Assembly: GCA_023053575.1 (NCBI GenBank)
Contig: JAKZAP010000022.1
Location: 483,001 to 547,000 of the forward strand
DNA: 64,000 nt
Source of the DNA: Branchinecta lynchi
Taxonomy: Eukaryota > Arthropoda > Branchiopoda > Anostraca > Branchinectidae
Reading direction: 5' to 3'
The notes under the pieces were generated by a model, which was not told the origin of the DNA, made no database searches, and was given only the letters and a program-made list of their open reading frames with translations. Within the stretch, counting starts at the first letter, position 1. Each line of letters starts with the position of its first letter. A program made the position numbers and the translations under genes. Shown here piece by piece: positions 1 through 64,000 of the stretch.

Positions 1-156
1 TAGCCTCTCGCACGTCTCCGCCAGCTCCTGCATTAGTTCTCTCTCTTCGCCACTACTGGCGCCACCTTCCATCATTTCCTTTAGAATTTTTGAGTTGTTG
101 CTGATTTTTTCCAACTCTAAGGTGCGCATGGCGGTCTGCTCGGCCTTTCTTTCGTC
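1..156 (-). CDS. GGA: GGA adaptor, GAT-domain exon (partial, runs off window)
   Basis: Read on the minus strand, an acceptor (tccgttcccag) ends at 157 and the open exon runs to the window edge. It encodes the second half of the GAT domain, beginning DERKAEQTAMRTLELEKIS and ending near LMQELAETCERL. This matches the region after EMVQEDQKR in animal GGA proteins (Golgi-localised, gamma-ear-containing, ARF-binding), where the three-helix GAT domain binds ARF-GTP and ubiquitin at the trans-Golgi network. The frame joins exactly with the exon ending at 18670 (..IKSLVQQ), so the intron between them is about 18.5 kb. The hinge and the gamma-adaptin ear must lie outside the window. I am sure of the family; the exon's downstream end is not seen. 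Confidence 0.88.
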
Positions 157-371
157 CTGGGAACGGAAAAGTTTTAGAAGAAAGCTCAATAAGAAAGATT
201 TATCAAGGATTAATTTTCAAATCAATCCTTGAATCTAAAAGCTAAAAGCTAGAAGAGGAATACGGACTTACAAAATACACAGACACACAAGAAACAAATT
301 AACTAATACACTTACAAGATATGACCAGAAATAAATGATAGGATGAAACTACGTAAAAACTGGGCAGAACA

Positions 372-404
372 GCTGACGTATCCGTTGTAAACATTGTTTG
401 AATA
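372..404. repeat. 33-bp repeat shared with 6719-6751
   Basis: The block starting GCTGACGTATCCGTTG is identical at 372-404 and 6719-6751. Its first part resembles the end of the fold-back MITE at 17755-17965 (GCTGATGTATCCGTTC). It is therefore probably a MITE terminus with flanking repeat, not a target duplication of the LINE lying between the copies. Confidence 0.6.
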
Positions 405-749
405 AATGTTAGCTGGGGCTCAAAGGTTGTTGGCAACAGCGTACATTAACAAGTGATTTTCAGAAGAGAAAAATTACAGCCTTTATGGTGGTAAAATCTC
501 GCTGAAAAAATTAGTGTTTGTCAATTCATTGTGCGTCAGTTCGGTAGTGTCTGTTAGTAAAAAAAAATACCGTTTTTCCGCGGTGTTTGTACGAAATTCA
601 GTGATTTATTCCTGATTGCGATTTAACACGTCAGCAAGAAGAAATACCTGGACCAATCAGATTGCGCGCAGTGTTGTCGGCGCAGTGCATGATTAATGCA
701 GGCGACCTACGCCCAAAACTGGATTTGGCGTTTTTGCTGAAAGGGAAAC

Positions 750-786
<37 letters not shown>

Positions 787-802
787 GTGGTGATTCGCGT
801 GA

Positions 803-1987
803 ATGAAAATGAATAGATCTACGGTGGTTTTTGATTTCAGAGCAGTTCCTGAAGGTGAGTTGAGTGAGATGAGAGAAGTGGATATCCACAGGTTCCTGAA
901 GAGCCTTAATCTAAACCGTTCTAACGTGAGAGCTATCGATTCCGATGACTTTCGGAAGTTCGGTCAGGTCAGGGTTACTTTGCTCTCGCCTGTGCTCGCA
1001 GATGAGTTTGTGCGGAAAGCAAATGACATTGAGGCAAAGATAGTGATAAATAACTGTCGTTACCCAGGGATCATAGATAGGTCTGGTAAAAGACCTACAG
1101 TGGTTCAGCTAAAGAAAATTCCCGGAGAAGCGAGTGACGAGGAGGTAAAACGGAAGTTGAAGGTATATGGCACAGTGCTCAACCTGCGTAGAAAAAGGCA
1201 CGAAGGGGATGAATTAATCCAAGTTTTAACAGGGAGGGCTACGGCCTTGATGTACGTGGAAAATCACCTACCACCAGCAATTGTTCTTAACGAAGAAGAG
1301 AAAATCTACGTCTATTACGAGGGCCAACCTAAGGCCTGCTTCATATGCCACGAGGCATCTCACGAGGCAAGACAGTGCCCTCGAAATAGGAACAACCAAA
1401 GGAAAAACAGTACCAGAGCAGCGATAAAGACACCAAATCCGTCACAAAAAGAAGGAAGTCAGAAAGAGAACGAGAAGGGAACGAGAGCGACTGGGGGCCC
1501 ACTCCAGCGGGATTTCGGAGTCCATGGTATTGAACAGCTGGATTCGGAAGCAGCGGTAAGCCTGCTGGTCGAAGGTATAGCCAGAATCGAAAAAAATGGA
1601 GGGTTCCTTACCCCTAAGCAATCCGGAATAGACGGCAAAACCAAGGAAACCCCAGAGGTGCACCCCTTGGATGTAGTAGAGGTGAGCCTCGAGGAACAGG
1701 AGGGAGGTAGCCATTGGGAACCACCCAAAGATTCAGAAGACAAGGTAGGCAAAGAGCGAGAGGTGGTAAAAGAAATCGGAAATGGGCATGGAGTGCGAGG
1801 TAGTGGGATACCCCACAGGAGTGGAAATAGAGGGGGCCAAGGGAGGGGAAGTGCCCCTCCCAAAGAAAAGGAGCGAACCAAAGAGACCCCTAAACGGCAG
1901 TTGAGTAATATATCGACTACGGAAGGAGAAAGATCTGTTCGACCAAAAGGAGAAAGAGCAAAAGAGCAAACGAATCAGAAGAAATAA
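803..1987 (+). CDS. LINE 1 ORF1: Gag-like nucleic-acid-binding protein with one CCHC knuckle
   Basis: The protein has 394 residues. The N-terminal 150 residues look like a degenerate RNA-recognition fold (VRVTLLSPVLADEFVRKAND, and later VVQLKKIPGEASDEEVKRKL). One zinc knuckle follows, CFICHEASHEARQC (C-x2-C-x4-H-x4-C, about residues 176-189). The remainder is highly charged and disordered, rich in Lys, Glu, Gly and Arg. Such ORF1 products coat the LINE RNA and form the ribonucleoprotein that is reverse transcribed. ORF2 starts 11 nt after the stop, so ORF2 is probably translated by reinitiation. The start ATG at 803 directly follows the A-tract; the next in-frame methionine is two codons later. 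No stop or frameshift interrupts it. Confidence 0.85.
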   Translation: MKMNRSTVVFDFRAVPEGELSEMREVDIHRFLKSLNLNRSNVRAIDSDDFRKFGQVRVTLLSPVLADEFVRKANDIEAKIVINNCRYPGIIDRSGKRPTVVQLKKIPGEASDEEVKRKLKVYGTVLNLRRKRHEGDELIQVLTGRATALMYVENHLPPAIVLNEEEKIYVYYEGQPKACFICHEASHEARQCPRNRNNQRKNSTRAAIKTPNPSQKEGSQKENEKGTRATGGPLQRDFGVHGIEQLDSEAAVSLLVEGIARIEKNGGFLTPKQSGIDGKTKETPEVHPLDVVEVSLEEQEGGSHWEPPKDSEDKVGKEREVVKEIGNGHGVRGSGIPHRSGNRGGQGRGSAPPKEKERTKETPKRQLSNISTTEGERSVRPKGERAKEQTNQKK

Positions 1988-1998
1988 ACACCTGAAAA

Positions 1999-4900
1999 AT
2001 GAAGCTCGTGACTTTAAATCTAAATGGAGCAAAACAAGAAAAAAGACAAAAATTGCTGCTAAAGTTTTTAAAGGACAAGAAAATTGATATACTGTGTGCC
2101 CAAGAGTTAGACACGACAATGTTAAAAGGATTCGCGGAAGAAGGATATGAGCTTGTATCGGGGGGGATTTCTCCGGACGTGGCATTTATCGTGCGAGGAT
2201 CAGCTGGCGTTGATAAAAGTTCATTCATGTACGAAGAAAATAGTGCAATTTGTTGTATAAGGTGGAAAGGAATAAAGATTGTGAACACCCACTTACCATC
2301 AGGTACAAATAATGCTAAACGGAGAGATGAAATGGTGAGAAATGAACTGGTGAGGCACATCCAGGATGTGAACACGATATTACTTGGAGACTTTAATTGT
2401 GTGGAAAAATTAAGTGATGTGTATAGTCAGAGTAAAACTAGTCATAAGCGGAAAGTCAGTGAGGATTTAAAAGAGCTTGTACGCGCACTCCAGATGAAAG
2501 ATGTATGGACCGAGAAAAATATAGCCCAGGGATTTACTAGAATCGATAAAAGAGGTGCTAGCAGAATTGATAGAATGTACATGAGTGAGAAGCTTGTCGA
2601 GAAAGTGAAAAGAGTGGAGAATGTTTGTGTGCCATTCTCGGACCATCTAGCTATTGTTACAGACCTGGAAGTGCCAAGAAGTGACATGACGGTACAAAAA
2701 AAGAAAGGTGGACTGTGGAGAATGGATCCAAAATTTATGAAGAAAAAAGAAATAAGGGGAGCAGTTAGAAGTAAAATAAGAGATTTTGTAAATAGATTTG
2801 AAGATGGTATGGATGCGGTGCAATTTTGGGAAAATTTTAAGCAATATATAGCAGGAGAAATTAAAGGGATGGAAGGAGATTATCGGAGGAATGTGCACGG
2901 CCATAAAAGACATTTACATAGAGTGTTAAATAACTTGAGAGAGGAGATAAATCGTGGGAGTCCCTCGTTTTTTGAATATGAAGAGGTAAAAAGTGAAATA
3001 AAACGTATTGAGGAAGAAGAATATGAATCTTGGAAACTTAGGAATAGGCTGGCACAAGTGGACGAATCCAGTCAGATAAACTTAGCATCAAAGCTGAGAG
3101 CAAAAAGAGGCAGACAAGAGAACTGCATACAAAAAATAAAAAAGACGAATGGACAGACGACCCAGAACCCCGAAGATATAATATCTGAAGTAACGAGCTT
3201 CTACACTAGTGTTTTTAAACTCCAGAATCAAGATAGTGGAAATTTCGAATTCTTAAGTGAGTTTAATGTGCAAAACAAGGTTTCAGAAGAAGAAAACCAG
3301 TGCCTTGAAGAGGAGATTACGATCTCAGAGATTGAGAAGATCATGAAAACTCTTAAAGATGGAAAGGCCCCTGGGGGTGACGGCCTGGGATACGAGTTTT
3401 ATAAAATATTTTGGGGAGAAGTAGGAGAATTATTTGTGAGAGTGTGCAACCAGTTCATAAACGAAGGATATCCATCTGACGGCGTGGCAGTAATAACACT
3501 GATCCATAAAGGAGGAGAGCGTACCGATTTGAAAAACTGGCGACCGATCTCAAATTTGTGTTCGGACTACCGCATATGCTCAAAAATAATGACGCACAGG
3601 TTGAACAAGGTTTTAAGTAGAGTGATCGGATCTTACCAACACGGTGGCATTAAAGGGAAAAAAGCCCAACATATTCTGAGTGTTCTAAAAGAGCTTGTGA
3701 TGCGAGGAGACCGAGAACTTCGGAGACTTATACTCCGCATGGACTTGTTGGCAATTATGAGCGTAGACGTAGTGAAGGCTTATGACTCGGTGGTTAGGGC
3801 AATTTTATGGGTGTTAATGGAAAGGAAATACGGAATGTCTAGACAGGCAGTGAAGAGACTTGAAAATCTGTACAAAGATCCTAAAGTTGTAGTGAAGGTA
3901 AATGGAGGTTTAACGAGAAAAATAGAAATGGAAAAAGCCCTTCGTCAAGGAGACCCCCTATCACCTGGCCTCTTTGAGGTTTATATGGACCCCCTCTTTA
4001 AATATGTTGAAAGTAGGATACAGGGGCTGCCTTTAACTAACGGGACGAGTCTTAAGGCATTGGCTTTCATAGACGACGGGAATTTTGTCGTGGGAAACCT
4101 GGAGGACGTGAAGCAGGTATCACTTGGTCTGCGATGGTATGAGACTAGTTTTTGTGTGAAAATCCATCCGGAGAAGAGTAAAATAGTGAGTTTAAGGGGA
4201 GAAACTTCTCAAATTGAAAGTGATAGTTGGATAAACCTAGCAGACCAAACAAAAATACTTGGAGTTACGTGGGGAAGAGAGACAACGAGTGTGAAAGTAT
4301 GGAAAGAAGTGATGAATAAGATGGAAGGAACGCTCCACGCGAAGGAAAGAAAATACTGTGGTACCCTGTTTGAAAGAGTTCAGTATGTAAATACTTATTG
4401 CCTACCAATTATGTTTTATTACGCCCCAGTATTTGAGTTAAATGATGCTACAGTGAAACGGATTGAAAGAGAAGTTTGGAGATTTGTGTGGAGGGGCAAA
4501 TTTGAAAAACTAGGTATGAAGATGACAACAGTGAAAAATGAGTTAGGCGGCCTTGGAGTTATAGATTATGGTAAGGTTTGTAAATCCCTATTCCTGAGAA
4601 ATATTTGTGAAATGGTCGCAAAAAATGATGAATTCGGGGGGATTAGTCGAGAATGGTTTATCCGAGTTTTAAACGAAGAGGATAGTGAAAAACGGAAAGA
4701 ACTGTCGAATTCGTTACCCAGGGAATTCAGAGAGGTTGTGGAGGTGTTATACGAGAATAAAGGGAGTGGAGTGCTCGACAGCTCGATGAAGGCAAAGACG
4801 AGGAAACAAACAATTGATAGGGTTGTTGAAGAGCAGACGAAGAAAGATATTGACTACCGGGCAAAGGTGCGTGAACCATTCATCGATTTTGAAGTATCTT

Positions 4901-5397
4901 TTGGACACCTAGCAAAAATGAAATGCCAGAGTGAATGGAAGGAGATAATGTTTCTACTTATCCACGGTATATTGCCTTATCGTGACCGTATGGCAAGGTT
5001 TGTGAGAAGTGAACCACCCGAATGTGGGTTGTGTGGTGAAACGGTGGATGATGGATTAGAGCACGAGATTATGCAATGCCCCTGGAACGGAAACATATTA
5101 GATAGAATGTTTGAAATCGTGAAAGAGGAAAATGTCAGAACTGACAGTACGGAAGATAAGAAGAAAATTGTGAAACTGTGTTTCGAATGTGAACAACAAC
5201 CAAGAGAAAGAGCGTTGGTATTTTTAGTGACGAGTGTCTGCGTACATGTGTGGAAAACGAGAAAGAAAAAAGGAAAGCTCAGTAGGAGACGGTTTCAGGC
5301 ATGGTATGAAACGCGTGTGAACGAAATAAGAGAAAGTAAGCGGGGGTCAAAAGATGTGGATGTGGAGTGGTTGTTGAAGGTCCGAATGGATGATTAA
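1999..5397 (+). CDS. LINE 1 ORF2: APE endonuclease-reverse transcriptase
   Basis: The protein has 1132 residues. The APE-type endonuclease comes first: LNLNG, CAQELD, GDFNC, SRIDRMYMS and FSDHLA supply the Asn, Glu, Asp and SDH catalytic positions. The reverse transcriptase spans about 440-800 with KAPGGDGLGYEF, WRPISNL, motif A MSVDVVKAYDSV, motif B RQGDPLSPGLF and motif C FIDDGN. Motif C reads IDD rather than the common YADD, but both Asp are kept. A CCHC-like finger (CGLCGETVDDGLEHEIMQC) sits near the C terminus. No RNase H domain is seen. The enzyme nicks target DNA and copies the LINE RNA there. All motifs are intact, so the copy may be competent. The clade cannot be fixed by eye. Confidence 0.9.
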   Translation: MKLVTLNLNGAKQEKRQKLLLKFLKDKKIDILCAQELDTTMLKGFAEEGYELVSGGISPDVAFIVRGSAGVDKSSFMYEENSAICCIRWKGIKIVNTHLPSGTNNAKRRDEMVRNELVRHIQDVNTILLGDFNCVEKLSDVYSQSKTSHKRKVSEDLKELVRALQMKDVWTEKNIAQGFTRIDKRGASRIDRMYMSEKLVEKVKRVENVCVPFSDHLAIVTDLEVPRSDMTVQKKKGGLWRMDPKFMKKKEIRGAVRSKIRDFVNRFEDGMDAVQFWENFKQYIAGEIKGMEGDYRRNVHGHKRHLHRVLNNLREEINRGSPSFFEYEEVKSEIKRIEEEEYESWKLRNRLAQVDESSQINLASKLRAKRGRQENCIQKIKKTNGQTTQNPEDIISEVTSFYTSVFKLQNQDSGNFEFLSEFNVQNKVSEEENQCLEEEITISEIEKIMKTLKDGKAPGGDGLGYEFYKIFWGEVGELFVRVCNQFINEGYPSDGVAVITLIHKGGERTDLKNWRPISNLCSDYRICSKIMTHRLNKVLSRVIGSYQHGGIKGKKAQHILSVLKELVMRGDRELRRLILRMDLLAIMSVDVVKAYDSVVRAILWVLMERKYGMSRQAVKRLENLYKDPKVVVKVNGGLTRKIEMEKALRQGDPLSPGLFEVYMDPLFKYVESRIQGLPLTNGTSLKALAFIDDGNFVVGNLEDVKQVSLGLRWYETSFCVKIHPEKSKIVSLRGETSQIESDSWINLADQTKILGVTWGRETTSVKVWKEVMNKMEGTLHAKERKYCGTLFERVQYVNTYCLPIMFYYAPVFELNDATVKRIEREVWRFVWRGKFEKLGMKMTTVKNELGGLGVIDYGKVCKSLFLRNICEMVAKNDEFGGISREWFIRVLNEEDSEKRKELSNSLPREFREVVEVLYENKGSGVLDSSMKAKTRKQTIDRVVEEQTKKDIDYRAKVREPFIDFEVSFGHLAKMKCQSEWKEIMFLLIHGILPYRDRMARFVRSEPPECGLCGETVDDGLEHEIMQCPWNGNILDRMFEIVKEENVRTDSTEDKKKIVKLCFECEQQPRERALVFLVTSVCVHVWKTRKKKGKLSRRRFQAWYETRVNEIRESKRGSKDVDVEWLLKVRMDD

Positions 5398-6109
5398 GTG
5401 AGGACGGACGAGTGTGGGGGATTGCAAGATTGTTTTAAATTTTTATTTGAAACTTTGTCCCTAGAATGTTGTAAAGGGATAACGTTTCAAGCATTGTGGG
5501 AAAATTTGGGTTGTGGGAGGTGGATGTGTGTCCGTTTGGTGTGTGTCGAATGATGTGGTTAGGCAGGGCAGAATATAGTTATTGTATTTGGGAAAGTTTA
5601 ATGCCACCGTGTTAGAGGTGCCCTAGAGGAGGAAGGGCACCTCTTGAGCGGGCAGAGCGGGGGTTTGATTGGGATTATTGAAAGTTGTTGTAAAATTTGT
5701 GCCCTGGGTTTTTGATGGGTAGTGAGTGAGATTGAAATGAGGGTTGAGGGTTTTGTGGTAGTGTTTTGGAAGAGTGGAAGATATGTGATGAATGATGGGT
5801 ATGTGTGAATGATGATTGGGCGAAAAAGTAAGTGTTAAATTTTGATTAGTAGGAATTTAAAATATTTGAAGGATAGTTTTACAATAAGTTTATATTTTAT
5901 ATTTAGTGATTAGGGGGAAGAACAGAGTATGTAATATGGGTTTTAATTTTAAAAGTTAGGTGACGTAAATAGTGTAAAAGGGGTTAAAAATAGATTAAAA
6001 TTAACGTCACTGAGGGATGGAGGAGTAGCCACAAAAAGTATGGGAAATGATTTTCATTGTTTTATATAGATAATATAAAAATAAGTTAAATTAGAAAAGA
6101 TGCTACGGG

Positions 6110-6157
<48 letters not shown>

Positions 6158-6159
<2 letters not shown>

Positions 6160-7602
6160 ATATTTAGACATGTAATTTAGGGATAAGACGAGATGTTGAA
6201 TCCGTGTATGACTATTATTTTTTACCTGGACATATAGTTCGCCCGGATCCGGCTGGAACCGGAAAATACGGAAAGAAGATACGCTGAGTTCGTTTTTTAG
6301 CTTTCTTTTTTTTGCCGGACAGGTAGTTCCGGAATTCGGCCGAAACCGGGAAATTGGCAGAAGTAAGGCAGAAAGTTTTTGTGACTTATAGGGGTCAATA
6401 TAAATATGCTGAATCCGTACTTGGAAGATAAATGTTCCTTCAGCCCAAGCTGGCTGCGAATCATATGTGATTTCATCATATTTCATTCTGGACTCGGATA
6501 CTGTTTTAGTTGTTCGATTGGATCGTCGAAAGGGTAGAGATTCTTCTGCATTTTGGTTTTAAAGCCATCTGCCTCTCCTTCTTCTTTCCAGCTAAAATGG
6601 ATACTTTTTGGCGGCATGTATGGGCGATTAGTTCCGTACTTCGGTGATAGATGTTGGAACATCTATCACTGGTTATAAATAAATTACTTATTTAGTTAAT
6701 GAAATTACTGATTCAGAGGCTGACGTATCCGTTGTAAACATTGTTTGAATACATTTCTAATCAACTAGAAATACTTTTAACAATTTTCCAGTTTTGGCCG
6801 GATTCCGGGCAAACTACTGGCCCTTGCGAGAAAATGGTTTTCACCATCATGTTCAACATGTCTTCTTACCCCTAAACCGAACATCTAATCAACTTCAAGT
6901 TAAAATTTAACTTATAACAAATTTTCCGGTTCCAGCCGTATTCCGGGCGAACTATATGTCCGGGTAAGAAAGGATTGTCATACACGGATTCAGCATCTCT
7001 TCTTACCTCTAAATTGGATATGGAATCAACTACAAATACTTTTAACAATTTTCCGGTTTGGGACGGATTCCGGGCGAACTACTTGCCTGGCGAGAAGATG
7101 GTTTTCACCATCGTGTTCAGCATGTTTTTCTACCCCTAAATCGAACATCTAATCAACTTTAAATAAACTTTTACTTTTAACAGACTTTCCGGTTTTTGCC
7201 GGATTCCGGGCTAACTACTTGCCCGCCAAAGAATGGTTTTCACCATCGTGTTCATCATGTCTTCTTACCCCTAAATCGAACATCCAATCAACTTCAAATA
7301 AAACTTTTACTTTTAACAAACTTTCCGATTTTGGCCGGATTTCGGGCGAACTACTCGTCTGTCGAGAAAGTGGTTTTCACCATCGTGCCCATAATCGACT
7401 GTCTCATTAGCTGTTTAAAAATATTTTGCTTGCCCCTTAATTTAAACCTCCTCCCCCACCCCTAAATATAGGGCTACAAAGCCGATCTATGAACTCGATC
7501 TTACTCTTGACCCAACGAATCCCCACACCAAGTTTCATCAAAATATCTCATTCCCTTCGAGAGTTATCGTGCTTACAGACGGACGGACAACTTTTGCGAT
7601 GT
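6158..7602. repeat. Repeat family A, copy A1 (tandem ~137-bp units; first part inverted)
   Basis: 6158-6500 is family A in reverse orientation; 6770-7602 is forward. Units recur every ~137 bp with the core CCGGATTCCGGGCGAACTAC, a TTTCACCATCGTG.TCAGCATG segment and TAATCAACTTCAAAT. The array ends in the family tail GAGTTATCGTGCTTACAGAC, (GACG)n and AACTTTTGCGATGTC. The last ~30 bp of the tail reappear only at 8483-8513, so the copy is split by an inserted block (7603-8482). Confidence 0.8.
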
Positions 7603-8482
7603 CGTTCCTGCCAGGAATTCTAGTCCGTGAGCACCCAATCCTGATTTCCTGTTCAAGGTATATTCGCAATGAATATGAATGTCCTCGACATTCACCTACG
7701 CACATCCCTGTACAGACCCAGAGGAACAATCCATCCTCCAATGTCATAGATGACACAGCTTTAGTTGAAGCTTCCGAGGAAGCCCCTACTTGATTGTTCC
7801 TCAACCTACACGCCTTAAATGCTTCCCATAACTTTCTGCTACAAAGAAAAAAAACTAAATACATACATGGACCCAATAGAAATATCGCTACATGATTTAT
7901 TTATTTATTTCCCTCAGAACTGAGGAGTACAAAATAATGTATAAAAAAGAACTATGCCTAAACCATCTGGTCCATTCATTAACACATAAATACTATAAAA
8001 AATACACACGATGTCGACAATTAAGTTGCAATTATGTACGCGCTATTTTATTCACTTGTTAAAAAATGTAGGTATAAGGTAAAGCCATTAGGTGTCGCTA
8101 TCCAGCATTCCCCTAGGACATAATAGTGAACCTTCGAGTGTAAGGCGACAGCGGATAGGATTGTGTTCCACATGAGCGCTTTGACGATTTGAAAGGGTCT
8201 TTCTTCGTTTCTGAGGGCTAGTCCTTCGTGGCTTAATAATGAGGCTAGCGTAACTAGGGAAACCAGAAATGGAACTAAAAATATTAGCTGCAACAAGGGT
8301 AAACCTCGTCCAGCTCCTTGGAAGACGGATGTCTCTCCTAGGCAAACTCGGGTCGCTTGGGCACGATCAACACGGAAGAACGCCACACATAGAGGTAATA
8401 CAGTTATTGCGCTAGGAGCGAAGGCGATCAGGAGCTTCCGCCTATCCCCAAAGCTGTTGTGAAATCCGGGAGCGCGAAATTA
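7603..8482 (-). pseudogene. Insertion carrying multi-pass-membrane receptor-like coding fragments (unidentified)
   Basis: This block interrupts the tail of repeat A1. On the minus strand 8475-8048 is an open stretch with hydrophobic segments (LLIAFAPSAITVLPLCVAFF and LPLLQLIFLVPFLVSLVTLA) separated by VDRAQATRVCLGE. A second stretch, 7890-7540, begins FLLGPCMYLVFFLCSRKLW, followed by EAFKACRLRNNQ. The order of hydrophobic segments, the V-D..VC..G turn and the K-W..F..R-L end loosely recall the Frizzled/Smoothened membrane region, TM3-5 and TM7. The ~160 bp between them is AT-rich with no clear donor. It could be a decayed gene fragment carried by a transposon. Identity is weak; I would not name it. 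Confidence 0.25.
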
Positions 8483-8805
8483 GCTATCCCTCCAATTACG
8501 TTTTGGGATCCCAAAAAGCGGAGCAAATGAAAGAAAATAAATAAAACACATAGAACACAAAAAAAACTGCGACGACAAAGTTATTTAAGCGCATGCAAAC
8601 GAGTAATTAGCTCATCAGGCGCGTTCGTCGTACTTCTATAGTAGTTTCTGGTTTGTGTTCACTATAGTATCTGGTGTTTCCTCATTAAGGAGTCTTTTTG
8701 TGTTGCAATCTCCCAGTTAGTCCTCACTGCAAACTTTCTCCCCACTGAGTTCTCGTTAGTCCACACCGGGAAGGAAAAGCCAGACACAGGTGAGTCCAAG
8801 AACGC

Positions 8806-10834
8806 ATTAGTTGCGTATTTGCAGACACCATGGTACCTGATACCACGGTTTAAAGTCGTTTTTGCAGTTATCGTGGTATCTGATACCTCGGTCAAAAGGA
8901 GTGTTTGCAGTTACCGGTGGTATCTGGCCAGTTATCGGGGTATCTGATATTTAGATACCATGGTCCGACCGTGGTAACTGGTCGTGGTATCTAACAAGAG
9001 CTATAAGCTCATATGGCACTTGCAAGGCTTGGTAAAAGGACAAAGCCAATTCTTAGGTTTTTTTACATTTTTAAGCAAAACCCTTCTGATAAGAATGGCA
9101 ATGGACCCTTGGAAGTCACGAGAATGTATCGTTCGGTACAAAAAAAAGTTTGTTTGCACTTGGCTGTGATGATACGCACTTTAAGGGCACAAGAAATTCA
9201 CCTGTAGTCAAAACCTTTCAGTCAAAAATGATCCTTGGATCCTTTAGGATCATGAATATCCTTGGTTTGGTCAAAAGCATTTAAGGGTGCTGGAAAGTCA
9301 TTTCTAAGCAAAACCCTAGGCATAAAATGTTCATGGGCTCATTGGGATCATTAAAATAAAGATTTTGCTTCAGTTTATTTTTGTACTTTGCGATTATAAG
9401 GTGAGTAGTTTAAGGGATGGTGGGATGTGGGAAGTGACAATTTCAATGCCAATCTTGTCAAGTGTCTACGCTTGTTCTTCCTACCAAGTGTAATCCCAAT
9501 CGCTACACTCTAAGACAAGAGCTCTTTCCAAATATCAAGTTTCATCAAGATCTGATCATCCGTTCAGAAGTTGGACGTTTCTCAATATTCCGGATTACCC
9601 CTGCCTCAACTCCCCCCATGATCGTCAAATCGGAGAAATTACTGTTCTTGAGTTAAAATTGTCGAGTCCCTAATTGGCCTGCAAGGTTTCATCGTCCTAC
9701 CACATGTACAAGCATCTTAACTCGGGATCACCGGAATTCTAGAACCCCCACTCCAGCTCCCCCCACAGTGCTCGGATCCGGTCCGATCTTGTCAACTATT
9801 TATTTAGGGTTTGTGCTTGTTCTTCCCAACAAGTTTTATCCCGATCCTCCACTATGAACAAGTCACACGACGTTTCCCCCCTCCTACTCCCCCCAAAGTC
9901 ACCGGATCCATTCCGGACTTGAAGTGTGACATCTACACTCGACATCTCTCCAAATATTAAGTTTCATTAAGATCCGATTACCCGTGCAAAAGTTATATAT
10001 ACGTCAGTATTCCGGACTCCCCCTCCCTCCACTCCCCCCACAGTGGGCAAAGGGGGAAGTGACTATTCCAAGTAATTTTGGTCGGGTCCCTGATATGCCT
10101 GCCAAGTTTCATTGTCCTAGCACATGGGTAAGCATCTTAACTCGGGATCACCGGAATTCCGGAACCCTCCCTCCAATTCCCCCCACAGTGCTCGGATCCG
10201 GTCCGGTCTTGTCAACACTGTATCCAGGGCTGGTGCTTGTTCTTCCAACCAAGTTTCATCCCGATCAGTCCTCTCTGAACATGTCACCCAATTTCCGGTT
10301 CCCCTCCCTTCAACTCCCCCCAAAGTAACCGGATCCATTCCGGACTTAAAGTGTGACATCTGAGACAGGAGGCCTTTCCAAATATCAAGTTTCATTAAGA
10401 TCCGATTCCCGGTTCAGAAGTTATACATACGTCAATATTCCGGATTCTCCCTCCCTCCACTCCCCCCAGGGTGGTCGGATCAGGGAAATGACAATTTCCC
10501 AGTCAATTTGGTGTGGTCCCTGATGTGCCTACCAAGTTTCATCCTCCTAGCACATCTGGAAGTGCCCTAACTCGAGATGAGTGGACCGACCGACCGAAAA
10601 GTGATCGGATATGGCAATTGAGCGGAGCTGCAAGTGCCATAAAAAGTCATCTCACTTTCATAAAATTTTGTCAGATTGATGAGAAAGAAGTTTAGCACTT
10701 AGTGATGTAACTGGAAATCAGTTTTTCTTTTGGGATTACTTCGAAAAGCACCGTGTATCAGATACCACAATGACTGCAAAAAACGACTAATTGCAGATCC
10801 AGTTACCATGGTATCTGCAAACACGCAACTCTTA
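8806..10834. repeat. Fold-back repeat C, arms 8806-8895 and 10750-10834, split by a family B element
   Basis: Both arms are built of GGTATCTGATACC-like palindromic words and GTCGTTTTTTGCAG. The right arm (10834 back to 10750) reads like the left arm in inverse orientation, from TTGCGTGTTTGCAGATACCA to GTGGTATCTGATAC. The family B element 8993-10645 lies between them and probably inserted into C. Confidence 0.6.
8993..10645 (+). mobile_element. Repeat family B, copy B1 (non-autonomous, minisatellite-bearing)
   Basis: Starts AACAAGAGCTATAAGCTCAT with ATGGCACTTG and ends GCAAGTGCCATAAAAA. The interior repeats CCAAGTTTCATC, ACTCCCCCCA and ATTCCGGATT words in ~390-bp blocks. No coding capacity is seen. 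Copy B2 is at 56817-57780. Confidence 0.7.
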
Positions 10835-10838
10835 TAGG

Positions 10839-11280
10839 AACAAGACCAAAGGTTTCAATGGGATCCCAAAAAAAATAATATTTGCTCCGGACAATCAGGT
10901 CTTGTAGATATTCGGTCTTCAACAGACTTCTTAAGCATTTTTACTTTTAACACAAATATTCAAATATGGATTCAGCATATGGTTTGCCCTATAGCCTACG
11001 TCGTATCTCCTTCCTTCCTTATTTCTGCTCAACTTCCGGTTTCGGCCGGATTCCGGACAAACTACTTATCTGGCAAAAAACTAAAGCTCAAAATCGAATT
11101 CAGCATGTCTCCTTACCCCCACATCCAACCTCTAATAAACTTCAGATTAAACTTTTACTTTTAGCAAATTTTCCGGTTTCAGCCGGATTCCGAGCGATCT
11201 ACACATCCGATGAGAAAATGATTGTCATAAGCGAATTCAGCATGTCTTCTTACCCGCAAATCGAACATCTTATCAAGCTT
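10839..11280 (+). repeat. Repeat family A, truncated copy A2a
   Basis: Has the family 5' end AACAAGACCAAAGGTTTC-(A/G)ATGGGATCCCAAAAA and three ~137-bp units but no (GACG)n tail. It is followed directly by the 5' end of the next copy at 11281. Confidence 0.7.
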
Positions 11281-12367
11281 AACAAGACCAAAGGTGTCGA
11301 TGGGATCCCAAAAATCTAAGATTTGATCCAGACAATTCGGTCTTGTCTTCGCCAGGCTAATCATCAGAGAAAACCGAGTTCAGATATTCTATCTACCTAT
11401 CTATACCTCTATAAGCCATATCTATTTTGACGATATTGACCGAAACTTCCTGCTTTACTACTGCCAAATTTGCGGTTTCGCCCGAATTCCGAGCGAACTA
11501 CTAGTCCAGCAAAAAAAAAAAAAAACAGAAACGAAGCCGGCGTATCTCCTTATCCCTATAAAGAAATCTAATCAACTTTAAATAAAATTTAGACTTAAAA
11601 AGAAATGCGGGTACAACCGGATTCCGGACTAATTATATGTCCGGGTATAAAATGATCATTATATACAGACTCAGCGTCTCTTCTTACCCCTAAATATATA
11701 ATCTAATCAACTTCAGATAAAGCTTTAATTTTAACATATCTTCCGGTTTTTGCCGGATCCCCGACGAACTACTCGTCCAGCGAGAAAATGGTTTTCACCA
11801 TCGTGCTCAGCATGTCTTCTTACCCCTAAATCAAACATCTAATCAACTTCAAATGAAACTTTTACTTTTAAAAAACTTTCCGGTTTTTGCCGGATCCCGG
11901 ACGAACTACTCGTCCAGCGAGAAAATGGTTTTCACCATCGTGCTCAGCATGTCTTCTTACCCCTAAATCAAACATTTAATCAACTTCAAATGAAACTTTC
12001 ACTTTTGACAAACTTTCCGGTTTTGCCGGATTTCGGACGAACTACTCGTCCGGCGAGAAAATAAATTGTCACCATCGTGCTCAGCATGTCTTCTTACCCC
12101 ATAATCGACTATCATATTAGCTGTTTAAAAATATTTTGTTTGTCTCTTAAAATGAACCCCCTCCCCCACCGCCAAATATAGGGCTACAGAGCCCATCTAC
12201 GAACTCGACCTTACCCTTGACCCAAACGATCCTCATACCAAGTTTCATCAAAATATCTCATTCCCTTCGAGAGTTATCGTGCTTACAGACAGACGGGCGG
12301 ACGGACGGACGGACGGACAACTTTTGCGATGTCATAGGTATCCCTCCACTTATGTTTTGGGATCCCA
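11281..12367 (+). repeat. Repeat family A, complete copy A2b
   Basis: Complete architecture: 5' end AACAAGACCAAAGGTGTC at 11281, several ~137-bp units, a CCCCATAATCGACTATCA junction, a GTTTAAAAATATTTTG block, the (GACG)n tract, TTTTGCGATGTCATAGG and the end TTTTGGGATCCCAAA. The next copy begins at 12368 with no spacer. Confidence 0.8.
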
Positions 12368-13897
12368 AACAAGACCAAAGGTTTCGATGGGATCCCAAAA
12401 ATTCAATATCTGATCCAGACAACTGGGTCTTGTCTTAGCCAGATCCAGTCTTCGCCAGACTCCTTGAACATTTTTACAATTAAAATTCAGAAACAGATTA
12501 AGGCCAAATAGCTAATCACCTGAGAAAACCAAGTTCAGATTTGGATTCATCATGTGTGTTTACCCCTGTAAGTCATATCTGTTTTGACGAAAACTTCCTG
12601 CCACTTCTGCCAATTTCCCGGTTCCGGCCGAACTCCAGAACTACTTGTCCGGCGAAAAAAGAAAGCTCAAAGACGAAATCAGGGTATCTTCTTTCTCCAG
12701 TAATGAACATCTAATCAACTTCAAATAGAAATTTAGCTTATAACAAATTTTCCGATTCCAGCCGGATTCCGGTCGAACTGTATGTCCGGGTAAAATACGA
12801 TTGTCATACAGGGACTCAGCATCAATTCTTATCCCTAAATCGCTTCTCTAATCAACTAGAAATAAAACTTTGACTTCCAACAGTTTTCCGGTTTGTGCCG
12901 GATTCCGGGCGAAATACTTGTCCGTCGAGAAACAAGTTTTCACCATCATCTTCAGCATGTCTTCCTACCCCTAAATCGAACATCTAATCAATTTCAAATA
13001 AAACTTTTTCTTTCAACAAACTTTCCGGTTCGGGCCGGATTCTGGGCGAAATACTTGTCCGTCGAGAAAAGAATTTTCACCATCGTCTTCAGCATGTCTT
13101 CCTACCTCTAAATCGAACATTTAATCAACTTCAAATAAAACTTTTTCTTTTAACAAGCTTTCCGGTTTGGGCCGGATTCCGGGCGAAATACTTGTCCGCC
13201 GAGAAAATAGTTTTCACCATCGTCTTCAGCATGTCTTCTTACCCCTAAATCGAACATCTAATCAATTTCACATAAAACCTTTACTTTCAACAAACTTTCC
13301 GGTTTGGGCCGGATTCCGGGCGAAATACTTGTCCTTCGAGAAAATAATTTTCACCATCGTCTTCAGCATGTCTTCCTACCCCTAAACCGAACATTTAATC
13401 AACTTCAAATAAAACTTTTACTTTCAACAAACTTTCCGGTTTTGGCCGGATTCCGGGCGAACTACTTGTCCGATGACAAAATGGTTTTCACCATCGTGTT
13501 CAGCATGTCTTCTTACCCCATAATCGACTATCACATTAGCTGTTTCAAAATATTTTGTTTGTCCCTTAATTTTAATCCCCTCCCCCACCCCTAAATGTAG
13601 AGCTACAAAGCCCATCTACGAACTTGACTGGTCCGACGACCCAACGAACCCTCACACCAAGTTTCATCAAAATATATCATTCCCTTCGAGAGTTATCGTG
13701 CTTACAGACGGACGGACAGACGGACGGACGGACGGACGGACAGACGGACGGACGGACGGACAGACGGACGGACGGACGGACGGACAGACGGACGGACGGA
13801 CGGACGGACAGACGGACGGACGGACGGACGGACGGACAGACGGACAACTTTTGCGATGTCATAGGTATCCCTCCACTTACGTTTTGGGATCCCAAAA
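12368..13897 (+). repeat. Repeat family A, complete copy A3 with expanded units
   Basis: Head-to-tail with A2b. It has at least five ~137-bp units (12760-13520) and a long (GACG/GACA)n tract at 13698-13851. Apparent ORFs rich in TDGR across the tract are microsatellite translation. Confidence 0.8.
13698..13851. repeat. (GACGGACG/GACAGACG)n microsatellite
   Basis: About 150 bp of tetranucleotide GACG interrupted by GACA, inside the tail of family A copy A3. Other copies carry 2-8 units at the same place, so the tract is a fixed element component that expands by slippage. Confidence 0.95.
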
Positions 13898-14657
13898 AAC
13901 TTTTACTTTTAACAAATTCTCCGGTTTTGGCCGGATTCCGGCCGAAGTAATTGTCCGGCGAGAAAATAAATTTCATATTCGGACTCAGCACGTCTCCTTG
14001 TCCCTAAATCGAACCTCTAATCAACTTCATATTAATCTTCGACTATCATATTAGCTGTTTAAAAATATTTTGTTTGTCTCTTAAAATTAACCCCCTCCCC
14101 CACCGCCAAATATAGGGCTACAGAGCCCATCTACGAACTCGACCTTACCCTTGACCCAAACAATCCTCATACCAAGTTTCATCAAAATATCTCATTCCCT
14201 TCGAGAGTTATCGTGCTTACAGACAGACGGACGGACGGACAACTTTTGCGATGTCATAGGTATCCCTCCACTTATGTTTTGGGATCCCAAAAAAACTTTT
14301 ACTTTTAACAAATTTTCGGGTTTCCGCCGGATTCTGGGTGAACTATTTATCCGGCGAGAAAATTAATTTCATATTGGAGTTCAGCATGTCTCCTTAGCCC
14401 TAAATCAACTATCTAAATAGCTTTCAAAAAAATTTGTTTGTCCCTTAATTTGAAACCCCTCCCCCGCCCTCAAACATAGGGCTACAGAGCCCATCTTCGA
14501 ACTTGACCTGTACTTTGACCCAAAGGATCCTCCCACCAAGTTTCATCCAAATATTTCAATCCCTTCGAGAGTTATCGTGCGGACATACGGACAGACAGAC
14601 GGAGAACTTTTGCGATGTCATAGGTATCCCTCCACTTACGTTTTGGGATCACAAAAA
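13898..14657 (+). repeat. Repeat family A, truncated copies A4 and A5
   Basis: Two 5'-shortened copies (about 13898-14295 and 14296-14657), each with one ~137-bp unit, the poly-pyrimidine block, a short GACG tract and the TTTTGGGATC.CAAAA end. Their left ends abut the previous tail, giving a tandem series of shared tails. Confidence 0.7.
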
Positions 14658-15259
14658 TCAGATAGCACCAGTAAGCACTCCATCACAACGCAGGCAGCTT
14701 ATTAAATCGAATAATACCGCCAAGCTATGACTGATTTTTACGGAGCTTCCCTAAGATCCCCCCCCCCCCAGTGCACAAATCCAGCTCTGGTTCCTCCGCT
14801 CGTACGGCCACATCAGAGCAAACGGACCATACTCGTAGCGCCGCCCACTATGCTTGTAGCATCTAAAGCGAGACAAACTTGCGGGTTTGGAAATTTCTAG
14901 TAAAGCAAAGAGGCGGTCTGCACACACCAAAGGAACAATGTAGGCCGTACAATTTTTCTGCTATGTTCAGGATATGAAGTTATCGGAGCCAGCGCTGGTG
15001 AACGACTGAATGAGTTTCAGTGGGGACGTTCTCTATCGCTAATGGTGCTAGTATCGCTGCTATCCCAGTGTGTGTCAATTTTGTCAAGTCTTGGCGCTAC
15101 TCCCTAGTGTCATTTTGCTGTCATTTTGCCACATGCTTCGTCTGCCAGAGACTAGTCCAGTTAGATCCGTGGTCACTGTGGAATAAACGAAGAGCCGAAT
15201 ATACACTTTGTTCAAGATTGCCGAGCATGGACAAGGCAGCGGTTAGAAGCACTCCAGTC
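14658..15259. other. Unassigned intronic sequence
   Basis: No gene, exon or clear repeat seen. A C10 run sits at about 14760. Confidence 0.5.
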
Positions 15260-15800
15260 CCTCACCTCAGTGCCGACTAGAATGCTGTTCTGAAGAAAGC
15301 CCACCTGAAGGAGATGTCGAGGTTCGTGCAATTAACAGAAGATTGGACAGATTTGAATTGACGAGAACGCGATAACGAGTGATATAGAGAGTGTTCCACC
15401 CGTTTAACAATATAACTATTAGTTACTATATTCGTTCTAGTCTTATAAAAAGTTACTTCGCTAACCGTTCCAACCTTCTCGAAATAGTAACTATTTGCTT
15501 ACCATGCTCGGGAGCGTAATAAGTGTGGTAACTATGAATCTGTAACGTGGTTGGTCAGATTATCCCGTGGCATGATATTTGCTGAAAATAGAAAAAAAAA
15601 TTCCAGCCTTGGCGCCAAGAAGCCAAAAGTCGTGACGTCATGCTTAGTAACTACGGTAAGTAGGGTGGAACAGGCTCATAATGAGTGGTGTTTTCATCAA
15701 TTACGTTTGAAGTGATGGTTTACCAACAACTGTGAACGAGGGCATCGAGACAATGGCCAAGTTTCTGGCCTACCATACTGAACAATAATAAGAGCCGTAC
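15260..15800 (+). pseudogene. LINE 3'-end relic split by a MITE
   Basis: 15270-15388 resembles the end of the RNase-H-type LINE relic at 27880-27990 (AAGAAAGCC..., CAGTTGACAG-like words). 15678-15800 resembles its 3' UTR (GTTTTCATCAATT, GGGATTGAGACAATGG-like words). The two halves flank the MITE at 15389-15677. Confidence 0.5.
15389..15677. mobile_element. MITE family M1, copy 1 (289 bp)
   Basis: Ends GAGTGTTCCACCC and GGGTGGAACAGGCTC form terminal inverted repeats. The interior has AGTTACTATT words and ACCATGCTCGGGAGCGTA. Copies 2 and 3 are at 28758-29062 and 19090-19281. Confidence 0.8.
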
Positions 15801-16105
15801 GCGACTTCACCCCGACATCAATGAACCAGACCTCCAAGACAAGCAGCTATGAAATTACCAAAACTCCATCTGTTGCCTGTACAACTGAAAGGTACCATAA
15901 TAGTTTTGTGCCTCGGTTTACCTTGTTTACCTGAATTATTGTATTTCTTCTATGACAATTGTATATGCGTTTTATTTGTAGGTTAATGACAAGTGCCAAT
16001 TAATTTGCTCGCGCATGAAATGTTGTGCCGCATTTTCTTGGAATTAAGAAAAACACCAGCCTGATACACTGAAGAGGCAAAGACCGCTCACGAGATGGAG
16101 AGAGG

Positions 16106-16384
16106 TTGGGTAAACTCCACACGTCTCCCTTCAACACACGAGAACAAACCTGCCTTTTCTACCGTCTCAAAGCGACAACCCTGCTGCTCAACAAAACACT
16201 GTTTGATTGGGGCCTCCATCACACTCCAAACTGCAGACTCTGCCGCCAGCAGGATGAAACGGCGCAGCACATCCTCTTTAAGTGCTCAGCAAACACCTTA
16301 GCGACCCGAAAACTCCGAAGAACCTGCCACTTTCTTAAACTGCCACCCTCCCTCCAACAAATAGCAGATACCAACAGTCTGTAG
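16106..16384 (+). pseudogene. LINE ORF2 C-terminal fragment (CCHC finger)
   Basis: An open stretch of 92 codons includes TREQTCLFYRLKATTLLLNK and the finger CRLCRQQDETAQHILFKC (C-x2-C-x7-H-x4-C). This is typical of the last part of ORF2 in RNase-H-bearing LINEs and is like residues near the end of the intact LINE at 46724-50494. No upstream RT is attached. It is followed by GAAGGAAGGAAG, a LINE-type 3' microsatellite end at about 16530. CTGATACACTGAAG-(A/G)GG-CA flanks it on both sides (16061 and 16543), which may mark its insertion. Confidence 0.65.
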
Positions 16385-17754
16385 ATACGAGATGAGGAGC
16401 TACTGTACGGCGAGATGATCAAAGTCGTGCAGGCAGCAGGAGCGTCGTAGCATTCAAGAAGCATAGCGGATGAGAAGAAAGGCAGAAAGGAACCGACAGC
16501 AATTTGGACCCAACGCCAATACAAGTTGAAGGAAGGAAGCCTGCCTGATACACTGAAGGGGCACAGACATTCACGAGATGGAGAGAGGGCGGGCAGTCAA
16601 CGCTGCTCGAGAGCGGGACTGATCCCTCGGGAGCCCTAATGCTTTCACAAGACCGCGCCCATGGGAGTGGCTCACGAAGCTTCTTCCTAGTTTCTTCTAC
16701 GCTGAAAATCCCTCGAGCAGGAGATCTAAAGGACCCCTCGCACTATTTACTCTTCAACTATCAGTATTTTTAAATATTTGAATACTTTAAAACTATGCGG
16801 TGCTTTCAACAAATAGCCCACGGCGTTGGCTGTTTCAAGACTTTTCCGAGACCTGTTGACTTGTAGGGAAGATAGGGAAACAATTTACATAACCGGTTTT
16901 CCTGACGGAAAAAGTTCTCGCAGACAACCGTCGACATCGTGATACACATCGAAGGTAGCAAAACACGGCAAGTGAGAAAATCAGCGTGGTTTCGTTAGAG
17001 GGGTTAGAATGTACCGTACGAAATTGGGGTCTTCGAGTTTAGAAATAAATGGAGTGATTATGAAAGTAGAATGCATTAGTATTATAGGTAAAACAGGTCC
17101 TTTTGAGTCAATACGGTAGAGGCATTAGAAAAAACCGACGAATTTACAAGTAGCAAAGGTGAAACCTCTTCGAGCTGATAAGACAGAAATGATTTTTCCA
17201 TAATTGAGTTACAGTGCACTAGGGACAAGTTGGGACCTGCGCGAATGGTTTCGCAGCGGATTCCTAAGTTACATCCTGTTTCTGCATCTCATGACCGATA
17301 CAGAAAAAGCTTCGTACTGTCATACGTCGAAATGTATAACTCACCGTAATCCTTGTATAATTCATCGTAATTCGTGCTTATTTTATAACTGTTTCCTACG
17401 TGTAATGTGACGAAATTCGTCGAAATGCATAATTCGTCGTAACTCCTGTTTCGGTTTGATATAAGTGTAATTGTAAATGATCACCTAGTGATTCGAATTG
17501 TATAGACGGTAAGTTTATTATTTATGACAAAATTATGACAAAGGTGTTGATGCTGTTATATTAATGACAAAAAATCCAATGTTCGGCTTACCCGTGAAGG
17601 AATTTTGAAAATAAACTGAAATTGAAACTGATTGAATTGAAGTTGAAGTTAGGAATTATATTAGTTGCCTCCAATATTGTGCTATCAATAACAATGAACG
17701 AAAAATATTCCTTCAGCACAATCTGACTGTAAATAATATTTGACAGTGCACACC

Positions 17755-17965
17755 GGATACGTCAACTGAATTTTATTAGAGCTACATAGGCCATTCTTGG
17801 CAAGGTTCCTCTTAAGACTCAAGCCGCTGAAGCTGGGAGATAATCTTATGGAAAAATCACAAGTTCATTTAATTTCCACGAGTTCATTTCCCAGCTTGAG
17901 CCTGAAGAGAACCCTTGCCAAGAAGGGTGAAATATAGCTCTAATAAATTCAGCTGATGTATCCGT
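17755..17965. mobile_element. Fold-back MITE (~210 bp)
   Basis: The left arm, CGGATACGTCAACTGAATTT through ATTAGAGCTAC to TTCTTGGCAAGG, is mirrored by the right arm, ACCCTTGCCAAGAAGG through TAGCTCTAATAAATTCAG to CTGATGTATCCG. The arms are about 65 bp around a ~70-bp centre with its own partial symmetry (ACTCAAGC / GCTTGAGC). Confidence 0.75.
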
Positions 17966-18669
17966 TCTAGACTGTCAAACTATGAGAGACTGGAAAGTAA
18001 GCTAGGAAAGAAATTTCACAAACACGGGGTTTTGGTGATTAAGCTGAGGCCGAGAGTATAATTTATTTTTAAATAAATAATAATCAGCGATCGCAATATA
18101 AGCTAGGAATGCAACTCTGCGAAAATGGGAGTCTCCAGAACTATAATTGCGAGCAGGGGTCTTTCAAATATCCATCAGTTAAAAAGGAAATCCTACCAAA
18201 ACCAGAGTATGATCGTTGAGATAGACGAAGGGACAAGCATCATTGCTAGCAGAGGTCCTTTGCTTATCTGATCAGATCTGTCATTCCGTCCTTTATATTT
18301 TCCCCTATTTTGGACCAGATCTATTAAAAACGGGGGAAGTTCAAACGTAACGTAACGAATTTATTTCAAAAAACCACTACCATGGCAATGCCAAATTTGG
18401 GTATTACGTCAAGTATAATGCACAATTTGTAATATTATACACTAATCATCCGTTCGACATCACAGACCTATAGTATACAAATAAAAACCAAAAACAAAAC
18501 ACGGACGTTGGAATAATATCAAAGTCAGCTACCGCCATCATTATAAATATTTGTGAAACTCGGAACGAAGCTTTTCTGGTACCGCGTATGTGTTGCAGGT
18601 ACGGGGGACAACTTTGGAACCTTTGAATTTGCGAGCCTTCCCTGTCGGTTTCTTGTGTTTTAGTCTTAC
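17966..18669. other. Unassigned GGA intron sequence
   Basis: No coding exon or recognised repeat. AT-rich DNA immediately downstream (minus strand) of the GGA exon donor. Confidence 0.5.
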
Positions 18670-18867
18670 CTGCTGAACCAGGCTTTTGATAAGCCTATTG
18701 GCTTTTTCCAAATCTTCTGGCCTTCCACTCTGAATTAGACCCTTTATAACCTTCTCCTGCTCTTCGTTGCCCAAGAAAGGTGTTCGGTTTTTGGTCGGGT
18801 TATGCCTCTCTTCATGGGGGTACGGGGCACTACCGGGTTTGCGGATACCGAGGTAGTGCGGGTCTGC
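18670..18867 (-). CDS. GGA: GGA adaptor, VHS-GAT linker and start of GAT domain (internal exon)
   Basis: Acceptor aattattttatag precedes 18867 and donor CAG|gtaaga follows 18670. The exon is 198 bp, 66 codons, phase 0 at both ends. It encodes ADPHYLGIRKPGS, then a proline-rich linker with NPTKNRTPFLGNEEQE and the GAT start VIKGLIQSGRPEDLEKANRL. This aligns with the human GGA segment PRPKNVIFEDEEKSK followed by PEDLRAANKLIKEMV. The preceding exon (ending 21940) supplies the end of the VHS domain and the next one (156-1) the rest of GAT. No frameshift is seen, so this looks like a functional host gene. An ATG-less reading starting at MGNEEQ alone would miss the first 33 codons. Confidence 0.9.
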
Positions 18868-19089
18868 CTATAAAATAATTTGAGGTCAACGCAGGGGCCT
18901 GAGACAACATTTTCCAAGGTCAAGCATGCAATCGCCCTACTCTGTTACACTTATAGAAAAATTGCTTGCGTGGAAATGAATTTAAGCAGTATTGCAGGTA
19001 CCGACATTGCTTAAAGACCTTCCACCTAAAGTCGTATTGAGATGAGTGGTTCTACTACCATCTCAAAGGCACTCTTCCCCATCAAGTTA

Positions 19090-19281
19090 GAGCGTGTTCC
19101 ACCCTAATTACCGAAGTTACTGCACATCGTTACCATGCGTAGTACGCCCCCGAGCATGGTAAGCAAATAGTTACTGTTAGTTACTATTTCTAGAAGGTTG
19201 GAACGGTCAGCGAGCTTTTCACGAGGTTCGAAAGAAAATAGTAACTAATAGTTACTATTGTTAGAAGGGCGGAACCCGCTC
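19090..19281. mobile_element. MITE family M1, copy 3 (192 bp, internally deleted, inverted)
   Basis: Ends GAGCGTGTTCCACCC and GGCGGAACCCGCTC. Flanked by TTA on both sides (agTTA|GAGCG, CGCTC|TTAaat), a likely 3-bp target duplication. Confidence 0.8.
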
Positions 19282-20600
19282 TTAAATCTTTGTTTTCTCT
19301 GCGAGGCTCTGTCACTAAAACCCTAGAGTGACTTTGAGGCTCCGACACTGGACTCCTAGACTTTTGAATTCAATTCCAAATTATTTCAGGTATATATGTC
19401 ACGGTTGAAGTCAGGTGTATACATTCAACTTATACTAGTTTCGATGAAGTCGAGCGGGTACCTCTAGTCACTGCCATCTGGTATCTTTAAAGTTTAGCAA
19501 CAGGAATGTGATGCGAAAATCTAGTTGCCCATCACTTATTCACTTAAATAGGTCTCAAGACCAGACGGAAACGGATCACTGCGTTGCTCCTCTATTCACA
19601 TAAGCGATTTTCATCGAATGAACTTTTTCTTTCGGATCGTGGTACCTCTATGCGCTTGTAAGCCTATGCTTGAAATACTTAGCAACTAAAACGGTAAGCG
19701 AATGCCCGGCTACACATTGTTGGGTCACACCAACTTTCGTCAGAAGTGACCTCACAATCTGGAATTGAAGATTTCCCGACCTTCTTCTCATCAGGCATTG
19801 GAATGCACGTTTTTGTTGAAATTTAAATTACCCAGGTTGGGATGAACTCTGTCTTGTCGGGCAAGCAGTGCATTATCTGAACGTTACTACCCTCGTCCAA
19901 GGTGAAAAAATCAGAAATCCATAAGCCGAGTCAGAATAATTCAGCGTATCCCGATCAAAGATCTACAATTAAGCTGGCTTTTCAGTTAAACTTTAAGGAT
20001 TTGCTAACTTTCTTTAGTAGTTAGCGCAACGGCAGCTGAAGCCGAAGATTGCGGGTTCAAGTCCTGACCCAGCATAGTTTTGTCTATTTGTTACTACTTA
20101 TAATAAACCAATGATCAACATCTAAGCCGAAGAGATGCGCAACTATTACTATAATCATTATTATATCCTGCCGAATGATACGAAGCTACGGTTGCAAGTG
20201 ATACACTAGCTGAACTTTTCCCAGGGGGTTATGGTTTCATTCTCTGACATTTAAAAGGCTAATTTAAGCTTGACTGGACACTCTTCGTCTGCTTTACCAT
20301 TTGGGCTACAATTTTTTTTTTTTTAAATATTCCGCCGAGGGATTTCCTGCTCTCTCTCTCCTTGGTGACATAAATACAAAACTACTAGTCACTCTTTTAA
20401 TGTCAATTATTAAAAAATACAGCTAAAGGAACATATGCGTATCCTTTTTTTTTGGGGGGGGGGGGGGGTAAATCATAAAATCTGTATGAAGCAAAGTGAT
20501 TTGAAAGTGCTATAGCAGGCGGTTGCGTAAACTAGATTTTTAAGAAGGTGTGACCTTTTCAAAACGAGCTAACGACCCGGAACAAAGACGTTAGCCCTCC
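19282..20600. other. Unassigned intronic sequence
   Basis: GGA intron between exons 18867 and 21940. Apart from the tRNA-like relic at 20017 and homopolymer tracts (T10 near 20315, G12 near 20455), nothing supported. Confidence 0.5.
20017..20080 (+). other. tRNA-derived relic (A and B box-like words)
   Basis: TAGTTAGCGCAACGG resembles an A box and D arm and GGTTCAAGTCC is a good B box 34 bp later. The flanks cannot form a 7-bp acceptor stem and the T stem has a mismatch, so this is not a tRNA gene. It may be the head of a SINE. Confidence 0.3.
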
Positions 20601-20625
20601 CCCTAGGTTTTTTTCGAAATGAAGC

Positions 20626-21222
20626 CTCTTAAATGCGTTTTTCCGTGCTCCCACAAACAGTGTGTGGGTCCACTGTGGCTCGAAAAGTGTTTCCGATGCG
20701 TTTCGTGCGGCCGACAAGTGTGTTTCCGCGACCAACAAGGTTTTTGTGGCTCGAATTCGACAAACAACTGCCGAGGTGATTGTCGATTTTGTGGCTCGAT
20801 TTTGGCGGGATATTCAAATTTAGCATCAAAAGAATGACATTAAAGACTTTCTCAAGTATGTAGACATAAAACTGAGGATCCTTCTTGCACGGAATGGTAA
20901 GGAAGAAAGCCTGGAATTTTGAGGATTTTATATGGACTTTATTTTTATTCTAAAGGCGTTTTTCCGTGCTCCCACAAACAGTTTGTGGCTCGACTGTGTG
21001 GCACACAATCGTGTTTCCGCGACATCCATCCAGAAGAGTATGGCCCACAATTGTGTCACGGAAAAAGGCCTTAAGACATTTGAAATTACGTCCCAAAAAT
21101 GGACAAAACAACGTTTCCGAGAGTTTCAACTTGTGGCTCGACTGTTTTGCACACAATGCTGTTTCCGCGACACACGCTCAGAAGTGTGTGGCCCACAACT
21201 GTGTCGCGGAAAAACACCTTAA
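20626..21222. mobile_element. Cluster of three related short MITEs
   Basis: A clean copy at 20953-21073 begins AAGGCGTTTTTCCGTG and ends CACGGAAAAAGGCCTT (16-bp inverted ends, one difference). Partial copies at 20626-20760 and 21110-21222 share TTTCCGCGACA, TGTGGCTCGACTGT and GTGGCCCACAA. They lie in a GGA intron. Confidence 0.7.
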
Positions 21223-21442
21223 TTGATACATTCTGGGGTCCGTGCATACATCAATACCAACCCAATTCGAACAGTCCATTCCTCTGTAAAGCGGATGTAT
21301 TTAATGGAGAGGACAAGGGCGATATGAAAAGTTTGTTACAGGTTTTCCAAGATTGAATTCCCGGACTTTCCTAATAATTTTTCTTCCGAAATACCTCACA
21401 GAAACCTAGACAGACCTTCTCTTGTAAGACTTCTCTTTGTAA

Positions 21443-21918
21443 AACAATACCATAGGTTTCAATGGGATCTCTAAGGGTGAATTTTATTTTTATCGGACTT
21501 CTCTATCCAGATTATCGGATCTTACAGATTTTTAGTATTTACTAGACCCTGTAAGCATGTTATTTTACCTAACCAACCACTTAACCAGAAATGTTAGGCA
21601 TTAGCTAATTCCTTTCTGTCTTTAATTTCCAATCTAGCGTAGATTCCAACGGGAATCCCAGTGTTGAACCCTAGTTTGAAAAAAGATATCTGACAGATGT
21701 TCCCCTTTTGGTCGGTCACCTCTTTCTACAGATGTTCCCCCTTTTGGTCGGTCACCTCTTTCTACAGATGTTACCCCTTCTGGTCGAGCACCTCTTTCTA
21801 AGGAGGTCACCCTTTTTGGAGTGGAACCCTTTAGAGAGTTATCGTGCTAACAGACAGATGGATGGATACATTTTACGTGGTCATAGGTATCCCGTCACTT
21901 ACGTTTTTGGACCCCAAA
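21443..21918 (+). repeat. Diverged family A relative
   Basis: Starts AACAATACCATAGGTTTCA-ATGGGATC and ends with GTCATAGGTATCCCGTCACT, then TACGTTTTTGGACCCCAAAAA. Short 37-39-bp tandem units (TTTTGGTCGGTCACCTCTTT) lie at 21690-21800. An old copy of the family A layout with a different interior. Confidence 0.6.
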
Positions 21919-21939
21919 AATAAACACAAAAGTCCTTAC

Positions 21940-22173
21940 CTTCACAACGCCTTGTTTCTTCAACATTCCATATGCCTCCTTGATTTTAGGTTCATGTGGA
22001 ACATCTACGGACCAGTTATATAAAAGCTCTATGACTTTCTGCTTGACGACTGCGGGGGTCTTTGCGCCGTCATATTTCGGGGAAACTAATTTGATAAGTT
22101 CATTCAAAAATCGAAATTTCCCAACTTCGTTCTGAAAAGGTGTCCCGCAAGACTTCACACACAGGTCAAGGAG
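21940..22173 (-). CDS. GGA: GGA adaptor, C-terminal part of VHS domain (internal exon)
   Basis: Acceptor cttttttttttcag lies just above 22173 and donor GTGAAG|gtaagg at 21940 closes a 234-bp, 78-codon, phase-0 exon. It encodes LLDLCVKSCGTPFQNEVGKF, then FRFLNELIKLVSPKYDG and ends AYGMLKKQGVVK. In animal GGAs the VHS domain (eight helices) binds acidic-cluster dileucine sorting signals of mannose-6-phosphate-receptor-type cargo. KSCG..F..EVGKFRFLNELIK and the closing MLKKQG are hallmark GGA VHS stretches, distinguishing it from TOM1 or STAM. It joins in frame to the upstream exon ending ..ALYSLT. Confidence 0.92.
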
Positions 22174-22474
22174 CTGAAAAAAAAAGAGTGCTTAGTAGAA
22201 GTTAGAAAAATTAGGTTTTCATAGTTAAAGAGTTGTACCAGGAATCTGTTGAAATCCCCCAAAAAGTGATTCCTATATGTGTCCAAATTTCATCCTTTCT
22301 TATATTCGACAGTGGGATTTTAACCTGCCAATCCTACTTTGCCCCCAGTATGAACAGCTGCAATGACCATCCTGTTTCAATTCCAGATTCTATATGGAGG
22401 GAGGGGCGAGGTTTGTAAACAAAATGGGCATATGCTATTCAACTTGCCGACAAAAATTAAACCAGGGATCTTAC

Positions 22475-22635
22475 TGTTAAAGAATAGAGCGCTTCCTTCT
22501 CCTGCGGCGAATGTATTCTGTAAGCTAGGAGCTTTGCTGCCTGCTGGGGGCCATCTTCCGATTTAGATACAAGATGGCAGAACTTCTGAACATCAAGTCC
22601 CTCAATCCTGGGGTTCAGTGGATTGGTTATTTTAA
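22475..22635 (-). CDS. GGA: GGA adaptor, N-terminal part of VHS domain (exon)
   Basis: Acceptor attcttttag precedes 22635 and donor ACA|gtaaga follows 22475; the exon is 161 bp. It encodes KITNPLNPRIEGLDVQKFC and, further on, GPQQAAKLLAYRIHSPQEKE followed by ALYSLT. This corresponds to the first VHS helices of GGA (human RINRATNPLN ... RLLAHKIQSPQEWEAIQALT). The first two bases complete a codon begun in an upstream exon, so the start methionine lies in an exon above 22635 that I could not find. The joined order with 22173-21940 is exact. Confidence 0.88.
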
Positions 22636-23521
22636 CTAAAAGAATAATAGGTCCAATCAGGTTCCCTTTCTGCTTGAAATGCACTAATGTGAAATCTCTT
22701 TACGGGATAGGCCATACAATTTCTACCAGCCTGACATTTTCCTTAGCCAAGTAGATTTATGCTCTTAAATAATTTTTGTTTGCTAATTTTTAATGGTCAT
22801 GATGCTGGAACTTGATGAAACAAAAATAAATTAACATATTTCAAGAATTTTTCGAAGTGGGAAGGCCTACTGCAACACGTGGACTTGTTTGATGATAGCC
22901 ATAACTATGTTTAAACTCAGTGGAACGATTTGGTGTACATTAAGGACTGGTTCCCACACAGCTAAGAAACCAGACCAAGAAATTTGCAGCAGATGCCTTG
23001 CAGCTGCATCCTGAGAATCCTGGGTCATCCTGAAAAAGAAACATCTGCTATTTCTACTGTACAGTACTAAACAGCAATATTTCTCGGGCCTTTCTTTCAC
23101 TACAAAATTAGACCTAAAATGTGCCAGAGCTACACAGCATAGCTGCATTCTTTACATTGCAGACTGCTTCTGGCTTTTTCACTGGTGTACTTCTTGTCTT
23201 ATATCGCATTGCGTTCCCCATCAGTGATGTCACTACAGCCTACCTTCCAGAGTACGTTCGGGTTAGGCACTGGTGACGACTAACCAGACACTGATCGGTC
23301 AGAAAAGGGGTCTTAAGAACGAGGAGCAGTCAGTGCTTAATGCAAAAATGCCTTACAAGAACTATTGGAGCTGTTTAAATCTAGATGGAATTCCGTACAG
23401 TCATAACATAAACTGTCATGTCATGTGATAGAGCAGCAAGCAGCGTGTTGGGGTTTGTTTGTCCCTAGGATGGTTTATAAACGTAATATCAAACACCTTG
23501 CAGGATGCTTGGCTCTTACAG
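22636..23521. other. Region upstream of the first visible GGA exon
   Basis: The GGA start exon is expected on the minus strand here or further up, but no ATG-donor pair completing the VHS start was found. An acceptor-like ttctttttcag at about 23036 (minus) precedes an open stretch with no recognisable VHS sequence. Confidence 0.4.
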
Positions 23522-23529
23522 CCTAGAGG

Positions 23530-23995
23530 GAGTAGCGTATATTAGGAGGGGGGGGGGGCGACAGGGGCAATCGCCCCCCCCCCCCCCCCCCCCCGAAATT
23601 CTTGAAAAAAGGATTTTTAATTGGAAAAACGTGTGCAAAATAGGGCGACAGGGGCGATCTTCATCCGAAATCTCGGAAAAGGAGTTTTTTTGGGGGAAAA
23701 CGTACGCGAAAATACAAATTGAGAAGATAAATCGAAATTATTTACAGTATGGTTCCGTAATTGAAAAACAGTTTTTGAGTCGTAGTGTGCATGATTACAA
23801 GTTTTTTTTGGTGTTTTTGGTTGTTTTTTTTTAAGTTTTTTGCACCTAGAGGTATTTTTAGTGTTAAAAACGGTCAAAATATGCAAAAACCGAAGAAAAT
23901 TTTTCCGCCTTCCGGCCGATAAGGGGCTAGCCTTCGGCAACATGTTTTCACTGAGCTGTCGCCCCTCCCGAAAATAATCGGAATATACGCTACTG
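23530..23995. mobile_element. hAT-like non-autonomous element, 466 bp, 8-bp TSD
   Basis: Ends (G)AGTAGCGTATATT and AATATACGCTACTG form inverted repeats of CAG...CTG type. The direct 8-bp repeats CCTAGAGG at 23522-23529 and 23996-24003 are the target duplication. The interior has G11 and C18 tracts near 23550-23595 and no coding sequence. Confidence 0.8.
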
Positions 23996-24097
23996 CCTAG
24001 AGGTATGCTTATTTGAATGTCAGTTGACTTTGGAATGTCAGTTGCAATGTCGGTTGACTTACAGACTAGAGGTATGCTTCTTTGAATGTCAGTTGAC

Positions 24098-24441
24098 TTT
24101 TGGATAGTAAAGGAGGAGTGGGTCAATAAGGCTGTGAATGAATTTAAACCCTTTAAACCCCCAGGAGCAGATGGAGTTTATACAATTATACTCCAAAAAG
24201 GATGGGGTCAGATCAAACCACATTACATGAAGCTTGCAAGGAGCTTACCTTTAGGCATGTACCAAAAGCATGGCAAGAGGCAAGGGGTGTTTTCATCCCT
24301 AAGCCAGGGAAAGAGAATTACTGCAACGCGCGGTCATTTCGACTAATTACACTGACATCCTTTCAGTTAAAATTGATGGAAAAAGTAATACATGGTATCT
24401 CATGCATGAGCATACCTGAATTAAACGAAAAACTGTCTAAT
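24098..24441 (+). pseudogene. Degenerate RNase-H-type LINE ORF2, RT part 1
   Basis: Translation in shifting frames gives EWVNKAVNEFKPFKPPGADG, then HVPKAWQEARGVFIPKPGKE and RLITLTSFQLKLMEK. These are the pre-finger and fingers region of a LINE reverse transcriptase (the KPPGxDG and FIPKPGK / RxITL motifs). Frameshifts and stops break it, and the endonuclease domain is missing, so it is 5'-truncated. The reading resumes at 25943 after a DNA-transposon insertion. Confidence 0.8.
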
Positions 24442-25942
24442 AGCAAGAACAAATAAGAGCAAGAACTGCTGTCTCCCTATATCTGTCACACAACCAAGCT
24501 GAGACGAGTCGACTCCCGACGCAAATGAGCGGAGGTGGATCTTACCCGGGACATCAAAAGTCGTTACCTCTACAGAGAAGGTGTAACGCAGTAAACCACT
24601 GAGGAAGAAAAATCGAATGGAGGCAGCAGTGATAAGCCTGTTCACACTGGGCTGGGCGGGCACTGAAACAGCGGTTGCCGGCTCTTTGATTCAGACAAGC
24701 TTTCGGGGGTTGACAAGAAAATTCCTAAGAATACCAAAATATACAGAAACTGCCATTTGATGCAAATCAGATTTTACAAACGCGTCAAATTTAGTTAAAA
24801 GTACGACAAATTGTATATATATCTTATTGAAAAACCCAAAGGCCGTATACAGGTAACGTAAGATATATGGTAACGTAAATTGTATCTTTTCGGGGTCAAT
24901 TCAATTAAGTGGTGCCAATATCCAGAACAAAAAGAGATAAATTTCATTCCAGGTATTTGCTCTCATCTGAGAATATCAGATGAAAACAGGCAGATTCTTT
25001 AAAAAAAAAAAAAAAGGCCGTGTTTCAGGTTTAATAGGCTCAGTGAAAGTGAACAAATATTACGCAGATGGAATAGACTTCTACTCTGACAAACTAACCA
25101 GAAACAATTTTGAATTAAATTTAAAAAAAACTAGGACTTCTATGTGGGTCCTAGACAAACTAGAACCCATGTGGCAAGGCCTCAGTACGAAAACCAAAGA
25201 CTTTATTTGATGGGAAAATACACCGTTGACATCGAATTATGTGTAAGTAGTGAACTAAAAGACAAACGAGATAGAACAGGTTGAGGTGAACTTTCGTCTT
25301 TCGATTAACTACTGAATCGAAATCTAACTCACTAAATCGAAATGTATGCAATTATACATTTCGGAAAACTCACCTACATTTTGACTGTTCCATGCTATTC
25401 TACCATTTCGGTAATTTCAGTAATCCTCGAAACCCTTCATTACGTTATTCTTAGTTTACACTCGTCTGACAAAGTTAATACTACAGATGTTGAAACTCAA
25501 TGGGTCATGACTTCAGTGAGTGTGCTTCAAAACCCGGGTTTCCATTGCATGGTTCTCCCCAGAGACATAAAAAGGAATGTCACAAGGGATTTCAATCTTC
25601 ATATTGATGGTCATGGTATAACAAAAGCGATTATGAATGACCATCGTGAAGTTCGCTTTTATTTTTCGCATCACTAATATTGACTAATCAGACGCCAGCG
25701 TCTACTCAAACAAAACCAACGCTGTTTCCTTCCCGTGTGAACAGGCCAGAACATCCGCCTCGCTAGTGGCTACGTTGTTTTCTTCGTAAATTGACTCAAG
25801 TGTGTAACGGCGGAGAGTCGGAGACCAACGAGTATACACGGGCGACCAAGAAATGGCTCCACCTCCGCTCATTGTTGTCGCAATATTTTTAGTCGGTGGA
25901 TGGACGAGAGACCATTGTTCTTACTCGTTATTTGTTCTTGCT
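24442..25942. mobile_element. DNA transposon (1501 bp, non-autonomous) inserted in the LINE relic
   Basis: Ends AGCAAGAACAAATAA and TTATTTGTTCTTGCT are perfect inverted repeats, with similarity continuing to the next AAGAAC word. AAT occurs on both sides (24439-24441 and 25943-25945), a 3-bp target duplication. Removing the element and one AAT restores the LINE reading CTG TCT AAT AGA CAG TTC. No transposase ORF is recognisable inside. A matching terminus also occurs at about 59278. Confidence 0.85.
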
Positions 25943-28190
25943 AATAGACAGTTCGAATTCCGAGCTGGAGGATCCACAGAGGCCGCAAGTCACCAACTCG
26001 TATGGCGGATTGAACAGGCACTAGAAAATAAGGAATTTGCTATTGGCATTTTCCTTGATATCGAAGGAGCCTTTGATGGGGCTACTTTTGAATCTATAGA
26101 AGAAGCGATGGAGGAGGGTGAAGTCGAAATCGAGGTTCAAAGATGGAACTCCGACATGACTAGAAACAGAGAAGTCTACGCAAATCTAAGAGGAGGAAAG
26201 CTCAAGCGACGAATTCGTAAAGGGTGCCCGCAAGGAGGAGTTGGCTCCCCCTGGATGTGGAATCTTGTAATGAATAGTCTGTTGAAAGAGCTGGAAAAAC
26301 AGCCCCGCTATTCGCAAGTGTCCACAGACGACGGAGCGTCGCTCCAAAGAGGCTGAAATCTGTCCAAGCTATTCGAGCTTGGCCAGGCAATCCTCAACGT
26401 AGTAGAACAATGGAGCGTCAGACAAAAACTACGATTGAGCCCGAGCAAGATAGAAGCTGTTGTATTTACAAAGAAACAAAATTGGGTAATCCCATTTCCG
26501 CTGAAGATCTACGATAAAGAAATAAAAATGACCAACCAAGTCAGATATTTGGGGATCACCTTCAATAGTAAACTATGTTGGAAAACACACTGCATTGAAA
26601 GAGCACGCAGAGCAACAATCTCGCTCATGCAATGACAAAGGATGTTGGACAAGACCTGGGGACTTGCACCGCATCGAATTATGTTTTATACACACTGCTA
26701 TAATCCGGCCCATGATTTCTTATGCTTGCATAATATGGGTAGGAAGCACAAAAATTGATTGGCATATGATGCCCCTGGTTAGGGTACAAAGATTAGCATG
26801 CTTGAAGATTAGTGGAGGTTTCCCAGGGACCGCCACTGCATCACTAGAAATGCTGCTCGGATTAACTCCCCTTGACATTTGGTTCAGAGGGGAAGCACTA
26901 AGGACGAGAGTCTGACTTGAGATCCAAGGCACATGGTGCCAGAGAAATCAGATCAGTAAGAGATGCCATTTGGATATTTGCAATAAATGTATGAATGAGC
27001 TGCCAGTGCTGAATATGCCTAAAGATCAAACTATTACTACAATGAAATGTGGAAAGAGCTTTGAAGTGAAAATTGAAACAAGGTCTGAGACCTTACGATT
27101 TCTGGAAAGTTCAACCAATTCAGAAGTGATCCGATGCTACACTGAAGGCTCGCGATTTAATGAGATGACGGGAGCAGCATCTATACTGTTTGAAACAAAT
27201 GTAGAGCCAGAGAGGCTGTTCACTCACCTGGGGGAGTTCTCGTCAGCTTACCAGGCTGAGATGTTCTCTATTCTGCAAGTTATTGATAGTCTTCTGGATA
27301 AAGGAGGTGTTAACGAAGAGATTTTTGTATTTTCGGATAATCAAGCCTGCTTAAAAACACTTGAAACCCCGAAAAGCAAACAGCCTTTGAAGATGGAATA
27401 CTTTAATATGATTAATGCAGTTGCAAATAATGGAAATCAAATCACTCTGAGGTGGGTCCCCGGGACACTCTGGTATCCCAGGGAACGAGGAAGCCGATGC
27501 ACTAGCAAAGGAAGCTACCAAAAGAGTTACCTATGGACCTGATCCCTTCATTCCCATCTCGGAAAGTAGGTGGAAAACAGAAATCCGGGAATGGATGAAC
27601 AAATAGGTAGACCAACGTGGAAAAAACGCATGGATTGTTGAGCCACGCGAAGCTTAATACCCACGGCAAGGATGCGCTGACAAGAAGGCTAATCGCCATG
27701 AAAAAAGATGGAATTCGGGGAATCATCCAGGTTGTTACTGGAATTGGAAACCTTGGAAAACATAATTCAAATACAGGAAAAATTGAATCTCCAATTTATA
27801 CCAGATGCGGAGTAGATGAAGAGAGAAATATCCACTTTGTTCAAGAGTACCCCGCATGGACAAGGCAATGTCTGGAAGCTTTCCACTCTCTGAATGTCGA
27901 TTTCCACGAGGTAGTGAGGAAAGCCAGATTAAAGGAACTGTCCAGGTACCTTCAGTTGACAGGGAGGCTAAACAGGTTTTAAGGTAAGAATGCGAGAAAA
28001 GTAATGAGCGATGTTTTTTATCAATTGTTCTGATAGAGTGATGTTTTCATCAATTGTATTATAGAGTGATGTATCGCCATCAACTGTGAATTGGGGATTG
28101 AGACAATGGGCCATTTGTGGCCTGAATTTTGGCTGTAGTGTACTCCGACCTAAACCCACAGAATAAAAAAAAGAAGAAAAAGGCATGGGA
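25943..28190 (+). pseudogene. Degenerate RNase-H-type LINE ORF2, RT part 2, RNase H and 3' UTR
   Basis: Successive frames give NRQFEFRAGGSTEAASHQLV, FLDIEGAFDGATFESIEEAM (motif A), GCPQGGVGSPWMWNLVMNSL (motif B), a degraded motif C (STDDGA), then VRYLGITFNSKLCWKTH. RNase H follows at 26970-27500 with CYTEGSR in place of YTDGSR, AYQAEMFSILQVI, VFSDNQACLKTL and LRWVPG. The C terminus (27617-27980) has TRCGVDEERNIHFVQEYP, in which the finger is damaged. The 3' UTR has GTTTTCATCAATTG repeats. Multiple stops and shifts make it non-functional. It belongs with the Jockey/I group of RNase-H-bearing LINEs. Confidence 0.85.
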
Positions 28191-28757
28191 CGCTGGGCAA
28201 CAGGGCTTTAAACACCGAAGAGCAAAATGGAGGAACTTAGCCTGGGTTCACACAATGCTAGTTTCAGCGCAAACCCAAAAATCTGGATGAGTTAAGTCCA
28301 GCTACTGGAAACATCCAATAAAAAATTGAAAAAACGACTGCAAAATCACTGGTGGCATTAATATTCACGAAAATTGAGCTATAGCCATGTGTGTGCATTG
28401 GGCATTAAGGGTCTCAGTGCCTGAAATGGCCAAGTGGAAAACAGAGAAACCACCAATAAATCACCGCCTGCGTTCAAATTTAAAGAAACTTTGACGAGCT
28501 AACTATGTCGGGGCATTGGGGTGCAGAGCTTGAATCGCCCAAGCAATAAATGAAGAAACACCATGCATCTGCCAACTTAAAATTCAAAACTTTTTAAATG
28601 AGCAAAGTATGTTGGGGCTTAGGCGGTAAGAGCAGTAGTGCTTGAAACAATCAAGCAGAAACTAGAGAAATGCCCACCTCATCACCACCCACAATAATAG
28701 CAATAAAAAATAGTACTGTTTTGAATGAGGCAGGGCTTGCCAGTGAAAGCAGACAAG
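28191..28757. other. Unassigned intergenic sequence
   Basis: No gene or recognised repeat family seen. Confidence 0.5.
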
Positions 28758-29062
28758 GAGCGTGTTCCACCCTTCTAGAAATAGTTACTATTAGTTACTA
28801 TTTCCATTCCATCCTCACGAAAAGTTACTACGCTGACCGTTCCAACCTTGTGGGAATAGTAACTAATAGTTACTCCTTGCTTACCATGCTCGGGAGCGTA
28901 GTAAGCGTAGTAACTACGCATTTCTGTAACGTGATTGGTCGGATTCACCCCTGGCGGGAGTTCCTGCTGGAAAATAGAAAAATCGTTCCAGCCTTGACGG
29001 GAAAAAAACAGAATTCATGACGTCATGCGTAGTAACTACGGTAAGTAGGATGGAACACGCTC
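28758..29062. mobile_element. MITE family M1, copy 2 (305 bp, best preserved)
   Basis: Perfect ends GAGCGTGTTCCACCC and GATGGAACACGCTC (one internal difference). AAG flanks both sides, consistent with a 3-bp target duplication. Interior AGTTACTATTAGTTACTATT and TGACGTCATGCGTAGTAACT. Confidence 0.85.
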
Positions 29063-29089
29063 AAGATATCTTTGGCTGTTGCTGTAGAC

Positions 29090-29812
29090 CCTAGCCTAGC
29101 CCCAGTCTAGTACACTAGCCCCTTTTCAGGCACGGTGCTCAAACGTCTAGCACCATGCCTGGGTGCTAGACGTTCAAGCACTGTACCTTGGATTTCATGT
29201 ATGGTGCATGGATTTCAGTATACAGTGCATACAGAAAAAACACAGTTTCTGTCATCACAACTGAGCACCGGCTCGGACAGGGCTGAAATTACTATTATGA
29301 ATTAGACAAATCAAAGACAATCCTTTATATATTTTACACAACAAAAACAAAAGGGCTCTAATGATGATGGAGATGAAAAACCTAACAGCACCCTATCTAT
29401 TTTCCATGTATTTTCCCTATCAATTCCCCAAGAGCCAATATTCTGGTTGGCTGCTAGGTAGAAAAAGCTGAGGCACAGGCCACTTTGCATGCAAAACCCT
29501 TGACTATGTAGAAAAGGAAATGAGGTTTTTCACATCTGTCATCAGTCGAGCCCTTTTGTTTTTGTTGTGAAAAATATATAAAGGATTGTCTTTGATTTCT
29601 CTAATTCATGGTAGTAATTTCAGCCCTGTCCGAGCTGGTGCTCAGTCGTTATGACAGAAACTGTGTTTTTGATGTATGCACTGTATACTGAAATCCATGC
29701 TCCTACATGAAATCCAAGGTACAGTGCTTGAACGTCTAGCACCCAGGCATGGTGCTAGACATTTGAGCACCGTGCCTGAAAAGGGGCTAGTGTACTAGAC
29801 TGCCTAGCCCTG
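29090..29812. mobile_element. Large fold-back element with ~285-bp arms
   Basis: Arms 29090-29376 and 29532-29812 are inverted copies: AGTCTAGTACACTAGCCCCT, then TTTTCAGGCACGGTGCTCAA, and at the inner end CCTTTATATATTTT with CAACAAAAACAAAAGGGCTC. Each arm contains its own hairpin around GTGCTAGACGTTCAAGCAC. The ~155-bp loop has no ORF. Confidence 0.85.
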
Positions 29813-30567
29813 GATATTTTTTTTTACTCCGGAAGAAACTTATAATAACTTGATATATTTTAATTTTGGAGATACAGGCTAGAGCTGGATAATTGGCCTA
29901 CCTAAGAGCAAATCAATGGTCTCCATATCTGGCATTCTTGAAAGTCCAAAACGGCAAAAATGCAGAAGCCTGAAAAGTAAAAACCCCCTTCTATTTTGAC
30001 TACTTATAAAACTTGAAACATATAGCCAACAAGCAAGCACACAGTCAGCAAAAAGTAGTTAGCCCCTTATCCGTTTTCTTTCACGTGGAAAAGCTATCGA
30101 ATCAGTCCTTCCACGCCAGAATTTTGAAAAAACGTAGAAATACTTCAAAATTGAGGAGGAATGAGGGGATTCAGTAATCCAAAAAATCAGGAGATTTATA
30201 AGGAGAAGTTCTAGAAATCAGAAGTTTGTAAGGAGATATTAGGAGGAAATTTCTGTTTATGGTTATATGTAGAAGAGGGGAATGCTGAAAGTATAGGCGT
30301 AGCGTGCAGAGGTGTCACAAGTGCCATTTTTTTTTTGGGGGGGGGGGGGTGCAGAGCCAAATTCTGACCAGATCTCTAGAATTTTACCGGATCCTAGAAA
30401 TTGAGAACTCGAGCTTTAAATTATGGAACTGAAGGAATATGTAGGAAGAGTAAAATTAAGCGAGGCTTCATAGCTTGTTCACACGGGACCGAAATAAGCG
30501 CGTAAACAGCGGCTGATCTGTTCAGATGACGGATCAACTGTTTGGGGTTGACGGGAGAATTAAAAAG
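29813..30567. other. Unassigned sequence with a family D-like fragment
   Basis: 30305-30470 resembles 45868-45990 (GGGGTGCAGAGCCAAA, CGAGCTTTAAATTATGGAAC), a head fragment of family D. Otherwise nothing is supported. Confidence 0.45.
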
Positions 30568-31338
30568 AACAAGACTAAAGGTGTCGATGGGATCCCAAAA
30601 TTCTAATATATGATTCAGACAATCGAGTCTTGTCTTCGCCAGATCCAGTCTTGGACAGGCTAATCATCAGAGAAAACCAAGTTCAGATATACCTCTATTA
30701 GCCATATCTATTTTGACGATACTGACCGAGACTTCCTGCCGATTTCCGAGCGAACTACTAGTCCAGCAAAAAAAAAAACAGAACCAAAACCAGCGTATGT
30801 CCTTATCCCTGTAAAGAACGTCTAATCAACTTTGAATAAAAGTTTGACTTAAAAAAAAATCCGGTTACAACCGGATTCCGGAATAATTATATCTCCGGGT
30901 AAAAAACCATTGTCATATACCGGCTCAGCCTCGCTTCTTACCCCTTATTCTGTCATCTAATCGAACTTTTGCTTTTAACAAATTTTCCGGGTTTGTCCGG
31001 ATTCCGGGCGAACTAGTTGTCCGGCGAGAAAATGATTTTCACAATCATGTTCGACATGTCTTTTTACCCATAAATCATACATTTAATCAACTTCAAATTA
31101 AACTTTGACTTTTAACCAACTTTCCGGTTTTTGCCGGATTCTGGGTAAACTACATGTCCGGGTAGAAAACTGTTTTCACATAAGTGTTCAGCATGGGGCT
31201 ACAAAGCCCATCTACGAACTCGACTGGTCCGACGACCCAATGAATCCTCACACTAAGTTTCATCAAAATATCTCATTCCCTTCGAGAGTTATCGTGCTTA
31301 CAGACGGACAATTTTTGCGATGTCATAGGTATCCCTCC
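30568..31338 (+). repeat. Repeat family A, copy A6, tail truncated by family D
   Basis: Begins AACAAGACTAAAGGTGTC, has three ~137-bp units and the tail through GATGTCATAGGTATCCCTCC. The usual TTTTGGGATCCCAAAA end is replaced by the start of repeat D1 at 31339. Confidence 0.75.
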
Positions 31339-31960
31339 CAGGGGCGTCGCAAGGGGGGGGGGGGTGCGGTGGGTGCAGTACCCCCCCCCCCCCCCACCTT
31401 TTTGAGATTCGGTAAAATTTTGAGCCGGAGGCCCAAAATTTTTCTAAAACTGTTCGGTATTTTTTCGATTTACGGGGATTCGGTAGTTATAGAGAATCCT
31501 AAATAGGCTATCTGTATAAATCTCTTCGGTATAATGATCGGGATTCGGTATGATTGCCAGTATTCGGTGGTTATCACGAGTTTGGTGAGAGAATTTACTG
31601 AACTCATTTGGTAATTTTTCGATGCCGGAACTATTCTGTATATTAATGGAGATTCCGTAGTTACACAGACTCCCGAATAAGCTATTGGTTCAAAATTATT
31701 CGGTATCATGATTGGGATTCGGTAATTTATTCAGTACAATTTCCAGGATTAGGACGTTAACCACGAATCCTGACTTTGTTCCAGTTTCGACGAAAGTATA
31801 CCGAATATGAATATTGTTCGGTAGTCTTTCGATACCAAAACAATTCGGTATACCGGGATACGGTGGTTATACAGAATCCCGAACACGCTATCGGTCTAAA
31901 CTTATTCGGTATAATAACTGGGGTTCGGTAACTTATTCGTTGTAATTGGCCATATTCCTG
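31339..31960 (+). repeat. Repeat family D, copy D1
   Basis: Begins AGGGGCGTCGCAAG with G12 and C17 runs, then repeats of ATTCGGTA-(A/G)TTAT, each ~70-100 bp apart. The reverse copy D2 is at 53000-53690. No coding sequence. Confidence 0.7.
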
Positions 31961-32382
31961 TTCAGCGCTTCCAAGCGGACTAGTTTCTGTTAATCCCCCC
32001 ATGCCTCACCGTCATTATTTAGATCAGACATGGTAAAATAGATACCCAGGTTAGTGAGTGGAAAACCTGTCATCTGTTTACAAGGTAATGGAGGTTTTAC
32101 ATATGTTTTAGCAGAAGAAAGGGAAAGCGACCCACTACCCTATGGATTCGACTTTTTACTATGTCTACACAAGTGTTGGTTAAGACATAGTAAAATGTCG
32201 AAATCATTTTGTAATCCTTGTATGCTCAATGTAAAAATCATGTTATGTTCACATTGCTCTGTTCACATGTTCAAATCAGCGGCTGATTTTTTGAATTTTT
32301 TCAATCGCTATTTACGCGCGTATATCAGCCGCTGATTGAGAATCGGCCGCTGTTTCAGCCCCGTGTGAACAAGCTATCACCT

Positions 32383-32733
32383 TCCAGATTTTTCTTCCGG
32401 ATTCCAGACAGCCGTTTTCGTCGAGACGGATCTGGAAGGTGAAGCCAAGCAAACAAAGGCTGGAAGTCCGGGGTGTTGGACATTTGGACACCCCAGATTC
32501 CGGACGTCTGGAAGGTACCATAGAGACAATCCATTCGAGAGACAGAACATGTAGGAAAGAAGGGGAAAGTGATTAGATATTTGAAATGCGAGGAAATGTT
32601 GAAGAATAGCATAACTGGATGTTATCACTATCATGAAAATCTGGAAGGGTTGGCTTGACTATGCGGAAGCCCCGGACGTCTGGTAATCTGGAATATGAAG
32701 CCTGGCTTTAAGCCAACTATTAAGTGGCGTTTT
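32383..32733. repeat. Left arm and half-spacer of fold-back element F, the Polinton target
   Basis: 32383-32705 is the inverse of 43074-43710: CTTCCAGATTTTTCTTCCGG, GGTACCATAGAGACAATCCA, CTTGACTATGCGGAAGCCCC. The Polinton lies in the spacer of this pre-existing inverted repeat. The adjoining spacer words AAGCCAACTATTAAG are also found at 46040. Confidence 0.75.
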
Positions 32734-32739
32734 GGCGAA
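32734..32739. repeat. Target-site duplication, left copy (GGCGAA)
   Basis: GGCGAA directly precedes AGTAGTATATA and is repeated directly after the right end at 42880-42885. The related empty site at 46.04 kb reads GGCAAA at this point. Confidence 0.9.
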
Positions 32740-33327
32740 AGTAGTATATAAAGCCGGGTTCTACTCCACCCTCCCCCCAATTTCAAAACCCCATTTTAAC
32801 ATCAATTTCTTAAATTTTAACATCCTTTTTACCAAATTATCCCCCTTTTTAAGAACATTTTTATTTTCTTAATTCCAAAATAAAGGATACAAGAAATGAG
32901 TATATTACCCTTTACTACATATAAAATACTACAATATACTACTACTTCTTTTTTTTTTTACATTTTTCATTTTTTATTCAAATATTACTGAGTAAACAGT
33001 TCTAAATCCACATATGTTTCTTTGTTCTTGTTTTCGCGTACAATCGGTTGCAAAACTAGATTTTTCTTTAAAAGTAATTCGTTAGCAATGGCATTATATT
33101 TCTGAGTTATAAACAAATCACATGGTTTGTCATTATGATTAATAACTACAACCAACTTATCACCATATTTTGTCTTAGCAATTCTCATTTTAACGATAGC
33201 ATATTTCAAACCTAACACTAGTTCTTCTTTCCTGATTGTCTCATTGTATTTATTCATTCTGATTGTATTCAAGACTTCCTTTGTAGACTCCATTTATTAG
33301 GGGATGATTTTATTAAATAAAAATCCA
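32740..33327 (+). repeat. Left terminal inverted repeat (588 bp)
   Basis: Inverse of 42292-42879, equal in length including an 11-T/11-A run. It holds a complete copy of the OB-fold-like gene and a TATATAAAG motif 5 bp from the tip. Confidence 0.95.
32985..33293 (-). CDS. OB-fold-like putative ssDNA-binding protein, TIR copy 1
   Basis: The protein has 102 residues and reads outward toward the left tip. The core KYAIVKMRIAKTKYGDKLVV followed by V-x-N and later DLFITQKY, LVLQPIV and YVDLEL has the strand pattern and TKYG turn seen in small OB-fold single-strand-binding proteins of transposon-rich animal genomes. A role in replication or end protection is inference only. The start is preceded by CCCCTAATAAATG. 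AATAAA lies a few bases past the stop. An identical protein is encoded in the other TIR; the only coding difference noted is a silent Ser codon. Only this left copy lies next to the heat-shock-type promoter region, so the two copies may be regulated differently. Confidence 0.7.
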   Translation of the reverse strand: MESTKEVLNTIRMNKYNETIRKEELVLGLKYAIVKMRIAKTKYGDKLVVVINHNDKPCDLFITQKYNAIANELLLKKNLVLQPIVRENKNKETYVDLELFTQ

Positions 33328-33383
33328 AAGCTCCTAATTACCGGCAGATCGTAACACCTGTGGTGTGAGAGATGCGTCACACT

Positions 33384-33411
33384 AAATATTCTCGAATATT
33401 CTCGAATATTT
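33384..33411. promoter_or_regulatory. Heat-shock element array 1 (four perfect pentamers)
   Basis: TTCTCGAATATTCTCGAA at 33389-33406 fits TTCnnGAAnnTTCnnGAA without mismatch; AAA and TTT at 33384-33386 and 33409-33411 are degenerate outer units. This is the HSF-trimer binding pattern. GATGCGTCAC flanks it on both sides (33371-33380, 33413-33422). It sits outside the TIR, 51 bp before TATA. Confidence 0.75.
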
Positions 33412-33449
33412 AGATGCGTCACCTCCAGCAGATAACAAGACTCGGCGGA

Positions 33450-33462
33450 GAAGATTCGCGAA
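33450..33462. promoter_or_regulatory. Heat-shock element array 2 (three perfect pentamers)
   Basis: GAAgaTTCgcGAA fits GAAnnTTCnnGAA without mismatch and abuts the TATA tract. Together with array 1 this gives seven perfect HSF half-sites in 75 bp. Confidence 0.75.
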
Positions 33463-33472
33463 TATATATATA
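33461..33472 (+). promoter_or_regulatory. TATA box for the rightward early gene
   Basis: AATATATATATA, directly after HSE array 2. A start site would fall near 33490-33500, 50-60 bp before the putative splice donor at 33552. Confidence 0.6.
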
Positions 33473-33551
33473 GTGTCGCGCATCTGGTTAAGGAGACATT
33501 TGTAAACAAGTTGAGATTAAGAAGGTGTTGAAGAAAGAAAAAATTTCCAAT

Positions 33552-33912
33552 GTAAGTATTTTTAGTTTTCTAGCGATAAAAACAAGGATATCCAGGTAGA
33601 TAGGAATAGCTGCATCTGAAACAAAAAATTACGCAAATATCAAATATACCACACGAGTTATCAGATGACGAAGCGCATCACAGGAGATGACGTAGGAACC
33701 AGATGGCCTGGACAGATTCTGTAAAGAATTTTTAATGGGATAGATAATGTTGCGAAGCGCATCACACGAGATGACGTAGGAAATTCTGTAAAGGAATTAT
33801 CTGGGTCAGATAATGTTGCGAAGCGTGTCACACGAGATGAAGTAGGAATCAAATGGCCTTCAAAAATTCTGTAAAGGAATCATCAAGGTCGTTAAAAGAT
33901 TTTTATTTTCAG
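33552..33912 (+). other. Putative 5'-leader intron of the 238-residue early gene
   Basis: Donor AAT|GTAAGTAT at 33552 and acceptor ATTTTTATTTTCAG at 33912, immediately before ATG at 33913. The inferred intron is 361 bp and contains three tandem copies of a GCGAAGCGCATCACACGAGA motif (33666, 33752, 33817), each followed by TGA(C/A)GTAGGAA. Confidence 0.6.
33664..33852 (+). repeat. Three tandem ~65-85-bp repeats with TGACGTAGGAA
   Basis: Copies begin near 33666, 33752 and 33817 (CGAAGCG..TCACA.GAGATGA.GTAGGAA, then ATTCTGTAAAG). TGACGT matches a CREB/ATF half-site. The last copy supplies the ATG at 33853, which argues that this ATG is not the true start of the next gene. Confidence 0.7.
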
Positions 33913-34629
33913 ATGAACAGCGAAGGTATTCAGAAGAAAACAGCAACCATTCCGAAAAAGTATATGAATGGGTTGTTCAAACTGGAGAAATCGGAGCAAG
34001 AAACATTCCTTTCGCTGTGGAGTAAGGTAGTCACAGCCTCAGATGAAGTCGAAGGTGAAGACCGTACGACAGCGTGTTCCTCTGTTGACGGGAAAAAAGA
34101 GAAGAGCGTGCAGTTTTTAGCCGATATTAAAGCGAATTTACATGCTTCGCGAAGGTTTGGAAACTTCAAAGTGGACGTAAGCATCAAGAAGGTGCTGAGC
34201 AGCAAAATATGTGGAGTCAGTTTGGAACAAGCAGAACGTTTAATTATTGATTTAAATAAAGTGGAGGTGTATTTGGATTATTTATCAGTGTTACTAAAAG
34301 CGAAAAAAGGTGAAGTGTATGCGTACATGCAAAAACTGTTCAATGACAACCCTGAGAATCTATACAAGTGTTTTCTTGAAGAACGATTTAAGAAATATGG
34401 AGAAAGCAAATCAACAATAAGAAGATATCTTCAGTTGTATGGATTAGTCCGCGAATATCCTGGAATAGCTTTCTGTGGGAAAGGGTACTATTGCATCGTC
34501 GAAAATGAAAAAGCTATTCGCAAAGCGATCCAAGAGGATGAGATATTGTCTTCATTACTCAAGGAGCATCCTGCGCAAGTTTTCTTATCCGATGAAGTGT
34601 TGATTGATTTTGATAATCTGAGTCTATAA
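33913..34629 (+). CDS. Unknown early protein, possible helix-turn-helix
   Basis: 238 residues from ATG 33913 (the frame is open from ATG 33853, adding 20 residues). I prefer 33913 because it directly follows a splice acceptor and the extra 20 codons come from a noncoding-looking repeat unit. The N terminus is basic. The middle has ICGVSLEQAERLIIDLNKVE and LDYLSVLLKAKKGEVY. The C-terminal third reads FKKYGESKSTIRRYLQLYGL, then VREYPGIAFCGKGYY, which looks like a helix-turn-helix followed by a wing. This resembles uncharacterised HTH-like proteins of animal virus-like transposons. It is the only gene under the heat-shock-type promoter. A role as regulator or replication initiator is a guess. 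AATAAA at 34650 follows the stop. Confidence 0.6.
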   Translation: MNSEGIQKKTATIPKKYMNGLFKLEKSEQETFLSLWSKVVTASDEVEGEDRTTACSSVDGKKEKSVQFLADIKANLHASRRFGNFKVDVSIKKVLSSKICGVSLEQAERLIIDLNKVEVYLDYLSVLLKAKKGEVYAYMQKLFNDNPENLYKCFLEERFKKYGESKSTIRRYLQLYGLVREYPGIAFCGKGYYCIVENEKAIRKAIQEDEILSSLLKEHPAQVFLSDEVLIDFDNLSL

Positions 34630-34720
34630 ATGTTGAATTAAGTTTTCTCAATAAATTGGTGTTTCATTGATTGAGTTATAAGCTAGATTTTGTTGCTAGG
34701 TGGTGGTTATGTGTGAAGAG

Positions 34721-35140
34721 TCACACTGGTGGAACATTCTTCTGAACTATTGATGTATTCTTGCAATATTTATAACCATTCAGACGGACTTGTTTCATGT
34801 ATTTTTCGCGAGGAAAAAATCGAAAGGTTTTACGCATCTCTGTTTCTCTCTGAATTACCTCCTCAATTGTTAACTGTCCGCATTTTAGCATTGACAACAA
34901 CTCAGTATAAAAATCATAAATAGTCCTAAATTCTGCTTTTCTATCAGCAATGCTTAATTGCTTTTCAATTATTTCGATGATAACAGCACCCAAACTTAAA
35001 GAAGCTAGCGGTAGCACTAGAAATGCAGACATTCCTGCTGCTGAAAAGAGGAATTTGGATACAAGTAAGCTATTACTTATATGATTGTAGTACTTGTAAC
35101 TGCGACGGTAAACATACATTTTCTTTTCTAATTCTTCCAT
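34721..35140 (-). CDS. Small two-helix membrane protein (SLATT-like layout)
   Basis: 139 residues, convergent with the early gene. A short N-terminal amphipathic helix (MEELEKKMYVYRRSYKYY) is followed by a hydrophobic hairpin, roughly residues 25-60 (LLVSKFLFSAAGMSAFLVLP, then LASLSLGAVIIEII). A long charged helix follows (ADRKAEFRTIYDFYTELLSM) with LTIEEVIQRETEMRKTFRFF. Paired membrane helices plus a coiled helix is the layout of SLATT-type proteins and of a family often seen next to Polinton genes. A channel, holin-like or membrane-remodelling role is speculation. The start ATG has the TATAAATG context shared by the element's genes. Its upstream region contains the iteron-like repeats. Confidence 0.6.
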   Translation of the reverse strand: MEELEKKMYVYRRSYKYYNHISNSLLVSKFLFSAAGMSAFLVLPLASLSLGAVIIEIIEKQLSIADRKAEFRTIYDFYTELLSMLKCGQLTIEEVIQRETEMRKTFRFFPREKYMKQVRLNGYKYCKNTSIVQKNVPPV

Positions 35141-35188
35141 TTATAATATAATAAAATTGTTTCGAAAAATATTTCTAACAAAATAAAG

Positions 35189-35314
35189 AGTAGTAACCAA
35201 ATGCCGATTTCGTCAAGAGTAGTAACCAAAAGCGGATTTTCGTTAAGAGTAGTAACCAAATGCCGATTTCGTCAAGAGTAGTAAAGAATAAAGGAAACCC
35301 GTGACTAGTAGTAA
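35189..35314. repeat. Five iteron-like AGTAGTAA repeats at 29-30-bp spacing
   Basis: AGTAGTAA starts at 35189, 35218, 35248, 35277 and 35307. The first three units also share AACCAAA-(T/A)GC-CGATTTCGT-like spacers. The words resemble the element tips (AGTAGTATATA). The regular spacing of about three helical turns suggests a protein-binding array or origin. Confidence 0.65.
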
Positions 35315-35441
35315 AGCATGTGCGAAACCTATAAGGGCGTCGGAAAATACATAGTAAAGGATTTGGAAAACCAGTGCTTTTCTTTACGGCTGACAAAACT
35401 CAGACGGGAGAAATTTATTAATAAAAATGTTCCCCTATTAA

Positions 35442-35551
35442 ATGATGAATACTGCAGAGGTTATTCAGCTTTGTAAAAAGGTTATATCAAACAACAAAGC
35501 GGTTATACAAAGATTATCGCTATACACATATAATGAACTGCGGACTTATGC
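35442..35551 (+). CDS. N-terminal fragment of an unidentified element gene, cut by assembly gap
   Basis: ATGATG at 35442 (context CCCTATTAAATG) opens 36 residues, starting MMNTAEVIQLCKKVISNNKA and ending YNELRTY, then the sequence runs into 100 N. The frame happens to continue into the ATPase frame, but a 100-N gap usually marks unknown length, so this may be a different gene. A family B DNA polymerase would be the natural candidate for a hidden gene here. The 36 residues alone show no recognisable domain. Confidence 0.45.
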
Positions 35552-35651
35552 NNNNNNNNNNNNNNNNNNNNNNNNNNNNNNNNNNNNNNNNNNNNNNNNN
35601 NNNNNNNNNNNNNNNNNNNNNNNNNNNNNNNNNNNNNNNNNNNNNNNNNNN
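35552..35651. other. Assembly gap (exactly 100 N)
   Basis: Exactly 100 N. By common convention this marks a gap of unknown size. Missing sequence here could contain the ATPase N terminus and the polymerase gene expected for a Polinton. Confidence 0.98.
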
Positions 35652-36254
35652 CCTCAGTGGCCATTTAGACTCTTAATTTGTGGTAGTTCTGGAACAGGGA
35701 AAACTAACCTTCTTTTGAATTTAATTTATGAATATCTTTGTTTCAACCGAATATACTTGTATGCTAAAGATCTTGAAGAAGATAAATATCAAGACCTTAT
35801 AACCAATTTAACCACTTTGGAGTCACAATGCAAATCGAAAGTCTTAACAGTAAGTAACAATCTTGATGATAGTGTCGATGTTGACGACTTAGACCCTGAA
35901 TACCAAAACTTGATTATCTTTGACGATTTTGTCACTGAAAAAGACCAGAAGAAAATAGAAGATTTATTCATAAGAGGAAGAAAGAAAAATGCCTCAATTA
36001 TTTACTTGTCTCAAAGCTATCATAAAACGCCAAAGGTGGTAAGGCTCCAGTGCAATTATTTTGCATTCTTTCAGTGTTCTAATCCAAAAGAAGTAAAATT
36101 AATAAGACAAAGCCATGTATCCAGTATAGACAATGAAAAATTTCTCAAACAATTCGAGACGGCAACCAAGGGCTACGGTTTTTTCTTCATAGATTTAAAA
36201 ATAAAAGATAAAACCCTTAAGTACAGGAAAAACTTTGAAAAATTTACCGGATAA
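35652..36254 (+). CDS. A32/FtsK-HerA-type DNA packaging ATPase (5' part in gap)
   Basis: 200 visible residues. PQWPFRLLICGSSGTGKTNL carries the Walker A motif (GSSGTGKT) with the WPFRLLICG lead-in typical of Polinton and adintovirus ATPases. Walker B is LIIFDDFV. SIIYLSQSYHKTPKVVRLQC gives the sensor region. The enzyme would pump the genome into the capsid. The usual protein starts 15-30 residues before WPFR, so only a short N-terminal piece should be missing if the upstream fragment is another gene. The next gene starts 16 bp after its stop. Confidence 0.88.
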   Translation, partial: PQWPFRLLICGSSGTGKTNLLLNLIYEYLCFNRIYLYAKDLEEDKYQDLITNLTTLESQCKSKVLTVSNNLDDSVDVDDLDPEYQNLIIFDDFVTEKDQKKIEDLFIRGRKKNASIIYLSQSYHKTPKVVRLQCNYFAFFQCSNPKEVKLIRQSHVSSIDNEKFLKQFETATKGYGFFFIDLKIKDKTLKYRKNFEKFTG

Positions 36255-36270
36255 TTTATTTCTATAATAA

Positions 36271-36885
36271 ATGAATAAATTTGGTAGTGTTGGAAAAAAG
36301 GTTAGTAACGAATCGAAAGTTACTGACGAAAATGGTAACATTAACCTACATGATAGACGAATTATAAATTTAGGTGATGCCAAGGCAGACAAGGATGCTA
36401 TTAGCTTAAGATCTATGACTGTGATTATGAATCAATTTAAAGAACAAATGACTGCAGGACAAGTGCAAGCCAACCAATACTTTAGCGAAGATATCAACAG
36501 ATTAACTGCGATAGATGATTCTCCTGATAATTCGTTGGTAAGGAACAAAGATAAAGGGTTATTTGTAAAAGAAATAGTTCGAGTTAATGATAAAGAGATT
36601 AACGCTGAAAACAAGTTGATAACAAATGTTCAAAACCCTAGAAACAAAAATGATGCTGTTAATTTAGCAACGTTAACTATGAATCTTTTAGATTATGACA
36701 AAAAGCTTCTTGGGCAACACACCCATAACGGTATAATTGAAGGAAAGATTGCTGGCCAAAAAACTCGTATCGATAATATTGAAAGAGCAGTAGTAAATAT
36801 TTTAAAAAGGCTTCTAGAGCTAGAGCTAAAACCTGTTGACAAACCATTCGTTACCAGAATAGAAAAAATTATGGCTGGTAAATAA
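36271..36885 (+). CDS. Fibre-like protein with two phage tail-fibre-type repeats
   Basis: 204 residues. Two repeats of the N-hydrophobic-x-N-x-P/D-x4-DA pattern are visible: NLHDRRIINLGDAKADKDAI (residues 25-44) and NAENKLITNVQNPRNKNDAV (111-130). This motif is common in trimeric phage tail fibres and in some virion attachment proteins. A coiled-coil-like segment (KTRIDNIERAVVNILKRLLE) lies near the C terminus and could trimerise. The gene sits between the ATPase and core-protein genes. A virion spike or receptor-binding role is inference; no knob domain can be recognised. Start context is ATAATAAATG. Confidence 0.55.
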   Translation: MNKFGSVGKKVSNESKVTDENGNINLHDRRIINLGDAKADKDAISLRSMTVIMNQFKEQMTAGQVQANQYFSEDINRLTAIDDSPDNSLVRNKDKGLFVKEIVRVNDKEINAENKLITNVQNPRNKNDAVNLATLTMNLLDYDKKLLGQHTHNGIIEGKIAGQKTRIDNIERAVVNILKRLLELELKPVDKPFVTRIEKIMAGK

Positions 36886-36915
36886 ATTTTATAAGATAAA
36901 TTAATTCCCTAATAA

Positions 36916-37482
36916 ATGGTTGAAACAATGGAGTATACAGTTTATTTGTCAAAGCTTCAGAAAGGAAAGCTGAAGAAATGCTTTGATGCTAAACAAAAAT
37001 GTCAGATACGTGTTAGTCATAGTAGACAAAATGAACGAGAACCAGTTAAGTTACTTTTAAGTAAACGACAGATTGATAAAATTGAAACCTGTAAAATGAA
37101 TAATAAGGGTTGTGATATTGATGTATCATACAAGCAGATGAGAGAAGCGATTCAAAAAGGTGGATTACTTCCATTTTTAATACCGCTAGCAATTACCCTT
37201 GGTAAGGCAGCTTTAACAAGTGGTGCTGCTGCTTTGGGTACATTCGCTGGTAAGAAAATTATGGATAAAATGACCAACACAGGTGGAGCGCTAAAACTTC
37301 CTGGAACACAAAAAGTTGTGGGTAATGGTGTACGTGGTAGACCTAAGAAGAAAACCGATGATGTCAACACAGGTGGAGCGCTAACACTTCCTGGAACACA
37401 AAAAGTTGTGGGTAATGGGGTACGTGGAAGGCCTAGGAAGTCAAAAAACGGGGACATCAAAAAAGAAGCAAAAGTAAAGTAG
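36916..37482 (+). CDS. pX-like virion core protein with tandem AT-hooks
   Basis: 188 residues. The N-terminal part has two LSK-x-Q type repeats (VYLSKLQKGKLKKCF and LLLSKRQIDKIETCK) typical of adintovirus/Polinton pX-like proteins. It is followed by KGGLLPFLIPLAITLGKAAL (81-100) and an Ala/Gly-rich helix, as in adenoviral pX/pVI-like membrane-active segments. The C-terminal third is a 30-residue unit present twice (121-150, 151-180), each ending VRGRP-(K/R)K, the AT-hook core RGRP. It probably binds and condenses the packaged DNA. The DNA repeat is 37276-37365 / 37366-37455. Start context CCCTAATAAATG. Confidence 0.75.
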   Translation: MVETMEYTVYLSKLQKGKLKKCFDAKQKCQIRVSHSRQNEREPVKLLLSKRQIDKIETCKMNNKGCDIDVSYKQMREAIQKGGLLPFLIPLAITLGKAALTSGAAALGTFAGKKIMDKMTNTGGALKLPGTQKVVGNGVRGRPKKKTDDVNTGGALTLPGTQKVVGNGVRGRPRKSKNGDIKKEAKVK

Positions 37483-37505
37483 GACCTCTAACTAATTTTG
37501 ATATT

Positions 37506-37850
37506 ATGGATGCATTAGGGGATATACCACAGTTTAGAGGTGTTTTCTCTTTAGATACGCTACCCAAACATATAAACGATTCGGAATGCGGTGTCATTAA
37601 TTATGATAAACTCGGAATGCCTGGAACTCACTGGGTTGCCTATTGTAATCTACCTGAATACCCCCATGTAGAATTTTTTGATTCTTTCGGTATTCCCCCA
37701 GGAAAAGAAATAATTAAATATCTAAGAACTTCAAAGAAAAAAATAGCTTATGAAAATCTTGCTGTTCAAAATATAGATGAATTAAACTGTGGACTTCACT
37801 GTATTTCCTACATTAAGCGCAAAATGAAGTTGGTAGCTTTTCGTTTATAA
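37506..37850 (+). CDS. Adenain-type cysteine protease
   Basis: 114 residues, short for the family but with the active site complete: His42 in GTHWVAY, Asp59 in EFFDSFGIPP, Gln88 and Cys95 in NCGLHCISY. The N-terminal GDIPQFRGVFSLDTLP is the usual Polinton lead-in, and ECGVINYD precedes the His. In adenoviruses and Polintons this enzyme cleaves capsid and core precursors during maturation. A matching site, L-M-T-G-N|G, is seen near the end of the protein at 40537-40893. Unlike almost all other genes here the ATG at 37506 lacks the TAAATG context (GATATTATGG), and the C terminus ends 15 residues after the CGLHC motif. Confidence 0.88.
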   Translation: MDALGDIPQFRGVFSLDTLPKHINDSECGVINYDKLGMPGTHWVAYCNLPEYPHVEFFDSFGIPPGKEIIKYLRTSKKKIAYENLAVQNIDELNCGLHCISYIKRKMKLVAFRL

Positions 37851-37867
37851 AAATTGTTTTCTAATAA

Positions 37868-38035
37868 ATGGAGATTTATTGTATGAAATGTAAAAAGAGC
37901 ACTGATACTGAATCAGTGTTTAAGGCAGTGTCACAAAAAAATAATGTTCCAATGCTGAAAGGGAATTGTGTTATTTGCGGATCGAGGAAAAATCGCTTTT
38001 TAAAAAAAACCTCAACGCAGAAACAGATATTTTAA
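37868..38035 (+). CDS. Zinc-ribbon protein (DUF5679-like), overlaps integrase
   Basis: 55 residues. CMKC (residues 5-8) and CVIC (34-37) with KGNCVICGSRKNRF form the two-CxxC zinc ribbon seen as a small ORF in Polintons, adintoviruses and giant viruses. Start context TTCTAATAAATG. The ORF overlaps the integrase frame by 70 nt. At 37999-38005 it has T TTA AAA followed by further A, a classic slippery layout in its own frame; a -1 shift there enters the integrase. The ribbon may thus be both a free protein and the N-terminal domain of an integrase fusion. Confidence 0.75.
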   Translation: MEIYCMKCKKSTDTESVFKAVSQKNNVPMLKGNCVICGSRKNRFLKKTSTQKQIF

Positions 38036-38937
38036 AGACGTATTATTCTAATTATTCAGGTGTTGATGATATTCACAGAAAATTAAAAGAAAATGGAGTG
38101 AACGTGTCTAAAGATACAATAAAAAATGTGTTGCAAAATGAGAATGTGTATACGTTACACAAACCTTCCTATCATAACTTTGAAAGGAGGCGAGTGTATG
38201 TTCACTATGTTGATGAGCAATGGCAAGCTGATTTAGTTGACATGCAGAAATATAAAAAAGAAAATAATAAAACAAATTACATTTTAACTGTTATTGATTG
38301 CTTTAGTAAATATGCTTGGTGTATCCCTCTGAAAGACAAAACGGGTGCTGAAATAATAAACGCATTCAGCCACATCTTTAAAGAAAGAATTCCTAAGAAA
38401 CTACAAACTGATAAAGGTAAAGAATTTGTGATGAGAAATGTTCAAACTTTTTTGAAAAATAACGGCATACACTGGTTTGCATCTGAAAGCGAATTGAAAG
38501 CACAAATCGTTGAACGGTTCAATAGAACGCTAAAAGAAAAGCTATGGAAATATTTCACTCACAATAGCACTACTAATTGGATTGATATTTTACCTTTATT
38601 TGTGAGTAATTATAATAACTCGTACCACCGTTCAATACAAATGAAACCAGTTGATGCTAGTAAAAAGGTTAATCAGAAAAAGGTTTTTAGTGCTCTGTTT
38701 CCTCCAGTAGATGAGTACAAAATCACAGGAAACGTCAAAGTAGGGGATTTAGTCAGAATTAAAAAAGAAAAAAGTATTTTCGATAAAGGATATTTACCTA
38801 ATTATACGGATGAAGTATTTCAGATAGCAACCATCAGACCTACCATTCCCATTACTTATGAAATATCTGACAAAAGTGGGGAATTAATTCAAGGAGGGTT
38901 TTATGAAAAAGAACTTTCAAAATTTATTATGAAATAA
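37966..38937 (+). CDS. Retroviral-type (DDE) integrase of the Polinton
   Basis: The open frame has 323 codons from a TTG at 37966. An HTH-like segment comes first (GVDDIHRKLKENGVNVSKDT). The catalytic core has Asp in QWQADLVDMQ (residue 89), Asp in QTDKGKEF (149) and Glu in AQIVERFNRTLK (183), a D-D-33-E spacing. A C-terminal SH3-like piece (KVGDLVRIKKEKSIFDKGYL) follows. No chromodomain is seen. It would join the element ends to host DNA, consistent with the 6-bp duplication. The first in-frame ATG (38242) lies beyond Asp89, so normal initiation cannot make the enzyme; a frameshift from the zinc-ribbon ORF is the likely route. Confidence 0.88.
   Translation: MCYLRIEEKSLFKKNLNAETDILKTYYSNYSGVDDIHRKLKENGVNVSKDTIKNVLQNENVYTLHKPSYHNFERRRVYVHYVDEQWQADLVDMQKYKKENNKTNYILTVIDCFSKYAWCIPLKDKTGAEIINAFSHIFKERIPKKLQTDKGKEFVMRNVQTFLKNNGIHWFASESELKAQIVERFNRTLKEKLWKYFTHNSTTNWIDILPLFVSNYNNSYHRSIQMKPVDASKKVNQKKVFSALFPPVDEYKITGNVKVGDLVRIKKEKSIFDKGYLPNYTDEVFQIATIRPTIPITYEISDKSGELIQGGFYEKELSKFIMK
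37999..38005 (+). promoter_or_regulatory. Candidate -1 ribosomal frameshift site (T TTA AAA)
   Basis: X-XXY-YYZ heptamer in the zinc-ribbon frame, extended by four more A. The -1 frame leads straight into the integrase, which has no ATG until 38242, past its first catalytic Asp. A homopolymer indel in the assembly would give the same appearance. Confidence 0.5.
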
Positions 38938-38953
38938 AATTACTTGTATATAA

Positions 38954-39778
38954 ATGGATTCAAGACGCTTGAGTGATATGTTATCAGATATAGTGAAGAA
39001 CAGAGAAGTTCAGAGAAGAAAGGTTCAACAAAATGAGATGGAGAAGGCAGGATTTCGGGAATATGCTTCAGAATTAAACGCTCCAGTTATTATAGCACAA
39101 AAAGAAAACACCAAAGATACCATCAAAAAATTACAAGAAAACACTGAAATGATCATAAATAAACTACAGGAAGGTGATGATAGTTCAAGAACAAGGCTTC
39201 TCCAGATAGGTGAAACGAATCAACCATATCAGCTTCCAGTTTCAGGGGTAGAAATGCAGTCAACCGCTTTAGAAGCATCTCCAACAAGTATAAAAGTTGT
39301 TGATCTGAATGAAGGTATTGATAAAGAGTTGTTAAAAGCACTTAATGTGAAATATAGAGATAATCATAGAAGATATGAAGGGGAATATTTTGAGATGCCT
39401 CATTTTTATTATGATAACCCAGAGAATATAGAAGATGCTTTGGCTGAATTAACACCGATAAGTCAAAGTTATGGTGGTCTGAAAAGTAAAAGTTATAGTT
39501 CTAGTAAGTATGATAAAATTATTTTATTTATACAAGACTATAAGGATAGATTAAGAAAAATTCAATCTAGTATACCCTTTATCAGACAACAAGGAACTGG
39601 AATATTTATGAATTGTGATGAAATGATTTCAAAATTATACACTTTGATAGGTAGCAGAGTAAACGGAAATACATCTGATGAGGTGAGAAATGAAGCTATT
39701 GATATTTTGGATTCGTTAATGCGAAATAAATTTCTTACGAAGAGAAATTACAATTCAATATATAAAAAATATTTCTAA
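38954..39778 (+). CDS. Conserved Polinton-type structural protein of unknown role
   Basis: 274 residues. The N-terminal half is helical and charged (NREVQRRKVQQNEMEKAGFR, DTIKKLQENTEMIINKLQEG). The middle has YEGEYFEMPHFYYDNPENIE, then Ser-rich KSKSYSSSKYDKIILF. The C-terminal end, LYTLIGSRVNGNTSDEVRNE with AIDILDSLMRNKFLTKR, is a stretch I know from uncharacterised ORFs upstream of the capsid genes in animal virus-like elements. It directly precedes the minor capsid gene (3 bp between stop and ATG). A virion or scaffold role is inferred from position only. Start context GTATATAAATG. Confidence 0.6.
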   Translation: MDSRRLSDMLSDIVKNREVQRRKVQQNEMEKAGFREYASELNAPVIIAQKENTKDTIKKLQENTEMIINKLQEGDDSSRTRLLQIGETNQPYQLPVSGVEMQSTALEASPTSIKVVDLNEGIDKELLKALNVKYRDNHRRYEGEYFEMPHFYYDNPENIEDALAELTPISQSYGGLKSKSYSSSKYDKIILFIQDYKDRLRKIQSSIPFIRQQGTGIFMNCDEMISKLYTLIGSRVNGNTSDEVRNEAIDILDSLMRNKFLTKRNYNSIYKKYF

Positions 39779-39781
39779 TAA

Positions 39782-40504
39782 ATGGTGTTGTTAAACATTG
39801 AAGGTAATGAAAGTATCATTGATATAACATTTAGTCAACCAATCGAATTGAATCGTAATTGGGATTATGAAATAGGTTTGAATCAGTGTACTTTGTGGTA
39901 TTCATGGCATAATATAAGTGATAAATTTGGAAATAATACATTTCAATACAGGAAAGATGAAGATAATAATGCAACAGAATGGATGAATGTTACTATTCCT
40001 AATGGGATGTATAACGATGATTGTTTGAATTATTTTTTGTGTCAGTATTTTGATACCCCAAAAGATAAATGTCCTATTGTAATTTCATCCAATCCAGCAT
40101 CTATGAGATTTGTCATACTATTACAAGAAAAATATGTATTTAGATTTAATAGTGACTTGTGTCAGATTTTAGGATTTGAGAAGGATAGTGAGATATATAA
40201 GAAAATCAATGAAGGTACAAAGCTTCCTAATATAACAAGAAGCGTTGATAAAATTCAAATTCACTGCTCTCTCGTAAACAGTTCTATCGTAAACAAAAGT
40301 AAATCAGATGTCATTTGGACATTTGTTCCGAATACAGAACCGGGTTGTCAAATTGTTGAGAATCCTAGACAATTAATCTACCTTCCTATTAATACAAAAG
40401 ACTTTATTTACTCCTTGAGAATGACAATTACTGATCAGTTGGGAAGACCTATCGATTTGAATGGTGATAACGTTGGATACGTGCTGCATTTAAGAAAAGC
40501 TTAA
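39782..40504 (+). CDS. Minor capsid (penton-type, single jelly roll) protein
   Basis: 240 residues. DYEIGLNQCTLWYSWHNISD, VTIPNGMYND and LDLNGDNVGYVLHLRKA-like C-terminal strands (RPIDLNGDNVGYVLHLRKA), together with IQIHCSLVNSSIV and FVPNTEPGCQIV, match the pattern of Polinton minor capsid proteins, which fill the fivefold vertices as pentamers. The length fits the family. The stop of the previous gene and the ATG are separated by TAA only, giving TTCTAATAAATG. A pVI-like gene and the major capsid gene follow, the usual late cluster. Confidence 0.82.
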   Translation: MVLLNIEGNESIIDITFSQPIELNRNWDYEIGLNQCTLWYSWHNISDKFGNNTFQYRKDEDNNATEWMNVTIPNGMYNDDCLNYFLCQYFDTPKDKCPIVISSNPASMRFVILLQEKYVFRFNSDLCQILGFEKDSEIYKKINEGTKLPNITRSVDKIQIHCSLVNSSIVNKSKSDVIWTFVPNTEPGCQIVENPRQLIYLPINTKDFIYSLRMTITDQLGRPIDLNGDNVGYVLHLRKA

Positions 40505-40536
40505 AGGATTAGTGAAATAAAATTATTTACCTATAA

Positions 40537-40893
40537 ATGTTGATTAATAATAAGCGATTACTTTATAAAAGGCAGTATGGACGTGGAATCGGTAGTGTAT
40601 TCAAAAACATTGTTAATTCCCAGTTATTTCAAACGTCAGCAAAACAAATAAAAGATGGGGCTATGTCAATGTATAATAATATTATTAAACCGAGATTTGA
40701 GTTGTTGAAAAACAGAGCAATAGAATATGGGAAAGATCTGATCGATGTAAACAAGAAGGAACTCATTGATGTAATTGGAAACAAAAAATCGATGAAGGAT
40801 CTTATCGGTACAAATAAAAGGATTTTAAATCAAAGAAGTCAGGACTTGATCAAAACGTTAATGACTGGAAATGGATTAAAGATTCTGAAATAA
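40537..40893 (+). CDS. pVI-like small virion protein
   Basis: 118 residues. The N-terminal KRQYGRGIGSVFKNIVNSQL resembles the Gly-rich start and amphipathic helix of adenoviral pVI-like proteins in Polintons. The C terminus has LMTGNGLKILK; M-T-G-N|G fits the adenain consensus (M/I/L)-x-G-x|G. Located between minor and major capsid genes. A membrane-lytic or cement role, released by the protease, is inferred from family knowledge. Start context ACCTATAAATG. Confidence 0.6.
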   Translation: MLINNKRLLYKRQYGRGIGSVFKNIVNSQLFQTSAKQIKDGAMSMYNNIIKPRFELLKNRAIEYGKDLIDVNKKELIDVIGNKKSMKDLIGTNKRILNQRSQDLIKTLMTGNGLKILK

Positions 40894-40923
40894 GTTTTAT
40901 TTAATAATTTCTTTCTTATATAA

Positions 40924-42288
40924 ATGGCAGTAAATAAAGTTATCAGTCCGCAATGGAACATATTTGACGAAGCGCTTGTGGATGATACAGTGGTTAAATA
41001 TGAATTTAAAGAAATTCGAGAAACAGATGTGAATGTATCTAATAAATCAGAGTTTGAATTCGTAACAAAGAAATTAGATTCCTGGTTTTATCCAAGTGAA
41101 AGTTATCTTGATGTCAGTGTAAGAATAGTAAACGAAGATGGGACTCCTATAGCTGCAACCGATGTTGCTACTTTGACGAACAATGGATTTAATTTATTCA
41201 GTACCGCTGAATATGTAATAAACGATGAATCGGTTGAAAAAATTAATCATGTTGGTATTACAACTACCGTTACAAAGTTGATTGAATACTCTGATGATTA
41301 TTCTAGAAGTGCAGCAAGAAATCATTTCTGGTATAAGGATTATAATCAAGGAAAAGAAATTAATCCTGTTATTGCTTCGTTTACTGCAACTCCAGTAGTA
41401 GCAGGGGCTGCAGCAGGGGGTGGAACAGTCAGTTTGAGAAATAATAATAATTATAATAAAGGATTTGAAAAAAGATATAACAGAACAAAGAGCAGTAAAT
41501 TAGTAAATATGTATTTACCATTATCAGAATTGTTTGGATTTCTGAAAGGAAACAAACGATTCTTCAGAGGTGCATCGCATAAATTATTTCTAAGAAGAAA
41601 TGATGATAACAACATGATTATAAGAAATGGAAATACTAATTTCAAAGTAGTAATCGAGTATTTATCCTGGAAGATCCCTATTGTAGCTCCTAGTATCGAA
41701 ATGATGAGTGAATTAGAAAAGGATCTTGCTAAGGATAAAAAGCATAATCTGATGTGGGAAGCATGTAATAGTTATAAAAGTGATGTTAGTCAGAATAAGG
41801 AACACACCTGGAAAGTTGTGTCTGAGAGAAATAGTCCTACAAAAATCGTTGTGATGTTACAGAAAAATGAAAAGCATAACAATCAATTAATGAATAATAT
41901 GGTGTTTGATCATATGAATTTAACAGACATAGAACTTAGAATTAATGGGGATAAATATCCTGAAGAACCACTCAAATGCGACTTTAGCGATGAGAAATGT
42001 AAATACTCAAATCTTTACAATAGGTTCATACATTTGGGCTATAAGCAATTAGCATTTGATACTGGTAGTGTTGTTAGTATAGAAGAATTTAAAGAAGTAT
42101 ATCCACTATTCTGTTTCGATGTTTCCAAACACGAATCAAGTATATATAATGGAACAACTGCTGATATTGAAATAAGTTTAACATTAAAACACGCTCAGCC
42201 TGTACCATATAATATTTACTGTGTTATATATTATGAAAGAAAAGCTACATTAGGTATTATCAATAAAAATATGTATGTGAGTTTGTGA
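40924..42288 (+). CDS. Major capsid protein (double jelly roll)
   Basis: 454 residues. ISPQWNIFDEALVDDTVVKY near the start, FYPSESYLDVSVRIV and IEYLSWKIPIVAPS in the first jelly roll, and VYPLFCFDVSKHESSIYNGT with ADIEISLTLK near the end are hallmarks of Polinton-type double-jelly-roll capsid proteins. An Asn/Gly/Ala-rich loop (AGAAAGGGTVSLRNNNNYNK) sits at about residue 165. Trimers would tile the icosahedral shell. Full length and unbroken. Start context TCTTATATAAATG. It is the last unique gene before the right TIR, whose edge begins 3 bp after its stop. Confidence 0.9.
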   Translation: MAVNKVISPQWNIFDEALVDDTVVKYEFKEIRETDVNVSNKSEFEFVTKKLDSWFYPSESYLDVSVRIVNEDGTPIAATDVATLTNNGFNLFSTAEYVINDESVEKINHVGITTTVTKLIEYSDDYSRSAARNHFWYKDYNQGKEINPVIASFTATPVVAGAAAGGGTVSLRNNNNYNKGFEKRYNRTKSSKLVNMYLPLSELFGFLKGNKRFFRGASHKLFLRRNDDNNMIIRNGNTNFKVVIEYLSWKIPIVAPSIEMMSELEKDLAKDKKHNLMWEACNSYKSDVSQNKEHTWKVVSERNSPTKIVVMLQKNEKHNNQLMNNMVFDHMNLTDIELRINGDKYPEEPLKCDFSDEKCKYSNLYNRFIHLGYKQLAFDTGSVVSIEEFKEVYPLFCFDVSKHESSIYNGTTADIEISLTLKHAQPVPYNIYCVIYYERKATLGIINKNMYVSL

Positions 42289-42291
42289 GTC

Positions 42292-42879
42292 TGGATTTTT
42301 ATTTAATAAAATCATCCCCTAATAAATGGAGTCCACAAAGGAAGTCTTGAATACAATCAGAATGAATAAATACAATGAGACAATCAGGAAAGAAGAACTA
42401 GTGTTAGGTTTGAAATATGCTATCGTTAAAATGAGAATTGCTAAGACAAAATATGGTGATAAGTTGGTTGTAGTTATTAATCATAATGACAAACCATGTG
42501 ATTTGTTTATAACTCAGAAATATAATGCCATTGCTAACGAATTACTTTTAAAGAAAAATCTAGTTTTGCAACCGATTGTACGCGAAAACAAGAACAAAGA
42601 AACATATGTGGATTTAGAACTGTTTACTCAGTAATATTTGAATAAAAAATGAAAAATGTAAAAAAAAAAAGAAGTAGTAGTATATTGTAGTATTTTATAT
42701 GTAGTAAAGGGTAATATACTCATTTCTTGTATCCTTTATTTTGGAATTAAGAAAATAAAAATGTTCTTAAAAAGGGGGATAATTTGGTAAAAAGGATGTT
42801 AAAATTTAAGAAATTGATGTTAAAATGGGGTTTTGAAATTGGGGGGAGGGTGGAGTAGAACCCGGCTTTATATACTACT
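42292..42879 (-). repeat. Right terminal inverted repeat (588 bp)
   Basis: Inverse of 32740-33327. The inner edge is at TGGATTTTTATTTAATAAAA. It is followed by the right GGCGAA duplication (42880-42885) and then GCCCACTTGGAGAATATATT, the continuation of target repeat F. Confidence 0.95.
42326..42634 (+). CDS. OB-fold-like putative ssDNA-binding protein, TIR copy 2
   Basis: 102 residues, same protein as 33293-32985, here reading outward to the right tip. Start context CCCCTAATAAATG, with AATAAA after the stop (TTGAATAAAAAATG). Being downstream of the capsid gene, this copy may be expressed late, while the left copy sits by the heat-shock-type promoter. It shares the KYAIVKMRIAKTKYG OB-like strands. 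Retention of both copies open is expected, since TIRs are homogenised by replication. Confidence 0.7.
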   Translation: MESTKEVLNTIRMNKYNETIRKEELVLGLKYAIVKMRIAKTKYGDKLVVVINHNDKPCDLFITQKYNAIANELLLKKNLVLQPIVRENKNKETYVDLELFTQ

Positions 42880-42885
42880 GGCGAA

Positions 42886-43710
42886 GCCCACTTGGAGAAT
42901 ATATTGCCGGGCTTGATTGTAGTAGCAACTTTTATATATTGTACCCAAGAGAAAATTAAATCGAGGGCCGCCGGCGAAAATTTTCGAAGTCCAATTTTTT
43001 TTTGTTCTCTTTTAGGCTAAAATTAAACTGCTGCTATCGCTTACCGTGGATTAAGTACATGACTCTAACAGCCAGGCTTCACCTTCTAGATTCCCAGACG
43101 CCCGGGGCTTCCGCATAGTCAAGCCAACCTTTCCAGATTTTGATGATAATGATGATATCCAATTTCGCTATTCTTCAACATTCCCTAGATGTTCCCTTCA
43201 CATTTCAAATATCTCTTGCATCCCAGTCATAATGTCAATCACTTTCCCTTTCTTCCTACATTTGCATATTTTTTTTGTCTCTCGAATGGATTGCCTCTAT
43301 GGTACCTTCCAGACATCCGGAAACTGGGGTGTCCAACACCCCGAGCCTCGTTTTTGTTGCATGCTGCAGGTCCACTTCTCGGTCGATTCCGGACTGATTC
43401 TTCCTACATCCGTTTTTACGCTGCAGCGCTTCCGAGGAGGACGGCTGCGCTTCTTGAGAATCACGGACCGACCAAGTCCGTGCTTCCCTGCAAGATGCTG
43501 CAGTGCTGCCGCTTCAACCAAGAAGAAAGTGAATACCAAAACGCATATTGTGCAAAAGCAAAGAAGTGCTGCAGCAGCGATGCGGCAGCGCTATTGCAAC
43601 AAAAACGAGGCTCCGGAATTCCAGACGTTTTTGGCCTGGCTTTACCTTCCACATCCGTCCCGACGAAAACGGCTGTCTGGAATCGAAGAAAAATCTGGAA
43701 GGTGAAGCTT
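42886..43710. repeat. Right half of fold-back element F
   Basis: 42886-43070 continues the target spacer (GCCCACTTGGAGAATATATT). 43074-43710 is the right arm, inverse of 32383-32705, enlarged by the MITE at 43343-43613. Confidence 0.75.
43343..43613. mobile_element. MITE inserted in the right arm of F (271 bp)
   Basis: Perfect 18-bp inverted ends GAGCCTCGTTTTTGTTGC. The left arm of F lacks it, so it arrived after the fold-back formed. The three-frame ORFs here are not genes. Confidence 0.8.
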
Positions 43711-43891
43711 TCCCTTTAAGAAGTTCCAGATACCGGATGGAGCGACGTTCCGGCAGCAGCAGCTATTGTATTCTAGTAAGAACTATAAAGTGAGCGCCGC
43801 AGGCAAGATTTTTTTAAGTTAGCTCTTTCCTGCCAAATTTAACTATTTCCATCCAGGTTCTAGCTTCGGTGATGAGTTCAAGAGTCCAAGC

Positions 43892-43999
43892 GGAATACCA
43901 AATAGGACAAAATGTTCCGAACAAAAAAATCATAGGTAAAAATCAGGATTTTTACCTATGATTTTCTCGTTGGGAATATTTTGTCCTATTTGGTATTCC
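43892..43999. repeat. Near-perfect 108-bp hairpin
   Basis: Arms GGAATACCAAATAGGACAAA through ATCATAGGTAAAAATC and the reverse copy, meeting at AGGATTT near 43945 with almost no loop. No coding potential; a short fold-back element or cruciform-forming site. Confidence 0.85.
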
Positions 44000-44317
44000 A
44001 TACAAGCCATGCTCGGCAAAAGAATAATCAAGAATATATAGCCGTTCCGAGAAATCAGGAGAAAATAAGATAGAACAGCAAAATATCAGTAGAAAATCCG
44101 TAGATTAGGAGACTAAAAAATAAATCAGTAGGAGACCTCAGAAAAACGTAAATCTCCTGATAAATCAGGAGAAGTGGAAGCATTGTAATGAATCCCGAAA
44201 CAGAGCCAGCAGTACAAACAAGTATAAACAAAAAAAATATAATCTGTTTTGTCTTCTGTAACTCACACAGACTTTACCATATAAGGATTACTAAATCATT
44301 TTTTTTATTATTTTCAG

Positions 44318-44506
44318 ACTGTCCCACAAACGAAATAGTTGTGATTTTATTCTTGCAAATCGGGATTTCAAAGGTCGATATGGCACTACTTACCGACAGC
44401 GGCAAAACCATTCAAAATGTCGCAGCGAGTTTTCTTGCTGATTACTCCAGCACTGAAAATTTCGTACAGGAATGTTGTCAGCACGCCATCAGGATCTGTT
44501 TTACAG
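44318..44506 (+). CDS. Putative host exon of unknown gene
   Basis: The acceptor TTTTTTTATTATTTTCAG at 44317 and donor ACAG|GTGAGT at 44507 enclose 189 bp with one frame open throughout and symmetrical phase 1-1. The translation includes EIVVILFLQIGISKVDMALL and later VAASFLADYSSTENFVQECC, QHAIRICFTG. It looks like an alpha-helical, perhaps repeat-type protein. I do not recognise the family. A Tc1-like element begins 70 bp downstream, in what would be the following intron. Confidence 0.45.
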
Positions 44507-44575
44507 GTGAGTTAGCTAGCATTGTTCTGTTTGGACCCCTCCCAGTCTCATCTGCTAAAAAGTGACTCTAAGGTA

Positions 44576-45854
44576 CAGTAGAGGTATGCTCATGTGAATG
44601 TTTGTTGACATCGGAAATCGCAGACGAAAACAATTAAACCATACCAGGCAACTTTTTGGGCTTTATACTTATCAGAAATGTTGAATCTACATCTAGATTA
44701 ACCAGATTTCATCACAAGTTTCAATCTTTTGGGTTTTGTTTTCCTCAGATTCTTAAAGAATGTCCCAAAAATGGCACCCAGCGTTCCAAAATTAAGCACA
44801 CTTTTGTCAACAGGTTGGCTAGGCTAAATCAAGCAGACTGAAAGAGAGTGAATGGCAGGTGCCTCCTGCTACATTCCCGTGACGTGAATGGGGTTTCTGT
44901 GTGATTGTGAACACAAGTTATGAACTCTCAAAAATGGGCTGACAAAGAAAAAACAAATACAAACAGACAATTTAGCGAGGGAACATTTTCGCGTGGGTGG
45001 CCGTACAGCTAAAAGGGTGATCTCGTTCAAGCGAAAATGAGAAAATGGATCGGGCCTTGAACGGCTGAGGAAGATGGGTTCCGTACACTAAAAAATGCCC
45101 ATTTAGCTGGATGAAATGAGTGGAAGGCCTACACAATATCCCTGTTCAGCTAAGCGGGGCCCTCGTAACGGTGTTGAAAGGGATGCGTCCATCGAGCTGG
45201 ATTGTCCATTCACCTGTTCATCCGTTCACACAAAAATGACAAAAAGATTGAAGGCATCCACATGAAAATGTCCGTCCAGCTCGACGGGACTAGAGCAAGC
45301 CACGCAAAAATGTCCCCCAACATTCACATTAGTGTGAACCCGTTCGCAAGAACATTGTTTGCACAAGAAAAGTCCCAAAATGTAAATATGCTAATATTCA
45401 AGCAGTTCGTCACAGCAAAATACGAAACTAGTCAGTACCTTGACCGCTGCTCTTCCCCAACTGACGAAGCTAATTGTGTTAATTCGTTCAGTAACTATTC
45501 ACACACAGAAACACAAAACAAAAATAACACAATAAAAAAACATGACAGACGGCGAATTGCAAGACATCTGGCTGGAATAGCGGCGCATAAGTTCACTGCG
45601 GAGAGTAGTGAGTCTGAACCAACAGATGGCTCTATCCGAAGCTATTTCCTTCGCTGATGTTGAGTTCAAACCAGCAAAAGGAAGTAGGAGAAGTATTTCT
45701 AATGGAAACTTTATTCAATCAACATATTTTAATTGTTCTTTAGTGCCAGTAAAGTTTGTTATTTTTCCTGTCTTTTTGGCTGTTTTAGAAGCAAGAAACA
45801 AAGACAAGGTATGGAAAAATTTAGAGAGGTGTTCACATAAGTATACCTCTACTG
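44576..45854. mobile_element. Tc1/mariner-like non-autonomous element (1279 bp)
   Basis: Ends CAGTAGAGGTATGCTCATG and the inverse CATAAGTATACCTCTACTG differ at two positions. TA lies on both sides (44574-44575, 45855-45856), the Tc1/mariner target. No transposase is recognisable; the 151-codon ORF at 45202 has no known domain. Confidence 0.75.
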
Positions 45855-46570
45855 TACAGTAGGGGTCAGGGGCGTCGCAAGTGCATTTTCGGTGTGGGGG
45901 GTGGGGGTGCAGAACCAAAATTTTCACAGAATCTTTCAAAAAATTTACCGAATCCTGGAACAAAGAATTCGAGCTTTAAATTATGGAACAGAAACGATTA
46001 CGTTCTAAGAGTAAGAATAAAGGGCCACATGGACGACTATAAGCCAACTATTAGGCAGCATTTTGGCAAAGCCCACATGGAGAATATATTGTCGGGCATG
46101 ATTGCAGTTGCAGGTTCTATCTATTATAGCCAATAGGAAATTAAAATGAGCCGCGCAGGCGAACATTTTCAAAATGCATTTTTTTTTCTGTAGGCTAAAA
46201 TTTAACTGCTTCTCTTAAAAATTCCATCAGGCTACTATTTGTCGTGGACGTGGAAGTCTAGAACGATTGGTAACTTGACCGGCTAGAAAGCCCACAGTTG
46301 ATTAAAAACTGAGACTCAAAGAAGTTCCAGAGACCGGATGGAGTGACGTTATGACAGCAGCAGCAACTGCAGTCTAGTCAATATAGGCTACTACCTATAA
46401 TCACATAAAGTGAGTATCGCCGGCGAAAATTTGTTTTCCTTTTTCCTGCCAAATTTAATTTCAATCCAAATTCTAGCGTGTAGTGTTTAGAAATCTCAAT
46501 CCTAAAATTGGCTTATAATTTTTTTTTTGCTTTTTGCTGCCAAATTTAATTTCCATCCAATTTCTAGCTT
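45855..46570. repeat. Family D head fragment and second copy of element F spacer (empty site)
   Basis: 45866-45990 starts AGGGGCGTCGCAAG like D1. 46040-46200 reads AAGCCAACTATTAGGCAGCA, then TTTTGGCAAAGCCCACATGG and AGAATATATTGTCGGGC, matching the sequence on both sides of the Polinton joined without interruption. It is an uninserted paralogue of the target. Confidence 0.8.
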
Positions 46571-46723
46571 TTCCTTCCTTCCTTCTATGGTATAGTCTTT
46601 GGGATCCACTGACCCTTCTAGACTTTTTCTTGCTGAAGCTTGGCTAAACTTGAGAAGCTGGGCTCAAGGGAGGGTCCTCTTGCCTGGTCAATGACGGTGG
46701 TTGGATGGTCTACGGCGTCGCTG

Positions 46724-49700
46724 CTAGACTTTAATGTCTGCTTTCGTTAGTAGGTCGAGGACATCGCTGTAGATCCTTGTTTCTTCTGCTGTTGGCAATT
46801 TGCTGGACAGGCTTATTGTAGAGATATCTGGTTTTAGACCCAAAGATCTAAAGGTTGAAATCATTTTCTTCCTCCTTTCGGTCAGGTGTCTGCATTGGAA
46901 TAGGATATGCTGCAGAGACTCTTCCCACTGGAGACAGAATCTGCAGAGAGGGGATGGGCTGAGCTTTCGTTGGAATAGCTCCTTCTTCAGGAGAACTGAT
47001 TGGGTCTTCACTCTGAAGAACGTAGTCGTTCCAAGCCTGGTTTTGAATGGGGAGACCAGAGGGGGTTGAAGCGCTGGAATAATCTGCCGCAATCTGTTTC
47101 TGAGGACATCTCTGAATGCCGTTGGTCTGTTAGTGGATGGGAGGGCTCTGCTAATGCTTTGTTGGGCGGCTTGATCTGCAACTTCATTTCCGTGTATGCC
47201 GCAGTGGCTTGGGACGTGCTGAAACCTGATGACGACATCTTCCCCTTGTAGTTCTTGGATTACCTCTCTGATGTCCGTTAGGTCGTGGTCTCCGGTTTCC
47301 CATTTGATCTTTTTGATTAGAAGGAGAGCTGACTGCGAGTCACTGAAGACAACGATTCTCTTCGTGGTAGGGGGGGATTGTATGACTTCTTTCAAAGCAA
47401 GTAGGATTGCTTTCAGTTCGGCGGTCAGGATTGAAGAGTTGTCTGGGATCCTTTGCTGGATGATGAGGTTCATTGATGGTATGAAGGCTCCAGCTGCACT
47501 CTTATGTCCTTGAACTGAGCCGTCTGTGTAGATTTCCAAGTGTTCCTGGTACATCTCGTGCTTCCGTAGGTGGAAAAGCTGGGTGATCAAGGATGAAGGC
47601 ATTTCGTCTTTCTTAGAGGGAATCAGCTCTGTTTCTGCATCTATGGCGTCCATGGTCCATGGGGCGGAAGAAGGGTGAGGGGGGTGATCCTTCTGCAAAT
47701 CCATTCTCCAGTCGGGTATCAAACGTTGGAAGTTGTTGAATGAAGATCTTTGTTTAGTTGCCATGTGATGCTGTTTGCTTGGTTGTTGAAAAACTGACTC
47801 ATAGATTATGTGTTTTCTTCCATAACACTGAATTTTTGAGTAGTATTTCAGTGTTAATATCTTCAGTCGCTCTTCGATTTTTGGGATTCCTGATATTTCT
47901 CCAAGTGATTTCAGAGATGTATGTGAGTGAAGGCCGAACGCGACTCGTATTGCCATGTTTTGCACTGTTTCTAATATTCTGATGAGGTTTATGGAACATG
48001 TGCCGAATGCTTGAATACCGTATTCCATTTTCCCTCGGATGTACTGTTTGTAGAACTCCATTAAAGTATGGGGGTTGGAGCCCCACTCGGTTCCTGCCAT
48101 CCGCTTCATGATGTTGATCCGTCTCATGGCTGTCGTCTTAATTTCCAAGACTTGGGGTAGCCAAGTTAGCTTCTGATCAAAGGTCACTCCCAGAACTTTC
48201 CCGCTTGTGGAGATGTCTAGGATTCTTCCTTTCAGTTTGATTTCGGGACAGACAATCTTTCTTTTCCGGTGGAAGAGTATTAGTTTTGTTTTTTCTGCTG
48301 ATAAGGGTATCCCGGCTCTGGTAGAGTATTCGTTTATTTCGTCCAAGGATTGTTGTGCTAGTTTGGTTACTGCAGCGGAGTCGCGTCCTTTGTGGCAAGA
48401 TACGAGGTCGTCTGCAAACATCCCTTTTAGTCCTTGGTGATCTTTCAGTTGGATGTCTGATACGAATATCAGGAATAGTAGAGTACTTAATATAGCACCT
48501 TGGGGGAGACCTTGTTCGATTTTTCTTACTGAGGACAGTATATTACCTATCCTTACTACAAGTTCTCTCTGCTTTAGGTAATTCTCAATGAATTTCCAAA
48601 AGAAGCTGGGGAATCCTATTTCTTTCATTTTTTCGACAAGGAGGTCATGGCCGACGTTGTTGTAGGCTCCTTCAAAATCGAAGAGAATTGCAATTGCTAT
48701 TTCGCCTTCGTCAAGGCTTGTTCTGATGAAGTTCTCAAGTCTGATAATGTTGTCGATGGTACCGTGTCGTTTTCTGAAGCCTGTTTGTTCCGCTTGGACT
48801 ACGAGGTTGCTTTCGATGATCCACTCTAGTCTACGATATATCATCTTTTCAAAGGCTTTCCCAATGCATGGAAGGATAGCTATGGGCCGGTAGGATTTGG
48901 GGTCTGCTGGTGCTTTTCCTTGTTTGAGAATCGCTTTGATCGTTGATGTCTTCCAAACCTTTGGGAATGAGCTCTTCTTCCACGCTAAATTGAATACTTT
49001 CAACATTCGCTGACGGTACTGGGCTGGGGTTTTCGCTATCCAGACATTCTCGATTTCATCTATTCCTGGCGCTGATTTTAGGTTCAGGCTATTTATGGTG
49101 TCTTCAAGTTCGTCGGCTGAAAACGGGGCTTCAAATTCCAGTGAATGCTGAAATGATTTCTTTGGTCTGCTACTATCTTTAGGCTGGTTTTGGCTGGTGG
49201 GGGAGCTGGAGCGTTTGCTCTGGAATAGGTCGGCAAAAACTTCAGCTTTTGCTTTGTCCTCTGTAATTGGTTTTCCGTCTTCCTCGATGTCGTAGGTTTG
49301 CTTCTGTTTGTTTGCAGGTTTGCCATTCATCCTACAGACAAAATTATGGACTTTTCCTGAAGGGTGATTAGGGTCCAGGGAACTGTTGAAGCCTTGCCAA
49401 GCTTGTTTCTTGGCTTCCGACACTGTCCTCTTGGAGATTGCTTCCATCCTTCTCATTTCGATTAGGCTTTCCACTGACGGGTTTCTCTGGTGCCTTCTCT
49501 GCGCCCTTTTCTTATTTTCTATTGCCTCTCTGCACCTTTGATTCCACCATGGTCTTGGGGTCGTGTCTTGAGATGTTCTTGGGGGTCTCGATTTGGCTGA
49601 AACTGGAATGGCTGATTTTGCCGCTTCGAGAATGATTTTATTGAGAAGAGAAGCAGCTTCTTCGACGTCAAAGCATGAGTCTATCTCTTCGTAATCATAT

Positions 49701-50494
49701 TCTTGGAGAATATTTTCAAAAAGATTCCAATTTGCTTTCTTTGTTATGAAATGTGGATATTGTTCCTTTGGTGTTGCGTGAACTGCACAGAGTGTCGTAA
49801 GTATTGCATAATGGTCTGTGAAAAGTTCGTTTATTCTTTCAATAACTATGTTGTCGGCTAACTTGGTGCTTCCCAACTGTAGGTCGATCGTCGATGGGAC
49901 GTTATTCCTTGGGCATAAATATGTATTGAGGTTTTTGGGGGTAAACACAACGACGTCTTGTAGTTCTGCGAGGATTCTTTCCACACTTTTCCCTGACTTA
50001 TTCGTCTTCCTGCTACCCCACATAGGGTTGTGAGAGTTAAAATCTCCTACTATGAAAATTTCTTTGTAGGACTTCATAACTTCTTTCAATGTACCTTCAA
50101 TGTCATTATTCCCATTAGGGTTATAATATGAATACACTGCTAAGGGGTTTTTATTATTCCTCTCTATGGTCACCCCAACCACATCATTGTCATTATTCCA
50201 CTCTTTGACACTAATAGGTGAGTGTTTCAGGTTTCTATTTACTAGTATAGCAGCTCCACCTCCTCGTCTGTCCGAGCCTCGGTCTTTTCGGTATGTTACG
50301 TATCCTTCAATTTCTAATGTACGGAACTCGTTGAGGTTTGTCTCTTGCAAACAAATTATATCAACACTTTTCTTACTCAGGAATTCACTTAACTTTTTTA
50401 TTTTAATGTTATTCGCTGAAACTATGTTCCACTGTAGGATACTTATCTGTTCATGGTTCCTCTGGTTTGTTGATTTGGGGTTGGTTTTATCCAT
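46724..50494 (-). CDS. LINE 2 ORF2: APE endonuclease, reverse transcriptase and RNase H
   Basis: 1256 residues. Endonuclease: ISILQWNIVSANN, CLQETNL, VGDFNSHNPMWG and FTDHYA. Reverse transcriptase: SYRPIAILPCIGKAFEKMIY, motif A LFDFEGAYNN, motif B GLPQGAILSTLLF, motif C GMFADDLVS. RNase H: EIYTDGSVQGHK, LTAELKAILLAL, VFSDSQSALLL and HVPSHCGIHGNEVADQAA, so all four acidic residues are kept. A CCHC finger (CRFCLQWEESLQHILFQC) ends it. It nicks DNA, copies the LINE RNA and degrades the hybrid strand. The RNase H places it in the I/Jockey-like group. No lesion is seen. The start ATG overlaps the ORF1 stop (ATGGATAA), implying termination-reinitiation. Confidence 0.92.
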   Translation of the reverse strand: MDKTNPKSTNQRNHEQISILQWNIVSANNIKIKKLSEFLSKKSVDIICLQETNLNEFRTLEIEGYVTYRKDRGSDRRGGGAAILVNRNLKHSPISVKEWNNDNDVVGVTIERNNKNPLAVYSYYNPNGNNDIEGTLKEVMKSYKEIFIVGDFNSHNPMWGSRKTNKSGKSVERILAELQDVVVFTPKNLNTYLCPRNNVPSTIDLQLGSTKLADNIVIERINELFTDHYAILTTLCAVHATPKEQYPHFITKKANWNLFENILQEYDYEEIDSCFDVEEAASLLNKIILEAAKSAIPVSAKSRPPRTSQDTTPRPWWNQRCREAIENKKRAQRRHQRNPSVESLIEMRRMEAISKRTVSEAKKQAWQGFNSSLDPNHPSGKVHNFVCRMNGKPANKQKQTYDIEEDGKPITEDKAKAEVFADLFQSKRSSSPTSQNQPKDSSRPKKSFQHSLEFEAPFSADELEDTINSLNLKSAPGIDEIENVWIAKTPAQYRQRMLKVFNLAWKKSSFPKVWKTSTIKAILKQGKAPADPKSYRPIAILPCIGKAFEKMIYRRLEWIIESNLVVQAEQTGFRKRHGTIDNIIRLENFIRTSLDEGEIAIAILFDFEGAYNNVGHDLLVEKMKEIGFPSFFWKFIENYLKQRELVVRIGNILSSVRKIEQGLPQGAILSTLLFLIFVSDIQLKDHQGLKGMFADDLVSCHKGRDSAAVTKLAQQSLDEINEYSTRAGIPLSAEKTKLILFHRKRKIVCPEIKLKGRILDISTSGKVLGVTFDQKLTWLPQVLEIKTTAMRRINIMKRMAGTEWGSNPHTLMEFYKQYIRGKMEYGIQAFGTCSINLIRILETVQNMAIRVAFGLHSHTSLKSLGEISGIPKIEERLKILTLKYYSKIQCYGRKHIIYESVFQQPSKQHHMATKQRSSFNNFQRLIPDWRMDLQKDHPPHPSSAPWTMDAIDAETELIPSKKDEMPSSLITQLFHLRKHEMYQEHLEIYTDGSVQGHKSAAGAFIPSMNLIIQQRIPDNSSILTAELKAILLALKEVIQSPPTTKRIVVFSDSQSALLLIKKIKWETGDHDLTDIREVIQELQGEDVVIRFQHVPSHCGIHGNEVADQAAQQSISRALPSTNRPTAFRDVLRNRLRQIIPALQPPLVSPFKTRLGTTTFFRVKTQSVLLKKELFQRKLSPSPLCRFCLQWEESLQHILFQCRHLTERRKKMISTFRSLGLKPDISTISLSSKLPTAEETRIYSDVLDLLTKADIKV

Positions 50495-52259
50495 CAGTTG
50501 GGTCAGAAGTGTCCATTCCTGGTTGATTTTCTATGTTGGTATTCTCAGAATTTCTTGAGTGTTGGGAGACTGTGGATGAGTTTTTCCCTTGTTTCTGACC
50601 TGCGTTTTCTGTAGAGGTGTTCGAGCTTCCTTTCTGAGGGATGACTTCTAGGTTGGTTGCCCTGGTTTTCATCTCTTGAAATATCTGCTGGGCTCCTGCC
50701 AGTATCTCTTGTCCCAGGAACATGGAGACGGCCTCTATCTTCATCAGTCCCTTGATTGATTCAGGATGGTTACTGCTGTTAATAAGCTCGGTGAGTGCTA
50801 GTAATAACATGATGGGTTGGAGAGCTTCTCTGATTTCGTGCGAAACTTGGGGCTTCATTGTGTTTTCATTCGATGCGGCATATAAGGTAGGAGTTGGTTG
50901 ATGTGAGTGAGGAAATGGTGAGATTCCTTGGAGCGAAGTTGGTCGGGATGGTCCTGGGAGGAGTGTTACTGGAGTTGATGCACGGGAGCTCTGAGTGCTT
51001 GCTCTTGTCCTGGGACCGGTTCCAGGTCTCCTGACAAAACGTCTGGGTGTTTCAACTGTGTGTTGTGCTGGTTCTTCTGTTCTCTGATGGGTAGTTTGCC
51101 ACCCTCTAGATGGTCTTGGTAGTTCGGGCCAAGCCTTCCTATCTTCTTTTGGACAGTTTGTTGTTGTTGTTTTCTTCGGTTCCTCTTTCTTCCCCTCTTT
51201 GGCTAAAGTAGTCCTGCTCTCTAACTCTTTCACAATGGCCGCTGCTAAGCCTATTGGGATCTGCTTTGTTTCTGCTATTCTCAGAACTTTACACCTGTTC
51301 GCATAAGCTGCACAGATATTGGAGTCCGTTGGTTTGTGTTGTCCTTTGCAGTTCTTGCAGAACATTTCTTTTATGCAGTCCGGTTCGTTATGGCCTTTCT
51401 CGGAGCATCTCGCACAGGTCTGTTCTGATGATGTACAATTGTTTGAAGTATGGCCAAACAGGAAACATTTCTTGCACTGCATAGGTTTGTCTTTGTAGAT
51501 CTTGAAGGGTTTGGCATCTCCCATGACATATATTTTTTCTGGCAGTGCCTTTTGTCCAATCACCACCGCGACTGACTTGCTTGGGGTCAGTGTTGTTCCT
51601 TGTCTGACGCTGAGTCTTGTTACCTCACGAACATCCAACAAACGGTTCCTTTCGTCCAAGCAACTGCTACTGATGTCTTCATCCGAGTACCCTGCTGGGA
51701 TATTGTATACTACAATCTTGCAGGTCATCTGTTCTCGAGGGGTTAGCTTTGCTGCTGCAACTTTAAGTCCACTGATCATATTTAAGAGGAGGGCATGTTC
51801 GACTGCTGGTCCGTCCTGTAGATAAATATCAAGGTTTCCTGACCTCAAAATGTTTAGGCTGAAGTTAACCCTCAATTTTCGGAAAATATCTGACCTGATG
51901 TCTTCTATGTTCTTGATGTCGAATTTTTGGCTGATTACTGAGGGAGAGAAGCGCACTGCAACTAGTTGGGTTTTTGCCGTCTCTTGCTCAGCTGGTAGGG
52001 GAAGGCCGTCTTTGTTACCCTGTTGTGGTTGTGAAACAAGTAATGGGGATTCTGAATGTCGCCCTCTTTTGCTAGGTTTCTGGCCGCTTCCATCTGCATT
52101 TTTCCCACTTGGTGGGGGTAGAACTTCTTCTGCCGGGGAGACGACTCCAGAACGGACTGTGTTGAATGTATCCTCTTCTCCATCTTCCGAGGAGTCAAGT
52201 TGTACATCGACAGTTGTCTTGTACATGTTTTGGATTGGTGGATAGTTAGTCTTGGACAT
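50487..52259 (-). CDS. LINE 2 ORF1: Gag-like protein with three CCHC knuckles
   Basis: 590 residues. The N-terminal third is acidic and disordered, then an RRM-like region (NIEDIRSDIFRKLRVNFSLN, LRSGNLDIYLQDGPAVEHAL). Three zinc knuckles follow: CKKCFLFGHTSNNC, CARCSEKGHNEPDC and CKNCKGQHKPTDSNIC. Then comes a Pro/Thr/Arg-rich tail. This domain order is standard for ORF1 of I/Jockey-type LINEs and serves to bind LINE RNA and chaperone reverse transcription. The stop overlaps the ORF2 start by 8 nt. Confidence 0.9.
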   Translation of the reverse strand: MSKTNYPPIQNMYKTTVDVQLDSSEDGEEDTFNTVRSGVVSPAEEVLPPPSGKNADGSGQKPSKRGRHSESPLLVSQPQQGNKDGLPLPAEQETAKTQLVAVRFSPSVISQKFDIKNIEDIRSDIFRKLRVNFSLNILRSGNLDIYLQDGPAVEHALLLNMISGLKVAAAKLTPREQMTCKIVVYNIPAGYSDEDISSSCLDERNRLLDVREVTRLSVRQGTTLTPSKSVAVVIGQKALPEKIYVMGDAKPFKIYKDKPMQCKKCFLFGHTSNNCTSSEQTCARCSEKGHNEPDCIKEMFCKNCKGQHKPTDSNICAAYANRCKVLRIAETKQIPIGLAAAIVKELESRTTLAKEGKKEEPKKTTTTNCPKEDRKAWPELPRPSRGWQTTHQRTEEPAQHTVETPRRFVRRPGTGPRTRASTQSSRASTPVTLLPGPSRPTSLQGISPFPHSHQPTPTLYAASNENTMKPQVSHEIREALQPIMLLLALTELINSSNHPESIKGLMKIEAVSMFLGQEILAGAQQIFQEMKTRATNLEVIPQKGSSNTSTENAGQKQGKNSSTVSQHSRNSENTNIENQPGMDTSDPTDG

Positions 52260-52519
52260 TCCAGGGGCAAGCAGGGGTCGTCAGCATTAAAAATCAGCAC
52301 TTATTTTAATGTGGGGGCTGTACCCACTAGCCGATCCGATCGGATAAAAACAAATTATTTTATTTTGTTTATTTCCGTATTTCGTCTTTTCTTCCAAACT
52401 TCCAAACTCCAAACTTAATGTTTCGAAATCTCAATCCTCTTCTTCTTCTTTACAGTGTGGCATCGGATCGGAGTTGTCCACTTTGCCTTTTCACGTCTGG
52501 GCTATGTTGCCATGCCTAC

Positions 52520-52828
52520 TTATATAGTCTCAAATAGGTCGATTGTCCTCAAGAAGGATATGATTGCCTTGAAGATTGAGGTTTCGGCTGAGGGGGAGAG
52601 TGATGTGGACCGTATGGATTCGGTTGAAGGTTTGAGATGAAACTTCTTGAACAGGGAGACAGCTTGGGATCTATGGATGTTCAGATGTATCTGGTGATGG
52701 GAGCACTGGAAGAGTATATGATCCAGTGTTTCGTTCATTGTATTGCAGAATCTGCAGAGGGGTGATGTCGGGGGATGGCCGTTGATCGTGGGTATCCTAA
52801 ATGATGGGCAAATGACGCGCCCTTTCAC
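52520..52828 (-). pseudogene. 5'-truncated LINE ORF2 end (CCHC finger)
   Basis: 102 codons with CRFCNTMNETLDHILFQCSH, then HLKPSTESIRSTSLSPSAET. It resembles the last 90 residues of LINE 2 ORF2 (CRFCLQWEESLQHILFQC..LKPDISTISLSSKLPTAEET) but is clearly diverged, so it is a separate older insertion. The RT and RNase H parts are missing. Confidence 0.7.
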
Positions 52829-52999
52829 AAAATGGAGAATATTACGAAAAGTGCTGAAGGCGAAATTTTCAAACTATTTGTAATTAGATATTCTTTTGGG
52901 GATCCAAAATAAAAGTAAGGACTATCTATGATATCATAGATCATCCCTTTTGTCTGAGAGCAGTGCTTCACTCGACCTCTTCTGAGTTTTGAGGTTCGT

Positions 53000-53690
53000 G
53001 GTAACTTCCGAATCCTGGTAATTGTTACGAATAAATTACGGAATCCCAGTTATTATACCGAATAAGTTTAGACCGATAGCATGTTCGGGATTCTGTATAA
53101 CTACCGGATCCCGTTTATTATACCGAATTGTTTTGGTATTGAAAGACTACCGAACAATATTCATATTCAGTATACTTTCGTCGAAACTGGAACAAAGTCA
53201 GGATTCGTGGTTAACTTCCTTATCCTGGAAGTTATGCTGAATAAATTATTATAAAAATCCTGGAAATTATGCTGCATAAATTATTATAAAAATCCTGGAA
53301 ATTATGCTGAATAAATTACCGAATCCCAATCATGATACCAAATAATTATGAATCAATAGCTTATTAGGGATTCTGTGTCACTACGGATTCTCCATAAATA
53401 TACCAAATATTTCCGGTATCGGAAAATTACCAAATGATTGCAGTAAATTCTCTCACCAGATTCGTGATAACTACCGAATACTGGCAATTATACCGAATCC
53501 CGATCATGATACGGAAGAGATTTGTACAGATAGCCTATTTAGAATTCTGTATAACTACCGAATCCCCGTAAATATACAGAACAGTTCTGCTTTCGAAAAA
53601 ATACCGAACAATTTTAGTAAAGTTTTACCGAATCTCAAAAAGGCGGGGGGGTGCCTCCTCCCCCCCCTTTCGAAGCCCCTGGTAGGGGTA
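53000..53690 (-). repeat. Repeat family D, copy D2 (inverted relative to D1)
   Basis: Ends CGAAGCCCCTGG with C9 and G7 tracts and repeats TACCGAATCC, ATTATACCGAAT and CATGATACC words. It is the inverse of 31339-31960. A ~50-bp unit (ATCCTGGAAATTATGCTG) is tandemly repeated at 53218-53330. Confidence 0.7.
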
Positions 53691-55259
53691 TCCAACCTTG
53701 AATAGGGTAGCTACTAAATAAATAACTTCCAAATTCTGATCCTTTACTCATAAGAATATGATTCTCCTGAACTTTAGCTTTGATATGAGTTCAATATTAC
53801 ATCTCTAACTTGCTGCTAAGTATCCCAATTCTGGATTAGAAAAACAATAATTACTATGGGAGCATCCCAGCATGCGTTCTAAAAATCGCGGATTTTGCAT
53901 AATTTGGCACCCAACAAATCTCTTCAGAATGCATGGCAGCCACCATTTTTTCTTGTAATTCTTATTGAAACTGGGTGTTAGACATCGCTATAAGAGAAAG
54001 TGTAACTATGATGCTCAAGTCATAAGAACAGGTATAATCAGCCATGTGATATTCAGTCCTTGGTATCAACAAATTTTTCTAGGTAAGTTCAGTTACTTTT
54101 GTGCACACCTCTCAATGTTCCCCTACTTTAGTTTAGTTTCTTGCTTATATAGAAAAGGACAAACAAAAATTGATGTCAGTTAACAGCTAATTGTTTCAGC
54201 CATTTTTTGACTGAACAAAAATATTAGAAATTCTTTTTCTTTTATTTGAATTTTAAAAATGTCTCTTCTTAGAAATGCTTGACTGAGTATACGAGTAGTG
54301 GGGTAGAAAATGTGCAGAAAGACCCCTAACTTTCAGTTGGCCTGCTGAACCTTACACAGAGTCACCTAGCCAACTAGGCTAACATCAACAACAAAAGTGA
54401 CTTAATTCTGAACCAGTAGATGTGTTTATAAAAAGACCTTACAAAAAAACTTAAAAAAGTAAATAAGGAAGTTGTGATCAATATTTGAAAATTATTTTTC
54501 CCCATGGTAATTAATATGTACAAGTAATGTTTTCTGCAAGTGTTTCAGAGTAGGCTATAAGTCATCTGGTTTGGACTGTTCGGTCGCACCAACCATACTT
54601 CACTGTTAGGTGACATTCAAAATAAGCATACCTCTACTACCAACTAAAAGTATATTACAAAGTATGTACATACTACTTTAGAATGAGTATTTGGATTAGC
54701 GAGAAAGTGACACTTGGAAAAAGAGGGCACTTCCAATATTGACATGCATTCACATTAAAATAAAAATGACCTTTTTCGTGCGGATTTGTAAAAAGTAATG
54801 GTGGCTATTTGTCTTTTCAAGGAGTCATGTACTTTTTATTTTGTTTGTACCTGCTTGAATTTTCCAAAGCTTAAGTTTCACAAGGGCTGTGAACAGGATG
54901 CATTTGTAATGTCTACCTGCCACAAACTAAAAAAGTACTTTAACCACCTCTAGGTACTCAAAGCATTTGAGTTTGTAATAAAAACTCCAGACTTGAATCT
55001 GAATGAAATGGACTTGTCAGGTATTCAATTCAGTTCAGTTCAAGTATTTTGTTCTGGCCAGTAGCCATATTTAAACCCGACAACAAACACACAAACAAAC
55101 ATAAAGAACATATTAGGCTACAACACCAAATAAATTAGCCACACCCGTCTTTTTTATACAGATTAATCCAAACGGGCAAAGAGCCAGACATGTTTGCAAA
55201 TAAAATGTGTATTGAATAGAGCTTTGCACCATAGACTACTGTACTTAGTTATTTTTTAG
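53691..55259. other. AT-rich sequence upstream of the EMRE exon
   Basis: Probably intron of the EMRE gene. The upstream EMRE exon was not found. A GACATTCAAAATAAGCATAC terminus at about 54607 resembles the Tc1-like element ends. Otherwise nothing supported. Confidence 0.45.
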
Positions 55260-55409
55260 GAGCCAAAGAAAGCCCGTTTTGGCCCCATTGGAGTACTTGC
55301 AACAGTAGCCACAGGAATATATGTCGGGGCACTCATTAGCAAGACAGTAGCTAACTTTCTTGAAGAGAATGAGCTTTTTGTGCCATCTGATGATGATGAT
55401 GATGACTGA
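55260..55409 (+). CDS. SMDT1: EMRE (essential MCU regulator), last coding exon
   Basis: An acceptor (TTATTTTTTAG) at 55259 is followed by 49 codons and TGA at 55407. The peptide EPKKARFGPIGVLATVATGI with YVGALISKTVANFLEENELF and VPSDDDDDD* matches the C-terminal half of EMRE (human FLYVGTLISKNFAALLEEHDIFVPEDDDDDD). It contains the single transmembrane helix with the GxxxS-type face and the acidic tail that contacts MICU1. EMRE is required for MCU channel opening in the metazoan inner mitochondrial membrane. The upstream exon with the mitochondrial presequence is not identified. A short 3' UTR with several (GAT)n runs follows. Confidence 0.9.
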   Translation, partial: EPKKARFGPIGVLATVATGIYVGALISKTVANFLEENELFVPSDDDDDD

Positions 55410-56816
55410 TTTCCTTTCTGTGATGATGATTAATTTACAGCGATGGTGTTAATTTACTTGTGGTGGTGATCAGTTAACCTAGTCAGTTTTCTTGCAAAGA
55501 GTCTAGCGTACTGCCCAATTGTCTTGTTCAAAGATGATAGATAGAACTCAGTGATTTACGTTACTAATTGCCCCCATCCCCTATTCCTGCCTTGCAAAAG
55601 CCATCTCTCATTTCTGCATGTGAAGATTTTGTCAGTTCTCTGTCTCTTTGTCACATTAGTTTCACATGTTTTTATTAGATTCCTGTCTTTGTTTCGAATT
55701 AAAATCGTTATTGTTAATGTTTTTCTACGGATTAGCATCAAGCAGGGAGTGCCCGGAGCAGTTTTAGCTTCAGCGTTGGAACTCTATTGTAATAAGAACC
55801 AAACTAGGTGAGGTCTTTCCTCCTGCAACAGTTCGTGGTGATCTAGACCTAATTATTACAAAACTGCAAATATTCAGAGAGGTAATAACGGCGACAAGAT
55901 AACTTATTTGTTTCTGTGGAAAGTTTATATACTTAAAATAGGAAATATAACACATTCGTCGAAAGCCCCAAGCCTGCAGCCAACTTGCTACCCAACCACG
56001 TTTCTCGTCCCCGGTATTAACGCCGTTTCACTGACTGCGTTTATTTTCCGTTTCTTCGCCCCCGTAGCAGTAAGAAACCAGCGGAAACGGAAATAAAACG
56101 CGTGTCGAAACTCTTATGGCCAACTTGCTATGCGACTGCGACGTGTCCTTTCTCAGTTTCGCTGACCCCACTGTTAGCCACTTGAAACCACGCGCAAAAT
56201 ACAACACATGAGAAAAAGTCTACGGCCAACTCACTACCCGACGACGTTCTCGACTTGCATGTCTTTGCGGCGACCGCGTCTGTTTTTTTTCGTTTCCTTC
56301 TTTGCCGCTGTCTCCCTCTAGCCACTTGAAACCAGCAAAACTCAAAATAAAACGCATATGAAAAGTCAAGCCATAAGCATAGGGCCCACTTGCTACCCGA
56401 CTGTGCCCTATGTTTGCCTGTACTTTAAGCCGCTCTCAAATCCTCATTGTCTTGGTCTTATCTTCTTGTTACTGCCTTGTCGAGGTTTAAAGCTGTTTTC
56501 ACGTGAATGATTTAGCGGATCACAAAGAAAATGTCGTCGATACTGAATACTCCTTTGGTCCAACCTGACCGGGAAACATATAAAACAATGGCTAGAAACG
56601 GAAAGTCAGCTACGATGTTCTGAACATCAAACAGTGTTAGCAATTGTTTTATATACGCGATCGGGAAGTCTGACCGAGACAGGGTCGAGAGTCATTAGGC
56701 GTATTCTCCCCGTCCCCCGAGGAACGGCGAGAATAGAGGAGTCACTCCAGACGAATTCCGCATACAGAAACAGCGAGAACACGGAAAATGCTTTCTAAAT
56801 AGATTTTGTTAAAAAA
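55410..56816. other. EMRE 3' UTR and unassigned sequence
   Basis: Includes the EMRE 3' UTR of uncertain length (ATTAAA near 55698). 55960-56400 has three diverged tandem blocks with CAACTTGCTACCC..C..CGT and CCACTTGAAACCA words. No gene supported. Confidence 0.45.
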
Positions 56817-57780
56817 AACAAGAGCTACGAGCTCATATGGCACTTGTTACGAGTAGGTAGTACAAGGAAGTAGATGAGAGTGTCACAAAATCCCCCCTAG
56901 GATTAGACCTAGAAATAAGGTATACAATTTCACGTCAATGATGTATGTAGGACTTGTGCTTGCTCTTGCCACCAAGTTTCATCCTGGTCCCTCCACTCCC
57001 CAAGATTTCCGGTTCCCCTCCCCCCCCCCCGAAGTAACCGGATCCTGTTCGAGTTTTATGTGGATCGTCTGAGACACGAGGTCTTTCCGAATACCAAGTT
57101 TCATTAAGATTCGATCACCCGTTCAAGAGTTATAAATACCTCAAGATTCCGGATTCCCTCTCCGGCCACTCCCCCCACGATGATCGGATCATGCAAACGA
57201 CTATTGTCAAGTCGGGTTATTCAAGTCCTTGATATACCATCCCAGTTGCATCGTCCTGATGCATCACGAAGTACCGAACTCACGTTTAATCAGAAATCCG
57301 GCCCCCCCCAACTCCCCCCATATTGCTCGAATCCGGTCCGGTTATGTCAATGATGTATCTGGGACTTGTGCTTGCTTTTCCCACCAAGTTTCATCCTGAT
57401 CCCTCCACTCTAAGCATTTCCGTTTCCCCTCTCCAACTCCCCCAGAAGTCACCGGATCCGGTCCGGATTTTATGTGGATCGTCTGAGACACGAGGTCTTT
57501 CCAAATACCAAGTTTCATTAAGATCCGATCACCCGTTTAAGAGTTATAAATACCTCAAGATTCCGGATTCCCCCTCCCTCCACTCCCCCCACGATGCTCG
57601 GATCGGGGAAGTGACTATTTCCAACTTAATCATTTGGGGTCCCTGATATGCCTGCCAAGTTTCATCGCCCTAGCTTATGTGGAAGTGCCCGAACTAGCAA
57701 AACCCGGACCTACAGACCGACGGACGGACAGAAATTGCGATCGCTATATGGCACTTGCCCTTCGGCCAAGTGCCGTAAAA
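56817..57780 (+). mobile_element. Repeat family B, copy B2 (complete)
   Basis: Starts AACAAGAGCTACGAGCTCAT-ATGGCACTTG and ends with ACGGACGGACAG, AATTGCGATCGCTATATGGC, then a hairpin GGCACTTG..CAAGTGCC (57750-57774) and GTAAAAA. Two ~385-bp internal units. Non-coding. Confidence 0.75.
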
Positions 57781-59436
57781 ATATGCAGTTGACGAAATTA
57801 GTCTGGCCGTAGGATCTCCTTAATTTCGGTTTTGTTTATTCTGATTATTTTTAATTAACTTCACATTGCACCAACAACAGCACAAACTGATTCCCCTCCG
57901 AATCTGAAAGGGGGTCCTTTTTGATGATGGTGATGATAATCGGAGCATTCCCCGTCCGTGGGGACTCGCGAGAATACGGGAAGAGAGTCCCCGGGACTAA
58001 CAAAAACGCGAAACTGCTGAAGTAGCGTCCTCGGCGAAGGGCGAGAATACGCCTAATAACCGCGTCTTGTCTAACAAGGCGATACAAATCTTCAGCTGAC
58101 AGGACAGATAAATCGGCCTTAAGGCGACACCAAATAAAACTTGGATAAAACTTGGACTAACAGGACCAAGATAAACATGGCTAAATTGAAATCGAACTCG
58201 GCTTAACGGTCTCATTGGCCGCGTTGAGTCAAAACGGGAAATAAGTCACTGCGGCTTGCGAAATGAAAAATAAGTAGAAGGTCGAACACACAGCTGACGA
58301 GCCGTGTGCGAAAATTCGATGGACTTTGTTAGTCTTTCTTCGCGGCTTTGTTGTTAGGCGTCATGATATTGGAAAAGTCAGCAGGTGTTTTTCGGCTCTT
58401 CCTGGCAATGCTTGTTATGAATAACATTTAATGTCTAACGTTTTTCAAATCACAACAGATGACATCCTAAGTGTTGTCTGTTGACAGTGTTGACAGAGAC
58501 GGGCGAGTCCGAAGTGTTGTCTGTTGACAGAGACCGGCGAGTCCGAATCCGGATTCGAATCCTCTGTTTGCCAGGCTGGATTCGGATCTGGACTTGGATT
58601 CCAAACCCGCAATATTACGAATCTGCTCAAATGTCCATTCTACATCCTTCCAGTTTCCGTTTCCCAATTTTTGCACAGGGGCTTAGGCAATCCAACATTT
58701 TTTTTTTTATCTCGACCGCACCAACCATCCTCAGTGATCTATCACGTTACCCGATTACCTTAGATATCAGGTCTGTTTATTGTCACCTATGATTTTTAAA
58801 CCATAGCCTATGTATACGATTTGATTTTCGTTAAGGTCGGATTCGAAAGCGAATTCGAATACTCAGCATGAAATGGTGGATTTGGAATCTAATTCGTACT
58901 TAGCCCCGGAGGATTCGGATTCGAATCCTTTTACGGTCGGATTCGGCCACCTCTGACACTGCGCATCCTTGTGTTATCTGTTATGAAACTTCTGACAGTG
59001 TACTAGATCATTTTAAAGATTGAGGAGGGTTTATTTGTACGGTATTTCAACTCCATAGAACGGAAAAGGACAAAAGCAAAACTAAAAAGAAACACACAAG
59101 GAAATCTAAAATATCAGACTGGTGGTAGGCGATAATGACTCCATCCGTGGAAACACTTGGTGAAGCGTTTCGTTTCCTTGCCTTTGATAGTGAGGAAGAG
59201 TTTGCGCGGCCTGTCTGGCTGTTTGATTCGTAGATTTTGTATATACACCTGAAAGAACCGAGTGTTACGAACAATAATAGCAAGAACAAATAATCAGATA
59301 GAACCTCCGTCGTTGGTCCCATGGCGAAGGATACCCCGACAAAACTGAGCGGAGCTAGAGGTATTTGCTCTAGCTTTGAGCTGATGTTGACACCCGTCTA
59401 CTCTACTTCCGTCTTCGCCGTTGCTCAACGAGGAGC
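57781..59436. other. Unassigned sequence with short repeats
   Basis: 58465-58550 has a tandem GTTGTCTGTTGACAG-(AG)AC-GGCGAGTCCGAA repeat and 58840-58950 has ATTCGAAT-rich words. A terminus TAGCAAGAACAAATAATCAG at 59278 matches the transposon at 24442. No gene supported. Confidence 0.45.
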
Positions 59437-60524
59437 AACAAGACCAAAGGTTTCGATGGGATCCCAAAAATCTAATATTTGATCCAGACAATTGCGAACG
59501 AACTAGCATAATTGTCCAGAAAAAAAAGGTCAGAAACGAATTCAGCGTATCACCTTATCTGTATAAAGAACATCTAACCAACAAAGTAAAAGTTCAACTT
59601 ATAAAAAAAAATCCGGTTTCAACCGGATTCCAAACGAACTATATGTCCAGGTAAAAAAAAAAGATTGCCATATACAGATTCAGCGTGTTTTCTTACCCCT
59701 AAATCTGTCAAAATCGGTCTAATCAACTTCAAATAAAACTTTTGCTTTTAACAAATTTTCCGGTTTGGCCTAATTCCGGCCGAAAAAGTTGTCCTGGTAG
59801 AAAATACTGTTCCCATAAGGGTTCAGAATGTCTTCTTACCCCTTAATCGAACATCTAATCAACTTAAAACAGCGCTTTTACTTTGAACAAACTTTCCGGT
59901 TTTGGCCGAATTCCGGGCGAACTACTTGCCGGGCGAGAAAATGGTTTTCACCATCGTGTTCAGCACGTCTTCTTATCCCTAAATCCAACATCTAATCAAC
60001 TTCAAATAAAACTTTTACTTTTAACAGACTTTCCGGTTTTGGCCGGATTCTGGGCTAACTACTTGTCCGGCGAAGAAATGTGTTTCACCATCACGTTCAG
60101 CATGTCTTCGTATCCCTAAATCGAACATCTAATCAACTTCAAATAAAACTTTTACTTTTAACAAACTTTCCGGTTTTGGCCGGATTCCGGGCGAACTACT
60201 TGTCCGATGACAAAATGGTTTTCACCATCGTGTTCAGCATGTCTTTTTACCCCATAATCGACTATCACATTATATGTTTAAAAATATTTCATTTGCCCCT
60301 TAAATTAAACCCCCTCCCCCACCCCTAAATGTAGGGCTACAGAGCCCATCTACGAACTTGACCTTACTCTTGACCCAAACAATCCTCACACCAAGTTTCA
60401 TCAAAATATCTCATTCCCTTCGAGAGTTATAGTGCTTACAGACAGACAGACGGACGGACGGATAGACGGACAACTTTTGTGATGTCATAGCTATCCCTCC
60501 ACTTACGTTTTGGGATACCAAAAA
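59437..60524 (+). repeat. Repeat family A, complete copy A7
   Basis: Full layout: AACAAGACCAAAGGTTTCGA-TGGGATCCC start, five ~137-bp units, CCCCATAATCGACTATCA junction, (GACG/GACA)n, AACTTTTGTGATGTCATAG and CTTACGTTTTGGGATACCAA end. Confidence 0.8.
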
Positions 60525-61525
60525 GCGAGGGAGGCGCGCTGACCAGCTCTGGAGCGCGTCCAGAGAACCACTCAGCTGTGACTTCTACTTTTCCTCTACG
60601 TGGTTTCACATCGATATAGCTATTTGTAAGTAAGTGACAGACACCTGGTTACCGCAAAAACGTAACTACGAAGTTCCAGCTGGCAAGACTTTTGATGTTG
60701 TCTACAAGTGAGTAGTTGAAGTATGAGTTGAAGGTTCATAACAAATATGTTCAGTAACGTTACCAGATAGTGGAGTGTCCTTTATCTGCATAAATTGTTC
60801 ATCCTCGTGTTATATGTTACGAAACTTCTGCCAGCGCGCCGGTCGTACTGAGGGAGGGGATCGCCGAATCGGAAAGCAGGGTTGCCAAGCCGCTACCCGC
60901 ATTTTGCTGGCAGTGATTTACGTAAAAATAATAAGGTTCGCGAGCGGTTGACAAAGAGTTTCAGACCTAGTTCACAAAAACTGCGTTCCTGAGGAAAAAC
61001 GCTAAAGGTGAGTCTTCACCTTCCAGAATCTGGGTTCCCAGATTTTTCGAGTTTTTTTTGTATTTATTTAATCTAATAAAACGGCCAGCTTGGGCCATAC
61101 TAAACAACTAACAATAAATATTAACAACTACAATGGGTGTGGGCAAAAATATACAAACAATAAATTACCCAACATCAAATGCTGAATACAGCTCACGGTT
61201 CCATGCAATCCACACAGGTAACGATAGCCGATTTTTTAATTTCTTCTGCGATACTTAAAAATTCCGGAAATCTGGAAGTTCAAAAGCCCCTTTTTCCGGA
61301 TTATTTTGATATACGTTTGGACCAGTTCATATTCCAGACGCAATTTACAGAAGACGTCAAAGAATAATCAGGAAGCCCAGATTCCGGGAGGTGAAGACCG
61401 GACTTAAGCGCGTTGCGTCTTCTCGACAGTAATAATAAGGCGAGGAAAAATTTCAGCTTTTGTATCTGCCACAGAACGCAACAAAGTAGACACGTTCTGT
61501 GGATGAATGAATAAATGAAGGATTT
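60525..61525. other. Unassigned sequence
   Basis: No exon could be supported. A GTAAGTAAGTGACAG stretch near 60626 has donor-like and acceptor-like words but no convincing reading frame. Confidence 0.4.
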
Positions 61526-61873
61526 ATGACGCACTGCCCAAGGGCGTATGACATACTAATAGAGCGAGTTCAGAAGAGATCGCTGCAAATTATCTATGGT
61601 GGTTCCCCCCTACCATACTCTTTTTACCTCAAAGAATTTAAAATTGAATCCCTTTCTTCCCGCCGCGGAAAACTATGCCGCAACTTTGGCTCCTCCCTTC
61701 TCCAGCACCCCATGTACCGTTCATTCCTTCCCCCACCCTTTGTTCCTGTAAGATCTCGTCCCCCCCGAGAAGTGGCTGAAAAGGTTCCCAAACTGACACC
61801 AATCAACTATAACACTATGCGCTACAGTAGAAGCTTTGTGCCTAGCTTCGTAAAGCAGTACAATGATCTTTAG
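61526..61873 (+). pseudogene. LINE ORF2 C-terminal fragment (CR1/L2-like)
   Basis: 115 codons: LIERVQKRSLQIIYGGSPLP, then SLSSRRGKLCRNFGSSLLQH and NTMRYSRSFVPSFVKQYNDL. The ERVQKRxLxIIYG..SL..RR..LC..F pattern is the usual C-terminal end of CR1/L2/Rex-type LINE polymerases. No RT motifs remain upstream. A different lineage from LINE 1 and LINE 2. Confidence 0.7.
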
Positions 61874-63108
61874 CATTATCTGCCTTGTTATTTTTATTTT
61901 CTTTTAATTATGTGTTGACAACTTATTTTATCTCTGTTTATGACTACAAAAACATCGTATTTGGGCTCTGCCCACGAGAGATATGTTTTGCTTTATTATT
62001 AAATAAATTGAAAAGGACAAAGAAATATTAAAGAATTGTAAAACACTCAACAAATATTTTCATAAAGGTTCACTAATTTATAATCACATTGATGGGATCA
62101 TGGACAGGTAAGTTTCCGATCAGAGAACACAAATTAGAGGAGAGGGCATTAAGCGTCAACAATGGGTCGGATATTAACCAACGGCGGATGCGATAGCGGT
62201 TCCGCATGCGCCTTGGTAGGTAGAGAAGAAATCTCAGATATCTGATGTATGTCGAGCGGATGCGTCGAAGGTCCTTTTTTCTGAGTATAGAATGTAATCC
62301 AGCAGTTCAGCTCAGTTTATTCATAAAAATAAAAAACACCATTAACTGTTTATGGCCCCACCAGAAGGCCTGGCAATGGGCGGGGCTTATTCTTTATTCA
62401 TATAATTTTAAGGGAAACAAACCAAAGAAATCAAAAAAGAAAGAAAAAGAAGGAGAGAAAAAAGAACAAGAAAAGAAGAATGCAAGGACATTCTTCAGAA
62501 CGGTGCGCAAGAACGTTAGACACGTTCTGTGCGAACGAAGAGACATCCAGTAAAGGTACGTTCAGACTAAATCTGGTTTTGTGGTCGGGTGCGAATTTCC
62601 TCCTTCGCTCGGAATTTTGACGAATCGCATGCAGGTTTACCCATAGTGACACGGATTTCGCATGCGTATTTTTGCTTGCGAAATCTTTTCGGACTACGTG
62701 TGCATGTAGCTTAAGGTTGAGCAAATGGTGATTGGGCGAGAGCTTGCGCTAGAACGAGACGGTTGAACTTGATCCCAGAACTAAACTTTAGCCAATTATC
62801 TACGGGTCACGACGTCGCACGAAAAGTCTATATTTTCCATCAACTAACCGAACTGATTGTCCCTAGAACGGTTTATAAGTTTTAAGGTGTCCGATATATA
62901 TATCGTCCTATATATATATATATATGGATACAAATATATATTCTGCAACATTAATTTAATCGAATTTTCCTATTTCTTTCATGACGTCATGAAAATGTCG
63001 CGGGCCGTAGATAATCGGCTAAATTTTAGTCAACACCGTAATTAAGGGCCTCTGAAGATATGATTCCGAAAATCTAGAGAAAACGTAAGGTTCTGCCTTT
63101 TTGCTTAC
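61874..63108. other. Unassigned sequence, possibly FLII intron
   Basis: The final FLII exon would lie at lower coordinates on the minus strand but was not found. 62405-62480 is purine-rich (AAAGAAAAAGAAGG). An ATATATATAT tract sits near 62900. Confidence 0.4.
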
Positions 63109-63222
63109 CTGGACAGACTTGTAGGCTAGTTTGACTTCCACCTCGGAACAACGTGATCCGAGCCACAGGAATACCTGTTCTCCGTTGTCTAATATCATGA
63201 TGTCGTCATCTGCCAAATCATC
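63109..63222 (-). CDS. FLII: Flightless-1 homologue, late gelsolin-domain exon
   Basis: Acceptor ttcgaacttttacag precedes 63222 and donor CAG|gtaagc follows 63109. The exon has 114 bp, 38 codons, phase 0. It encodes [20 protein letters not shown] with [18 protein letters not shown]. Human FLII has [36 protein letters not shown] in its last gelsolin-like repeat. FLII (leucine-rich repeats plus gelsolin repeats) regulates actin and nuclear-receptor coactivation. Only this exon could be found; neighbours on either side were not identified. Confidence 0.88.
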
Positions 63223-64000
63223 CTGTAAAAGTTCGAACTAAGTATAACTCATTCTCTTTCTCATATTACTGCTCTAGCTATAATTAGCTCTAGCTCGAAA
63301 AGAGCTAATGCCCTTGTTTGGAAGATTGGTGCAGTAGACGAGCCTGTCAAGGTCCCCCTTTTCAAGACATAGGCTACTGTTATCAGGTTTTTGCTCTTGG
63401 CCTGGTTTCCTCTGCCCATGCTTGGTCCTTGTCAGGTTTTCCAAGTTGCCTACAACGCGGGTTTTCGAAAAAAATTTCCGTTTGGCTAGGCGATGCACTG
63501 TCAGTGGCGCAATGGTTGAAAAAAGAGTTGCTACCCTGAAGGAGCGCCGCCACAAAGCTATGTTTGCCGATTAAAAGATCGTGATAATGATAATGATAAT
63601 ATAAAATAACTTAAAAGTACACTTATTTTGGTATTTTGTATCTGGACTGACCGAAACACTAGGTCTCAAATGAGGATTTTTCTGTTCTTCATATTCGGCT
63701 TCCTGTAGTGACCCAGAACTAGCAGCCTAGGAGGGTTCTTTATTGACAGCAGACAATTTGATGATGTTGTTGCTAATAAGCGTTTTGTACTGCTGTAGAG
63801 CTGTCACAAGTTCAAAAGCAATGGAGGGTTCAGTCAATCAGACGCACCCAATCAGAGCAAAATAATACTAGAGAGTAGTGGACTTGAAAAGTGACGCACA
63901 GTCGAATAGCAGCGGTACTAGCAAAACTAGCGATAGTGAATGTCCCTACTGAAACTCAATCGGTCGTGCATCAGCGCTGGCTCCAATAATTCCATCTTCT
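63223..64000. other. FLII intron/upstream sequence
   Basis: Upstream FLII exons are expected above 63222 on the minus strand. An acceptor-like word near 63707 (minus) precedes a short open stretch that I cannot assign. Confidence 0.4.

What the first reader, a model, noticed from the sequence alone, without database searches (positions are those of the whole stretch)
33384..33472. Heat-shock promoter architecture driving the first gene of a Polinton-like element
Seven perfect nGAAn/nTTCn half-sites in two arrays (TTCnnGAAnnTTCnnGAA at 33389-33406; GAAnnTTCnnGAA at 33450-33462) sit directly before a TATATATATA box. Downstream are a plausible leader, splice donor, acceptor and ATG. This is the layout of hsp70-type promoters. 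If real, the element couples its early gene to the host stress response, as temperate viruses couple induction to host damage. I know of no described Polinton with an HSF-controlled switch.
Basis: partly seen in the sequence, partly recalled or inferred. Interest (0 to 1): 0.88.

Follow-up and report, generated by a model that had tools for sequence, protein, structure and literature searches.

The report
Heat-shock-type promoter on a young Polinton
A recently spread virus-like mobile element carries strong binding-site motifs for the cell's heat-stress regulator in front of its first gene, but close relatives of the element lack them, so this looks like a lineage-specific promoter upgrade rather than a fixed stress switch.

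Summary
Seven perfect HSE units (4 at 33389-33406, 3 at 33450-33462) abut TATATATATA just inside the left terminal repeat of a Polinton-type element; both arrays together arose in 0 of 5000 simulated leaders. The family is young: 26 of 40 scored matches to the promoter are identical over 221 bp, window included. The 34-bp HSE block occurs exactly 179 times, so it supplies 179 of the 361 perfect four-unit HSEs in this 576-Mb genome.

A sister promoter type has 21 matches. In the three read with their gene, gene 1 is intact (96-97% identical), but the four-unit array is absent and the second array and TATA run are weakened. Four other relatives show neither gene 1 nor HSEs in the 3.4 kb read. 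The four-unit array is a doubled 10-bp unit, single in 3 of 52 distinct copies; ONSEN's heat element arose by such a duplication.

Best reading: a lineage-specific, probably HSF-responsive promoter, not a conserved switch. No expression or binding data were available.

The parts
32740..33327 (.). left terminal inverted repeat, perfect copy of 42292-42879; starts AGTAGTATAT, preceded by GGCGAA
   Evidence: 588 nt, 100%
42292..42879 (.). right terminal inverted repeat; followed by GGCGAA (6-bp target duplication)
32985..33293 (-). 102-aa ORF inside the TIR, divergent from gene 1; a second copy at 42326-42634 +
   Evidence: 99% identical in relatives L075-L078
33370..33380 (+). AGATGCGTCAC, first copy; this copy is unchanged in the sister lineage (CRE/ATF-like, name recalled)
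33385..33412 (+). HSE array 1: four perfect units (33389-33406) built from two tandem 10-bp units AATATTCTCG
   Evidence: two or one unit among copies
33412..33422 (+). AGATGCGTCAC, second copy, flanking HSE array 1
33450..33462 (+). HSE array 2: three perfect units GAAGATTCGCGAA
33463..33472 (+). TATATATATA run directly after array 2 (2 bp shorter in many copies, 4 bp in L071)
33473..33551 (+). presumed non-coding first exon (33491-33551 differs by 1% between lineages)
   Evidence: transcription not shown
33552..33912 (+). presumed intron with three repeats of a GAAGCG...GATGA(C/A)GTAGGAA unit; length varies among copies
33913..34629 (+). gene 1, 238 aa, no recognised family
   Evidence: without stops in 147 of 150 scored copies
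34721..35140 (-). 139-aa ORF, present (whole or in part) in the four relatives that lack gene 1 at this place
35552..35651 (.). 100 N, probably an assembly gap; the listed ORF 35442-36254 runs across it and is not one gene
35652..36254 (+). Pox_A32-like packaging ATPase, part after the gap
   Evidence: E 3e-13
37500..37850 (+). possible adenovirus-type cysteine protease
   Evidence: Peptidase_C5 E 0.05, below cut-off
37945..38937 (+). retroviral-type integrase
   Evidence: rve E 9e-15
40924..42288 (+). double-jelly-roll major capsid protein
   Evidence: PF21738 E 3e-27

Best explanation
The site is the promoter of the first gene of a young, high-copy Polinton lineage (here 'H'). Shown: it carries a four-unit and a three-unit perfect HSE next to a TATA run. 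The strong array consists of two copies of a 10-bp TTCnnGAA unit, and a close sister lineage ('D') lacks it. Inferred: host HSF binds the arrays and raises transcription of gene 1 under heat or proteotoxic stress, as in the plant retroelement ONSEN. Inferred: this was gained in, or lost outside, one lineage, so it is a regulatory variant and not a fixed Polinton switch. A by-product, shown at sequence level only, is that the lineage has supplied the host genome with about half of its perfect four-unit HSEs.
For: Chance model 0 of 5000. 179 exact copies of the 34-bp block among 361 four-unit HSEs. 72 of 83 gene-1 copies on C1-C13 and the first 11 Mb of C14 have the exact block upstream; three of the 11 misses still hold four perfect units. 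Of 30 loci chosen by gene 1 (the window's own included), 29 keep array 1 and 29 keep array 2. Between H and D, divergence is concentrated in the core promoter: 18-25% at 33412-33472, against 1% in exon 1, 2.8% in the intron and 2.2% in gene 1. H has more promoter copies (179 exact) than D (21 matches of at least 94%; the two counts use different criteria). Precedent: ONSEN's 4P element arose by duplication of an nTTCnnGAAn proto-element (PMC5059998, passages) and is HSF-bound in vitro and heat-activated (PMC3907296, passages).
Against: No transcript, HSF binding or heat data. Array 1 is absent, and array 2 reduced, in the 3 D copies read and in the H/D recombinant L065, all with gene 1; D is itself multi-copy. 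Four relatives do without gene 1 and HSEs at this place. Within H the family is so young that lack of substitutions in array 1 (0 of 28 sites, P 0.03-0.06 by a simple rate model) is weak evidence of constraint, and array 2 (pi 0.011) is no less variable than exon 1 or gene 1 (0.006, L065 left out). Three of 52 distinct copies have one 10-bp unit less. The host hsp70 control failed: the fetched stretch upstream of one gene is intron-like and shows no HSE array.
Confidence: 0.52

Rival explanations
1. The HSE look is a by-product of a 10-bp tandem duplication in an A+T-rich promoter. Gene 1 is really controlled by the GATGCGTCAC (CRE/ATF/bZIP-like, name recalled) motif and the TATA region, and heat is irrelevant.
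For: The first GATGCGTCAC is unchanged between the lineages (33370-33381, H-D divergence 0) while the HSE arrays are not kept. TRF finds the 10-bp repeat and its copy number varies. The intron repeats also hold TGACGT cores.
Against: A second, non-tandem three-unit HSE lies 43 bp further on, next to TATA. The joint chance is low.
Confidence: 0.3
2. The 30-bp imperfect palindrome between 11-bp direct repeats is a binding site for an element-encoded protein or a replication/recombination structure, not an HSF site.
For: Array 1 is a palindrome with 88% complementary 16-nt arms (I4) flanked by exact 11-bp repeats and lies just inside the TIR. Promoter segments recombine among copies (L065, L012, L016).
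Against: In the window element it is present only near the left end, and D copies lack it yet are multi-copy. Unit spacing fits HSEs exactly in two separate arrays.
Confidence: 0.1
3. The HSEs matter mainly for the host: as in Caenorhabditis Helitrons, the copies spread HSF sites and recruit neighbouring genes, with little effect on the element itself.
For: 179 of 361 perfect four-unit HSEs derive from this promoter. Helitron precedent PMC6927752 (passages).
Against: No neighbouring-gene data; silencing of the copies is possible and untested.
Confidence: 0.08

Closest known systems
ONSEN/ATCOPIA78 retrotransposon of Brassicaceae (PMC3907296, PMC5059998; passages seen)
   Same: A mobile element with a four-unit HSE in its promoter, built by duplication of an nTTCnnGAAn unit; relatives lack it
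   Different: Retrotransposon in plants with HSF binding in vitro and heat activation; here a DNA element of a presumed animal host and no functional data
HSE-bearing Helitrons of Caenorhabditis (PMC6927752; passages seen)
   Same: One transposon group supplies a large share of the genome's HSEs
   Different: There HSF-1 binding and effects on host genes are reported; here HSEs sit at the element's own gene promoter and are untested
Copia of Drosophila, said to contain sequences homologous to hsp promoters (one sentence in PMC12910113, passages)
   Same: An animal mobile element with an hsp-like promoter sequence
   Different: Retrotransposon; original report not seen
HSF control of viral promoters (for example PMC12047821 on HSF2 and gamma-herpesvirus reactivation; title and start of abstract only)
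   Same: A host heat-shock factor acting on a viral switch promoter
   Different: Human viruses, not Polintons; paper not read
Polinton/Maverick (adintovirus-like) elements
   Same: TIRs, 6-bp target duplication, integrase, DJR capsid protein, A32-type ATPase
   Different: No HSF-linked promoter seen in four capped listings of the held library; DNA polymerase not seen, probably because of the assembly gap
hsp70-type promoters
   Same: Arrays of nGAAn units close to a TATA box and a short leader (recalled comparison)
   Different: Array 2 touches the TATA run; no start site, pausing or induction data

Membership tests
Polinton/Maverick | long terminal inverted repeats | tested here: met
   588 nt, 100%
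Polinton/Maverick | 6-bp target-site duplication | tested here: met
   GGCGAA on both sides, one insertion looked at
Polinton/Maverick | retroviral-type integrase | tested here: met
   PF00665 E 9e-15
Polinton/Maverick | double-jelly-roll major capsid protein | tested here: met
   PF21738 E 3e-27
Polinton/Maverick | FtsK/A32-type packaging ATPase | tested here: met
   PF04665 E 3e-13 on the part after the gap
Polinton/Maverick | adenovirus-type cysteine protease | tested here: inconclusive
   PF00770 E 0.051, below cut-off
Polinton/Maverick | protein-primed DNA polymerase B | tested here: inconclusive
   Not seen in the window; may lie in the 100-N gap, where other copies start a protein with SAP domains. 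The PF03175 genome search did not complete
HSF-responsive (hsp70-type) promoter | at least three contiguous perfect nGAAn units near a TATA box | tested here: met
HSF-responsive (hsp70-type) promoter | HSF binding | not testable with these tools
   needs ChIP or gel shift
HSF-responsive (hsp70-type) promoter | heat-induced transcription | not testable with these tools
   needs RNA data
HSF-responsive (hsp70-type) promoter | same HSE grammar as the host's hsp70 genes | tested here: inconclusive
   hsp70 exons found; the 1.5 kb before the start of one gene looks like a 5' intron and holds only a two-unit site; no second gene could be fetched
ONSEN-like heat-responsive element | four-unit HSE made by duplication of a proto-HSE | tested here: inconclusive
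   the array is two tandem 10-bp units and one-unit copies coexist, but the direction of change is not proven
Conserved HSF switch of the element family | HSE arrays conserved wherever gene 1 is | tested here: not met
   sister lineage L080-L082 and L065

The most novel reading that the evidence does not exclude
Duplication of a 10-bp proto-HSE, together with a stronger TATA run, put gene 1 of one Polinton lineage under HSF control and helped drive its burst (at least 179 H promoters against 21 D matches). In the process it gave the animal host about half of its perfect four-unit HSEs, a repeat of the ONSEN story in a virus-like DNA element.
Probability: 0.28. Interest if true: 0.85.

Novelty: new variant of a known kind. 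Interest (0 to 1): 0.58.

Why it matters
If the arrays work, a virus-like DNA transposon would be tied to the host's proteotoxic-stress response, and natural H and D promoter alleles with nearly the same gene 1 would let this be tested directly. It would also mean that one recent invasion supplied 179 of 361 strong HSE sites of a genome, a possible source of new heat-responsive host genes.

Tried and rejected
Gene 1 could not be named: no match of note in Pfam, PHROGs or the PDB, and a single-sequence AlphaFold model had mean pLDDT 37.8, so no fold search was run. No confirmed relatives of gene 1 or the capsid protein in IMG/VR. Rejected: 'short Polinton without polymerase'. The gene1-to-capsid distance is 8.3 kb in the window but 12.4-15.3 kb, mostly near 12.5, in the 18 pairs I found by eye, and 35552-35651 is a 100-N gap. 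Not supported: that the other strong HSEs are also Polintons; none of 20 other sites fetched (of 21 among the first 50 listed) matched the element's proteins by tblastn. Conservation within H was tried as a test of function but the copies are too young. The host hsp70 promoter control was inconclusive. The polymerase search PF03175 and a count of one-unit blocks did not complete.

Full report
What was claimed and what is there. All of it is in the sequence at the stated coordinates. In 5000 simulations that keep the leader's own trinucleotide make-up, the mean number of four-unit arrays was 0.0002 and no leader held two arrays. The four-unit array is a tandem repeat of a 10-bp unit, so it may have needed one two-unit site and one duplication rather than four separate units.

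The element. Perfect 588-bp terminal inverted repeats lie at 32740-33327 and 42292-42879, with GGCGAA on both outer sides. Between them are genes for an A32-type ATPase, a possible adenovirus-type protease (weak), a retroviral-type integrase and a double-jelly-roll capsid protein. The window copy is not complete: 35552-35651 is 100 N, and the ORF listed across it joins two genes. In five other copies the protein that starts at 35442 continues differently; one of them, scanned, carries SAP domains. The distance from gene 1 to the end of the capsid match is 12.4-15.3 kb in 18 pairs read by eye, mostly near 12.5, against 8.3 kb here. I infer that the polymerase gene falls in the gap; the search that would show it did not complete.

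Age and number. The window lies in a 575.7-Mb genome of 216 contigs, probably an animal (inference from LINEs and an hsc70-like gene start). Of 40 scored matches (235 candidates) to the 221-bp promoter, 26 are identical, the window included. The 150 scored gene-1 copies (of 270 candidates) are at least 97% identical, and 147 are free of stops. The exact 34-bp array-1 block occurs 179 times, 0 for the reversed control. Since the genome holds 361 perfect four-unit HSEs (reversed control 52), this one promoter supplies 179 of 361. The other 182 also exceed the control, partly through other repeats.

Conservation within the lineage. I read 53 fetched loci, which are 52 distinct copies because L007 and L022 are the same place; the window's own copy is L009. 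Eight loci were chosen by promoter match, 30 by gene 1, 6 because they hold array 1, 2 because no array was listed near them, and 7 from the lower part of the gene-1 list. Counted as loci, 48 have both arrays intact (47 distinct copies), 3 have one 10-bp unit less, 1 has a broken array 2 and 1 (L065) has neither. Of the 30 chosen by gene 1, 28 have both. By coordinates, 72 of 83 gene-1 copies have the exact block upstream. Of the 11 misses, three still hold four units (C1:11778013; L012 and L024), one has two units (L066), one none (L065), and six were not read. Array 1 shows no substitution in 28 sites, but at the background rate this has P of 0.03-0.06. Diversity among 44 loci (L065 left out) is 0 in array 1, 0.011 in array 2, 0.006 in exon 1 and gene 1, 0.028 in the intron and about 0.03 in the TIR. 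The gene-1 figure is biased low because many loci were chosen by gene 1, and six were chosen for array 1. Such young copies cannot prove constraint.

The decisive comparison. L065 carries a different core promoter in an otherwise ordinary copy. A search with it gave 21 matches of at least 94% identity among 40 scored (two of them only 620 bp apart); the other 19 are the H promoter at 80-81%. In the three such copies read (L080-L082) gene 1 is intact and 96-97% identical, and exon 1 and splice sites are nearly the same, but array 1 is absent, array 2 is down to TTCGTGAA, and the TATA run reads ATATTTA. Between up to seven H copies and three D copies the core promoter differs by 18-25% (33412-33472; 65% in 33473-33490, where the alignment is doubtful), while exon 1 differs by 1%, the intron by 2.8% and gene 1 by 2.2%. 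The first GATGCGTCAC is unchanged in both. L012 and L016 (and in part L020) combine a D-like upstream flank with the H core, so the core promoter has moved or changed as a unit. Without an outgroup I cannot say whether array 1 was gained in H or lost in D.

Wider relatives. Six stretches were fetched where a 5' end was expected from the position of a capsid gene. Four are the same family by TIR (96-98%) but have other filler, no gene 1 and no HSE array in that slot, as far as the 3.4 kb show; two were not the element's 5' end. About 18 of 126 scored capsid genes pair with a listed gene-1 copy (by eye; the gene-1 list is cut at 150 of 270 candidates). Gene 1 and its promoter thus look like an optional cassette.

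Interpretation. Elements that hitch to HSF are known: ONSEN, whose four-unit element arose by duplication of an nTTCnnGAAn proto-element (PMC5059998, passages; PMC3907296, passages), and HSE-rich Helitrons (PMC6927752, passages). HSF action on viral promoters is also in print by title (PMC12047821, listing only). Four searches of the held open-access library (20 of 26 listed; 1 of 1; 15 of 36; 12 of 17) listed no paper that by title and start of abstract reports HSEs in a Polinton. I saw passages of seven papers in all, and subscription journals are mostly not held. The most likely reading is a lineage-specific HSF-responsive promoter. The main rival is that GATGCGTCAC and TATA do the work and the HSEs are incidental. 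Expression data would separate the two.

Noticed in passing
35442-36254 (N at 35552-35651): The listed 270-aa ORF joins two genes across a 100-N assembly gap; other copies continue with a SAP-domain protein there, so the window element is shorter than paired relatives by about 4 kb.
   Followed up: partly
33328-34757; L075-L078: The slot between left TIR and the 139-aa minus-strand ORF is interchangeable: gene 1 + HSE promoter, or one of two different fillers with tRNA-like stretches (by eye).
   Followed up: partly
G000 whole genome: 871 first-look candidates for the double-jelly-roll capsid domain (126 scored, all over the cut-off): probably a very large Polinton load.
   Followed up: no
L045, L047, L050; L041, L042: Other repeats that carry perfect four-unit HSEs and are related to each other around the site, so more than one mobile family may spread HSEs here.
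   Followed up: no
36271-36885: Element protein with a weak match to the phage T7 tail-fibre N-terminal domain (E 2.6e-5, just under the cut-off) and to PHROG tail fibres.
   Followed up: no
31389-31947 / 53020-53651 and 32400-32712 / 43065-43684: The Polinton sits inside nested inverted-repeat structures; a LINE-like pair of ORFs (46724-52259, minus) lies in the same block.
   Followed up: no
33669-33890: Intron repeats (spacing 66 and 84 bp) with GATGACGTAGGAA cores; the stretch from the TIR to 30 bases into gene 1 varies from 556 to 643 bp among copies.
   Followed up: partly
G000:C6:18038726, 18042630, 18046536: Three array-1 blocks on one strand spaced 3.9 kb apart, suggesting a tandem array of partial elements.
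   Followed up: no
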